From contig CP136066.1 of NCBI GenBank assembly GCA_032622095.1, positions 190,454,816 to 190,518,815 on the forward strand: a stretch of DNA of 64,000 bases, in the 5' to 3' direction. The notes beneath the pieces were generated by a model. It had not been told where the DNA came from and did no database searches. It worked only from the letters and a program-made list of their open reading frames with translations. This stretch comes from Siphonodentalium dalli. Taxonomy: Eukaryota; Mollusca; Scaphopoda; Gadilida; Siphonodentaliidae. The translations under genes and the position numbers were made by a program. Numbering within the stretch: position 1 is the first letter of the stretch; each line of letters starts with the position of its first letter. Shown one piece after another: positions 1-64,000 of the stretch.

Positions 1-348
1 GTATGATATACGTGCATGGCATGGGCACGCACACAACTTCTAAACAGTTAACCGTGCACTGTTGGCGGAATTCCCACATGAGTGAGGTAACGTCCGTTGT
101 TACACGTACGCCTGGCTAATAGAACTACACATTACATTTAAAAGATAAAACCAAAGAACGAGAAATATCATTGTCTATTAGATCATTTTGCACATAGTGG
201 CAGCGGTGTTTAACCAAATAAAGTACATTACAGTGCAGAAATACGAATATATTGTGCTCCGAAATTCACGTCCTACAGGGTACCGCATGCCAACTGGTCT
301 CCCGGGTGTTTTATATTGCTCATAACATCTGGTCACGTTTTCTCGAAG
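1..348. other. intronic sequence upstream of the first visible exon
   Basis: I see no recognisable coding domain here. A pyrimidine-rich tract ending in AG at 347-348 acts as the splice acceptor for the exon starting at 349. Another AG at 277-278 is a weaker alternative, because it would give a phase 0 exon where every other junction of this gene is phase 1. The amino-terminal exons of gene A should lie to the left of the window. Confidence 0.5.
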
Positions 349-531
349 GTATCGGTAACGGTGAACCATGCGTCTACATCCAGGCCACGTGTGACGAATG
401 TCGTGACGTCGGTGACTATCAATGCAAAGACCACGCCGCGTGCAGAACTCTAGTCCACGTAGGCTGCGTAACTTACGTCTGCAAATGCGTCGAGGAATAC
501 TACGTCGATAGAGATGGGATCTGTGTGAAAG
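349..531 (+). CDS. gene A, cysteine-rich EGF-like exon
   Basis: This internal exon encodes about 61 residues with nine cysteines in EGF-like spacing (PCVY, ATCDECR, YQCKDHAACR, VGCVTYVCKC, GICVKG). Proteins with such modules are usually secreted or cell-surface and the fold is held by disulfides. The acceptor is AG at 347-348 and the donor is GAAAG|GTAAAT, with GT at 532-533. Both junctions are phase 1, so the exon can be inserted or lost without a frameshift. Nine cysteines is more than the six of a standard EGF domain; an EB-type module or one and a half EGF units are alternatives. The last 40 or so bases of the exon and its donor are the founder of the long minisatellite that follows directly. 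Placement in the same gene as the downstream EGF and CTLD exons is inferred from strand, phase and order. Confidence 0.7.
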
Positions 532-2254
532 GTAAATATGGGAATACTACGTCAATAGAGATGACATCGGTGTGAAAGGTACTATAGGAATACTACGTCA
601 ATAGAGATGACATCTGTGTGAAAGGTAACTATTAGAATACTACGTTAATAGAGATGGCGTCTGTGTGAAAGGTAACTATGGGAATACTACGTCAATAGAG
701 ATGACATCGGTGTGAAAGGTAACTATAGGAATACTACGTCAATAGAGATGACATCTGTGTGAAAGGTAACTATTAGAATACTACGTTAATAGAGATGGCG
801 TCTGTGTGAAAGGTAACTATGGGAATACTACGTTAATACAGATGGCGTCTGTGTGAAAGGTAACTATAGGAATACTACGTTAATACAGATGGCGTCTGTG
901 TGAAAGGTAACTATAGGAATACTACGTCAATAGAGATGACATATGTGTGAAAGGTAACTATAGGAATACTACGTCAATAGAGATGACATCGGTGTGAAAG
1001 GTAACTATGGGAATACTACGTCAATAGAGATGACATCGGTGTGAAAGGTAACTATGGGAATACTACGTCAATAGAGATGACATATGTGTGGAAGGTAACT
1101 ATAGGAATACTACGTCAATAGAGATGACATCGGTGTGAAAGGTAACTATAGGAATACTACGTCAATAGAGATGACATCGGTGTGAAAGGTAACTATAGGA
1201 ATACTACGTCAATAGAGATGACATATCTGTGAAAGGTAACTATGAGAATACTACGTTAATACAGATGGCGTCTCTGTGAAAGGTAACTATGAGAATACTA
1301 CGTTAATACAGATGGCACCTGTGTGAAACGTAACTATGGGAATACTACGTTAATACAGATGGCGTCTGTGTGAAAGGTAACTATGAGAATACTACGTCAA
1401 TAGAGATGACATCTCTGTGAAAGGTAACTATTAGAATACTACGTTAATAGAGATGGCGTCTGTGTGAAAGGTAACTATGGGAATACTACGTTAATACAGA
1501 TGGCACCTGTGTGAAAGGTAACTGTGGGAATACTACGTTAATACAGATGGCGTCTCTGTGAACGGTAACTATGAGAATACTACGTTAATAGAGATGGAAT
1601 ATGTGTGAAAGGTAACTATTAGAATACTACGTTAATAGAGATGGCGTCTGTGTGAAAGGTAACTATGGGAATACTACGTTAATACAGATGGCACATGTAA
1701 GAAAGGTAACTATGGGAATACTACGTTAACACAGATGGCACCTGTGTGAAAGGTAACTATAGGAATACTACGTTAATACAGATGGCGTCTCTGTGAAAGG
1801 TAACTATGAGAATACTACGTTAATACAGATGGCACCTGTGTGAAACGTAACTATGGGAATACTACGTTAATACGGATGGCGTGTCTGTGAAAGGTAACTA
1901 TGAGAATACTACGTTAATACAGATGGCGTCTGTGTGAAAGGTAACTATGGGAATACTACGTCAATAGATATGGCGTCTGTGTGAAAGGTAACTATGGGAA
2001 TACTACGTTAATACAGATGGCACATGCGTGAAAGGTAACTATGGGAATACTACGTTAACACAGATGGCACCTGTGTGAAAGGTAACTATGGGAATACTAC
2101 GTTAATACAGATGGCGTCTCTGTGAAAGGTAACTATGAGAATACTACGTTAATACAGATGGCACCTGTGTGAAACGTAACTATGGGAATAATACGTTAAT
2201 ACAGATGGCGTCTGTGTGAAAGGTAACTATGGGAATACTACGTTCCGAACGATT
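492..2254 (+). repeat. 47-bp minisatellite derived from an exon end and splice donor
   Basis: About 36 tandem copies of a 47-bp unit follow the EGF-like exon. The unit starts GGAATACTACGT and ends GTGTGAAAGGTAACTAT. It matches the exon 3' end (492-531) plus the first intron bases, so every copy carries a donor-like AAAG|GTAACT. Copies alternate between variants (CAATAGAGATGACAT, TAATACAGATGGCGT and TAATACAGATGGCAC), which suggests growth in multi-unit blocks. The array stops abruptly inside a unit at about 2254. Because 47 is not a multiple of three, in-frame translation soon meets stops, so the array is intronic and not a coding repeat. Confidence 0.95.
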
Positions 2255-2759
2255 TCCACAAAGTGTACATTTTCGTAGTCATTGACAAATCTACACTCTA
2301 ACTGTTTGGAACATTCGAGAACACATACAATGAAACTGTTATAACACAGCGGTTGTAATGGCTCCTGCAAAATAGACTATAGTAATAATGATTGGGGTAA
2401 TTTTCAATATCAAGACATTCACCCATTGTTACATAATGTCTATCTCTTCCTATAACAAGTTTCATATAGTTTCCATGGTATAAATAATACACATGAATCT
2501 AAAACTAATTAATATTGATTTTATTTCGAATTTTCTGGTATAATACATGCAATCAATTTGGGACATTCTCCGACTCGCCGAAACGTTCGGAATGTAACAA
2601 GAGGGAGAACTCTATCTCTGTCTGAGATCGCGGAAAGTTTCATGACGGTCTGTTCTGACAAATAGTGACGAAAAAATGTCCCAATTGAGTATCGTATATA
2701 TATATATATATATATATATTTGACTAGTTTGATAAATCAACATGACGACTTTTTCTATA
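2255..2759. other. intron, including a (TA)n run
   Basis: This is AT-rich intronic DNA of gene A with no recognisable coding domain. A pure TA microsatellite occupies about 2695-2719, immediately before the left arm of the hairpin element. Confidence 0.5.
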
Positions 2760-3091
2760 AAAAAACGTCTTTAATTCCTAGGCCTTTCGTGCCTTCTTGG
2801 CAATTTTCAAGGAATGACGTGTATAACACTGTGACGTCATATAGCAACATGTATGTGGTAGAGGGATGTACACAATCTTCCCATTCTATAAGATGGCAAG
2901 TGATAGTGATTCGGAAAGACTGAGCAAGGAAGTTTATTTCAAACTCAAATTCCGGACAAAACTCAATAGTTCTTAACTTTGACGTCAAGAGTTATCCCCC
3001 ATGTTGCTATATGACGTCACAGTGTTATACACGTCATTCCTTGAAAATTGCCATGAAGGCACGAAAGGCCTAGGAATTAAAGACGTTTTTT
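2760..3091. mobile_element. foldback element with 92-bp near-perfect arms
   Basis: The left arm 2760-2851 and right arm 3000-3091 are reverse complements with, by eye, one mismatch (CTTCTTGGC against CTTCATGGC). They enclose a 148-bp spacer. Both arms contain TGACGTCATATAGCAACATG. No transposase is present, so this is most simply a non-autonomous inverted-repeat element. I could not define a target-site duplication. The near identity of the arms suggests recent insertion or arm-to-arm gene conversion. Confidence 0.85.
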
Positions 3092-5141
3092 GGCATTGTC
3101 TTGAAATATTTTGATATGTCGAAGAACTTGAAAATGTCAATTTGATGTGCGGAACGAAGCGGATATGTTTCTCATTGTCTTTGCCCCACTAAAATTTCAC
3201 AATAAAGTAAGTAGTACCTATCCGCACCATATCGTTATAGTGGAGACTTAACATTCCGAGTAACAGGAACGAAAAGAGGAACAGGAACAGGCTTCGAGTA
3301 ACAAGTGACTATTCCTGGTGATGGGTACGGGAACATAGATATCACATTCCACGTGACAACATATTACGTATTTTATATCATTCGAAAGCTTAGCATCCAC
3401 CCTACATGTTTACCCTTATCAAATGTCGACATGTTATTTAGCATGTTATTAATCACAATATGTGGTTTTGGGTGATACATTTAATGACCATGTTATTCAT
3501 CATGATAAATATAACGAATACCATGATGAATAACATGATGAATAACATGGTGAATAAACATTGTTTTAACATGTTATACATCATGCAATTTAACATGAGT
3601 TTTATAAATTCCACTATAAACTGGGGAAGATTGTAGATTATATTTATTACATCATCCAAAACCTCGATAAAACATACTTAAATCAAAAAAAATTATGGCA
3701 CGTGAAACTAACAACAACTTCTATAAGAACCGAACCTTTCACGTAACTATGCGTTGTTTGCCCGCGTTAAGAAATAGTCCCAGATAATACAGATTTTTTT
3801 ACGTATTTACTGGCGTATATTTAATGAAATAACTTTTCAAACTCTTCATTCATTATAGTTCGTTGGAAAAATATTGGAAGCCATAGTATTTTGACATATA
3901 GCGTACGGAATGTAAATAGACGATAAACCGGAAGTCAAAAATCATCTGGCAATATTTCCTGTTATGAAACGAACGTTTAGTATCACAATTTATAGAATGG
4001 GTTTATTGAATGGAATAAGGATAGGATCATAGGGTAAAATGCATTATGTCACGGAGAAAGAAGAGAGAAATATACCATGTTAAATTTCTCGCCATTTTTC
4101 GCCACGGGCCAAAGAAAATCGAACTTCATAATTTGACCTGATCGGTTATTTGTATTGATACAACTCTGAGCAGAAGGAATACTCTTATGTTGGTTCCATT
4201 AGTCTCTCACGTGGTATGGTTTCAGTTGTTAGTTGGGGTGCCAAACCGCGTTGCACTATCAAAACGGTTAAACCTGCCTGTAGTGGAAGCATTCAAAAAA
4301 GAAATGGTAAGCAGTTTCTTAAGGTGCACCACACAAGCACATCGGTGAATCAGGTATACATTTCTCGTCAAAGTTCGAATTGCTACAGTTGTTACGCAAT
4401 CTATCCATAAGAATGGCATAGTCTCTCGTTTTCTGACATTGAAATAAGAAGGGGCTTCGGGGAATGAGACATCTCATTCAGACATTGTAAAATCGTATAT
4501 TTATCATTAGGAGTAATGAGGTCATCTAAGAGTTCATTCCACTGTATGACCAGATTGTTGGATCAGGTTGGGTGTCGATAAATGTTTGTTTTTGTTTATT
4601 ATATTACGGTGATGGCAGTTGGTGGAATACATTTCTTATAGGTATTGTGCTGAATAAATTATGAATGGACGCATGGGTGTAGTGTTTAGAATGAGGCTGC
4701 CGGCGAGAAAATAGTTTTATTCTTGAACATTACTGCATTTTAGATGATGATATAACATGATATAACCTTAATTTGAGAAATATTAATATAGATTGGGCTC
4801 GTTATGTGCCAATATATTTTAAAACATACACAAATACCACCAATAGACTGTAACTACCGGCACCGCAAATAAAACAATCGAAACAAACAACTAGACGGTA
4901 TATATATCTAGACAGGTTCTGTAAACAACACCATATGTGGGAGTACTATGTGATTTCCGGTATATAATACCTATTCGGATAATTGCATAACAAAACATGT
5001 GGTGCTATGTAATTAAACGAAATTGACTGTATTTATCACTCAACACTACATGTTGAATTTAACATGTCAGTTCCCATGGTGAATGTTGTTTACCGTGTTA
5101 TTAACCATTATATTAATCACCCGATGTTTATAACTGATAAA
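3092..5141. other. intron without recognised genes
   Basis: This is AT-rich intron of gene A. Around 3490-3560 there is a short degenerate repeat of ATGATGAATAAC-type units. Small open frames such as those near 4216-4420 have no domain similarity I recognise and overlap on opposite strands, so I treat them as chance. Confidence 0.45.
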
Positions 5142-5256
5142 ACATATGATACTAAGGTTATAACACGTACATATGATACTAAGGTTATAACACGTACATA
5201 TGATACTAAGGTTATAACACGTACATATGATACTAAGGTTATAACACGTAAATATG
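5142..5256 (+). repeat. 27-bp tandem repeat, four copies
   Basis: Four nearly identical head-to-tail copies of a 27-bp unit beginning ACATATGATACTAAGG and ending AACACGT. The unit is a multiple of three and stays open as a repeated nine-residue phrase, but no splice sites or domain support coding. It lies in the intron before the second EGF exon. Confidence 0.95.
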
Positions 5257-5427
5257 TTTAGACAACTTTGTTTATAAGGCCATGACTGCAGTAACTTTTT
5301 CCGGGTACGAAGAGGGCATTATGTGCCTACTGGTAGCTATCGACCTAGATTTTGTAACTATAAAATTTCATTCACAAAATAATGTGACATGCATGTCCGT
5401 ATACTTTGTTTCAAAATTCAAAAACAT

Positions 5428-5526
5428 CAGTGCCAACCAATCATAGTCCACACAATACATCAGTGCCAACCAATCATATTCCACACAATACATCAGTGCC
5501 AACCAATCATATTACACACAATACAT
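5428..5526 (+). repeat. 33-bp tandem repeat, three copies
   Basis: Three direct copies of a 33-bp unit beginning CAGTGCCAACCAATCAT, with one or two differences between copies. The array ends about 33 bases before the acceptor of the EGF exon at 5560. It therefore occupies the region where the branch point and polypyrimidine tract would be expected. Confidence 0.95.
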
Positions 5527-5559
5527 ATATATTTTCGACATTTACAATTCTTTCAACAG

Positions 5560-5697
5560 AAATTCCACTTGGCGGAACCTGCAGCCACAACGGAGAGAAT
5601 GAGTGTGTCACAGAAAACGCAGAATGTGTCGCTAAGGACGGAAAATCAACCTGTGGATGTTCCGATGGATATGAGAAAGACGGAAATCATGCTTGTG
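5560..5697 (+). CDS. gene A, EGF-like domain exon
   Basis: A 138-bp exon encoding one complete EGF module with exactly six cysteines (GGTCSHNG, NECVTENAEC, STCGCSDGYEKDG, HACG). The CGCSDGYEKDG stretch is characteristic of EGF domains. The acceptor is TTTCAACAG at 5551-5559 and the donor is GCTTGTG|GTAAGTG, with GT at 5698. Both junctions are phase 1, the usual symmetric arrangement for exchangeable extracellular EGF exons. The longer open frame around it, on both sides, is intron. I assign it to the same gene as the lectin exons downstream because strand and phase agree and no other gene intervenes. Confidence 0.88.
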
Positions 5698-6654
5698 GTA
5701 AGTGTCAATTCTGTTCTAATGTTCCATTTGGTATGGTTTATTGTGGTTTATGGGTTGTAGGAAATTGTTATGGGTGTAGGAAAGGCCGTGTACCTGTAGA
5801 GAGCTGCATCTCACTGGAAAATCATGCCCACCCTGGTTAAGTGGTCCTGCTAATTTTCAACTGTGTTTGTGGGCCCTGCTAAATTGGTATGATGCTTGTG
5901 GGGCAAAATGTTGCTGTTATTTTTTCATAATTTATAATTTTTGCGACCTAATCGAATGCAGGAAAACCCAGTATGTTTATACAACATATTGTGAAATAGG
6001 TATCTTCATGATGTCTCATAAAGGCATTATCTCAATTCGCTTGGTAAAGGTACATTTTCTAAACTGCATACATTGGCCCCAAACAGCACCATAACAATTC
6101 GGAGGACACACCAGCATCATGCATATGACCTGGCCCGTGAAGGATCTGACTAACTTGCACAAATAAACTAATGCGGTTACCTTCACGCTGCCTTAATCAT
6201 AAATCCGTGCATACTTGGGTTAGAACAGGCTTCCCCGTTGCTGTGGATACATAACGGATAAAACTATAAGTTCGTATTATATTTCAGTCTAATAGTCGAC
6301 ATTCCACCAGATGAAAACAGATCTGCAATGACGGGCTGCAGGGAACACCTTTGGACAGTTATATTCACCAAAAATCAGAAGAAAAGTTCCTGCGCCATGA
6401 CGTAAACATCAAATCGACGTCAAATCATGAAGAAAAACACTCAGTTCGTCATGTCGATCACTTTGAAATAAAATTCAGTCATTATTTTGAGTTTATACAT
6501 TCATGTGAAAGCATGTCCAAGCCCACGTGTAATCAACATACATTAGAGAGATTCACAAAGAAACGGTTAGCAGTTACGATTACACTGCGTCTATTATATG
6601 TAACCATGACACACCCGCCCCCTTGGACTTTGAATTTCCTAACTTGTCCATCGC
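5698..6654. other. intron without recognised genes
   Basis: Intronic sequence after the EGF exon. No domain, tandem repeat or long inverted repeat was recognised. The open frames here continue from the exon or overlap one another. Confidence 0.45.
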
Positions 6655-7130
6655 AGATAAGGGCGGTAGCCTGTTTTGAATGGATCATTCGTAGTGTGGC
6701 TCTACATGAGAACATTTGAGATGGAAACATGAAAATTGCATGGTTCGGCCCTGTGTGAGAACATTTTGAAATATGAACATGAAAACTGCAAAATCCTATC
6801 TATAGACTGACCAGAAGCTTTCCAAGTGTTGGAATCTTCAACCCGATATCCCCTTAAGGTCGGACAATTTCCAACAGATGGGCATTTTATACCAATATCT
6901 TTACTCAGAGTAAGAAAATATGCAATTGTTTGTCTAAAAACAACAAATTCCCCACCAATGAATAGTAGGAATATCAAACTGCGAGAGAATTTCAACCTAT
7001 TGCTAGTGTGAAATTTCCATTTAATGTTGTGTCAGGTACAATGTATGAAATTACCAACTGTTGGGAAATTTTAACCAGAGTTGGGGGTGAGATACCCCCC
7101 CCCCCATCCCAACCCATCCCAACATTCCTT
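6655..7130 (+). repeat. dispersed repeat family R, copy 1
   Basis: First of four diverged copies of a roughly 450-bp AT-rich repeat marked by TTTCCAAC-type phrases, the core GGTTCGG..TGTGAGAACATTTTGAA, and a C-rich right end. The other copies are near 7565-7930 (reverse), 18855-19360 (same orientation) and 60280-60780 (reverse). No coding function is evident. It looks like a non-autonomous element. Confidence 0.7.
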
Positions 7131-7240
7131 ATCGCGACGTCCCTGTGGCCATGTCTCTGTCCGCAGACGATGTTAGTGCTAAGTCATTTGCCACTTCGTG
7201 CAATTTCAATCGGTATGTTAATTCTAAAGTACAAAACACA

Positions 7241-7441
7241 AATCCTAAATGTAGTCGTCATGTTTAGCGAAACGAATTTTACGGATACGAATATCTAAAT
7301 GTATCCGTTTCTCTATCCGTGAGTTGCGAATCTTTTCTATTCGAGAGGTTTCGCATGTGACGCGGATAGAGTAACGGATACTTTTAGCTATTCGTATCCG
7401 TAAATTTCGTTTCGCTAAACACGACGACTACGATTAGGATT
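7241..7441. mobile_element. short foldback MITE with 80-bp arms
   Basis: Arms 7241-7319 and 7362-7441 are imperfect reverse complements, starting AATCCTAAATGTAGTCGTC and ending GACGACTACGATTAGGATT. Each contains TTTAGCGAAACGAA and the GGATACGAATA phrase. A related piece with the GTATCCGTT and GCGAAACCTCTC motifs occurs near 8380-8530, and a weaker one near 16440-16510. The element sits between two oppositely oriented copies of repeat family R. Confidence 0.8.
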
Positions 7442-7564
7442 ATTGAACAGTTTCGTAATTTATAATTATTATACCTATCAATATTGCACGGAAGCGAAAT
7501 GAATTAGCATGTATATTGCCCTTCAGATAGGGGCGTGGCGACTGGATTTCTTTTGGTGAAGTCT

Positions 7565-7930
7565 CAGCCCCCCCCCCCGACCCAAATTTGGTCAGAATGT
7601 TTAGTAATTGGAAATCTCATACCTGGCACAACATTAGTTGTTTTAGACCAACATTTGCATATTTTCCTACCTTCCGTCAAAATTTTAATCTGAAACGGTC
7701 ATCTATTGGAAATTTTCCAACCATAATTATAGTGGGACATCGGGTTGGAAATTTTGAACACTTGAAAAGCTTGAGGCCATGCAGTCCAGTAGCTAGGATA
7801 TTGCAATTTTCATGTTCAGATTCAAAATGTTACTTTCTCACACCTGACCGAACCATGCAATTTTCGGGTTTTAATCTAAAAATGTTCACATGCATGGCTA
7901 CACGACTACTGCTCTATTCAGAATAGGCTA
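7565..7930 (-). repeat. dispersed repeat family R, copy 2 (inverted)
   Basis: Reverse-oriented copy of the repeat at 6655-7130. Together they form a large imperfect inverted pair around the short MITE at 7241-7441. Shared phrases include GAACCATGCAATTTTC and GTTGGAAATTTTGAACAC. It starts next to a C-run at about 7570, equivalent to the C-run ending copy 1. Confidence 0.7.
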
Positions 7931-9197
7931 CCACCCAGGCATGTGAGGAAACAGTTGAGGGAAATCAAAGCCCAATGGGGTGGGGTGCAAATGGAATTAC
8001 GCAAACCCGCGAGTTTGGTATGGAAATTCCAAGGTGGACACTCCTCCCGCCCAACGGAAACACTATAGCCACGTCCATGCCTGCAGATTGAGAATGTGAT
8101 GGATGGCTGCATGGTTCGAATATATCCGACAAACAAGTTCTCCTTTTAAGTCGACCAACGGAACGGATTTATCAAATGCAAAGCAAGGAATAGTTGTCCA
8201 TGCAGTGAGTTTCCGCTTCGCACGATCTAGCATGCAGAATATCTGCAGCGAGAACGATAATCTTCTTATCAATCGGCCTATTGGGGATAATTGTCCAAAG
8301 CCTGAGGAATAATGGCTTCATGGTCACATCAAAACAAATTAACAGAGTGTCTGTAGTTTTGGTGCACATTCACACCGAAAAATGTGATATACCCTATCCG
8401 TCGCTGGGTTAGAAAATTACGGCTACGGCTAGAAGGTGCGCATAATTTGATTACGTAGTATACCTAACCGTCGCCATGAATAAACGTATCCGTTGCTTTT
8501 CAGTGACATGCGAAACCTCTCTATCAGATACATTTGATTCACATGCCACGCGATTATATATATATAGTCTCTTTGTTATATGCATACCGGTATAACCAGG
8601 CACGTGATTAGATTTTGGAAATGGATCACCCTCGGTGGATTCAAATCCCCAATTACCTCGTGCTGTCTAACGGGCATACATGTGTCCGTTGATTCGACGC
8701 TGAATAAACCATCACCCGGTCGCCGCCATGGTTGTAAAGAACGCGCGAATGCAGTTGACGTGACAGATGACGTCATGCAAGCAACGCATGGATTTAGCAG
8801 TTTGGCTAAAGTGACGTATACGGCACTCTAGCCAGTCCGTAACTTATAACGGTGAGTTTGCGACATAATATGATCGCACGTGACACGTAGTGGAGCAACC
8901 ACACAAATACATCAAACTATCACAACAATTTCCATCTATATACGTAGTTTCCAACTGTTGCTATATATGATTTGGATATTAAGGTTAATCCATATTCTAT
9001 AAAATGAGAGAAAATTGAAGTTGTTAGTCTGAAAATACATATTTGGAAAACAAATTACATGCAAATTTTTTCCGACAACCTCCCCCCCCCCCTAAATGAA
9101 TAAGGAAAAAATTTACGTGTAAATGTTTGACGCCTAGGTACCCTCCCCCCACCCCCGGTACGTTGTGTCCCGCAGTTTTTTCCGCCCCCCCCCCTGT
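7931..9197. other. intron with MITE fragment and C-runs
   Basis: No gene is recognised. It contains the diverged MITE fragment at about 8380-8530 and several poly-C/poly-T interruptions at 9080-9200. The open frames 8103-8369 overlap on both strands and lack any known domain. Confidence 0.4.
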
Positions 9198-9545
9198 TTT
9201 TTTTGGGAAATTAAACGCTTGGATAGCATATCTGACCAACTGAAGGTGAGTGAATATTTCTTCACAAATGTTCGGACACCGACGATCAATTTAAGTCAGT
9301 TGTCAGTGTTCTATCGCGGAAAAAAATGCCATTTAATCATCGCCGCGAGACGATTTCTTCCCCAAAATATCCCAGAAAATCATGCTTTTCACATTCATCG
9401 CAGACAGCTGTCGCAACCTATATACCAATCGAAGGTATGTTTTTCCCCCACAAATGAGTATTTTTAATATTTTCACAGACTGTCCAGTTAGTCCCGAAAA
9501 ATTTAATCATTAGTTGTAAAAAATCTGTCCGCTTAGTCGTGATTT
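9198..9545. repeat. left arm of a 3-kb inverted repeat
   Basis: This stretch is reverse-complementary to about 11890-12285. Shared segments include AAACGCTTGGATAGCATATC, GATCGTCGGTGTCCGAAC (read on the other strand here) and TCGCAGACAGCTGTC. Identity is highest over 9200-9443 and declines inward. With the other arm it may delimit a decayed DNA transposon of about 3.1 kb. Confidence 0.8.
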
Positions 9546-11889
9546 TGCTGAAGTCTGCCATCTTCAATTTCTGGTCGAAAAGGCAACTTTGCCGCAGATG
9601 ATGGGCGTTTCATTTGACTTTTGCGTGGCCACAATGTTCTGGGTGTTCATAATGTTGTATATGTCTCCTGGGACAACATAACATCCAGGTGGTGTCTTTT
9701 ATTTAGAACTGAACTGTAACCTGTAACTGAAATCCAACCACGAAGTACATGTTTGGTAAACATAATTATAACTTTTGATGTATGTCATATTGTTAACTCT
9801 GACTTGTCATCACTCTCGGAAGGCTGACATAAAAAAATGTTAGATTTACATCCAATTTTTTTCCAGAAATGCTGCGGTGTCAGGGGGGAGGGGGTGGTCG
9901 GAAAAAAATTCCAGGCACGTATGATGGGGTGGGTGGGTGTCTTTCGGGTCCGAAAAACAGTTTTTTCCATGTGCCAATTTTGTTTTCTATTTCTGCTATT
10001 GAGTCTTATTTTGATGTGTTTTGAACAGAAACAGGTCATATGTAGTTAATAGCAATGCTATACTATATATAGAGGTTAGCAGAAGTTGGATCAGTTGCAC
10101 AATGGCCAACAATAACCCAAATTCAACTTGATAGAACAAGAAACTGCGCTATGGGAAAAATAAAATTCAATCAGGATTCCATCTACTGATACAACAAAAT
10201 AAGAATAACTATGCAGAACTCAGCTGAAAATAAGCAATGTGACATGGAAATAAAGATATAATAAATAACGTAATAAAATAGACTTTTGACAACGTAAAAC
10301 ATAAAATCTTAACATATAAATTGAAGACCAGCCGGGCCAGCTTGAACAATTTCAAATTTGTTTTCCAAGTTAATGTGGATCAGCTTGTAATGTTAATCAC
10401 AGTAACAAAGATTTTATCGTCACTGATATCGTGAGCATAAAAGAAGTGAGATTGGGCTATCCATCCATATGGTATTCCCAATTATTACGAAGCCTATTAC
10501 TTCAGGCAGTGGCTACCAGCCTGCCATTACACGCTATAACATGTTTCCTCAGTTCTAGTTTCTGAGATACCCCAAGAAGAGTCATGCGGGTATATCATGG
10601 TTATGTTTGGTATTAGCATTATTCTTTAAACTTGGATGAACAGTTTTATTTCCACATGTTTTGATAAACAATTTGGTTCAATCAATATATCACATAGCAT
10701 ATATCAAAAATTCAAAATATCAAATAATCTGAAATGTGTTGTACCATGTAGTCTGTAGAATACTCAAATGTGATTATGTGACTAGATCATGTGACTATAT
10801 ATTATGAAAATGAATCTTAATAAAAACGTTGGCACTCTGCCTATCCCTAGAAATGTGATTATGTTGACACATTTCTTGATTAATGACACTTATATGATAA
10901 ATTCAAATAGTATCGTTATCTTCATTATGCACTATTCTATTAAAATCTTGCGCAATAAACTATGATAATGCAGGATAATCAGGGATAATCAGTTATTTGG
11001 TTGGTCAATTGATAATGTTTCTCAAATTTAGGGGGTGGGTGTCCAAAACTGACCGAAAAAACAATTCCTGAAACGAAAAAAAAGGGTGGGTGTCCAAAAT
11101 TGCCTGGAAAATAAACCCTGAACGGAAGAAATTGGGTGGGTCGCCCGAGACCGGAACAAATTAAAATTATCATACGTGCCTGGAAATATTTTCCGACCCC
11201 CCCCGGCGGTGTGCCGATTTTTAACCTTTATATTTGATTACACACTCGCAACGAGCTGTGGAGTTATACACGAAGCAGCTTGTTCATCCTTCCGTGGATG
11301 CAATTTTCTGAGTTGGCATATATATTTATTTGCTTGGCATATATATTTAGTACCATGGGAACATGTGAACCTATGATTATGAAATATGTCAGACTTTTCT
11401 GTGGAGTTATATGACATTTTTCGACTTAGAAAATTATTGTTTTCAATATTCAGCAATGGTTAGACCAATAATGAGGAGGGGACTAAAACATACTGTCGGA
11501 GGGGTGTACAGCCATATATGTTACTAATCTTAGCTTAAATTAAAGTCCACTTTTAGTTTTTAAGTATCAAATTTCACACTAAATACTGGCTGAAATATCA
11601 AACTATTGGAAAATACGTCTACACCTCACACCATCACAACAATCCTGTTGCTACGACCTTAGTCGTGGAGGGCATTGTAATATTCTTGTTCTAAACATAT
11701 TTCCATAAATAATTCTTTGATTAATGACCTTACACGATCTGATCGAATGTTATGGGAACAAATTGCAAACTGTACTCGGTAACTAAACTTGATCAGTATA
11801 CTATAGTTCCAACACAAAAGCAGTTGGCCAAAAAACGTGCCACTGTTAACGAAAGGCAGTCAACCAACTAATCCATTTCGACTCTTGAT
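9546..11889. other. interior of the 9.2-12.3 kb inverted repeat
   Basis: No transposase or other domain recognised. Within it, 9880-9960 and 11030-11205 form a second, weaker inverted pair around TTCCAGGCACGTATGAT and ATCATACGTGCCTGGAA, with G-rich GGGTGGGTGTC phrases. The remaining sequence, 10050-10980 and 11210-11889, is AT-rich and featureless to me. Confidence 0.5.
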
Positions 11890-12285
11890 TGAATAACTGT
11901 CCGCCGGGTCTGGTGGATTGCGACTAAATTCCGGGGTGTAGGACTAACCGGACAGTATTTTCGAGGCGGGTACCCGCATCAAAAGATGAAATTTGGAATG
12001 TTGAGACAGTCTGTGAAAATACTCAATAATACGCATTTGTGCGGGGAAAACAGGCCTTTCGATTGGTATATAGCTTGTTGCGACAGCTGTCTGCGATGAA
12101 TGTGAAAAGCATGATTTTCTGGGATATTTTGGGGAAGAAATCGTCTCGCGGCGATGATTAAATGGCATTTTTTCCGCGATAGAACAATGACAACTGACTT
12201 AAATTGATCGTCGGTGTCCGAACATTAGTGAAGAAATATTCACTCACCTTCAGTTGGTCAGATATGCTATCCAAGCGTTTATTTA
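11890..12285. repeat. right arm of the 3-kb inverted repeat
   Basis: Reverse complement of the arm at 9198-9545. The match breaks at a T- or A-rich run at its outer end (about 12286-12296). The small open frame 11944-12168 lies inside the arm and has no independent support. Confidence 0.8.
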
Positions 12286-12695
12286 AAAAAAAAAACCGTC
12301 AAAAAATGTCAACAAATGACGCTGTCGGAGTCAGTGATGGAAACTAGGGGAGGGGCACCACATTCAATGTTTTTGTCGTCAAAGTCCACGTAACTGGTAT
12401 ACAATGTGGTCATCTCCATGGGACATGGCATCTAGTGGCGTGGTTCAAAGATATGTCAAGTATTGGATCGGGGCCGGAGCTAAACACAAAAAAAAAGATG
12501 AAAACGTCGCTGATTTCTATTAAACCTATATATTCGTGTATCTAGTAATCTACATTGTACAGGGAATCTACGTTATGATTAAAATTACCAATGTGCCCCA
12601 TCGGAGTCACGGCTGATCGTTGAGGTAGTATCAGCGGGCCGCCCTGATAGTTTTGTATATTTTCTTAACCTATACGCATGATTCACCACTCTTTG
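12286..12695. other. intron without recognised genes
   Basis: Nothing recognised besides an A-run at 12487-12495. This is intronic space of gene A between two repeat elements. Confidence 0.4.
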
Positions 12696-13196
12696 TTAAA
12701 GGCACGTTTGGCCTTAGTTGTCGAAAATATTCATATTTGTTCCAAACACCGTAAACAGATAAACATTAAAACGCATACAGTTTCGTTCATATATAACATG
12801 ACCATCGCGTAAACAGCATGCCACCATAAAGACTTACTATATTTTACATAAGCAAGAGACTGGTTGTGTTACAGAAGACAGCACAGTGTCACTGGCTAAT
12901 CACACACAAGTGATATAAACGCTCTTTATTAGTTCCATATCAGGAATTCAGCAACAAAGAACGCTCTTTATGTTACCATCATAATATAAACAAACACCAG
13001 AAAAGTATCTTTTTATGCTTTTGTTTGCATAACTACGGTCAAACAAATTACAATAACATACTGTTTAAGCGATGTTTCTTATTTGTATACGGACAAAGTC
13101 TGTCTACATGTTGATGTTCTTTCTGTTTGTGGCGGTTTTTGATGGGTGGAAATATTTTCACAGGATACCCACCGCCAAGGCCAACCGTACCTTTAA
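12696..13196. mobile_element. TTAA-flanked MITE, copy 1 (piggyBac-like)
   Basis: The 493-bp body (12700-13192) is bounded by TTAA on both sides. Its terminal repeats are AGGCACGTTTGGCC on the left and, read inward from the right, AGGTACGGTTGGCC. Two further members occur at 31859-32198 and 57849-58376, with shared interior phrases such as GACAAAGTCTGTCTA and TTACAGAAG. A TTAA duplication is diagnostic of piggyBac-type transposition. No transposase is encoded, so the copy is non-autonomous. Confidence 0.88.
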
Positions 13197-14437
13197 CTGG
13201 TATTCATGATTCTTGTGTGGTAGGGTAACAACTTCTTTTCCCGGACATGTTCACGACATATATACATGTCGTATAGTTGTGTGCTATAGTCATCGGCTAC
13301 ATGTAACTGAACACGACAGTTATTTACAATAGATCCTTTCTGAATTTGGATGGCATCCACTGAGTTTTCGCTTCACGTCTGCAGGCATACATGTCACATG
13401 TGTAGAGGTCTTTGAAGGGATAAATAAAGAACGATCTCACACTCAGAAGTATCTGGTGGTTTATATGAATTCGTCATTAACGGCGGCTTGATATAGTCCT
13501 CCATTATGAAGTACAAGTATGAACTGTTCGTTACATATATTCTTTTGTAATACGACCCTGCCTAAAACTATGCTTAAAAGCCATGTCCTGATTGGCCAGT
13601 GGCCCGAGTTACCATGGCTATCTCGTTCCAGTTTTGTGGTACAATTCTACTTTTTCCAATTGTACCACGAAAAAAATCGGTTTATTCAGATCGCCGCACG
13701 CGACTTTTCCCGTCTTTTCTAACTCCGCGCAAACGGGGCATCAACGGAGTACACCCGCACCCGTAACCCTTGGAATTTTGCTACATCTTGACAATCTTGC
13801 GAATTTTCTAGCGATTTGTCGCTTGAAACCAGTTTGGTTGCCAATGAATATGGTCCAAATGATGTTATGGTATATTGATATATGTTACGACCAAAGAAAG
13901 TTACTTAATAAGTATATTAAATGACAAAATAAATCCATGGGACCGGGCTGTGCATTCGTCGATTCGAATCTCGATCATATTCGATATTTCGGAATCAAGT
14001 TGAAAATGAAAGCGTTTGTTCACCAGTATACAGAAGGGGAATAAGATTAGTTTAGTAAACTAGATCATTTAGATCGCTTTGTGTAAGGAAAATGGTCCAT
14101 AGTCGATGATCATATTCATGTTGTCCCAACAACGTTCAAAACAGAAATGACCGAAATCGTATTTCCTGTACAATTTAAATGAAACGCACGGACGCCGCTG
14201 AAAACACATCGTTTTTTAGCCAATCACAACGATTATTTCTAGAAGAGGTGCCTCGAAAAGTCAACGGGGGAATTTCATAACAAGACAAGACATTACCGGA
14301 GTACTCCATGCAAAGAAATCGAGTACGCCCAATACGAATTACACCACGAAATGTTTTCTCATCTGAGACCGAAAAAGCGCAGTATTTCGTTGACTATTTA
14401 GTCGAATTGTGACCATAAACTTTCAGTCGTATTACAA
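13197..14437. other. intron without recognised genes
   Basis: No domain-bearing open frame. A small hairpin with 11-bp arms (GTGGTACAATT and AATTGTACCAC) lies at 13636-13668. The same GTGGTACAA phrase recurs in the larger palindrome that follows. Confidence 0.45.
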
Positions 14438-14584
14438 AAGAAATAAATACACGGTGTATCGGTGTGTATGGTCAAGTTGTACCACAAACAACTGATTGTA
14501 GGACTCCGCTACGCGTCGTCCTACAATCAGTTTTTTGTGGTACAACTTGACCATACACACCTCTACACCGTGTATTTATTTCTT
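14438..14584. repeat. 147-bp palindrome (hairpin)
   Basis: Arms 14438-14504 and 14518-14584 are near-perfect reverse complements around a 13-base loop containing CGCTACGCGTC. Each arm contains TATGGTCAAGTTGTACCACA or its complement. It is too long to be a transcription terminator in this setting. It is best read as a compact MITE or the residue of a foldback insertion. Confidence 0.85.
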
Positions 14585-15197
14585 AAATATCACTAATTCA
14601 TTGATGTACAATTTAGACTATGAAAATATCCAAATACTAGTAAACAAATATGTAAATGATATATATTTTAAAGTTAGTGTAAATGATTTCAACCCCTTGA
14701 TATTATCTTACAAACTTTACTTTAAATGGACTATAACTTCGTCCGTTTACAAATATTCCTTTTAAACTTCCACATCTTACAAGTCACATCAAGATCACAT
14801 TATTTCTAAAGTTGTGGTAAATTAAACTTTAACTGCTTTGCGAGAAATAGAGTCCAATATAAAGCTTTACATTTTTTTCGGTCAAAAATCAAGATTTTAC
14901 AAGTTTTACCGACAGCTGAAAACCAAGTTATTTAAAAAATAAATCAACATGTTGTTTTATGAAATTTACTTTGTCTGTATGACCAAATGTCGGATAGTTA
15001 GAGAACATTAAATGCTATTTCATATTGTGTAATGTGTATATATGTTGCCACTAGCTCCAGGTATTCGAACGTGACCTGGTGTTTTGTGTATTTTGGCGAT
15101 TCCGAACAGGGCGCAAATGACGACCATACAAATTATGCATTCAGAGGCTCTGTGTTTCACGTCTTGTCTTATTTCTGTATATTTCCTTTATTACTAG

Positions 15198-15236
15198 CGA
15201 CTGACCGCCCTGTTCCAACTACAACTACGACCCAAG
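15198..15236 (+). CDS. gene A, 13-codon Thr-rich linker mini-exon
   Basis: A 39-bp exon reading A-TDRPVPTTTTTQ-G, with acceptor TTACTAG at 15191-15197 and donor CCAAG|GTAAGT, GT at 15237. Both junctions are phase 1. Pro/Thr-rich linkers of this kind are usually O-glycosylated stalks between extracellular modules. The best evidence that it is real is the equivalent exon of gene B at 26457-26498, which encodes the same RPVPTTTTT core with the same splice phases. It is far too short to be found by ORF length. Confidence 0.82.
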
Positions 15237-15304
15237 GTAAGTGCGTCTATTCTGTTTCCGTTGAAAATGGGAAAATAGTATCTCATGATTAGCAGTTCAA
15301 CATA

Positions 15305-15872
15305 ATCTCGTGCAAATAGGTTCACACTGAACCTAAATATTCATGTAGGTTGATATTGGAGTTATTTGGTTATACGTATTCCGTTGATTGGTTGGGGACA
15401 CACTGAACACACATTACCATGGCAAATAGGCCTGTACATAATCTATTTATCAAATAGTGCTATAATGAACTTATTTCGACACCCAACTAGGTTCACATTT
15501 AGTTTATGTGCCATGAACACAGACTCACCCTGTTCTCGCGGAAAAGGCTCATAGTGAACTTATTTCCTGGAACTGAAATAAACTCATTATTATTTAGATG
15601 TGAAATAAGCCCTACATGGACGTAAGCGTTCAATAAAATAATGTTCCATATGTACTTATTTCAATTCAAATACGTTCATATCGGCATTATCCACTTTTTC
15701 TACTAAATTGACTTACCAAATGTACTCTCTTTATGGTGTGTGTTGATTATGGCCCGCTCCATAAAACGAAATAGCTGGTATAAGTCCACAATGGGCTTAT
15801 TTCAGATATAAATAAGTCCAATATGAACCTATGTGAACATTTAGGTCCAATGTGAACCTATTTGCACGAGGA
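15305..15872. mobile_element. MITE family M, copy 1
   Basis: An element with inverted ends: ATCTCGTGCAAATAGG on the left, and CCTATTTGCACGAGGAT on the right. Inside are repeated AATAAG..CCAATATGAACC phrases and the family signature GTGTTG..GGCCCG..CCATAAAACGA. At least six more members are in the window, at about 17170-17425, 17895-18165, 24712-25025, 26092-26200, 29475-29598 with 36399-36620, and 51417-51602 with 57340-57496. No coding sequence. Confidence 0.75.
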
Positions 15873-17169
15873 TATGTTTAGCTGAGCAGTTATACGACTA
15901 CGTTAGACATTCGTCGTAAAAGTTTATTATTACCAAACAAATTGTTTCACAAACATGATATGTGTACGATTATCGAAGCGGACAACGTACACAAATATAT
16001 TAAACCTCTCACGACGGGAGCTGCGCTGGTGCAGCCTTAATGATCCACATATGGAGCCTCGCATAGCTAAGATAATGCACTAGCTTACAAGGTCAATTTA
16101 AATATTGTTTGGTCAATGAGTTCTCTGATATATGCGAGGCTCCCTAGCTACGGGAGACTCCCATGTATAAGAGAATGTACTGGCACAGGGTTTTCGAAAT
16201 TGTTTAGGAAGCTCCAAACATGGGATGGTTAAATCGACCAAATGGGGTTCGTTCTCCGCAAGATTGATAAGTGGTGATTGTATGACACGCGTACAACATA
16301 ACTGGTTGGTTGATTGTCTGTATTTGAAAATAAATGAATATTTTTTGTAAAAAGCGAAAATAAATCGAAGCCCTGTGCCTTAAAACTGTTAGAACTTTAC
16401 GGTAACATGCAGGACAAGCACATCCCATGGTAACTTGGTGATAAAGTACACCCTAACCGTTATCTTAATTTTTATCCGGCAGTTTACGAAACCTCTCTAA
16501 TACGAACCTTGCCACATATATTATATAGTCCATCCGGTGCCATAGGTCGTTTGTTGAACTTCTATCTCAACAGTTTCCACAAATGAATTAGAACCCCTCC
16601 GCTCTTTTATTATCTGGTGTCTGCCGTCTGCTCATTTTTTCTGGACCCACCTCAGCACTTACTAATAGACCATCATTACAATATGTGCTTTATAACTGGA
16701 TGATATAACCAATTTAGTATAGAGTGGGCTAATAAAACTAACCATAAAGGTTATATATGCGAAAGTTCATAGCAATCGGATCCATTTCGTTGGAGACATG
16801 GACCAATATTTTAAGTGGAACGTACTTTTTTGTAGCTGTTTAGATCCTTAGTGTAGTGTACTTAACACCCACATCTCATTGTCTCCCTCGACAGCGGGCG
16901 ACAACTGTATAACGGAACGCCACAAAATCAACATCCATTACTTATATTTACAATCAACCGAGTCAACTGGAAGATTAGACGAGCAATAAGCGCCCATTCC
17001 CAACGTTATTCTCGTGACTTGGTGCCAGTTGCGTCTGCACAAAAAATGGACGCAAGGTGGGGGTCAGCACGCGACGTCATGTGACGTAATTTCGACCAAC
17101 CAACGTCTTGCATTCATGTTCCACAACGCGAATGCATGTGTGAGTGTGAATATATGGGCTTAAAACGTG
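15873..17169. other. intron with degenerate repeat pieces
   Basis: No gene recognised. About 16060-16200 is a diverged relative of the GCGAGGC/TATATAAGAGAATG hairpin element found intact at 20890-21279. About 16920-17160 is repeated directly at 20320-20550, sharing TTATATTTAC..TCAAC and GACGTCA(T/C)GTGACGT phrases. Confidence 0.5.
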
Positions 17170-17425
17170 GTGTTATAAATAAACCCGTATGGAGCTTATT
17201 TGAATTCCAAATTAGCTCATATATGCACTATTTAATCTACTATATTCATCGACACGACTTACCAGATAAACGCTCTGTATAGTGTGTTTTCACTTCGGCG
17301 CGAACCATTCAACCGAATAAGGGATATAAATCCTATATGTGCTGCTTATTTCAGAATCAAATAAGTCCAAAACGAACCTATGTGAATATTTAGGTCATAT
17401 ATGAACATATTCGCATGAGGATAAT
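17170..17425. mobile_element. MITE family M, copy 2
   Basis: Diverged member of the family described at 15305. It has ACCAGATAAACGCTCTGTAT, GCTTATTTCAGAATCAAAT and the GAACCTATGTGAATATTTAGG end followed by CGCATGAGGATAATG. Confidence 0.65.
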
Positions 17426-17894
17426 GTTACATAGCAGCGACGAGAACCCAACAAGAAAATAAGAATTGGGCGTCGATACGCTCTGGCGCCCTCTGAATTA
17501 TAGAGAGCACGATGTTTAGAATGAAAACTCATTTTCGTCATATCGTAGCAACCAAAATGTTGAACGCTTTCCAAACGACAAGACTACTGAGACCGCAAAT
17601 CGTGTTATATGTGCGTATCTGTAACAGCATAGTAACGTAATACTATAATATAATGCATAATTTATATGTAGCATAGTTGTACCAAGTAGTGGATGTGCAA
17701 TAGAATGAGTCTGATATTTGGGTTCAATATGGTTATATAAGTCCGTTATTGCTCAATATGTTAGCCTAAGTATCTAGCATTTGCGCCCAACATGAAGTGC
17801 GTCTCTTGCCGATTGAAACGATATATCATCCTCGATTTATTTTTAAAATGGCGCTTAGGAAAGTATAACTCTCGGGCGACGAATGTTCAGGCTG

Positions 17895-18165
17895 ACTTAT
17901 TTATTTATTTAACTTATTGAAAACACACGAAATAAGCCCATATTTGGATCTGAATTAAGCTCTATGTTAACCTAAATGGGACTCGATCAAAATAGTCATA
18001 TATCAGCTTATTTCAATTCACAATAGGCTCATTTAGGCACTATTTAGTCAACTTTTTTCATCGACACTGTACCAGATGTGGTTTCACTGTGACCCGTGCC
18101 ATTCAATGAACTGACGGTTATAAGTCCTGTATGAGGTTATTTCAGAATCAAATAAGTTCCTGGAC
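17895..18165. mobile_element. MITE family M, copy 3
   Basis: Another diverged member, with GCTTATTTCAATTCACAATAGG, ACCAGATGTGGTTTCACTGTG and TTATTTCAGAATCAAATAAG. It lies about 250 bp upstream of the first CTLD exon of gene A. Confidence 0.6.
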
Positions 18166-18418
18166 TGTAAATATGCAGTTATGATATGGTTAGACTACAT
18201 CGAAAAGGTATAAATTCTCGAATAAGAATGCTTATAAACAAACATAACATAAAATCACGTTGAATCGTTATCAACATGAAGACGGATACGTCCCTACATG
18301 TTTTCCCCGGATCCGATCCATCCTCATAACATTCAATTAAAAAACCTATTTTGTGTGAAGTATTCGTTCTCTAAAACACTCATACGCACACACCAACCTA
18401 TATTATATATTTGTTCAG

Positions 18419-18604
18419 CACCGTGTAGCCTTCCTGGATACAGCTTGGAAACAAATCCTGTTGTCTGTTGGAAATACAACGCTACCTTTGTACTGTGGGG
18501 CGAGGCTGTTGCTTACTGTGAAGCCGATGGCGGACACTTGATCACGATCAAAACAGCTGCAATGCAGACGTTCTTCAAAAATAAACTGTCGTCAATGTCA
18601 GCAG
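18419..18604 (+). CDS. gene A, C-type lectin-like domain, first half
   Basis: This 186-bp exon encodes the N-terminal half of a CTLD: APCSLPGYSLE, then VCWKYNATFVLWGEAVAYCEADGGHLITI and the following helix. The pattern C..W..A...C...GGHL is the family hallmark; the alpha-1 helix alanine and the CEADGGHL turn are clear. The acceptor is TTGTTCAG at 18411-18418 and the donor GCAG|GTATGC, with GT at 18605. Both are phase 1. The upstream open frame from 18298 is intron. The second half is the exon at 20600. Gene B has its counterpart at 49912, beginning with the same AP(P)CS...G(Y/F) opening. Confidence 0.92.
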
Positions 18605-18854
18605 GTATGCATGGGTACAGCACTCTCTGGGATATGTGTTTATCTTACAATTCTTTGAGAATCACAACCCGGCCGAATGGTTAGCCCAGTGACATTGCTA
18701 GTGTGGGAGGGGGTTCCATTGGAGGGGGTGTCCACTTTGGAATTTACAACTGAATCCCACTTGAACCAGACCAAATTCATGTTATGATAAACGTTCCCTC
18801 AGAGGCATGGTAGCATAGGATCAGTAGTCTTATGGTCGATAGCCAGAGGAGGAA

Positions 18855-19360
18855 CATAATCCAACGGCCAAGTTTGAGAACATTTTTGGATCTAAACCTA
18901 ATTGTTTTATAATCCTAACATGTCGATTATTTGTTTTTTCTTTTCTTATTGTCCAAGAGAAGGGACCAGAACACACACGGCCAACCATGGTTCGGTCCGT
19001 TGTGACATATGTTTTAAATCTGAACATGGAAGTTGCACAATCATCAGATTAGCATCTAAAATGACCCCAAGCTTTCCAATTGTTGGAAAGTTCCAACATG
19101 ACACCCTTCTGACGTTGGATAATTTCCAACTGATGGCCATTTCAGTCTAAGATTTTGACAAAAAGTAGGAAAATATGCAAATGTTTGTTTAAAAACAACA
19201 AATTCCCCACTAATAAATTGTTTGAAAATCAAATTACAAGAACAGTTTCAATTTATGTTGGTGTGAATTTTCCAACTAATGTTGTGTCGGTTCCAACTGC
19301 TGGTCATGTTGACCAAAGCTGGGGTGATACAACCACCCAGCCCATGTCACTGCGTTAGCT
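18855..19360 (+). repeat. dispersed repeat family R, copy 3
   Basis: Same orientation as the copy at 6655-7130. It shares GAACATTTT, GGTTCGGTCCGTTGTGACAT, AGCTTTCCAA.TGTTGGAA and AAAACAACAAATTCCCCAC. It lies inside the intron that splits the CTLD of gene A. Confidence 0.7.
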
Positions 19361-20599
19361 GTTATGACATTGCTATTCCAGTCGAGTCGCGACCGAAAGT
19401 GTCCGCGACAGTCACCAATAGCGACAGTCACCAACACTTATAGCTTTCTTGGTTGGGCGCTATATAACGGACTGACACCATTCGGTGTGAACAATCTAAT
19501 TGTTAGTTTCATATATAGAAACATATCATTACCTCATTGGCGTTGCCCTTGTCGTATTTTATTATCTACTGCAATGGAAAATTGGAGAACAGGTAACCGT
19601 CAATGTAAGATCTTTTCCTCTCACGCTTGTGCCCATATATTGTGACAATACATTGAGCAAATAAAGTATGTTTAAACCAAACTATTCTTAGGGTGATACA
19701 TCAAAGGACTTTTGGACATAATCACTCCAATTACGACAATTGTTCAACAGTGGCTTTCTTTACGAAAGAGACACTCGGAAATGATGGTGAATCTTCAAAA
19801 TAATGGATTAATTAAATGGCAGATTAATTCGAGTCTTTGTTTATTACTACGCAAATATACCACAAGAGCAATTCTATACAATTCTCTTGTGAAAACACAC
19901 TTCCCGGTTTACAGAAAATAATTGTTTCCCACCAAAATCAATCTGTTCGAACCGACAAAGCACTGGCAACGACTGTACAAGAGCATAATGTTAGCTTCCA
20001 ATGGTGTGTGAATTTCTATAAGGGGTCAACTGCGGATCAAATACCACTAAAATTACAATATGGTGAAATTAATAGTTTTAATTCAAATTATATTAGTTTA
20101 AATTAAATTTTGTCAACAGTAACAATTCCCCACATCAATACTATGACATTATAACACAATACTAGTTAGAGCTAGTGTTGCTATAATTAAGAAATGAATA
20201 TTAGTTTGGTTGCGTTTCATGGAGTATGAAATTCAAGTTGGTTGGATATCTTTCACATATATTGAATGCCAGATAAACCTTGCATCCATTATCTATGGGA
20301 GGGAGCAAAATAAACAAATAAACACCCATGTCTTATATTTACACTCAACTGACAAATATACAAAAAAAACTTTTATCGACCATGTCAACCATATTATGGC
20401 AACTAGTTGTTGCAACATGCTTCTATATACTATGGTAACACCATGAGATTCACACGTGACGTCACATGACGTGATTCGAACCAATCGACGCCCTGCATTC
20501 AAGCTCTGTGCCTGAATGTAGTATGAGTGTAAATATTATACCCGTATCGGCCGATACTGCCTATGCTCATGGAATAAATCCGAACTCTTGTCATTTCAG
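19361..20599. other. intron splitting the gene A CTLD
   Basis: No further exon recognised. Small open frames near 19364-20106 show no domain and no good flanking splice sites. The direct repeat partner of 16920-17160 lies at about 20320-20550, just before the terminal exon. Confidence 0.45.
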
Positions 20600-20808
20600 G
20601 TTCGGCCTTTGTTGACGGGTTTTACGACACAGGTACATGGAAGCTTCATGATGGTTCAGCGATGACCTATTTCTCCTGGCGATATAGCGAACCTGCAAAC
20701 AATGCAACCAAACAGTGTATCAAGTTCGCCAACCTCTACAACTTCGCTTGGAGAACGGTGAACTGTCCAACAGAGAAGAGACCTGTAGTCTGTCAGATCG
20801 ATGTGTGA
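20600..20808 (+). CDS. gene A, C-type lectin-like domain, second half and stop
   Basis: Terminal coding exon of about 69 codons ending in TGA at 20806-20808. It encodes FVDGFYDTGTWKLHDGS, then YFSWRYSEPANN, KQCIKFANLYNFAWRTVNC and KRPVVCQIDV. The W..HDG, the W...EP, the two cysteines and the final PVVCQ strand fit the C-terminal half of a CTLD. The acceptor is TTGTCATTTCAG ending at 20599, phase 1, which joins the exon ending at 18604 in frame. The calcium-site EPN/QPD triplet reads EPA and no WND motif is visible (AWRTVNC). Classical mannose- or galactose-type sugar binding is therefore doubtful. Confidence 0.92.
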
Positions 20809-20885
20809 CTGAGAGGACAGTATGGATTAGTAATGAATGTCCACATATATATTCCACCATCAGAACCGACCACACGGCCAATGGT

Positions 20886-21283
20886 TTAACCCTTTACCCA
20901 ACAAACCGGCCAAAACCGGCCAAATAAAGCTTCAACAGCCTAAATATCTTCGGTCTGTCTCAATAGAACCATACAAATATGGATATCATTGGAACCGGCT
21001 CATTGACCACATTGTGATGGTTACAGTTATGCCCTGTGTCAATGCATTCTCTTATATATGCGAGTCGACCATAGGTCGCCTCGCATATATAAGAGAATGC
21101 ATTGGCCTAAAAAAAATCTTTTTTAACACTTTTTAGCATTTTTTCTTACATTCTTTAACAATTTTATAATTTTTAATGTGTTAAGCCAATGCATTCTCTT
21201 ATATATGCGAGGCGACCTATGGTCGACTCGCATATATAAGAGAATGCATTGGCACAGGGCCGTTCTGTTGGGTAAAGGGTTAA
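20886..21283. mobile_element. TTAA-flanked MITE built of nested palindromes
   Basis: A 390-bp element (20890-21279) between TTAA duplications with inverted ends CCCTTTACCCAACA and TGTTGGGTAAAGGG. CCCTTT-type ends plus TTAA point to the piggyBac superfamily. Inside, each half carries its own hairpin: AATGCATTCTCTTATATATG, then GCGAG, a short centre and the complement, near 21036-21100 and again near 21186-21252. The whole therefore folds as hairpins within a hairpin. It starts 81 bp after the stop codon of gene A. Confidence 0.9.
20923..20928 (+). terminator. candidate poly(A) signal of gene A
   Basis: AATAAA occurs 115 bp after the gene A stop, inside the left end of the TTAA MITE. No earlier AATAAA lies between stop and element. 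If used, the transcript would end within transposon sequence. Only the hexamer is seen. No cleavage site was tested. Confidence 0.4.
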
Positions 21284-23291
21284 TGATGGGTAGTGCAAAC
21301 TCTGAATGTATTTCGAACCTTTTATGTCCTCTTCTTCGGACATCATTACTTGATTGACAACTTGTGTTTCACTGGTGGTATTTATTATATTCTCATCAAC
21401 TGTGTACATTACAATATCAATCATATACCCACACATAGAAGACACAACGTGTTATTCTACTACTCTCAAGATGTTACCTACTCTACTCACAGCGCTACGA
21501 CACGACGTCATATATTTACGTCAATCGGTATCCTTTCGTGTTAGCTTAAAAACAAGACTGGCGGTGTTGTAGCTTTAAGAACCTGCCAGGTATAACCATG
21601 TGTTCATATATTGTCTGGGTCGTAATCAACCCGGGCCTCGTAACCAATGCGGGCCTCTTTGGCTGCGATGAGGGTTAAAATCCACATGTTTCCATCTTGG
21701 ACTTTGTAACTCGAAATCGTTATCTGGTGGAGTTGCCAGTCACTCGCCGATGGCCGGTGGTTTGAGTTTACCAGCCATTGAATCACTGTTAGATTAGCCG
21801 TAGGTGTGCGGATTTTCTCCACCACTAAAACTGGCAATGTCGTGATATGGCTTTGTTTGCTGAAAGCGATATTAAAACCTCAATCGACATGCATCAATCA
21901 ATCGTAACCAACTGTCATAGGAAACATAATAAACAGAACAGTTAACTGTTCTGAGTAGTGTGTGGCTTTTCTCCTCTCGTGGGATCCGATGACTATTTTT
22001 ACGTTGGCTAGCTAGCGCCTCGTAATATTATATTTTCGACATCTCACTCGAGGAGAAACACAGTACGCTACTCAGGACAATTAACTATTGTCTATATAGT
22101 CTTCCTTGCCATTTGCACGTCGTTTATGCCAGAGCATAATCAGATCGCACACATATGACAAAGGAGTAAGATAGAAACGTCATCACTTTCGTTGCTCAAC
22201 AAATGCAAATAATAAAGATCGTTCTCATTATTTATGTTTTGTATGCACTTTGCACATATTACCTACATGGTCCGCGCTGGTCTGGATTGTTTGTTTCACA
22301 AATTGAATTAGTTGCCAAATCCCTTAGAACTGCCAAATGCTTTCTGACCAAAATTAAGAGATAGAAAATATACGCTTGAAAGATTGTCAATAGATTTTGT
22401 AATACTTTCATTCCGATAGTTATACTTGCAGTGATATTGCTCTCGAAATCATCAAATTTATAACGCATTACCGGTAGATAAATGTAATGACTTTGGCGAT
22501 GATTTGGAAAGTATCTGAAGTCTGTAAGCCGGTAATGCATTTGGGCATAACCCGTTTGTCGTGAACATTAAAATTTCCTAGCTAAGTTGTCAACACGCTT
22601 CGATTGTTATCCAAAACTGTGCGCGTTTAATTTGATCCAGTAGATCATCAGCAATTCATTTTATTATAGGTCTATTTGCCCTAATAAATAGGAGAATGTT
22701 GGTGAGACCGTCGTGGCGATGATGGAGGTTGATGGTCAAGGGACAAATGTCAAAACAGATGACTGATGTGTATCGATAACATTAACATAGTGATTTTCGG
22801 ATGTAGGAATAATGGTGTATGGGTAAACAATTAATTGTATCCAGATCAGCATGATATCTTATTTATGATATTTTGTCAGTATTTGACCTGATTTACGATG
22901 CCATGGATCATGTACTCTATGCCCCTATACAAAAATAAAATATTGCTTCCTAGAGGCTAGTTAAAACCGAGTTCGTTTAAATAATACTTATTCATGATTT
23001 TATTGTGACGGTGGAATAAAAATACACAAGGGAAACATCATATTGATACGGGTCATTGTTATTAGCCTTTTCTATACTAAATGGATTCTCCTAGTCAGAT
23101 AAAAGGTGTAAATTGGAATGGTCTATTATTCATTTTGAGGGTTGATAAGGTGATAAAATCAGACGACAGATAGATAAAAGTGCAGAAAGAGCCCTAATTG
23201 TTGTCGTTTCCCCCCAAGTGTATGGATAGTCGACATAAAATAATTTCTACATTAGGCATACAATCACAAACTTGATTAAGCTTTATTTCAG
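21284..23291. other. intergenic region between the two lectin genes
   Basis: About 2 kb without a recognisable coding domain. It should contain the gene B promoter and any 5' untranslated exon. I cannot place a TATA box or initiator convincingly. Short open frames on both strands overlap one another and are treated as chance. Confidence 0.4.
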
Positions 23292-23706
23292 CGCTGGTGC
23301 GAGATGACACATCGTCTCAGCCCCGTTGCATTCATTAGTGCACGAGGCAGGATTTGGAACAGGACAGTTGACAGACATAAGCAGGGGTTATACATATCAA
23401 TAATGTCAACAACATGGTATATATATACATGTAATTGTGTTTTCGTGACTGCTTACCTGTTGGACTTCGGGTTCATGGAAGTAGCAGCAGAGCATAGTGA
23501 TATGAAGAGCTTAAGGTTTATTGCGGAGAAACAAACCGACTTACATACTAAAGACGACGTAGTTGACGGATTGATATCTGCCATGCAATGCGGCGTCAAG
23601 TGCACATGCATGGACTTGTGTCGGACGTTTACATATGAGGAGACGACTGGGCGATGTGTCATGTCGTCAACAGGCCTACATACCACAAGTAGTGAGGTGT
23701 TCACAG
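23292..23706 (+). CDS. gene B, signal peptide and PAN-like domain exon
   Basis: First visible exon of the second lectin gene. A strong acceptor (GCTTTATTTCAG, ending at 23291) precedes it, so a non-coding first exon may lie upstream. Candidate starts are ATG at 23304 and ATG at 23403. The second gives a hydrophobic amino end (CNCVFVTAYLLDFGF) suitable as a signal peptide, and I prefer it. Downstream, QCGVKCTCMDLCRTFTYEET and GRCVMSS match the cysteine pattern of PAN/apple domains (C..C....CR.F.Y....G.C). The donor is TTCACAG|GTGAAT, GT at 23707, phase 1. PAN domains bind protein or carbohydrate in secreted proteins. The equivalent gene A exon would lie left of the window. Confidence 0.72.
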
Positions 23707-23869
23707 GTGAATATACTATCGTATACTCTGACAGATGGTGATGCTGTGTTGTGCGTTTGTTTTATACATGTAATAGTAATGCAGATGTGGTCCAGATTAA
23801 CTTGTGTTCAAAACCACTCTGTAAACAGGGGTGTGTCAAACATTTTTTTCTCCGCGGGCTCCTATGAGG

Positions 23870-24711
23870 GGTGGGCGGTAAAGATGACCCAAAAGCAATT
23901 TTTTCCAAGCTCAAAAAGAAATTTCTTCCACATTTTTCTACTATTTTTGGCCTTAAAACTTATAAGTAATGTAATTTTAACATCAAAATTGCCTTTAGAT
24001 GGTCAGTATAGATTGTTTCTTGTTGTTAAATTACGAAATACCCGGCATATGTCAGTTTAGGTCACTCCAAACATAAAATGCATGGACACATTGCATTTTG
24101 CAATCACTTCCATGTCAAATTGGGCTTATCACATGCTCCAACCTGTAACAGGTAGTAGACAGTGAGTTAGGTAAATTATAACTATTATTCTTCATTAAGT
24201 TTTGGATTTCGTGTCTCTAGTGGTGGGAGTGTCGAAAAATGGTAGGACAAAACTTGCTGAAACGGAACGAATTAGAGTCGAGGGGTGTGTGGGTAAAAAA
24301 AAAAGGTCAAAGGTAAAAGATCATAACACGTGTCAATATTGTCCGACACCCCATGTTTTAAACACCATTATTCCATTCAGGCGTTTACAATTAAAACATG
24401 TTTAAAATAAACTTTACGATTATGATTACTGTTAGACGCCTGGACGTTTCAGCACAAGAACTGTCGACTTGGTGCTTTGTTGTTTCGTTAATGTGGATGT
24501 TTGGACAGCCGCTAATAGTAGAACCAACGGGAACATAATTGAAGACGGAACTATCGTATTAAATTCTTCGTGTCGATAACATACTTGTACGATATTAAAG
24601 TGAACTGAAATACTCCGCTGGGATGACCGCATGAAAAATAATCTGACAATTGAACATGTCCATGATATGTGAAAATGTTCCATCTCAGCCAGTTCTGCCG
24701 AAAATCCGAAC
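23870..24711. other. intron without recognised genes
   Basis: Sequence at 23870-23960 resembles the G-rich GGGTGGG / TTTTTTCC phrases inside the 9.2-12.3 kb inverted repeat. Nothing else is recognised. Confidence 0.35.
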
Positions 24712-25025
24712 ATTATCTGCTTATAATATAACTTATTTTAGGTTGATAATCTGCGGAGAAACGCCTCATTTTGAGTCAAATGTGCTGAAAATGAGAGCGT
24801 CTTAGTCACATTATCGACTCACAATAAGTCGATGCTAAGCAGATTATGTGCGCACAATGACACATATAAGCCAACTCACGACTTTTCAGATGTACGCTCT
24901 TTAGCATGTGTTTTCATTGTGGCCCGCGCCATAAAACGATATAACGGACATTACTCTATTATCTGCTTATTTCAGAATCAGATAATCATAGTATGAACCT
25001 ACTTCACTTTATAGGTCGATTATGG
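24712..25025. mobile_element. MITE family M, copy 4 (uninterrupted)
   Basis: This member runs from TTATCTGCTTATAATATAAC through CGTCTTAGTCACATTATCGA and CACGACTTTTCAGATGTACG to ATAGGTCGATTATGG. It is useful as the empty-site reference for two foldback insertions. The positions equivalent to ACTCA.AAT.AG.CGAT and TTTCAG.TGTACGCTC are joined here but split by insertions in the copies at 29475 and 51417. Confidence 0.75.
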
Positions 25026-26456
25026 TGACTCTTCCCAATCCCACCACATCGTAGAGTTATGATACAGAGTCATATTATAAGATATTATTTTCCCAAATTC
25101 CATCGTAATATATTCTGATTACCAGATCTGAAGATATCCGAGAAAAAATCAGGGCGAAACTTACTTTTAATTTGTTTATGTTAATCTCAGGTGTCAGTTT
25201 ATTTCAGCCAGAACATAACGAAACGCTCATTAATTTGAAATATGGCCCATTAAAACGACAGATCGTCTACATGCACGAACACCGCAGCTTCAAAATTCCC
25301 CACACGATGAATATCATATATAAATGTACTGTGTTTAGAATTTACCAGATGTATCCCTCATATTCATATACCCACTGTTTCAGTCCGAAATTTCCCACCA
25401 CAATTGTGTGGCTTTTTAAACAATCGCGGCATGTAGCTTTCTGGACATCTTAATGAATTTATTCATGCCACTATGTGAGACATATTGTCGCAACGAGAGA
25501 GCTGATTTTACGTTATGAAAGAAACCCTCAGGAATACCATTTTCAAAGTAGGCAGGCTAAATCTTCGTCTTGATGATACAGCGGTATATTATGAATAGTT
25601 TGTCTTGTTCTGGTGATTTTTCGTGGCAAATCTTTAGCCGACCAGAATTTAGTTTTTATATCACAACCATTCATCGCCAATTGTCGGGCTTTCCTGGAAC
25701 GTATGGTATTGAGTGTCCAATACCTCAATAGCATCTGCTTTCCAGAAATATCGCTTGCCAGAATTAGTGGTCCTTATTGTGAATTAAGGTTAATATTTGG
25801 CACACGGAGCGCGAACACGGCTTCCACCAGAGCATATTGTAGTGTCGAGGTTAGAGAACGCATGTCAGAATATGTAGATAAAAGTCTGTTACTATATAAT
25901 TATGTAACCAAATTTTAGTTTACGTAATTGGGATGTCTGTGTGTCCGGATTTTCTCCCAGACTGCTGATCAGATTTCAGCCAATCTTGATGTGTTGACTC
26001 AGGGTACCCTGGCGGAAGTTAAAGCGGCGCTTGTGTTACAAAATGTTTATTCAAACAAATTTAATTAAATAAGTAAAACAAATTAAACTATTTTTAAAAT
26101 AAGCTCACTGGTCAGCGATTTCAGATTCAAATAAGTCCAATATGAACCAATGTCAATATTTAGGTCTAATATGAACCTATCTGCATAAGGATATATTGCA
26201 GTAGCATAATAATTGTTATCTATATAAATAAAAGAATATGATGTTCTGTCATGAGCGCAAAGCGCACGGAGGCCGCATACCACACCGACGCTGAATAAAG
26301 GCTTCTGAAGGAGCCTGTTTCAGAAAGTCTTATTTATATAAGTAAATGCACCAAAATTTTAACCAACCGAATACTGGTACAGTACATGTAATACATATGT
26401 ATACTTGTACGTAGTTATTGTCCAAATAACATATAAGTTCTATTTAACATTTGCAG
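25026..26456. other. intron with a partial MITE M copy
   Basis: Contains a partial family M end at about 26092-26200 (TCAAATAAGTCCAATATGAACC). The stretch 25918-26050 (GTGTGTCCGGATTTTCTCCC) is weakly similar in style to 61660-61840. No gene recognised. Confidence 0.4.
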
Positions 26457-26498
26457 CGAATAGTCGTCCAGTTCCAACAACAACAACGACGACGACAG
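26457..26498 (+). CDS. gene B, 14-codon Thr-rich linker mini-exon
   Basis: A 42-bp exon reading A-NSRPVPTTTTTTT-G, with acceptor AACATTTGCAG ending at 26456 and donor GACAG|GTACGT, GT at 26499. Both junctions are phase 1. It is one codon longer than the gene A mini-exon and shares its RPVPTTTTT core, so both derive from one ancestral linker exon. The repeated ACA/ACG codons make it prone to length change by slippage. It joins in phase to the PAN exon upstream and the CTLD exon downstream, and it probably encodes an O-glycosylated stalk. Confidence 0.82.
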
Positions 26499-26552
26499 GT
26501 ACGTACGTTTGATATGACTAAGACGCTTATTTATTTATAATTTAAAGATCAA

Positions 26553-29095
26553 GGTCCGAATCGGCATCTCTGGATTAGACTAGGTTTTATTCTAGACCAG
26601 GTTTAACTCCAGTTTAAACTAGGTTTAAGTAGGGTTTAAACTTGGTTTTACGGTAGTTAAACTAGGTTTATGTGAGTCAAACTGGGTTTTAGTGTAGTTA
26701 AACCAAGTTTTGTGATAAACTCAGTTTAAGTTTGTGGAATTCAATCTCAATTAAAAACTAGGTTTTATTGACGTGATAAAGTTATGGTAATATTACTAAT
26801 TGTTTGTGGTGAATTGGCTATATAATCATCAGTATAAGCTTCGGTATATATGATTTATACGTACCATACGTCTCATCTCGAAAATATACCTTTAAATATT
26901 CTTTGAAAAAACATCAAAGTTAAACCACCCTACCCCAGGTTTGACTAAAACCTAGTTTTTTGGGTTTAATTATTCGGCCGATTTTTTTCGCCCAGTATTG
27001 ATGTTGTTTCTTCTCGTATATGGGAGTTTTATTTTGAATTGGGGGAGGCGTTTATGCGCGGGCGTTTGTCACTCAATGTACATGCAAGAGAGTCTTAGTG
27101 TAATTCGGGGAGGCAATTGCGGTACTTATGAGATAATTCTAACAAAATATGTGCCAGTGTGATGGATGATTTCTTGCTATATATGTGTGTTTGCAATTCG
27201 CTCGTTCGGATGTCGCTTTGGCGACTGAGAGCATGGAGGGATCGAACTGATCAGTTTGACACGGTAGACACGAACATGACTTTTGAAACTGATACCTTAT
27301 TCACAAAAAGGTCTCTTTCGGTCAATTTTACGCATGGGTTGGTGGCCCGCCCAAATACCCAACAGAGACACCCCAGCCCTCACCCGGGGGGAGGGTAACG
27401 GCCACCCTGAGTGGAGTATGGACTATATATTTTGGAGAACTGTAAAGATTTCGGCCAATTTGATGGTATGGGTGGGTGGCTCGCCCCAAATAACCCATAG
27501 AAACACCCCATCCTCACATCCGGGGGGGGGGGTACCACCCGAGGGGGTGAACACGGCATATGGACCATTTTCGAGACCGGTAAGGATTTCGGCCAATTTG
27601 ACGGCATGGATGGATGGATGGATGGCCCGCTCAAATGTCCCATAGAAACAGCCCACCCCTCAACGCTGGGGGAACCACACAGGAGGTGAAAATGGGGTAT
27701 GGACCATTTTCGAGAACGGTAAGGATTTCGGTCAATTTAACGTCAGGAGTGTGGGTAGCCCGCTCCAACTACCCTAGAAACACCCTCACCCGGGGTACAA
27801 CCCCGAGGACAGTGGGTGGCACATCCCAAATGCCCCCATAGAAACACCCCAACCCGCACCCCGGGGTCCATACCCCATTTTCACCCGCTCGGGTAGAACC
27901 ACCCGCGCTGGGGGTGGGGTGTTTCTATGTACTATATTTGAGGGCGGGCCGCCCACAAATGCCGTCATATTGGCCGAAATCCTTACCGTTCTCGATAACA
28001 TTCCATACCCAATTTCGACACCCGGGTGAGGGGTGGGGCGCTTCTATGTGTATTTGGGGCGGGCCACCTACACATGCCGTAATATTGACCGACAGAGGCA
28101 TGTTTTTTGCGAATAATGAATAAAATGTTCCATACCCCAATTTCACCCCAGCAGGGTGGTACCCTCCAGGGATTAGGGTAGGGTGTTTCTAGAGGATATT
28201 TGGAGCGGGCCACACACCCCTGTCGTCAAATTGTGCCGAAATCCTTACCGTTCTCGAACATGGTTCATATGCCATCTTCACCCCTCGGTGATAACCCACC
28301 CCACCCGCCCGGATGTGAGGGGTGGGGTGTTTATATGGGTTATTTGAGGTACCCTTCCCCGGGGTTGAGGGCTGTGGTGCTTCTATTCGGTATTTGGGCG
28401 TACCAAATTTCCACCTCCTCGGGTGGCACCCCTCGGGTGAGTGGTGGGTGGGGGTTCTATGGTGTATTTTTATCGGGCCACCCACTCCTGCTACCAAATT
28501 AATTAGCCTAAATTCTTACCGTTCTCGAAAATGGTCCATACCCCAGTTATCCCGGGGTGAGGGTGGTGTTTCTATCGGGTATTTTGGGCGGGCCACCCAT
28601 TCTTACCGCCAAATTCGCCGAAATCCTTCCCGTTCTCGAAAATGGTCCATACCCCATTTTCACCCGTCCGGATGCTACCCCCGGGGTGGTGGTGTTTCTA
28701 TGGGGTATTTGTGGCGGGCCACCCATGCCCTCAAGAGATATTTTTGAGTTGCAAAAGTCATGTTCGTCCATGATATTAGATAATATCTAACCGCTATGTA
28801 TACAACAGACCGTGCATTCGTCGTGATTTCTCAAAGCGCACGGGTTATTCGCCTGATTAGGAGATTAGATAGCAACAACAGGTCGCGTGACCGGACAATG
28901 CATTGACAAGAAGCGATAATAAACAGACAGACCACGCCTCCTATCCTTGCAATTGGACAAGTGTGGCCCACAGGTAACACAATCGACCAAATCTATGTCG
29001 TCCCAGCGGTGGAGAAAAACTTGGATTTACTACTAAAAACCCAGTTTAAACTGGTAGTTTAAACTAGGTCTAAACTGGAGATGCCGATTCTGACC
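26553..29095. mobile_element. foldback element 3
   Basis: A 2.5-kb element with inverted ends GGTCCGAATCGGCATCTC (26553) and GAGATGCCGATTCTGACC (ending 29095). Next to the ends come GTTTAAACTAGGTTT-type repeats (26575-26960 and 29030-29075). Further in are GC-rich minisatellites in opposite orientations. The flanking trinucleotide is CAA on both sides, possibly a 3-bp target duplication. No transposase seen. It lies 54 bp after the donor of the gene B mini-exon. Confidence 0.75.
27330..28740. repeat. GC-rich ~140-bp minisatellite in two opposed arrays
   Basis: About four units of roughly 140 bp lie in forward orientation at 27330-27890. About six lie in reverse at 27900-28740. The unit contains GGACCATTTTCGAGAACGGT, a GGTGGCCCGC phrase and an ACCCCACCC..CACCCGGGG run. 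The many overlapping open frames on both strands here arise from this low-complexity GC-rich repeat and are not genes. Confidence 0.9.
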
Positions 29096-29474
29096 CAAGG
29101 GTCCGAGAGAGAGAGAGCGCTAGTAGTGTGCTAAAATAGATATAATAGTAGAAAATTAACTACAAGCCAATGCCTTAAGGCCCCTTCAAATATAGTACCG
29201 GGATGACGGGTTTATCCGGCCGGGGACCCTCTATTGTTCGGGATCCCGATCGGAAAAATTTATCCCGACGGGATATGAACGGGAAGTGAACGACATCCCG
29301 CTATCGGAAGTGACCGGAATCACGAAATAATTCTGGTCCCGTTGTAAACAAAACAACATATTGAAAAATGGCCGTCACGCTGGACACCATAATCGACCAT
29401 ATAACGTCTCTTTCACTACATGTACTTCAAGAGGGATCAAAATGTTTGTCCTCGGTCATTCTTTTCCCAAAAAG
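29096..29474. other. intron between two elements
   Basis: A moderately GC-rich patch with CCGGGATGACGGG and GGGATCCCGATCGG phrases at 29200-29300. No coding domain or repeat partner recognised. Confidence 0.4.
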
Positions 29475-29598
29475 CCGCATATTATCTGCTTATAATATAA
29501 CTTGTTTTAGGTAGATAATCTACTTAGAATCACCCCATTTTGAATCGATAGTGTTCTGAAACTGAGAGCTTTCTAGTCACATTATAGACTCATAATGA
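29475..29598. mobile_element. MITE family M, copy 6, left half (interrupted)
   Basis: Left half of a family M element, ending in TCATAATGA where foldback element 1 begins. The right half resumes at 36399 with the same TCATAATGA and continues GGCGATTCG to about 36620. Confidence 0.8.
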
Positions 29599-31353
29599 GA
29601 GAGTGGCTAAAATGCAAGCTTGGTGCCAAGCTTGGCAGTTTTTAAGGCAGGTGACTAAAAGACAAGCTTGGCGTTTTCAAATTTTTAAAAAGCCTTTTAA
29701 ACGCTGTTTTCGGGTGAATTATGCGGGAATAGCACCAGTTAATTACTTATATGGCCCATTTTCGTAAATTAATCGACAATAGTGGCAGTAATGTCCCCGA
29801 TTGGTTGGTTAATAGGGGGCGTGGTCACAAAATCAAAACATCGTCTTTTTACGCAGATTTCTTGTCGGTTTTTGGTCGATTTCTCTTTTTAAACATCAGT
29901 TGGACTAAGTTTTTTATTCGAAACATGTTGAATGGTTATCATTTATCACTCTCATAGTCGAGCTTGGCGGTTTTGAACATTATATGCGAAGAATTTTTGA
30001 CTTTTAGATGACCGACCACCGAACCGCCAAGCTCGAATAAAAAATCAAAATATTAAGCTGAATTTTCGCCGATTTCTCGTTTCTAAAACACGTTCCATCT
30101 AGTTTTTATGTAAAAACGTGTAAAATGATTATCATTCTTCACAAATATAATCGGGCTTGGCGGTTTTGAACATTATATACAAAGAATTTTTGACTTTTAG
30201 ATGACCGACCACCGAACCGCCAAGCTCGAATAAAAAATAAAAATATTAAGCTGAATTTTCGCCGATTTCTCGTTTCTAAAACACGTTCCATCAAGTTTTT
30301 ATGTAAAAACGTGTAAAATTATTATCATTCTTCACAAATATAATCGGGCTTGGCGGTTTTGAACATTATATACAAAGAAGTTTTGACATTTTGATGACCG
30401 ACCACCGAACCGCCAAGCTCGAATTAAAAATAAAAATATAAAGCTGAATTTCGGCCGATTTCTCGTTTCTAAAACACGTTCCAGCTAGTTTTCATGTAAA
30501 TACATGTAAAATGATTATCATTCTTCACAAATATAATCGAGCTTGGCGGTTTTTAATATTTTATATTAAGAATTTTGGACATTTGATGCGGTCCTACTAA
30601 ACAACGAACACAAACGAACACAAACGAACATAAACGAACACAGGTCTAAAAAGCGGAATAGAAGGGTGAAATTTGGTTTGTGGGTGCGTGTGGGTCCATT
30701 ATATGTGTATGTGGTGTTATTTCCAACTTTGATGACTTATTTTTCGAGTTATAAGCATTATTTGAATGCAAAGCTACTAAACAACGAACACAAACGAACA
30801 TGAGATTAGCCGTATTGCAAAGGTGTTAATAAAGGTGTTAATTAACTACCGCCTTCTCTATGGCTTATACTCTGTCTCTTTGTCACTGAGTTGTTTTGAC
30901 TTAGTTAGTTTGTCTTATTATTACTTCGTTTAACTTCCCTGGCATCACACTGCTCTTTGAGTAGAGCTTTAGGTACTAGAATCAAAGTTTGTTTTATATA
31001 CAATCGAATATTTATATATTATTTTACACTGACTCAGCCCCGGCGGAACGATGGGCAGAGTTTGTTCTCCTTGAAGTCAGTGCATGGATGAAAATGGCTC
31101 CTGCAAAATGTTGCATTATTTAAATCATTAAAATCAAGTAATGCACTTATTTGATATGAATCCAAGAAGTCTATATGTTATTTTATCACATGATTAGCAC
31201 TATTTTCCTATGTAATATTCGAGCGTAATAGACACGTGTAATATCGTTGCGTGCAATGACGTCACGCTGCTCTTTGGGACAAAGTTCTCTGTCTGTTAAT
31301 TATTGTTGTTTTCGATAAAAATTAAGCGATTATATAACCATGTGATAAAAAGT

Positions 31354-31494
31354 ATCTCAAACTCGTTCTATTTTATACGTAATTTATCAACCTCGTCCAC
31401 TAAATTCTATTTGAGCCTCGGTAAACCTCGACTCAAATCGAATTTAGTGAACTCGGTTGATAAATTCCGTATAAAATAGAAACTCATGTGAGAT
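31354..31494. repeat. 141-bp imperfect palindrome
   Basis: TCTCAAACTCGTTCTATTTT on the left pairs with AAAATAGAAACTCATGTGAGA on the right. The TTTATCAACC, ACTAAATT and ATTTGAG blocks pair in order inside. It is a compact foldback MITE nested in the insert within foldback 1. Confidence 0.8.
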
Positions 31495-31858
31495 CCTATA
31501 TGTATATTTACATACTATTCTGTCGTTTATTGGTGATCGTCTTGGTTTTTGATGTCTTCACTCTTTCCTTTTTTTATTGTCCATTTTTTTTTTGCGAGAG
31601 CGGTAGATTTGGGTATAGTTAATTGCCATCAGTTGAAGTTTGGAATTTAGAATTGTCACTCACAAAATTAAGAAGTCTTCGCATTAGTCTGTCTTGTTGT
31701 TCGGCCGTCAAATTTGTTCAAATTTCGTGTCTCACTTCCAAAGATGATGCAATGCCTGATAATGTAAAATCCCCTCCACTCGAATGTCACGCAGTTATCA
31801 GTCACTGTTTCATTTAAATTGTCTGTAAACTCAGTCAATTTTTTTGTTAATTATAGTA

Positions 31859-32198
31859 TTAAAGGCACGGGAGGCCTTAGTTGTCGAAAATATTCATATT
31901 TGTTCCAATCACCGTAAACAGAAAAAACACTAAAACGCATACAGTTTCGTTCATCGTGTAAACAGCATGCTATCATAAAGACCTACTATATATTACCTAA
32001 GCAAGAGCCTGATTGTGTTACAGAAGACAGCACCGTACGTGTTACTGGCTAATCACACACAAATGATATAAACAATCTTTATTAGTTCTTATTTGTATAC
32101 GGACAAAGTCTGTCTACATTTTGCTTTTTGTGTCGGTTTTTGACCGTTGGAAATTTTTCACAGCATATACCCACTGCCAAGGACTCCCGCACCTTTAA
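31859..32198. mobile_element. TTAA-flanked MITE, copy 2
   Basis: The 332-bp body 31863-32194 has ends AGGCACGGGAGGCC and, read inward from the right, AGGTGCGGGAGTCC, with TTAA on both sides. It is a shorter relative of the element at 12696, lacking about 160 bp of the interior, and it preserves TTGTCGAAAATATTCATATT and GACAAAGTCTGTCTACAT. Confidence 0.88.
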
Positions 32199-33606
32199 TG
32201 CTTTCATAATTGTTATTTGTCCAATATTTCGGAATTGTTGAATTTTGTGTTCTAGCATTGAAAACTTTCGTCTTTAGTCTTTCCATAAATGTAAGGTATC
32301 GTCTGTTGTCACATATATTTGTCAATTATGTCTGTCTGTATTTCGTCATAAATGATTTTGTTTTCTATTGTTACCAAGCCGCCCTCGCTATTGAATACTT
32401 TTCCATCTTATTGACAGTTTGATCACTGTCTGTTTTACTTAAATTACGATTGAGATTTTGCTTAAGATGCCTGGTACATAGCGTATGCGTGTATCAGGAA
32501 AGCAAGCAGATATAGCATTTACCAGAGTGATCTCCGAGACTGAGTGATCTCGTATACTGAGAATTTTCGACTTTTAGGTGACCGACCACCGAACCGCCAA
32601 GCTCGAATTAAAAATCTAAATATTAAGCTGAATTTCCGTCGATTTCTCGTTTCTAAAACAAGTTCCAGCTAGTTTTTATGTATAATCATGTAAAATGATT
32701 ATCATTCGTCACAAATATACTCGAGCTTGGCGGTTTTGAATCATTTATATTAAGAATTTTGGACATTTGATGACCGACCACCGAACCGCCAAGCTCGAAT
32801 TTTAAATCAAAATATGAAGCTGAATTTCCTGAGATTTCTCGTTTCTAAAACATGTCCCAGCTATTTTTCATGTAAAAATATGTAAAATGATTATCGTTCT
32901 TCACATATATACTCGAGCTTGGCGGTTTTTAACATTGTGTACTTAGAATTTTCGACTTTTATATGACCGCTCACCGAACCGCCAAGCCAATGCAAAATGA
33001 TACCCAGACCAAACCGAGGCAAAATGATACCCACCAAATATTGTCAACGTGTACCCATTAATGATCGTCCATGCAACTAATCAAACTTGTTCAATTATGT
33101 TATATTCTTGTTTCGATGTAGCAATGTGATTTAAATGGCACGTATATATAAGATAAGTTAGTCGTGAGTGGAACGGTCACAATGATAATATACATGAATT
33201 CCAGAGGGCAAACTGTAATATAATTTAATTCTCCATCCACATTAAATTATTATTATTATTATTTGTTTTTTGGGGGGGATTTGACCCAGGAGGATTTGAA
33301 AGAGCCTGAGACGTCATTTTTTCTTTCTTTTTAGTGTAAACATATTTTTATTTCCAACATAACATAATACACAGATGATACAAAATTAATATGCAAAATA
33401 GAAGAGAATCAGAATCAGAATTCAATTAATCTCAAATCGTCGTACATGTTGACATAGCAGAGACATATATATGTCACTCACATCAGTGCTATAATAAATA
33501 ATATTGAGTAAAATGTCCGAAATGTGATCTCGTAAAGTATAACAAAATAAACCGACTTGGCACATATTTTTGGTTTAGTGCCATCACAAATGCGGTCAAG
33601 ACGCAT

Positions 33607-33852
33607 ATGCCAAATTTAACAATTCTATTTTGTTGGAATCACATCAAGAGGGATTTCAGATTTCATATCAAACATCATTTAGGGGCTCAACCGAAAGAGA
33701 TCACCGTGTATTTGAATGACCTCGCAGTCATACTTAAATGTAACAATGTTGAGGAATCTACAGAGAGTACAAACAGCGATCTGAAAAATGGAGTGGTGCA
33801 GCAAAATCATATTTTGATAAAAATTAAAATTCTTATCTTAAAATATCAGTAA
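33607..33852 (+). pseudogene. possible MULE-like transposase fragment at the core of foldback 1
   Basis: An 81-codon open frame lies in the unpaired centre of foldback 1. It begins MPNLTILFCWNHIKRDFRF and continues through HHLGAQPKEITVYLNDLAVI. The CWNH..RD phrase followed by a (H)LGA...I..Y..D segment resembles the part after the catalytic aspartates in invertebrate MULE transposases as I remember them. I cannot confirm it without a search. It is a fragment: no complete DDE domain is visible, and the flanking sequence does not extend it. If correct, it explains the 9-bp target duplication of the element. It could also be a chance frame. Confidence 0.35.
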
Positions 33853-34030
33853 AAACGTAGCATTTTCGGTCGCCTTTTTTTTGGGCATAGAAAGGTGGCT
33901 TTGCTTCATTTATGACAAGATAACACCAAAATTGCATCAAACTGACTTAACAGAAAATGGCAGCCATCTTGAATTACAAAAAATGCTCAAAGCGGATTTT
34001 AGCGAAATTTTGGATATTTTATATATAAAT

Positions 34031-34125
34031 TATTGGACTTAAGTCCAATTCATTTGAACTTAAGTCAAATTAGTGAATTGATTTGGACTCAAGTCCAATT
34101 CATTTGGACTTAAGTCCAATTCATC
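34031..34125. repeat. palindromic ~21-bp tandem repeat
   Basis: Several copies of TTGGACTTAAGTCCAATTCAT, itself palindromic around CTTAAG. They lie near the centre of foldback 1. Confidence 0.85.
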
Positions 34126-36398
34126 TGGTTTAAAACGATAGTCCCCTTCTTTGTAACGGTATATATTCCTGCAAGTCTTGATTGACAGTCAAACTCCATA
34201 CAATTGCGTCCCTTTTGCCACGTGGCTTGTTTTCGGCATCGTTGAAATGGTTCGAACCCGAATTGGCATCTTATCGGGGAAGTGGCATGTCGCCAAAGAG
34301 GAAAAGACTTCATATAAGCCATCGGGCTTGTTGTCTGGTCCTCATTTCCATACATTATCTCTTCTATTTTGCATATTAATTTTGTATCACCTGTACACGT
34401 GCATATTATGTTATGTTGGAAATAAAAATATGTTTACACTAAAAAGAAAGAAAAAATGACGTCTCAGGTCCTTTCAAATCCTCCTGGGTAAAATCCCCCC
34501 CCCCAAAACAAATAATAATAATAATAATTTAATGTGAATGGAGAATTAAATTATATTACAGTTTGCCCTCTGGAATTAATGTATATTAGCATTGTGACCG
34601 TTCCACACACGACTAACTTATCTTATATATACGTGCCATTTAAATCACAATGCTACATCGAAACAAGAATATAACATAATTGAACAAGTTTGATTAGTTG
34701 CATGGACGATCATTAATGGGTACACGTTGACAATATTTGGTGGGTATCATTTTGCCTCGGTTTGGTCTGGGTATCATTTTGCATTGGCTTGGCGGTTCGG
34801 TGAGCGGTCATATAAAAGTAGAAAATTCTAAGTACTCAATGTTAAAAACCGCCAAGCTCGAGTATATATGTGAAGAACGATAATCATTTTACATATTTTT
34901 ACATGAAAAATAGCTGGGACATGTTTTAGAAACGATAAATCTCAGGAAATTCAGCTTCATATTTTGATTTAAAATTCGAGCTTGGCGGTTCGGTGGTCGG
35001 TCATCAAATGTCCAAAATTCTTAATATAAATGATTCAAAACCGCCAAGCTCGAGTATATTTGTGACGAATGATAATCATTTTACATGATTATACATAAAA
35101 ACTAGCTGGAACTTGTTTTAGAAACGAGAAATCGACGGAAATTCAGCTTAATATTTAGATTTTTAATTCGAGCTTGGCGGTTCGGTGGTCGGTCACCTAA
35201 AAGTCGAAAATTCTCAGTATACGATGTTCAAAACCGCCAAGCTCGACTATGAGAGTGATAAATGATAATCATTAAACGTGTTTTCAGATGCAAACTATGT
35301 GTAAATGGTGTTTAAGAAGAGAAATCGGCCAAAAATCGACAAGAAATCGGCGTAATAAAGCGAGGGTTTCATTCGGTTAACACACCCCCTATTAACCAGC
35401 CATCGGTCATTAAAATGTCCAAAATTCTTAATATAAAATATTAAAAACCGCCAAGCTCGATTATATTTGTGAAGAATGATAATCATTTTACATGTTTTTA
35501 CATGAAAACTAGCTGGAACGTGTTTTAGAAACGAGAAATCGGCCGAAATTCAGCTTTATATTTTGATTTAAAATTCGAGCTTGGCGGTTCGGTGGTCGGT
35601 CATCAAAATGTTAAAAATTCTTTGTATATAATGTTCAAAACCGCCAAGCCCGATTATATTTGTGAAGAATGATAATAATTTTACACGTTTTTACATAAAA
35701 ACTAGATGGAACGTGTTTTAGAAACGAGAAATCGGCGAAAATTCAGCTTAATATTTTTATTTTTTATTCGAGCTTGGCGGTTCGGTGGTCGGTCATCTAA
35801 AAGTCAAAAATTCTTTGTATATAATGTTCAAAACCGCCAAGCCCGATTATATTTGTGAAGAATGATAATCATTTTACACGTTTTTACATAAAAACTAGAT
35901 GGAACGTGTTTTAGAAACGAGAAATCGGCGAAAATTCAGCTTAATATTTTGATTTTTTATTCGAGGTTGGCGGTTCGGTGGTCGGTCATCTAAAAGTCAA
36001 AAATTCTTTGTATATAATGTTCAAAACCGCCAAGCTCGACTATGAGAGTGATAAATGATAACCATTTAACATGTTTCGAATAAAAAACTTAGTCCAACTG
36101 ATGTTTAAAAAGAGAAATCGACCAAAAACCGACAAGAAATCTGCGTAAAAAGACGATGTTTTGATTTTGTGACCACGCCCCCTATTAACCAACCAATCGG
36201 GGACATTACTGCCACTATTGTCGATTAATTTACGAAAATGGGCCATATAAGTAATTAAATGGTGCTATTCCCGCATAATTCACCCGAAAACAGCGTTTAA
36301 AAGGCTTTTTAAAAATTTGAAAACGCCAAGCTTGTCTTTTAGTCACCTGCCTTAAAAACTGCCAAGCTTGGCGCCAAGCTTGCATTTTAGCCACTCTC

Positions 36399-36620
36399 TC
36401 ATAATGAGGCGATTCGATGTCTACTATCTTCGGACAATGACACAGATAAGCCAAGTCAGGACATTTCAGGTGTACGCTCTGTAACATGTGTTTTCCCGCG
36501 CCATAAAACGAAATAACGGATTTTACTCCATTATCTGCTTATTTCAGAATCAAGTAATCACTTTATGTACCTATTTCACATTATTGGTCGATTATGTGCG
36601 TACATGTATATGCGAGAGGA
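36399..36620. mobile_element. MITE family M, copy 6, right half
   Basis: Continuation of the element cut at 29598, with CATTTCAGGTGTACGCTCTG, CGCGCCATAAAACGA and TTATTTCAGAATCAAGTAATC. Confidence 0.8.
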
Positions 36621-37060
36621 TATGTTGTCTTGATGTAGGACACACAAACGATTGTATCCACATGGTAGGATATATTCCTGTGTCAATTATAAAGTTAAAT
36701 GAAGTGTGCAATACAGATTTGAGACTGTCACATTTCAGATATGCATATGGAATGTTGTCTGGGCAAAACGACTTCCCAGTTTTAGCATTTCGGAGAACTA
36801 GTGTCAACTCATCGATGCCAATAGGCTTATTTAATCTAGGATTAGTTTCGTGTAGAGATCTAGATAATTATCTTTTATAAGCATTGCTTTTCCTTTAAAT
36901 TCCCCTCTTGAAACTCATCAACATTATTCATTGAATGATTAGTATTCTATAATTTGTCAAAATCCTGTCCCCGAACACCAAGTACAGTCCTGATAATTGG
37001 AAACCGATGTATCATTATCCACATATACTTTGTTGGGGATCGAAGATGTACGGTTCGGGC

Positions 37061-38420
37061 CTAATCTGTTGAGTCCCAGCAACCTTTGGGATTACTGCAG
37101 TCCATTTCAACCTTTGTCATAAAACATTTCGTAAATAAAACGGAGTTCACAGGATAATTGTAATATTTTATGGTGCAATCTCCTTGATTGGTAATATTGT
37201 TGACGAGAGGCATTGCAGGAGATGACTGTCCATTCACGGTTTTAACGAATTTCGAAGTTTCCGACACTTCAACAATCGATTTCTGACTCGCACACTCAGT
37301 GTCACGTGTATCAACAATTCTCTTGTTGGAACGGAATTCGAATTGTCAATGGGATTAGAGGTTGATGTTCGCTTCGGTGCTATGCAAATAATATCCGACA
37401 TTTTCCGTTGCATTTCCACTGAATAATTAATGACACTGGAAATTTTTCTGTGTCCCGAAAGCTGTGCTATTGTGCTCGGAGTAATGTCATTATGAAGGAG
37501 TCGAGTACAGGTTGTTTTCCGGACGCAGTTATTGGTCTTTCTACCAGGAAGTTTACCTTTCTCTGCCATGTTCTTCTTGATTTTGGATAAGGCGTGTTCA
37601 CCCATAGGTTGAGCCTTATACCAGATAGGTGAATCTGGTTTCCGATTATGATTCACTTGAATGTACAAAGGTGAATCAGACTGCATAGTGTTCAATGGAC
37701 GTTTTGGTGCAATAACCTTGTAGGCTGCAACTGGACATTCTGTAGCTGGAACTCCAGGGATTGCAAATGCTTTCGGAATGAATGCTCTATGGTGAGTATT
37801 GGAACTGTCTCCTGTTCGGGTTTTTGTCGACATTTCGTTATGTTTTAAATATTCAATTCCATTTGCGTCCTTTTCAAGCACAATGTCACTCCATCTTAAA
37901 CTATGTTGTTTCTTCCCAGCGCGCATGCCGAAAACTTTCACTTTGTTATACCACATTAGATTCAGCAATCCGTATGGGCAGTCAACGCTTAAAACACCTC
38001 TATCCCCGAGAAGAACTTCCTCATTTTCTGTTATTGGTTCAGCTGCATTTGGCCGATTACCTTTGCCAGCTTCTTTTAACTGCTTCCGCTTAGTTGCCAA
38101 TACTGTCCTAGAACTTTAGAATTATCGGTCCATGCATATTAGATATGGATACTTCTTCTCCCTCAAATATCTATCGATACCGCGGTGGTAGGATGTCAAT
38201 GAGTCCGGCTCATAATCAGATCCATCTGCTTTCCTGACAGACAGTATGAAGAACCCTATATAATTGTGAATTGGATCAATCGTCGTCTCAATAGCCAGAA
38301 ATTCATTCCTCTAGGACAGAAATCTTGTAAATGCCCTTATTACAAATTGGGTTTTCTTCACCGTGTTTTCATTCTGCATACTGATACTAATATCAGGTAA
38401 TGGCGACCTAGACAACACGG
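37061..38420 (-). pseudogene. Crypton/KIAA1958-like tyrosine recombinase, C-terminal part (broken)
   Basis: Reading leftward from about 38420, the frame gives NENTVKKTQFVIRAFTRFL, a stop, FILSVRKADGSDYEPDSLTS, RGIDRYLREKKYPY, two stops near 38120, then 288 open codons (38100-37234). These hold PYGLLNLMWYNKVKVFGMRAG, TKTRTGDS and RKTTCTRLLHNDITPSTIAQ, with LSGHRKISSVINYS. This is the DUF3504/KIAA1958-type domain, derived from Crypton tyrosine recombinases that cut and join DNA. The conserved arginine in FGMRAG, the GHR and the NYS tyrosine are visible, but the usual TNHS..R reads TNNCVR, so one histidine is lost. A frameshift near 37260 shifts the tail into another frame (CTIKYYNYPV). The N-terminal part appears to be at 48338-48742, separated by a LINE. 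Confidence 0.85.
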
Positions 38421-38628
38421 GTTTTTTTCGGCGGGAAATAATTTTTATGTTAACTCCATAATAACTGGCCGATCTGCTTCAAATACACACCGAATGAGCT
38501 GTTACCAACATCATGTATATAAGTATTGACATTCCATGCCAACAAATTATTCGTCATTCATAAAATAACACTCTGAAAAACGCGTTCCCTAACTTCGAGG
38601 TATTGTTTATGACCTAACTGTAAACACA

Positions 38629-39499
38629 ATGCCAGATAAACGACCACCAGCGAGTTCCACATCGAGTGCCGGTGGCGATGACAGCAACGTTAAAGATAAA
38701 GTGAAAGATAAAAGCAAATCTGCACCACCAAAGAAATTCAAACACTTCTATAGGCAAAGTGCTTGCTGAAATAAATGCCAAATTGGACAATTTGGTCACA
38801 AAATCTGACATCGAGAAGAGAATTGAGCCCCTTGTTAAAACAGACATTTTAAACAGGATCATAACAAACCTGAGGGGAGAGTTCGATAAAAAACTAGAGG
38901 AAGTGAAGGATGTCTGTGACAGCAAGGTCTTCGACACAGAAACCAGGATGGACCAAATGGATAGCAAGATGTCTCAACTAACAAGCGAGGTCCAGGACAG
39001 GAAGAATGAAATCAGACAACAAAAAGATGAAATGAAAGAGTTGCAAGAAAAAAACAACAGACTGGAGCAGCAAACAAGAAAAGACAGTATTCGTGTTTTT
39101 GGAGTGAGCGACGACAGTGCCTCTGAAACAATTGACCAGTGCGAGAAAAAACTTGTAAAGATTATGCAGGACAGACTCCATCTTCCAATCGAACAGCGCG
39201 ACATCAGCATTGCGCACAAAATTGGTAAATTTTCTGTAAGTCAAAAGTACCCAAGAAGTGTTATATGCCAATTCATTTCTAGGCGAGCGAAAAATGATGT
39301 CATCCGAGAAAGAAAATTGTTGAAGGGACAGGGAATTGTGATTAAGGAAGACCTAACAGACATAAACAGTTCCCTCCTAAAAAATGCAAAGGAATCCTCA
39401 ACTGTGGAAGATTCCTGGTCTGTCGGTGGGGAAATTTATGTGAAATATACCGACAAATCAAAAAGCATCAAACAAATCTCGAAATTAAGTGACATATAA
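38629..39499 (+). pseudogene. LINE ORF1 protein (frameshifted)
   Basis: ATG at 38629 opens a Lys/Ser/Pro-rich basic start (MPDKRPPASS, then KDKVKDKSK). A one-base shift near 38745 moves it to the frame that runs to 39499. That 246-codon part has a heptad-rich coiled coil (QLTSEVQDRKNEIRQQKDEM). It is followed by an RRM-like region beginning SIRVFGVSDD and a C-terminal region with IAHKIGKF and VICQFISR. This order (basic tail, coiled coil, RRM, C-terminal domain) matches the L1-type ORF1 RNA-binding chaperone, which trimerises and coats LINE RNA. The single frameshift is the only obvious lesion. Confidence 0.8.
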
Positions 39500-39672
39500 A
39501 TTTCTACATTTCAATATTTGCATTATTGCACATATATTCAGTCCAACTATATTCTATACTGTCAGTCTAGGCTACTATTTAATACTACATTCAGTATAGA
39601 AGTCTCAAAGTAAACACGATATGATATTTCAATGTGCCTGTTTGACATATTCCTTTAATTATAACGCTGACC

Positions 39673-39697
39673 AAAACAAAACAAAACAAAACAAAAC
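39673..39697 (+). repeat. (AAAAC)n microsatellite
   Basis: Five tandem AAAAC units about 170 bp after LINE ORF1. Confidence 0.95.
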
Positions 39698-39879
39698 ATG
39701 GTTTCATGTCTCAAACAGTTAAACTCAACATATGAGATTACATGTAAATCGTCCATCTCTGTTCAAAAGAGTTAAACCCATGTTATTATAACACATCATG
39801 AAACTAACCTGGCATAACCATTTATATACATGTACAATATGTCACTTAATTTCTGATATTTGTTCAATGTTTGTGACAC

Positions 39880-42800
39880 CTGTACTTTAAATGTCATATG
39901 CCAAAACATAACTATGTACTATGTCCATCTCTATGATATGATCGATCAGTCCACCTATGTCCCTTTAACACTTTCCATACGCTATAAATGCATGTGCTGT
40001 ATGTCGCGCCACTCAAATAACTTAGTTTACCATTGAATATTTTAACTATGTAAAATTGTCTATGATTATGACATGCCCCTTAAATTTGTTATCCAGTACA
40101 AAAGTTTCTAATTGTCTCCGAACTTTTGCAAAATATATAGCATGTCCATAAATTATTCTAGCTTTTTCAAGTTATAGATGGGATGTGCCACTTTAACCCG
40201 GATGTACAAATAAATATTCGCATTCAAACAGAATCAAACAGAAAAATGTCTCATGAATGGCATGTACCATTTCAATCCTTGTTGTACATGCATTAATGAA
40301 TCAACACATACACATACGTATATATAAATCCTATGATGGGTGACCAAATGAGAAAAATGTCTCATGAATGGTAAATGCCACTTATATCCTGCTTGCACTA
40401 ATTCATCGATATACTGTATACGTGTTCACAAATCACATGATGGATCAACAAAGCATTGTACTATTTGAATAATATCTGCATTGTTATCGAAAAATGACCC
40501 ATGAATTACATTATCACTTTAACTTTGAATGTACGATTGAATAAGAATAAACACATACATGTACTGGTACATGCACACATATAAATCCCACATGGGTCAC
40601 CAAATTTTTATACTACTAGAAGCCTAGAATCATACACAGTGCATTGCCTAAATTGTCTTCCACTATTATCCGAATGTTACGTTTATTATAGAAAAAAGCC
40701 TAATGAATGGTAATAGCTGCTTTAATCCTACATTGACCTACAAGTTGTAAAATTGAATTGACATATACATTACATATCAATTCCATGATGGATGAACAAA
40801 TGTTTGTATTATTGACTCAAGATTACAAAGCACATCATGCCAGACATTTTAAAAATCTGCGCTGAAATACAAAAATATTTCATGAATGGCACACGTCGCT
40901 TTAAACCTGGATTCATAAATTAATCAACACATACGTATTATTGGATTCCTACCAAGCGAATCATGCCAGACATTGCTTAAGACAGCGCGCTATTATATAA
41001 AATTATCTCCTGAATGTCATGTGCCACTTTAACCCTGGCTATAAGAATGAATGATAAAAGCATATTGTATATAAATAATACTCGATCAAATATAGCATCA
41101 TGCCAGACATTTTAAGAATTTGCGCTGAAATACAAAAATTTTCATGAATGACATGCGTCGCTTTAATTTTGGATGGATAAATTAATCAACAAATTTGTAT
41201 TATTGGAATCCTACAAAGTGAATCATGCCAGACATTGCTTAAGACAGCGCGCTATTATAATAATTCTCTCCTGAATGTCATGTACCACTTTAACCCTGGC
41301 TATAAGAATGAATGATAAAAGCAGATTGTATATAAATAATACTCGATCAAATATAGCATCATGCCAGACATTTTAAGAATTTGCGCTGAAATAAAAAAAT
41401 GTTCACGAATGACATGCGTCGATTTAATTTTGGATGGACAAATTAATCAACAAATTTGTATTATTGGAATCCTACAAAGCGAATCATGCCAGACGTTTCT
41501 TAAGACAGTGCGCGATTGCTTAAAATTGTCTCATTGATTTCATTTGCCGCTTTAACCCTGGCCGGAAGAACGAATGATGATCACCATTCCTGATGCTTAA
41601 GATTTATTTTTTTTTGTTTGTTTTTTTTTTTGTTTGTGTGCATTAAAATAGGAAAAACAGTTTCATGAAAAGAAGGCGTCGCTTTAATCATGGATGCACG
41701 AATGAATTAACAGTTATGTATTATCCGAATCATACAAAGTGCATCATGCCAGATGGTTTTTTTTTAAACGCCACGTGTTTGTATTACAAAAAATTGTCTC
41801 ATGGATATCATATTCGAATCTTGCAAAGCGCAACATGCCAGATGTTTCTTAAGAAGGCGCGTTATTATTATATTGTATAAAATTGTCACATGGATGTCAT
41901 GTTCCACTTTAATTCTGGATGCTTAAATGAATCAATACATTTAATATTGGAATTTTACAAAGAGCATCATGCCAGATGTTTCACAATAAAGTGTGTTACT
42001 ATATCATATAACATTGTCTCATGGATGTCATATACCGCTTTAACCCTGGCACGCATCGCTCTAATTCAAAACATATGTTTTAATTATTGAAATCTCACAA
42101 AGCGAACCACGCCACACATTTCTTAAGATGGTGTGTTGTAATATAAAATTGTCAACTGAATGTCATGTGCTGCTTTACACCTGGCTGTAAGAACGAATGA
42201 TGAAAAAGATGCCTGTATTCAATACTGGAATCACACACAGAGCATAATTTCAGATATTTCATATTTCTCGTTAAAATAGAAAAAACGTTTTATGGATGCC
42301 ATGTGTCTTGTGTTTGTTTTTTTACTTCTTTAATATGAATTTATTCAGATTACTTTTGAAATTTTGAAAACAGACAATTCCTTGTCTAAAATAATTAGAT
42401 CCAGAATACTTAAAACTTATGCACGACTATGGGAAGCTTTATTATACATATGTGTTCCTTGATTACACATGCACGAGATATCTAGAATTTTCTATATTGG
42501 CGTACCAACGTACACTAACGAATCACGATGAATGGTATACACTGCCTTATCACCCTAAATCTACATGTATGCACAAATGAATCTACAAATACATGTATAC
42601 AAATCCCATGATGGGTCACCAAATCTTTCATATTACTCAAATAGTACACAACACACCCTGTATACCAGACTTAGTCTGGATGGTGCTTTACTATAGAAAA
42701 ATGTCTCATAATATTAGATGTGCCGTTTAACTTAGAATGTACGGATGAATTGATACTGATACATGTACCAAATTTGTATACTTAATGACCAGTGTTTAGA

Positions 42801-43800
42801 TATAATGTCGCATGACTTGTGTTAATCCTAGAACATGTCTCATGAATTGTGTTAATCTAGAACATGTATGTAACAATTACTTGACAGGAACAATTGTACA
42901 TATAATATATACCCTATGATGTGTCACCAAAAAAAAAAAATATATATATATTATTTATTTTTTTTACTTATAATGAGATGTGTCACTTTAACTATTAATA
43001 CAGGAATCAATTGGCATATACATGTATGTCACTGGTGCTTATATAATAGATGAAATGTCTCATGAATTGTCAAAAAAGTCAAAATGGCATATGCCGCCTT
43101 TAATACTAGAACTAGACCATGTATACACAAATGTACATGTATACAGATCGAATGATGTTTCACCAAATGTTTTTATTTACAGACTCGTTGTTAGGATGGT
43201 GCTTTATTTATGAAAATGTCTTATAACTGACATGTGCCGATTTAACCCTGGATGTATGATTTAACTTTGGATGTATGAATAAATTAACATATGCATACTT
43301 GTATACACATTCCATGACGGGTCACCAATGTTTTTTAGTACTACCGGAACTGAACACATTGCCTAGATTATAGAAAACTGTTGCACGAAGGGTATAATTA
43401 TGCCACCTTAATTACCCTTAAATATGTGAATTGATCAACACATACATGCACACAATTACAAATCCTATGATGGGTCAGCAAATTTATGCATCACTTTACT
43501 GGAATAACATTCAACCCACCATGCCAAACTTATTTTTTATAATGCTGCTCATGGACACAATTTTCATAAATGGCATGCTCATCTTTAACCCTAAATGTAC
43601 AAAAGGATCATCATATATACATGTTTACATACATGCAGGCGTACAACACATGTACATGTATTTGCATACACCATTGTATTTACTGGAATCATGATACCAG
43701 TAAGTATACTTATCTTATGTTGTATTTTTGTATACACTATAGATGATTTTGATTTTGATATGACAAAATGTCAAAGCAGAAGATATGCATTCATGTACAC
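39880..43800 (+). repeat. ~4-kb array of diverged tandem units inside the LINE
   Basis: Roughly twenty degenerate units carry, in order, a (T/C)ATGAATG.CATG.GCC phrase, a CTTTAACCCTGGATGTA phrase, AATCAACA, then CCTACAAAGCGAATCATGCCAGAC. Between about 40830 and 41500 a higher-order period of 262 bp is clear. ATGCCAGACATTTT recurs at 40837, 41100 and 41361, and the ATGCCAGAC-TTAAGACAG variant at 40963, 41225 and 41486. Outer units are more diverged. The short open frames here are not genes. Confidence 0.85.
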
Positions 43801-44852
43801 AGGTGTGTAAACATACACAATTCCTGACATGTTATACAGGTATATTTAGTAATTATTAATACTTACACTCACATAATGGTAGCCTACATATTCACTGCAT
43901 TTGATCCTAAAGAGACATGACCAAATCCGTGTACCACCTTCGGGAATGATGTTTGCCAGCCTACATAATACTGAGTCAATGGGTTAATCGCCTGCACTAG
44001 AGGCATTATTGTAACCACCACGTGTTTTAGTCGAATCCATTCAAATAGAATCGAAAACACCATAAAACTGTTTGTGCAACAATTGCCTGACATTTACACA
44101 AACCGTTTGAACTCCGAATAACTTTTATAAGAAATAAGAATAGCTCAAATATGATGTTTTCAAGTTTCTTGCACACGAGACGACTCCGATATTTCACGAA
44201 TCCGATGTGATCAAACTGACCTTGACATTTATTATTATTGAATTAGGTCATGTTGTGACAGTACAGTCAGGTCCGAAACATTCCGAGCACAATTAAGTCA
44301 ACTCTATTAAGACGAATTAATTCATGAATTTAGATTTCTTTTGAAAACAAATTATCCTTTGTCAAATATAATCAGAAGTCGGTGTACCATACATGTACAT
44401 ACATTCATTTATAATCTTCATGTTTGATTAATATAGGTTCTTGTTCATGTATTTTCAACATATTGGCCCACACTCGTACATTTAGCCATATAGGTCTATA
44501 TACCTATATGTATATAATGGAGTTATCTATTTCTACTATGACGTAAGTCCTCGTTGCGGGTCAATTAGATAGCCTACACGTCAAGTCACAGATATGCACT
44601 TTTTTGGCAATACTTTCATGAGAAAATAACAAGCGGAATTTGAAATGTTAATTGACCGTCGATTGATTCGTACACGAGGACTTACCAGAAACATATACCC
44701 GCCGAATACAACGCATCATTAAAATAATATGTACTTCATATTACGGTTAGCTCTAGTAACAATGCACGGACTATACATATTGATGCTTGCATCTTTAATT
44801 CATTCTGAAGTGGAGGGCATACATTTCATTCATTCCATTATAGGTCGTACTC

Positions 44853-47800
44853 ATGGCTACACATAACGTAAATTTGAGTGAGGTTCGGGATTCTGATGAA
44901 TATAACTTTACAATGAAATGGAACGAAGCGGAACAGGAAAATGACGATTATTTAAATTCCGCTATTAATACCTGCAATGAATGTGGATACATTTCACCAT
45001 CACACACTATAGACCAATCAAATAAAAAACAATTTTTTTCAATAGTCAGCCTCAACGTTCGAAGCATCAATGCAAATTTCGATTCTTTGTGTAATCTCCT
45101 ATGCGACTTAAAGTCGAATAATAGTTCATTCGACGTTATTGCTTTAACTGAAACATTTAAAATACGACAAGCATCGCACTTCCAAATACCGGGATATCAC
45201 CCTATGGAATTCAAGTGTAGGGCTGATGACGATGATGGTAGAGTTGTTGTATGCCTTTACATAAAAGATTCCATTCACTATAAACATCGACCCGACGTTA
45301 GTGAATTTATTCCACACGTAATAGAAACAATATTCCTGGAAATTAACCCAGGAAAAAATGACTCTCGGATAATCGGCTGCGTTTACAGACCAAATACCGC
45401 ACCAAAGGCCAACATTGATCAATTTTTGAAAAAAATCGACGATATTCTAGAAAAAATTAATAACCACAAATCATATATATCAGAAGACTTTAATATTGAC
45501 CTACTCAATTTCAACTCGCATACAAAAACGAACGATTTCATAAATAACATTTTCACAAGAGGATTCGTGCCAAGGATAACTAAACCTACTCGAATGACTG
45601 ATCATTCAGCAACTCTCATCGATAATATATATACCAATAACCTACAAGGCGAGTGTAAATCTGGCATAATCACATATGATGTTTCCGATCATTTCGGCAT
45701 ATTTTATTCAGAATCTAACCAAAAGAGACAAAACAGCACCAATAATAACGAAGCTATCACTAATCAAAGAAGTTTTAGTCCTGATAACATAATTAGATTT
45801 AAAAATGTATTAAAATCTTGTACCTTTGACTCCGTCACATCTTGTAGAAGTGTCGACCAAGCATATGAAATCTTCTTAGATATCTATATGAATGCATATG
45901 AACTAGCTTTCCCCATCAAAAGTCGACATATACCCAAAAAAATCATAAAACGCAATCCTTCGATGACAGCTGGATTTATTAAGTCAAGTATTGTTAAGAA
46001 CCAGCTATATTTAGACAAATTGAATAAACCCACGGAAACGAACGTAAATAAATATTTGAGCTATCGTACCTTATATAATAAACTAATCAGAAGGAGTAAA
46101 AATATATACTATACAAATATTCTAGAAGTAAATAAAAATAACTTAAAGAAAACATGGGAAATACTTAAGGGTGCATTGAAGATAAATGGAAACACAAATA
46201 ATAACCCCAAGACCTTTACCGAAAACGGAATAGAACTTGAAAATTCCAAACTCATATCGGAAAAGTTCAATGACTTTTTCTCAAAAATTGGGCAGGAAAC
46301 TAGGCAACTCAATGAACATGAAAATGACTCTCATTTTACAGATTTTCTCCATAACCGCAAACCAGACGACATCAATTTCAAAATAATTCCGACCTCTATA
46401 CAGGAGATCATCCTCACATGTTTCTCTATGACTGGGAAAGTATCAAGGGATTTCAATGGTATATCAGCTAAACTTATCAAGGAAACAATTGAGGAGATAG
46501 CCCCAGCATTATTGCATATTTTTAACTTGTCCTTAGAGCATGGAATAGACCCTAACAAAATGAAAATTTCTAAAGTAGTCCCGATCCCAAAAAATAATAT
46601 CACTCATGAAATTTCCAACTACAGACCTATCAGCATTCTTCCAGCTATCTCTAAACTTCTCGAAACAATAATGCATAAACGATTATTAGACTTCTTAAAT
46701 GAATAAAACATACTCTATAAACACTAATACGGCTTCCGTCCTAATCATTCAACCTTCCATCCTGTATTACACCTCCTCGATCAAGTTGTCTCAAATAATG
46801 ACAAAATTACAAGAGATTCCACTTTAGCTCTATTTCTCGACCTCTCAAAAGCATTTGACACGATAAATAACGATATTTTACTCCATAAACTAGATCACTA
46901 TGGTATACGAGGCACAGCATACTCATGGTTTCAGAGCTATCTGCAAATATGTTGAACTCAATGGTATTAAATCTAAATTAACGGATGTGACGTGTGGAGT
47001 TCCTCAGGGATAAATTCGGGGACCGATAATTTTCTTAATTTACGTTAACGATATGTCAAATTCGACAACCATGGATATCTTATCATACGCGGACGATACG
47101 ACTCTAGTAACTGGTGGAAAAATGGCATCCTTGTAGAAATTTATGTGAATAATGAGTTACGCAACATATTTGCTTGGTGCTGTAGCAATAAGTTAGTGAT
47201 CAATACTAAAAAAAGCAACTATATGCTAATACACCCAGAGAACAATGATGACAAATGGAACTTTATAAAGGTTTACTTAAATAATACGGAACTAAACAAG
47301 ATAGGAAATCTTGAGCACGAATACTCCACAAAATTCTTAGGAATCCATATAGATGAAAACCTGACTTTCAAAAAACATGTGTCCTCTGTTTGTTCTAAAA
47401 TGGTGAATGCCATATACCATATCAATAAAGTTAAACACTTCTTTCCTGGTAGCCCACTTAAAACATTGTATTATGCTCTAATACAAAGCCATCTCGTCTA
47501 CGGTATTCAAATATGGGGACACGTCCCTGCGGTCAAAACATTTTTCATGTTTCAAAAACGCGCGATGCGAGTTTTATGTAATAAGACATATAGAAGCCAC
47601 ACAGAACCTCTCTTTAAAAAAGAAAATATACTCAAAATCTACGACATCCACAAAGTACAAGCGGCTGTTTTCATGCATGATTGGTATCATATGCGCTTAA
47701 TAGAATCATTCACCGACATGTTTACCAAACGCAAAACCGGACCAGAAACCCGGCAAAAGCACCCACTATTTTTTTTTAAACCAAGAACATCTTGGTCCCA

Positions 47801-47978
47801 ACAACTACCATTCCATTCTTTTCCAACTATATGGAACAACTTAGATAACGAATTTACATCATACCAATCCAGACACACATTCAAACGGCGTCTACATGCC
47901 GATGGCATTAAAAAATATGCTGCAACAGTTAAATGCAACAATCAAAGATGTCCCGACTGTGTGGTAGCTCGTCAATAA
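44853..47978 (+). pseudogene. LINE ORF2, endonuclease and reverse transcriptase (broken)
   Basis: The first 617 codons are open. They encode an APE-type endonuclease with SLNVRSINANF, DVIALTETF, GCVYRPNT, EDFNIDLL (usually GDFN) and SDHFGIF, which nicks target DNA. The reverse transcriptase begins around SNYRPISILPAISKLLET. Stops at 46704 and shortly after interrupt it. LALFLDLSKAFDTI follows in frame. A frameshift near 46945 moves CGVPQG, a further stop and SYADD (TACGCGGACGAT at 47086-47097) to another frame. From 47145 the original frame resumes for 277 codons with the thumb region (WCCSNKLVINTKKSN, KFLGIHIDENLTFKKH), ending near a CxxC (CPDC). The motif style is CR1/L2/Jockey-like. Not functional. 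Confidence 0.92.
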
Positions 47979-48322
47979 GTGACTTCCCCTATATCGCAAT
48001 CCTCAACCTAACTCAGCACATTGCTACTCGACTTTCAAGGAACATCCCACTGACAAGAAAGAGACAAACCATCGAGTAACCAATAAGCGATTTATCTAGA
48101 CGTATACCCTCCATGTATATAATCCAGTTAAATGCAACCATTGTGTGATACATAATTATATAGCCGTGCATTATACAAGAAATCTTGACCGCCTATCGTA
48201 ACATCTTTCCTTCTTTAAGGGGATGGCAGTAAGACAGTCTAGTCTGACTATGCCACCCCTCGAATATACAATATAATATTTGTCAAATGTATTATTCATT
48301 AATATGTGTATATTGAAATAAA
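47979..48322 (+). other. LINE 3' untranslated region
   Basis: Non-coding sequence between the ORF2 stop and the (TATCC)n tail. GGGGATGGCAGTAAGACAGT and GAAATAAAAT precede the tail. Confidence 0.65.
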
Positions 48323-48337
48323 ATATCCTATCCTATC

Positions 48338-48742
48338 CTATCCTACAAAGTCATCTTTGTCAGAGTCCTGAACATTAACAAATGTTGGTGATTTGGATGT
48401 TGGTCTCTGCAGAGCACTTACTTCTGTCAGTGGTGAAATAACAGCAGTAATATTAGCAGTTGAAGTACTTGCAGTTGTATTGTTAATGTTGTTATTTTCA
48501 CTGTTCTTCCTTCTCCATCCCAATAATGGAACCGGAGACCCATAATTTGAAACACTGGCTGAGATTGTGGCATCTACAGGCAACATTTCATAATGAGACT
48601 GTGATTCATTTAAAACATCATTTTTGGAACTGTTCTCTTGATCAATTCTACTAACAACATCGTGCAAATCATCATCATCTCTAAATAACTGCATAAGATC
48701 ATTGTATGATACCTCATTCAGATTAACTGCGTCAAATTCCAT
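48338..48742 (-). pseudogene. Crypton-like recombinase, probable N-terminal part
   Basis: A 134-codon minus-strand frame starts at ATG 48742 with MEFDAVNLNEVSYNDLMQLF and ends FVNVQDSDKDDFVG exactly where the LINE (TATCC)n tail begins. It is acidic at the start and Asn/Ser/Thr-rich later, as expected for the disordered leader before the recombinase core. The core resumes, on the same strand and in the right order, at about 38420 with NENTVKKT. In KIAA1958-type proteins an acidic D(D/E)F segment precedes an N.(N)T..KT helix, so the two pieces are plausibly one ORF cut by the LINE. No catalytic residues lie in this part, and joining is inferred. Confidence 0.6.
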
Positions 48743-49911
48743 GTTGTTTTAAATTTACATACTTTCGCAAGAATCGATTTATTTACGTTGTGTGCTCTGC
48801 AGAAATTGCAAATGCAGACGACGTTTTAAAAGCATCTAAATCACCCATTGAAATTCATTTAGATGAAATGCAATAAATTACGGCTTTTTCGTAAGTATTC
48901 TGTCTTATATCCTTAACATAATATAAAATTTATTTGATTTTCCCTTTTGTATTTTATCGAATAAAAAACGCCGTCATTAGCTTTTGATCAAGACAGTACT
49001 GAATTACGGGGAATTCCCCACTTCTCTAAAATAGAAATTGTCAATATAGTCCGTATACGTGCGCGCTGCGTTACTTTTTCGATTTCAAAACAGTTTTGGG
49101 TGGCATTTTGAGCTTTTTGGGTCCTGTCTCCACATTTTGTCAGCTTTATTGAACTAATTATTGATTATTTTACGTTCGTAGCACACGAGTATATTATTTT
49201 ACGACTTTTAATTGGTTATTTAGACGTTTTGTTTTGAAAACAAGCCAGTTGTCGAAACGCACGTGCACCAGCTGTTGCCATCCACGATATCCTTGTTGCC
49301 ATCCATGATACAAGATCGGAAACCGCCTAGGCGTTTTCGCGTGTATTTGAGGAAAAATCACTAAATTGTAAGATAAAAGTCCTTTCCCTGTGGAATTTGA
49401 CTGTAGAAGTGTACGCGCATTTATTTCGATCAAACGTTCGATGTGCGGCTTGCTGCTCATGATGTAGCAATCTTGGAACCCAAGATAACTACTCAAAGTG
49501 TTTTTCCTAAACACAAGAACTTTCTTCTTAAAACCATCGAATTGTGGAATTTGGTAAACATTGTAAAATGTAAACGCATTGAAAAATATTTATTTAGACT
49601 AATCATTAACTTACTACACGATTATCGGTTTGTTGACAAACCGTAGTAACATTTTTGTTTACATAACAATGGTTTGAAAACGCGGAAGATCGTTATTGTA
49701 CATGTAGAACTAACACTAATGAATACAAGAACACCATTTATATATTTCTCCATGTTTTTAGTGGTGATGTTTTTAAAGACTTTTCCACTGCGAGTGCCAT
49801 GTGTCCCTATAACGGCGGGCTAATATCAATATGATCAGTTATGTTACAGTGTGTTGTTTGTGATTGCACGAACTGTGAAAATTGCCTTTTTTATTTTCGA
49901 TGAATCTTCAG
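48743..49911. other. intron upstream of the gene B CTLD
   Basis: No recognisable domain. The open frames at 49194-49646 overlap on opposite strands. A pyrimidine-rich stretch (GCCTTTTTTATTTTCGATG) precedes the acceptor at 49911. Confidence 0.4.
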
Positions 49912-50106
49912 CACCACCTTGCAGCGAAACTGGTTTTTATTTGGAAACTAGCATCAATGTCTGCTGGCACTACACTGGGAGATACATGACCTGGGATGCG
50001 GCAAAGGCCTACTGCGCAGCCGCGGGAGGTCATGTGCTGTCGATGAGGTCAAGGAGTATATGGAACTGGTTTGCTACAGAGTTCAGATCTTGGAACCCTG
50101 GTGTAG
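49912..50106 (+). CDS. gene B, C-type lectin-like domain, first half
   Basis: This 195-bp exon begins APPCSETGFYLET and continues NVCWHYTGRYMTWDAAKAYC, then AAAGGHVLSMRS. The W..A...C...GGH signature of the CTLD first helix and loop is intact. The acceptor is GAATCTTCAG ending at 49911 and the donor GTGTAG|GTATGT, GT at 50107. Both junctions are phase 1, exactly as in the gene A exon at 18419, and length differs by three codons. It follows the Thr mini-exon after an intron of 23 kb filled by foldback elements 1 and 3, the Crypton pieces and the LINE. Confidence 0.92.
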
Positions 50107-51416
50107 GTATGTGTGACATAAACGTTTAATTACCGCACATGAACATCTCGATCACCTAGCTGTCAACTGCACAAGTTGAGTGATAATCTGTTGAGCGAAT
50201 TGTATTCAGCTTCGGAGTAACGAATCAGGATATCTGTTTCGGATTTAGTCAATGTTTTGATTAAAGTTCGAAGAACAATAACTCAATTAACAAAGCTGCA
50301 TATTTCGAGATGTTTCACATACATTGCCCCACCATTCTTTATCTAAAACCACTACTTTCAAACGTGGTGGGATGATTGGAAGGTATATCATTACTTCATC
50401 GCCTCGATACAGAATCAAATTTCGAAGATGAGTGCCAAATGTCACGGACACCACAAACAATCTAGATATAAACCAAAGGAATCCGGTTTTATCAGTTCAG
50501 TGTGTTTTTTTCAATTCTTCCAGTAGACTATTATATGACTCTATGTGATTACATTTTTTATTTCAACTCAGTCGCTGGTTATGAATATATCATCCGGACC
50601 AGTTTCGATAACACTCACATAATACTCCTATGCAGCCACGTCATCTTACCTACATTTCTCAGTCACCATTGGTCGAATATCTACACAACTGATGTGTATA
50701 ATCACGCGGTTGTTGAGCGATTTCATTTTCATTCGAGTAGAAAGTTTACTCAATTCGGTGAGTAGAACCAGGTTACTCATAGCTTTAGTCAACGTTGTTT
50801 TGGAGCTATAATTACACAAGCGACAAGATTTTGTTGAGAACTATTTTAGTCAACGATATCATCATTGTATGATAATGACTGCTTGCCGCCGGTACAATAG
50901 TACAGTGATAATATGCAATGCATACATATTGCCCCCGATATGTTAATGGTATGAATCGTGGTAAGGATCGTGTAAGTACATGTAGCCATGAACCTATAGC
51001 CTATTTAGGATTAACGCATGGTAACAACGTGACTGCCTACAGTACTGCGTCCCTTGAATGTCCTTTTAAGATATTTGGAGTACACTTTTGGATCACGAGC
51101 AAGGTTCGAACCCACGACATTAGTAATCACCCGAACAATTTCAGCAGAGGTTAAAGATCCCCTGGCCGCGTTTAAGAATTAAAGGGTTACGGGCGTTTCG
51201 ATTTCGAGAATACCGACACTATCAAATGATGAATGCAATTATAACTATATTATCAAAATCTCCATTGCTGGTTACCCGTTGCTTATCGTGACATGTCCAA
51301 GCGACATTTACCAATAATCGGCACATATAGACCTGACTGGAAATGAAGTTTATTTGCATAATGTACAAAGGTATTGGAAGACATATGTTATGGTAGCCTG
51401 TTCTCCCGCAAAACCG
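50107..51416. other. intron splitting the gene B CTLD, left part
   Basis: No further exon or repeat recognised before the family M element at 51417. Short frames such as 50502-50765 show no CTLD or other motif. Confidence 0.4.
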
Positions 51417-51602
51417 CACATTATCTGCTTATAATTGAACTTATTTTAGGTATATAATCAGCTTAGAATTTCCTCATTTGAGTCTATGATTGAGCTGAAA
51501 ATGAGAGCGATTTAGTCACATTATCAACTCATAATGAGGCGATTCTAAGCAGAATATGTGCGGAGAATAACACACATAAGCCAACTCACGACTTGTCAGG
51601 TG
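51417..51602. mobile_element. MITE family M, copy 7, left half (interrupted)
   Basis: Runs from TTATCTGCTTATAATTGAAC through ACATTATCAACTCATAATGA to CGACTTGTCAGGTG, where foldback 2 begins. Its continuation after the element (CAGGTGTA...) is itself displaced by about 440 bp, resuming recognisably at about 57340. Confidence 0.8.
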
Positions 51603-51934
51603 TGTTACGCCAGCTTTTGAAGTAACTGACCACTTTTGAAGTAGGTCTCCACTTATGAAGTAAAAAACGCCAGCTTTTGAAGTAACTCACCACTTTTGTA
51701 ATAAAATCGCCAGCTTTTGTAGTAAAGTGAGGTCGCCGCTTTTGAAGTAAAAAACGCCAGCTTTTGTAGTAAAAAAACTAGGTCTCCACTTTTGTAATAA
51801 CAAAATTACAGCTTTTGAAGTAAACTGACTCAATACATTTTGACGAGCGCTGAACGATTTTCATGACAAAGTCAACCCGATAATCCATAGTGGCTATCGC
51901 GATACGAGTATGACTTGTGACTGAATATATTTAG

Positions 51935-52700
51935 TGAGTCCGGTTCCGTGACAAAAGAATCCACACCGGTAATCGACCATATGCATGTGACGTGGTTGGA
52001 ATATCCTTCTGTCATACCAACACAAGAGAAATCACACAGTCAATCGCCCATACGCATGTGACGTGTACCAAAAGGCACTTTGTGAGTCCGGTTCCGTGAC
52101 AAAAGAATCCACACCGGTAATCGACCATATGCATGTGGCGTGGTTCGAATATCCTTCAGTCACACCAACACAAGAGAAATAACACAGTCAATCGCCCATA
52201 CGCATGTGACGTGTACCAAAAGGCACTTTGTGAGTCCGGTTCCGTGACAAAAGAATCCACACCGGTAATCGACCATATGCATGTGACGTGGTTCGAATAT
52301 CCTTCAGTCATACCAACACAAGAGAAATCACACAGTCAATTGTCCATACGCGTGTGACGTGTACCAAAGGCACTTAGTGGGTCCGGTTCCGTGACAAAAG
52401 AATCCTCACCGGTAATCGACCATATGCATGTGACGTGGTTCGAATAGCCTTCAGTCATAACAGCAGAAGATAATTTATAGAGTCAATCGCCCATATAAGT
52501 GTGACGTGTACCGAACGGCATTTAGTGAGTCTGTTTCCCTGCCTAATCATATGAACACACATAGGTGATCAATCATACGAGTATATAAGATTGTTCCCAG
52601 TCAGTCTGACAACCCACACTATTGAATGCCCTTACAAGTGCGACCGTTGTCAGAAGAAGTTCGATGTTACATTGAGTCAGGCAAGACTGAAGACGTTTTG
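51935..52700 (+). pseudogene. decayed C2H2 zinc-finger array in the left arm
   Basis: Units of about 148 bp, starting at GAGTCCGG near 51935, 52084, 52232 and 52379, translate to broken finger phrases: HTGNRPYACDV, and NRPYACDVYQKALCESGSVT. At 52629-52680 a better preserved piece reads PYKCDRCQKKF. HTG(E/D)(K/R)PY.C..C is the linker and first half of C2H2 fingers, which bind DNA. Successive pieces lie in different frames, with stops and lost cysteines or histidines. It looks like a duplicated, non-functional remnant of a zinc-finger gene now serving as transposon end sequence. Confidence 0.7.
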
Positions 52701-52770
52701 TCAGTCCAGTAACATGATGACATATATAGTTTCTCGAAATTAGGTGATGTATTAGTTCCAATGGAAAATA

Positions 52771-53925
52771 GTTGGTATATTTATTATTGGCCTCACTTTT
52801 AATTGCATATTCGTACCCTCGAAATTAGGTGACCCGACGTGTTAGGGACAGCAGAAAATGGTTGGTTTATTAGATTCGTCTCCTGAAGGCGACATTAACA
52901 ACAATTTTCAATCATTAAAATTATGTCACATAACCGAAGTATTATAACTACGTCAAACATGGCCAGCTATAAAACACGGGAGCCAGTAATGTGTTGTGTG
53001 GAAACCGTTGGGTTCACATACACTCTGATGATTGAGTATATAAAATAACGGATTCGATGGCATTATGTCGCTATACAGGGAAAGTTAAACTTTCAAATCT
53101 CAATGTTCTTTCCTTTCCAAATTTATTCAACATAATATACGAATACAATTAATTATTTGATTGTAAATTGTCAGGCACAGCAATACAAAATGAAACGCAT
53201 AACAAAATTAAGAATGAATGGAACGATGTTGTTGATGTAGTTAAATAATAATTAGTCAAATTTATCCTCAACCTCCCCTTAGACGCTATAGTTCTTGAAT
53301 AGTTATGTATACTATTGTATAGCTTTATCCCTTATCGCCTTTCATCCACATCAACAATTCTGCTATCTGAATCTGTTTTGTTTATTATGGTCAATAAATG
53401 AAATCAATATTCTATCATGAAGACAATATATGATGGTATACATATTTACTATTGCTATGTTGCACCTATCAATTGGGGTCAGACTAAGTGGTGTACTATA
53501 GTCAGGGAAGGTTGAGGTGTCTCACGGACTGATAACTTAACATAAAAACAATGATGAACTAATTTGAGATATCACAGAACACAACAAAACACACATATTA
53601 GTAATATACCAGATCTCTAAATCCACCAGCCATGCAAATTCGTCCACTGTTTCACGTTTACTGAAGCCAATATATAATAAATCAACTTCACAGTTCGCCC
53701 AGAAACGTTCCTCAAGCCATGTCCTGATTCTATATAAATTATGTCTTACACAGTTACATATATTAATCCAAAGTATCTGCCTCTTACAATTTCTAAATTA
53801 TTTGTGCTAATGTCTCATTCGAGAAGTTGGCCAATATTGGTTTTCAAAAAACGTGGTTCTAATTTAATGTATTTTAAAAATACTCGATATGTTCTTAATA
53901 TGTTACCATGTTTTCCTTTTCTTGT
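52771..53925. other. core of foldback 2, unassigned part
   Basis: AT-rich sequence between the left arm and the end of the OTU/F-box pseudogene. No domain recognised. Confidence 0.45.
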
Positions 53926-55408
53926 TTAGTTTAGTTCAACAATTCGGAACCACCCTGGTCCTCTGCTTTGCACGTGAGCAAGTTTGACGTATGCACACCA
54001 CCATCTCCTCCTTGAAGATATGTATGATTTGAGTGTCAATACCAGTCCACTTGACTTGCCCGCTTTCCTCATGATACACACAACAGAGATGGTGTTCTTC
54101 TCATCGTTTAGTTTCAAATCCGACACCAAACTCGGACCCACATGCAAAGTCCATTTGAACATTTCCATAAGATGACTGTGATTTCTCAAGAAACGAGCAA
54201 CGATGTCATTCTACATACTGCACACCAGGCTCAATCTGCTTGCATGGCTTACATCACTTAGTAGAATATACTCGAGTACTAGTTCATGTATCTCAGGAGG
54301 CAATATGAGAACATACGTGTACATCTCATCTCCATTACGCGCCACTCCACGTCCATGTTCCACATGTACTATATCTCTTTCGCTTACTCTGTCAGGTTCA
54401 ACTTGTTTTGCTGATTCTGATATTGCGTATTCATTACGCGCCACCACACTTGCATTCTCCCCGTGTACTATTGCCGCTTTGCTTGCGATTGCTAATTCAG
54501 TACAAATTTCATCCTTATTACTCACCACCCTACTGCCCTTCTTCCCAGGTACTATTGCTATTTTCCTTACCCTGCCAGGTCTAATGATCGCTGATTCATT
54601 GTCACTATGCGCCCATCCACGTACCTTCTCCGTGTGTACTATTACTCTTTCTCTTACTTTGGGTATAGATTCCGCTGATTCTGTCAACATAGCATCTTCA
54701 TTGCGTTCCACTCCACTACCCTTCTCGTCGTGTACTTTTGCTGTTTCTCTTGATTTGTCAGGTCCAATGCTTGATGAGTCAGTAAAAATGTCATCTTCAT
54801 TACACGCCACTCTACTCCCCTTCTTCCCACGTACAATTGCTATTTCCCTTACTCTGTCTAACTCAGGTCTAATTTTTTGTGATTCTATTAACATCCATTC
54901 TTTACTATGCGCCTCTCCACTTCCCGTCTCCCCATGCACTAATACTCTTTTGCTTGCTCTGATTCAGTCAACATCTTATCTTCATCATGCACCACTCAAA
55001 TTCCCGTCTCACCATGTGTTATTGCCGTTTCGTTTGCTCTGTTAAGTTCAGCTCTTCCTGTTGTGCTCGATATCTCATCATCCTTGATACAAGCTGCTAA
55101 ATCGCCATGCTCTCACTGATCATCTGAGTTGACAGCATCGCTGACCAAACCAGAGAGACTCACATAATGCTCGCCATGTCCTTCAGGCAGATGACCGAGA
55201 ATTATGGACATAATTCCTCTATCAAAAACTCCACTGGGAGATAAGATCGTCGTGTGTTCAAGTCCGCGACAGACAGTACAACACAATTCACATTGAACAT
55301 TTCAACCACTCTTTGTAAAGTGATATGGTCTCCATATGTCCCTTGACGCGCCAATCGTTCTATGTACCGATTTACATTCTCTTCAGGTATGAACGATTGA
55401 ATAGGTGT
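53926..55408 (-). pseudogene. decayed OTU protease and F-box fusion gene
   Basis: Reading leftward from 55408, the first part reads SFIPEENVNRYIERLARQGT, then YGDHITLQRVVEMFNVNCVV. After a one-base shift it continues GIMSIILGHLPEGHGEHYVSL to 55113. This matches the C-terminal two thirds of an OTU cysteine protease (deubiquitinase), including the catalytic histidine region EHYVSL. The catalytic D.NC part is missing. Next come about seven repeats of roughly 37 residues (REIAIVRGKKGSRVACNED type), open from 54939 to 54211 but frameshifted before that. Then comes an F-box, LPPEIHELVLEYILLSD..SRLSLVC, an in-frame stop at 54211-54213, and an in-frame tail to 53926. F-boxes recruit substrates to SCF ubiquitin ligases. 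The lesions make it non-functional. Confidence 0.75.
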
Positions 55409-55882
55409 TCCAACAATAATTTAGTTTGTAATTCCAGGAACCATTATCTCTCGTTATTAAAGTGTCCAAAGGAGATTGTATTACAGTTGTAAATTGAATG
55501 AACATCTTTGACTTATTATTCTGTAGCACGTGCATGATAATATTATTCTAACTGGGACAATGACTCGTGAAATTATGCAGAATCGGTGTTTTGTTGTATG
55601 ACATTCTTAATCACCTGACATCTGGACTTACGTCCTTTGTTTCATAGTTGGCCAATCAGAATGAAACACGTAAGAAAATGGACTTATTTATCATTATTGA
55701 TAATCGACTATAAAATTACAAAAAGGAGACTGAACCTTTTGGCACCAGGAACATTGCGAATTGGAAGTTTGACATAGGACTGTTCTTCCAAAGAAGAGGA
55801 CAAATAGACCAACCTTTTTCCGTTGTAACTGATACATTTGTCACATCCCCCAATTTTGAGGAAATATACATGTTGCCATGTT

Positions 55883-56500
55883 ACTGGACTGACAGAACGT
55901 CTTCAGACACACATCTTGTCACCAGCGTGGATTCTCTTATATATTGTAAGACTCGCGGTCACGGCGAACTTCTTCTAACAAACATCGCACCTATAAGGTC
56001 GGTCACCAGTGTGGATCGTCAGGTTGACGGACATACTGGGAACAACATTGCATTCTCGTATGATTGACCACTTATGTGTGTTCTCATATGCTTAGGCAAG
56101 GAACCGGACTAACTAAATGCCTTTATGGTACACGTCACACGTGTATGGGCGATTGACTGTGATTTCTCTGGTGTTGGTATGATTGGAGGCTATTCAAACC
56201 ACATCACACTCGTATGGTCGATCACCTGTGTGGAATATTTTGTCACGGAACCGGACTCACTATGTGCCTTTTGGTACACGTCACACGCGTATGGGCGATT
56301 GGCTGTATGATTTCTCTTGTGTTGGTATGACTGAAGGATATTCGAACCACGTCACACGCTTATGGTCGATTACCGGTGTGGATTCTTTTGTCACGGAACC
56401 GGACTCACCATGTGCCTTTTGGTACACGTCACACGCGTATGGGCGATTGACTGTGTGATTTATCTTGTGTTGGTATGACTGAAAGCTATTCAAACCACGT
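55883..56500 (-). pseudogene. decayed C2H2 zinc-finger array in the right arm
   Basis: Mirror of the left-arm array. The clearest finger, at about 55915-56016, reads IHTGDRPYRCDVC, a stop, then KKFAVTASLTIYKRIHAGDK. It has the C..C pair, the hydrophobic F and L positions, the second histidine and the HAGDK linker, while the first histidine is tyrosine. Further out, RPYACDVYQKAHGESGSVTK is read at 56281-56493. One stop and several shifts break the array. Confidence 0.75.
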
Positions 56501-56887
56501 CACACTCGTATGGTCGATTAACGGTGTGGATTCTTTTGTCACGGAACTGGACTCACTAAATATATTCAGTCACAAGTCACACTCGTATGGGCGATATCCA
56601 CTATGGATTATCGGGTTGACTTTGTCATGAAAATCGTTCAGCGCCCGTTAAAATGTATTGAGTCAGTTTACTTCAAAAGCTGTAATTTTGTTATTACAAA
56701 AGTGGAGACCTAGTTTTTTTACTACAAAAGCTGGCGTTTTTTACTTCAAAAGCGGAGACCTCACTTTACTACAAAAGCTGGCGATTTTATTACAAAAGTG
56801 GTGAGTTACTTCAAAAGCTGGCGTTTTTTACTTCAAAAGTGGAGACCTACTTCAAAAGTGGTAATTACTTCAAAAGCTGGCGTAACA

Positions 56888-57339
56888 CAGGTGTATGGTA
56901 TTTAAGGCCACATGGTGGTTTGCGCTCAAAAATGCACATAATATTATTCGCTTTTGAATTTTTCTCAGTGTCGAAATAGGTCGATAAATATCTGAACTAC
57001 CATTCTACGAGCATTATGTAACACAAAAAGACGCATTGAAGTAATGAAAAATATAACTGTGAATACGGTATTTGGGTCCCAAACACAAAATAGCCATTTG
57101 CGCTATATGGAACAGGAAAGAGCGTTCCGTGCTAGTCTATTCCTGGTATGGTAGCAATAAAGAACGTTTGCCTGACTTCTGGCGAAAAGTTGAAAACGGC
57201 TGAAAAATGGCTGACTTTGGCAAGTGTTTTTCGGAGCATATGAAGCCGGTATATCGATAGTTCGTATATTTATCGACCTATCGTATCCGTCCCTCCAAAT
57301 TACGTAGACAAATTTGGAGGTCCGAATGAGCCATGTTCG
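56888..57339. other. extra ~440 bp between foldback 2 and the rest of MITE M copy 7
   Basis: After the right-hand CAGGTG copy, the expected family M sequence (TACGCTCTGTAACATGTG) is replaced by about 440 bp that starts TATGGTATTTAAGGCC. It rejoins at TTTAACATGTGTTTTCACTG near 57340. It looks like a further insertion or local rearrangement, but I see no terminal repeats. Confidence 0.5.
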
Positions 57340-57496
57340 TTTAACATGTGTTTTCACTGTGGCACGCCAGCTGGGCACGCGCTATAAAACGAGATAACGG
57401 ATATGACTCCATTATCTGCTTATTTCAGAATCTAAATAATAACGCCATGTACCTATTTCAGTTTATATGTCGATTATGTGCCTTTTTGTGCGAGGA
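57340..57496. mobile_element. MITE family M, copy 7, right half
   Basis: AACATGTGTTTTCACTGTGG, CGCTATAAAACGAGATAACG and TTATTTCAGAATCTAAATAA identify it as the right half of the element cut at 51602. Confidence 0.7.
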
Positions 57497-57848
57497 CGTG
57501 CCGGTTATCAAGATGACGGTATACACCTCTTTACATGGTGTTAGGTTTAGCAATATAAATATGCAATGCCTTCCAGTAGTTATCATTGTATGGGCTAGTT
57601 CTTGACTAAGCGGGCATTGCGACTTGCGACTGATAAAGTATAATTGATATGATGCGGATGTTGGATTCAAACTGTACTGACTCAATGTACTCGATATGGG
57701 TTTGCGTTATGCTCTGGAAGACAATATATAGTCCATTAATCTGAGTTATATGTTTGGATGGGAGGTTTGTACATTTGTCAGGTGATATTATAAATTGAAA
57801 TATTGTCGTTATTAATCTGGCGGTTTGTGATGAACGTATCAGGACAGT
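57497..57848. other. intron without recognised features
   Basis: No domain or repeat recognised between the MITE M half and the third TTAA element. Confidence 0.4.
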
Positions 57849-58376
57849 TTAAAGGCACGTCTGGCTTTCATTGCAGAAATAATTATATTTGTTCAAATCG
57901 CCATCAACAGAAGGAACACCAAAATATATACAGTTCCACTCATATGCCAAACATAATCAGCGCGTAAATAGTATATTGTCGTCAAGACGTACGCTGATGT
58001 ACTTAAACAAGAGACTACTCGTGTTACAGAAGTTGTGCTTCTGTTTACATAACGAAGCGAAATTCTATTGGTTAATCACACAAAAATGATATAAACGCTC
58101 TTTATTATTGCCATATTAGAAAAACAGTAACAAATTACGCTCTTTATATTTACCTATAACGGATCTAAACAAAAGCCAGGAAAAGTTACTTTTTGGGCTT
58201 TTGTTTACATAACAAAGGGGAAAATGTTGACAATAACATACTGTTTATGCAAAATTTCTGATTGGCATAAGAACAAAGTCTGTCTATATCTTACTTTTCC
58301 TTCTGTTTATGACGGTTTTTGACGGAGATGAATATTTTAACAGCATACCCACCACCAATACCTCCCGTATCTTTAA
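57849..58376. mobile_element. TTAA-flanked MITE, copy 3
   Basis: The 520-bp body 57853-58372 lies between TTAA sites. The left end is AGGCACGTCTGGC and the right end, read inward, AGATACGGGAGGT. Interior phrases TGATATAAACGCTCTTTATT, CAATAACATACTGTTTA and ACAAAGTCTGTCTA align with copy 1 over its whole length. It ends about 80 bp before the acceptor of the last gene B exon. Confidence 0.85.
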
Positions 58377-58458
58377 TTCCCCAGCGGCTGCCTCAGTTTA
58401 TTGTGATCATGAAATCGTGTATATACCTGTCGCTTGATATATTTTGATATTCTTCCAG

Positions 58459-58673
58459 AGGCAACTTACATAGACGGAGAGTATGATTCGGCAATAAACA
58501 AGTGGAGGTACCACGATGGAACAACAGCAACCTTCTTCAATTGGAAACGTGGCGAACCTGTTAACAAAGCAAACAATAGGTGTATACGCATCGCCAACTT
58601 GTATGGATACGCTTGGAAAGCGCAGGGGTGCGGATCCAGACGTGCAGTTTTATGTGAGATTGATATGGCATAA
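58459..58673 (+). CDS. gene B, C-type lectin-like domain, second half and stop
   Basis: Terminal exon of about 71 codons ending TAA at 58671-58673. It reads ATYIDGEYDSAINKWRYHDG, TATFFNWKRGEPVNKANNRC, then RIANLYGYAWKAQGC and RRAVLCEIDMA. The W.YHDG strand, the NW...EP loop, paired cysteines and final VLCEI strand match the CTLD C-terminal half and the gene A exon at 20600. The acceptor is ATTCTTCCAG ending at 58458, phase 1, which joins 50106 in frame. The calcium-binding triplet reads EPV and the WND position reads AWKAQGC, so canonical sugar binding is unlikely. No AATAAA is seen soon after the stop. Confidence 0.92.
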
Positions 58674-60279
58674 TGAATATAAGTCCCGTGCTCAATTGTA
58701 CATGGTCTGAACTACTAAAAGGCCCGAATGGCAATTTAATTCAGTTCAATGCGGCTTCGAGATTCTCAACATTATGTTACGTATGCGCTAGACAATTATG
58801 AGAAGCCATTACCATGAACTGTTGCACAAAGGAACTAGCCCAATGTTGGTATTCAGGTCACTCCACTCAAGATGACAGCAATCAACTATATATAGGCCAG
58901 AGTGTTAGAGATAGCTGGTAAGCTGGGAATTTGGCTATGAACGACAATAGTTTGAATTTTTTGATTGTGAAATATACCCAACAATCAAACAAAAGATTAG
59001 TGGTCCGTGTTCCATGTTCCTACATCGCTCGGATAGTCATAATATAGATTGAGCATATGTTTCGATTCACTTTTCCACTATAGTATAATAGTGATAACGC
59101 GGAATTTCACCAGGGAACGGCGTATAAATAGATGGGCATAATATATGCCTATTTTAAATGTAAATGGCCTGATTTGTCGAGGCCAGTAGCACCATTTCCA
59201 TGGTCGTGCACGATATGTGCCAATTTTATAATACAGCATATTACATGCCACTGTAATGATTATTCTGAGCCCGGAATTTATAGATTTCATCAATTTAGAT
59301 CCGGTGATTTGTGCTACTAATTTATTAGAGCAATTGTATCAGTCATAGTTTGAGCAAGCATAGTATATGCCTATTTTGTGCATTTTATATGCGGAATTAA
59401 GTTTTATTTGCATATTATTCGGATTCGTCAGCTCGAGTTTAAACCCCGGATTAAGTGGGTAGTCAAGACAAATTTTGAATCGGGAATTTCCTGCAAATCT
59501 CCTGAGCAAAAGTTAGAAATGAAACAGTTCTCCGAGAACTAAACCGGCATATCATTAAACAACCACACCATCTAACTTCTAACTGGCGGATGGGCTAGAT
59601 AAATTAACAATTTGTATAATAGTATCATAAATGGTATTCATGTTCAAAGAACTCAGCGGTATCGTGCATAACATTGGGCAAAGTGTGAATTTTGCGATGA
59701 AAGCGCCATATTGGATACATGGGTACCTGTGATGAAAGTAATCAAAATTCAGAAGGGTGACAAAACAGAAATTGCCTCTGGTTGCCATGGCAACCACCTG
59801 GATACAGATGGCGAAAAAGAACCATGCTAATACCTGACGTTATTTACACAAAGTATTGGTAAATAAATTCAAAATGTCGGCGAAGATGGCCACCGCAAAA
59901 TGAACAAAATGTCTTGTGTGTCATATAAACCACATGAAGGTTCTATTCACAATGGCCTGCCGTTCATGTTGTATGGTGAAAATGATCTGGACCAAATGTG
60001 CTTGATTCTCCTTGATTTGACAATCATGAGGGTACGTTATCGAAAGATATATACTAATAGGTACCAGATGGGGTACCTGGTGTACTTGGCCAGGGCTGGA
60101 CATTTGGCCCTTGTAGTACCCACACATTTTGCCCATGATTGAAATTTAATTGCCACATGTGTTTATGCGCACCGTATAAGCATGTTACATGTAGGCGATT
60201 AAATGCAAGTACATACCTAACTTCAGCACCAATTCTGGAAACTTCAGTTTTGCTTTTCCTGTCATCGTAAGGCCTTGGA
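58674..60279. other. region downstream of gene B
   Basis: No gene recognised. The 3' untranslated region of gene B should be here. Overlapping open frames on both strands at 59078-60142 have no domain. Confidence 0.4.
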
Positions 60280-60780
60280 CGTGCGGTAGGGTATGTGGTT
60301 ATGGGGATGTTTCACTCCAACTGGGCGGGGGTGTCTCACCCCAAAATTTGGTTATAATATTCAACAATCGAATGACACATATTAGTTGGACATTTTACAC
60401 CATACATAGGTTGAAATTGTTCTCATAGTTGATTCTCCAATAAGTAATTAGAGGGGAACATGTTTTTAGAACAGCATACTTTTCTTCTTTTGTTAAAATA
60501 TTTTGTCCGAAATGTCCATTAATAATCCAACTTTGGCGGGCATCTACTTCTAATTTTGGCCTGAAATAGTGGCCTGAAATGGTTATCATTAATCCAACCT
60601 TGCGTGGTATCATGTTGGGAATTTCCAACAGTTGGAATGTTTGAATTATCAGCTGAAAAGTTCCAGCCCAACTGGGTGAAAATGGTATTAAGGCAAATAT
60701 GGGAGTTTGGTCTGATTCACGGATTCAAAGGGAGGGGCAATTTTAATGTGGATAGAGGCCATCTAGGCACGTCCCTGTTC
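60280..60780 (-). repeat. dispersed repeat family R, copy 4 (inverted)
   Basis: Reverse-oriented copy beginning near CCAACTGGGCGGGGGTGTCTC. It includes AGTTGGACATTTTACACCAT and GTTGGGAATTTCCAACAGTTGG, and ends near GGGGCAATTTTAATGTGGA. Confidence 0.65.
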
Positions 60781-63700
60781 ATGAATTATAAGAAAGTATA
60801 AATGTTCTGGACGTTCTATGATACGTCTTATATAATTTGGCGTTATTTTGCTGTGTGATATCAATTGTTCCCATCGAAGTACCAAACCGCCTAGTATTCA
60901 ACCAGGTGATTTCTCATTTGTGTCGCAAACATGACTAGCATTCCTGAAAAGTTAATATAATAGCTGTTATGTTTCTCAATATTGGGTGTTTGCTTATCTA
61001 AACATTAACTACCTAGTAGATACATGTAGTTTGTCAACATCTGCATGATACGAATTTAACCATTTCTATTCTAAAGCATAATTGACGAGTAGTTATCCAA
61101 TAGGAAATGTTCAGATAATAAGTTCAACAAGGTCGTTTGTTGAACTTATCGCCTAAAACATTTCCCTTAATAAATATGGCTCGTTTTGCACTTTTATGTA
61201 TCTGTCGTCCGCTTGTGTCACATTAACATCCCTTTAAATGCACAATGTACCATGCCAATGTACACTTTTAAACTGACTAAGAATCCATTTAGTATAGAAA
61301 GTGCTACTATTAATAACAGTGACCCCATATCCGTAGGATGTTTCCCTTGTGTATTTTGATTTCACCGTCACAATAAAATCATTGATTAAATATGGTTTAA
61401 ACGAACGTTTTAAATAGCCTCCAGGGAGCAATATATTATTTTTGCATAGAGCACATGATCCATGGGATCCTAAATGAGGCCAAAGACTGACGAAATATCG
61501 CAAACAATATGTCATGCTGAGCTGGACTCAATAAATGGTTTATCTATAACTCATTAGGTCTACATCCGAAAATCACTATGTTAATGATATTGTTGTATAA
61601 TTATCTGTAATCTGTTTTGATATTTGTTCATCGAAAATATATCGGGCAAATGTAGAAATGAGCGGTCTCCGACCGTCCGTCTTTACGTCCGTCCTTCCGA
61701 AACATATATTGTTCGGATGATAACGTGAATAATATGTGACTGAATTTTATGAACCGTGGTGCATCGTCTTGTGAGAAAGTCCCGGTTAAGTTTGCATTTG
61801 GATCCGGACATACCATTACTGACGGAGTTATGCCCATTTTCGACTTTAATTTGTCGAGTATTATTATCTCCGGATGTTAGTTTTTTTATTGTGTTTTGAT
61901 AGCATTTAGATATAACATGTGGATCAGTCATATGTAAGTACATGTGGAATTTAAATACGGGTTTGACTAAATCAATATTGTTCGAGTTATTCCGCTTTTG
62001 GACTATTATATTATTTATATTTATGTTCGAATGATAACTTTGGTTATACATTGTTATGTATGTAGATATGGTTATACGATTGCTTTCAAATTTGTTTGTG
62101 GAATAACCGCATGAATTGCGCGTAGTAGGTTGGTGGGAGCTGATCTATTACGCTCCATATGTCGCTACATCATCCCTACATATTTCAAAAATAAATTATG
62201 ATGCCGTCCCATTTGCTAGCATCGCTGAAATATGTATTTCAATTCTACCACAACCAAACCAAAACTAACAAATCGACAGAGGCATGTATTCGTCCGAGAC
62301 ACAGACGAGGCCTACCTCCGAATATCAAACTATGCCATCCACAGACGCAAATTTAAACTGGAACAACAATCACATGGACCGCTTTCGTGATAATCAATTT
62401 ATCCAAATGTAGCTGCAAATCTTCCGAAATTCCCGAAGTGTCTTATTTGATCAGTAAATTTCAGACCCGACGTCTCCAAAGTATGGTGTTCAGATATTCG
62501 GACCGAAAAAGCAGAAATTATGTATTGATTATTGACCTTGAGCCAATTGCGGCGAAGCTATTTCTCCATCTACTTCTTTTTGGACATAGAACATTATACT
62601 TTTCTGGCGACGAAATTTCAATTTAGTCTTGTGTCCTTAGCTTTTTTCCTTTTTTAGTCGTCAATTTTTTAAAGTGTATTATTGTTTTAACCTCGCATCC
62701 GCAAATCCCATTTAAAAATTATTCCTGTTGTGGCCCACTTCATGATTTGTATATGCTATCAACCTTACAATCTTCATTTCTATTGTAATGATTTATCAAG
62801 TATATTTCCGGACAAGAATCAGAATAATTCATGTTAAAGCAACCAGTCTCAAGGAAAAGAACATTAATATATTAGCTTCATTGCACGTCTTGTCATGTTG
62901 TGCTGCGTTGTCAAGACCTACCCCGAGATATTTTGCTCTGGATGAGATTAGTGGATTAGATTTAAAAAATGAGCTATGTACAAATAAAAGCACTACAGAG
63001 GAATTGTTTCCACTTGGAGTCAGAAATATAAATTCAAGAACTGACTAGTGTTCAAGCATATTATATAACACATAAAAGTAGTACAAATAACACAAAATTA
63101 CCAAGGCTGCACAACAAAATATGTAAAGTAGTGTTTTCATCAGATTTTGCATTGGTAAGGTATTAATAATAGATATAACAAAGATTCTTTTGTGATTTTG
63201 GTTTCAAAGCAATCGGCGAATTTCGTTGTGGAGCAACAGCATCAGCACGAGTAGACTGTTGTATTGACTAGCTCAACTTGAGTGGATTGTTTGGGAGCAA
63301 TTGGCGCATCTTCAGTAGACGTTGCCTACGCTTGTGTTACATGTTCTGAGACAGGGGTATATTTGTTATGTCAAGTTGTGTTGCTTGTGATACACGAAAT
63401 CTTCAGGATGATAGATTTCCTAAAGAAAGAGCAAGCCTTCCAGGAAGTAACCACCATCTAGCTGAGAGCAGATGGGAGGCTTGGAACACGGCAGATGCGG
63501 TTTCGAAAGACCGGGATGAAGAAGATGACCACTTCAAGAAGCCACAGGGACGCCGACAGGATGGCCAAGTGGGCCAAAAAAGACCAGAGAGACGCCCAGT
63601 TCCCCCGCTATAGGCCCAGCTCTGCGATCGGCAGACGTTTGTAACTCTTCCGCTACATGGACCAAGCAATATTACGTAATCTTGCTCGTTGAGTCAATTC

Positions 63701-64000
63701 ACAGACCATACAACCAATATTTAAAGATGTATTCGGTGTCCTTGCTATATATATCGCGATACTTTGCCAGCTGGTTATTAAGATACTATTGCGTTTTAAA
63801 GTAACAAATTTAAACAAGACGTGTCGCCTGATAGATACTCCCTATAGTTACAAATTGAATGTTCCATTCATGCCTGGTCGACTCTTAATCAGTGATCTGA
63901 ATGTAGCATTTGGTTCTCATTACTTCCTGTCGACACAGAGTGAGCAATAATACAAAACAATATTGTGTGTATCTACATGTATGCATGTTTATATATCTCA
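60781..64000. other. unassigned right end
   Basis: No gene supported. Three things stand out. A small nested hairpin lies at 61103-61166. A CCGTCCGTC-rich stretch at 61660-61840 has the look of a dispersed repeat. Two open frames, 62788-63048 (with a hydrophobic NILASLHVLSCCAAL stretch) and 63368-63613 (charged, GC-richer, KDRDEEDDHFKKPQG), have no recognised family and no convincing splice sites. They could be exons of a next gene, but I cannot support that. Confidence 0.35.
61103..61166. repeat. small nested hairpin
   Basis: ATAAGTTCAACAA and TTGTTGAACTTAT (61118-61149) pair around a 6-base loop. GGAAATGTT and AACATTTCC pair outside them. It could be a miniature element or a chance structure. 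Confidence 0.6.

Follow-up and report, generated by a model that had tools for sequence, protein, structure and literature searches.

A splice-donor minisatellite derived from an exon end in an EGF-like gene of Siphonodentalium dalli, and donor-spanning arrays at other EGF-type exons

The array at the donor of exon A

We analysed a stretch of 64,000 nt from the genome of the scaphopod Siphonodentalium dalli (GCA_032622095.1; C6:190454816-190518815), here called the window, and searched the genome (2.23 Gb, 9 contigs) for related sequences; repeat counts from these genome searches are lower bounds. The window contains exons A and B of an EGF-like gene. Exon A lies within an open frame at 222-575 and is followed by exon B; both are cysteine-rich modules with phase 1-1 boundaries, and their Pfam matches to the EB module and to EGF families are sub-threshold. 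A further exon of the gene, exon C, lies upstream. The features described below are the following (in splice motifs, the slash marks the exon-intron boundary).

349-531, + strand: exon A, EGF-like, phase 1-1, 183 nt, source of the repeat at its donor side (open frame; 16 paralogous exons with the same end)
494-540, + strand: copy 0 of the unit, with the authentic donor AAAG/GTAAAT (parsing)
541-2244, + strand: 36 further copies (copy 1 of 46 bp, the others of 47 bp) and a partial unit up to 2244, intronic (TRF, parsing)
573-575, + strand: in-frame TGA in copy 1, ahead of the second donor, whose GT is at 579 (reading frame)
2245-2714, + strand: right flank, homologous to the intron of an array-less C9 paralogue (alignment, 92%)
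5142-5256, + strand: minisatellite with a 27-bp unit and 4.3 copies, in the same intron (TRF)
5424-5526, + strand: minisatellite with a 33-bp unit and 3.1 copies; it ends 33 nt short of exon B and does not span its acceptor (TRF)
5560-5697, + strand: exon B, the following EGF-like exon, phase 1-1 (sequence; paralogues)

At the donor of exon A, TRF detected an array at 494-2244 with a period of 47, 37.3 copies, 90% matches and a score of 2592. We parsed the array into 37 units with 26 distinct sequences: copy 0, which is the exon end itself, and 36 further copies, of which copy 1 has lost one base and is 46 bp long. The repeat finder and the variant map thus agree with the first-pass annotation that an exon end with its donor has been amplified about 36 times. 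Two details of that description had to be changed. In the unit, 38 nt are exonic (494-531) and 9 nt intronic (532-540), where 40 exonic bases with the donor had been described, and the exon's own donor is AAAG/GTAAAT (GT at 532-533), whereas the GTAACT that had been assigned to it is that of the copies. Among the 36 copies, 30 read AAAG/GTAACT, three AAAC/GTAACT, and one each GAAG/GTAACT, AACG/GTAACT and AAAG/GTACTA. The GT is kept in place in all 36, and AAG/GTAACT is exact in 31. The junction between units (TATG/GGAATAC, the slash here separating two units) can be explained by one G common to intron and exon, as far as the sequence goes. As to higher-order structure, we found only short blocks of three repeated units at lags of 3, 7 and 18, none of them strong.

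The array lies entirely downstream of the intact exon A and its donor and is located within the intron. When reading on from exon A, a TGA is reached at 573-575 in copy 1, before the second donor; thus, use of any later donor would bring in a premature stop, irrespective of phase. The earlier suggestion of length isoforms with a frameshift was therefore too mild. Judged from the reading frame, only the first donor would yield a normal mRNA, and it is presumably the one in use.

The window contains further repeats. The 27-bp repeat in the same intron has 4.3 copies in the window and 12.2 in a C9 paralogue (L026 2095-2423), so that its copy number has turned over since the duplication. A long inverted repeat at 51629-56862 has arms at 51629-51900/56591-56862 (98%) and 51902-52332/56158-56588 (91%), which are made of 148-bp and about 20-47-bp tandem repeats and surround about 3.8 kb; by its sequence, it looks like a mobile element of the fold-back type. 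A 193-bp tandem repeat occurs in three blocks (29954-30588, 32552-32987 and 34787-36127), the third in opposite orientation by its consensus.

Single-copy paralogues and the origin of the array

Exon A has 16 further matches in the genome, 14 on C9 at 184.8-187.3 Mb and two on C3, all with the same boundaries; one of the 17 A exons (C9:185027664) has TG in place of AG at its acceptor. Exons B and C have paralogue sets similar to that of exon A. Our family set comprises 17 A, 16 B and 15 C exons (48 in total) and leaves out three distant B-like matches at C9:116.7-116.9 Mb, a split exon (C9:186984595/186984641) and a weak, stop-bearing C-like match (C9:185123750). When comparing the window gene to its closest C9 paralogue over the three exons, we obtained a dN of 0.132 and a dS of 0.241. 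The ratio is lowest for exon B (dN/dS 0.046/0.287), followed by exon A (0.113/0.184), and it is near one for exon C (0.241/0.268). The exons do not appear obviously dead, with an open frame and a constrained exon B; exons A and C change fast, and the gene could thus be decaying.

None of the 16 paralogous A exons carries a donor array. The closest of them, C9:185276845, contains a single copy that differs from the exon end at 3 of 47 positions. Its intron starts with GTAACTATG, which is identical to the intronic part of the array units, and it reads GTAACTATGG in the intron as the array units do. After the exon end, this paralogue continues GTAACTATGGCAGC; thus, the intronic GTAACTATG of the units is the older state and the GTAAAT of the window exon the newer one. 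The flanks of the array are homologous to the closest paralogue on both sides. On the left, window positions -1042 to 541 align to the C9 paralogue L009 with 83% identity and, on the right, 2242-2714 align to L009 2217-2692 with 92%. At the position of the array, about 0.5 kb are found in L009, and a palindromic insertion bounded by TTAA makes up much of this stretch. Furthermore, when the genome was searched with the first two units, 36 matches lay in the window and one elsewhere, the single copy at a paralogous C9 exon; no other array of this 47-bp unit was found. The array is thus far beyond chance. We conclude that 38 nt of exon end and 9 nt of intron were tandemly duplicated in the line leading to this gene and then expanded to 36 additional copies, whereas a single copy remained in the closest paralogue. 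The direction from exon to array, as proposed in the first-pass annotation, is thereby confirmed. We also considered that the array marks a new intron inside a former exon, gained by duplication of an AGGT segment; this was rejected, as the intron that holds the array is also present in the single-copy paralogue C9:185276845.

The palindromic insertion, which starts with TTAACCCTTTACCCAAC and has an inner CATTCTCTTATATATGCGAGTCGAC palindrome, is common to the introns of several paralogues. We found it in L009 (about 1704-2120), L010 and L008 and upstream of the window; judging by its TTAA ends, it may be a MITE. L025 (3372-4599) and L007 (1-1074) have an intron array with a 31-35-bp unit (TTGTCTGACCGTGTGTCCATTGTGGTGTGGTAAGA) and dozens of copies between exons C and A; it contains the donor-like GTG/GTAAGA.

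Donor-spanning and acceptor-spanning arrays at other exons

We found donor-spanning arrays with other units at the two other exons of the family. Three C9 genes have a 40-bp unit (19 nt of exon and 21 nt of intron) at exon B, in 4.5 to 4.7 copies. At exon C of several genes, a 35-bp unit (about 7 nt of exon and 28 nt of intron) extends from the donor, with up to 34 recognisable units in one of them. A separate 69-bp unit (57 nt of exon and 12 nt of intron) is found at exon C of two genes, with 3.0 and 4.0 copies. Taken together, TRF detected donor-spanning arrays at 9 of the 48 family exons with full flanks and at 10 with 145-nt flanks, and acceptor-spanning arrays at none of the 48. The 69-bp array (L028 and L029; C9:187237645 and C9:185220048) is in frame, such that each later donor would add 23 residues per copy. 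It is open through two further donors in C9:187237645 and stopped in the second copy in C9:185220048.

For comparison, we analysed two sets of control exons, with donors and acceptors placed by a script that uses a donor matrix. The 80 EGF_CA exons outside the family come from 150 rows out of 2322 candidates. Half of them are the first 40 rows whose open frame is below 200 aa (including L125), and the other 40 were hand-picked among rows with a nearly complete domain match. From another 149 rows, 40 Sushi exons were picked in the same manner. Doubtful placements among the controls include L054 (whose donor looks like GC), L048, L065, L071, L077, L080, L085 and L104, and L075, L090, L098 and L123 have no AG at the expected position.

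With full flanks, a donor-spanning array was found at 7 of the 80 EGF_CA exons (L056, L081, L089, L096, L106, L108 and L110); the count is 6 with 145-nt flanks and 7 with 195-nt flanks, where L097 is in and L110 out. An acceptor-spanning array was found at one (L046, 49 bp, 2.1 copies). The array in L089 has a 47-bp unit in 34.8 copies, and that in L096 has at least 57.8 copies, as it reaches the end of the stretch analysed. The copy number at exon A, which had been called unusual, is thus unusual only in relative terms. L081 has two copies of 58 bp, and its paralogues L079 and L083 are single-copy; it shows the first step of array growth. All seven arrays lie in two clusters. The one at C3:277.6 Mb has arrays at 3 of the 23 exons analysed and the one at C7:0.6-0.8 and C2:13.9 Mb at 4 of 12, i.e. 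7 of 35 exons inside the clusters compared to 0 of 45 elsewhere. Among the 40 Sushi exons, there is no array at the donor or the acceptor. The EGF_CA exons thus rule out that such arrays are unique to this gene family. That they are general to all exons is unsupported by the Sushi exons; however, the difference between 7 of 80 and 0 of 40 is non-significant (p 0.09).

When comparing the two sides of the 128 EGF exons (48 of the family and 80 EGF_CA) with 145-nt flanks, we observed 16 donor-spanning arrays and one acceptor-spanning array. The family contributes 10/48 versus 0/48 and the EGF_CA exons 6/80 versus 1/80. Of the purely intronic arrays, which are distributed differently, 4 flank the donor and 6 the acceptor (Fisher p 0.004, with the caveat that related exons are not independent). 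Arrays appeared to be generally more frequent on the 5' side of introns, but this effect vanished once boundary-spanning and purely intronic arrays were separated. For the EGF_CA exons alone, the asymmetry is non-significant (p 0.10), and purely intronic arrays with 195-nt flanks number 8 on the donor side versus 7 on the acceptor side. Grouping arrays by shared unit, we counted 10 donor origins (47, 40, 35 and 69 bp in the family; L056, L081, L089, L096 with L110, L106 and L108) versus one acceptor origin (p 0.012), or 10 versus 2 if L076 and L099 are counted as a second acceptor origin (p 0.039). L099 and L076 have a 44-bp array (6.6 and 4.4 copies, respectively) that terminates 9 nt short of the exon match, and its last unit supplies the stretch just before the acceptor.

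Arrays of the same layout thus arose repeatedly at EGF-type donors in this genome and hardly ever at acceptors. The imbalance itself is suggestive and not settled, given the few origins. It suggests that minisatellites at exon-intron boundaries form recurrently and persist at donors but not at acceptors.

Explanations for the arrays and comparison with known boundary repeats

We consider it probable that the array is a nearly neutral minisatellite that was born from the exon and is tolerated as the original exon and donor stay intact upstream. A duplication at the donor leaves an intact exon and donor upstream, which are transcribed first; the copies thus fall into the intron and are removed with it. 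Splicing would use the first, exon-attached donor, which is the first to be made and equal to the copies. For the duplex with the U1 5' end, we estimated energies of -6.8 kcal/mol for the first donor and, for the copies, of -6.5 (31 of 36), -5.6, -5.2 and -1.6 (three); the first donor is as good as any copy and not clearly better. The extra copies would leave with the intron, and the array could grow nearly neutrally, probably by slippage or unequal exchange. Steps of such growth are seen elsewhere, from two copies in L081 and about 4.5 at exon B of three paralogues to the 34.8 and at least 57.8 copies of L089 and L096. At acceptors, extra copies would come to lie upstream of the true acceptor and would be likelier to be chosen, such that these duplications would mostly be lost. 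This is the weakest step. In the human CBS gene, the 844ins68 variant duplicates an intron/exon junction and is described as harmless, with the distal site favoured (in the part of PMC2630376 that we compared); thus, duplicating an acceptor need not always do harm.

Alternatively, the array could act on splicing. Some transcripts would use a later donor, run into the stop in copy 1 and be degraded by nonsense-mediated decay, such that copy number tunes expression. This agrees with the TGA that every later donor brings, and with the copies being nearly equal to the first donor for U1 in the same exonic context. Furthermore, among 17 donor arrays tested, a stop precedes the first additional donor in 9. 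However, that donor is reached without a stop in the other 8, and the stop is thus not general. The conservation of the copies also speaks against such a role. The donor 9-mer has a mean diversity of 0.029 in the 36 copies versus 0.122 elsewhere, but it is only the sixth most conserved of the 47 circular windows, and the best-kept stretch has no splicing role. We found no clear sign of selection on the donor in the copies of the 47-bp array or in the 158 units of the 35-bp exon C arrays, where GTAAGT is intact in 84. We regard this explanation as unlikely. A broader version, in which EGF clusters recurrently carry arrays specifically at donors, these arrays are retained for their effect on splicing, and decoy donors set the share of productive mRNA as a heritable tuning knob, appears doubtful to us.

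Another possibility is that mutation and not tolerance determines where the arrays occur. The donors or transcribed boundaries of these genes would break or slip more often, with selection playing a minor part. The restriction of all seven EGF_CA arrays to two clusters indicates that the locus matters, and minisatellites are abundant in these introns. Yet the purely intronic arrays are equally frequent on both sides and do not point to donors as hot spots, and the duplicated stretches differ (47, 40, 35, 69, 58 and 133 bp), sharing no motif other than the donor. We thus think it improbable that seeding by mutation is the main cause.

U1 suppresses premature polyadenylation and helps to commit exons. 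Donor copies on the sense strand might recruit U1 at the start of a long intron and serve either purpose. Such arrays are present independently at exons of three gene groups, and exact donors number in the dozens in some of them, with 33 copies of GATGGTAAGT in L089 and 56 of GGTAAG in L096. However, recent copying accounts for the exact donors of young arrays, the donor columns show no special conservation, and no array was found at the 45 EGF_CA exons outside the two clusters or at the 40 Sushi exons; we consider this role quite improbable. An assembly artefact in the copy number, which rests on one assembly, is very unlikely, as the array is only 1.75 kb long and spannable by long reads, 26 of its 37 units are distinct and its flanks are syntenic with the C9 paralogue. 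Capture of the exon end from a pre-existing satellite has next to no chance of being correct: nothing was found in its favour, and it is refuted by the 16 array-less, single-copy paralogous exons with the same exon end.

The arrays bear on the question of how the spliceosome chooses among identical donors in an identical exonic context. They constitute natural contests, with one true donor against 36 near copies in the window, and with L089 and L096 as additional cases; later donors would be unproductive in 9 of the 17 arrays. If the imbalance holds genome-wide, it would provide a population-genetic measure of how well splice sites tolerate duplication, at donors compared to acceptors.

Repeats at exon-intron boundaries are known from other genomes, and the single array is a further case of these. 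In the model of Rogers, introns are gained by tandem duplication of a segment containing AGGT (PMC4974935, compared in part). Here, the unit likewise holds AG/GT and is tandemly duplicated over a splice boundary; however, the copies extend an existing intron, whereas the potato case described there spans the intron-exon (acceptor) boundary. Human genes in segmental duplications carry boundary minisatellites with a mean unit of 30 bp and 4 copies, which alter introns and have transcript support (PMC2812944). As in exon A, these minisatellites lie at exon-intron boundaries of recently duplicated genes and are absent or different in a close paralogue; a donor-to-acceptor imbalance was not found in the passages of that paper that we compared. 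A literature search at the level of result entries found neither donor arrays in EGF genes nor an imbalance of minisatellites between donors and acceptors.

The 31-bp VNTR of human CBS is reportedly linked with reduced enzyme activity. Named c.1444_1467+7(16_21), it has 16 to 21 copies and is polymorphic in people, according to the parts of PMC2630376 that we compared. By its name, it comprises 24 coding and 7 intronic nt and thus spans the exon-intron boundary and repeats the donor, as the array of exon A does. The differences are that polymorphism has been shown in people, whereas the present array is known from one assembly, and that the unit here has 47 bp and 37 copies in an EGF-like gene, with donor arrays of unrelated units at other EGF exons. 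What the literature search did not find beyond these systems is the repeated occurrence of such arrays over the donors of EGF exons, in dozens of copies, with hardly any at acceptors.
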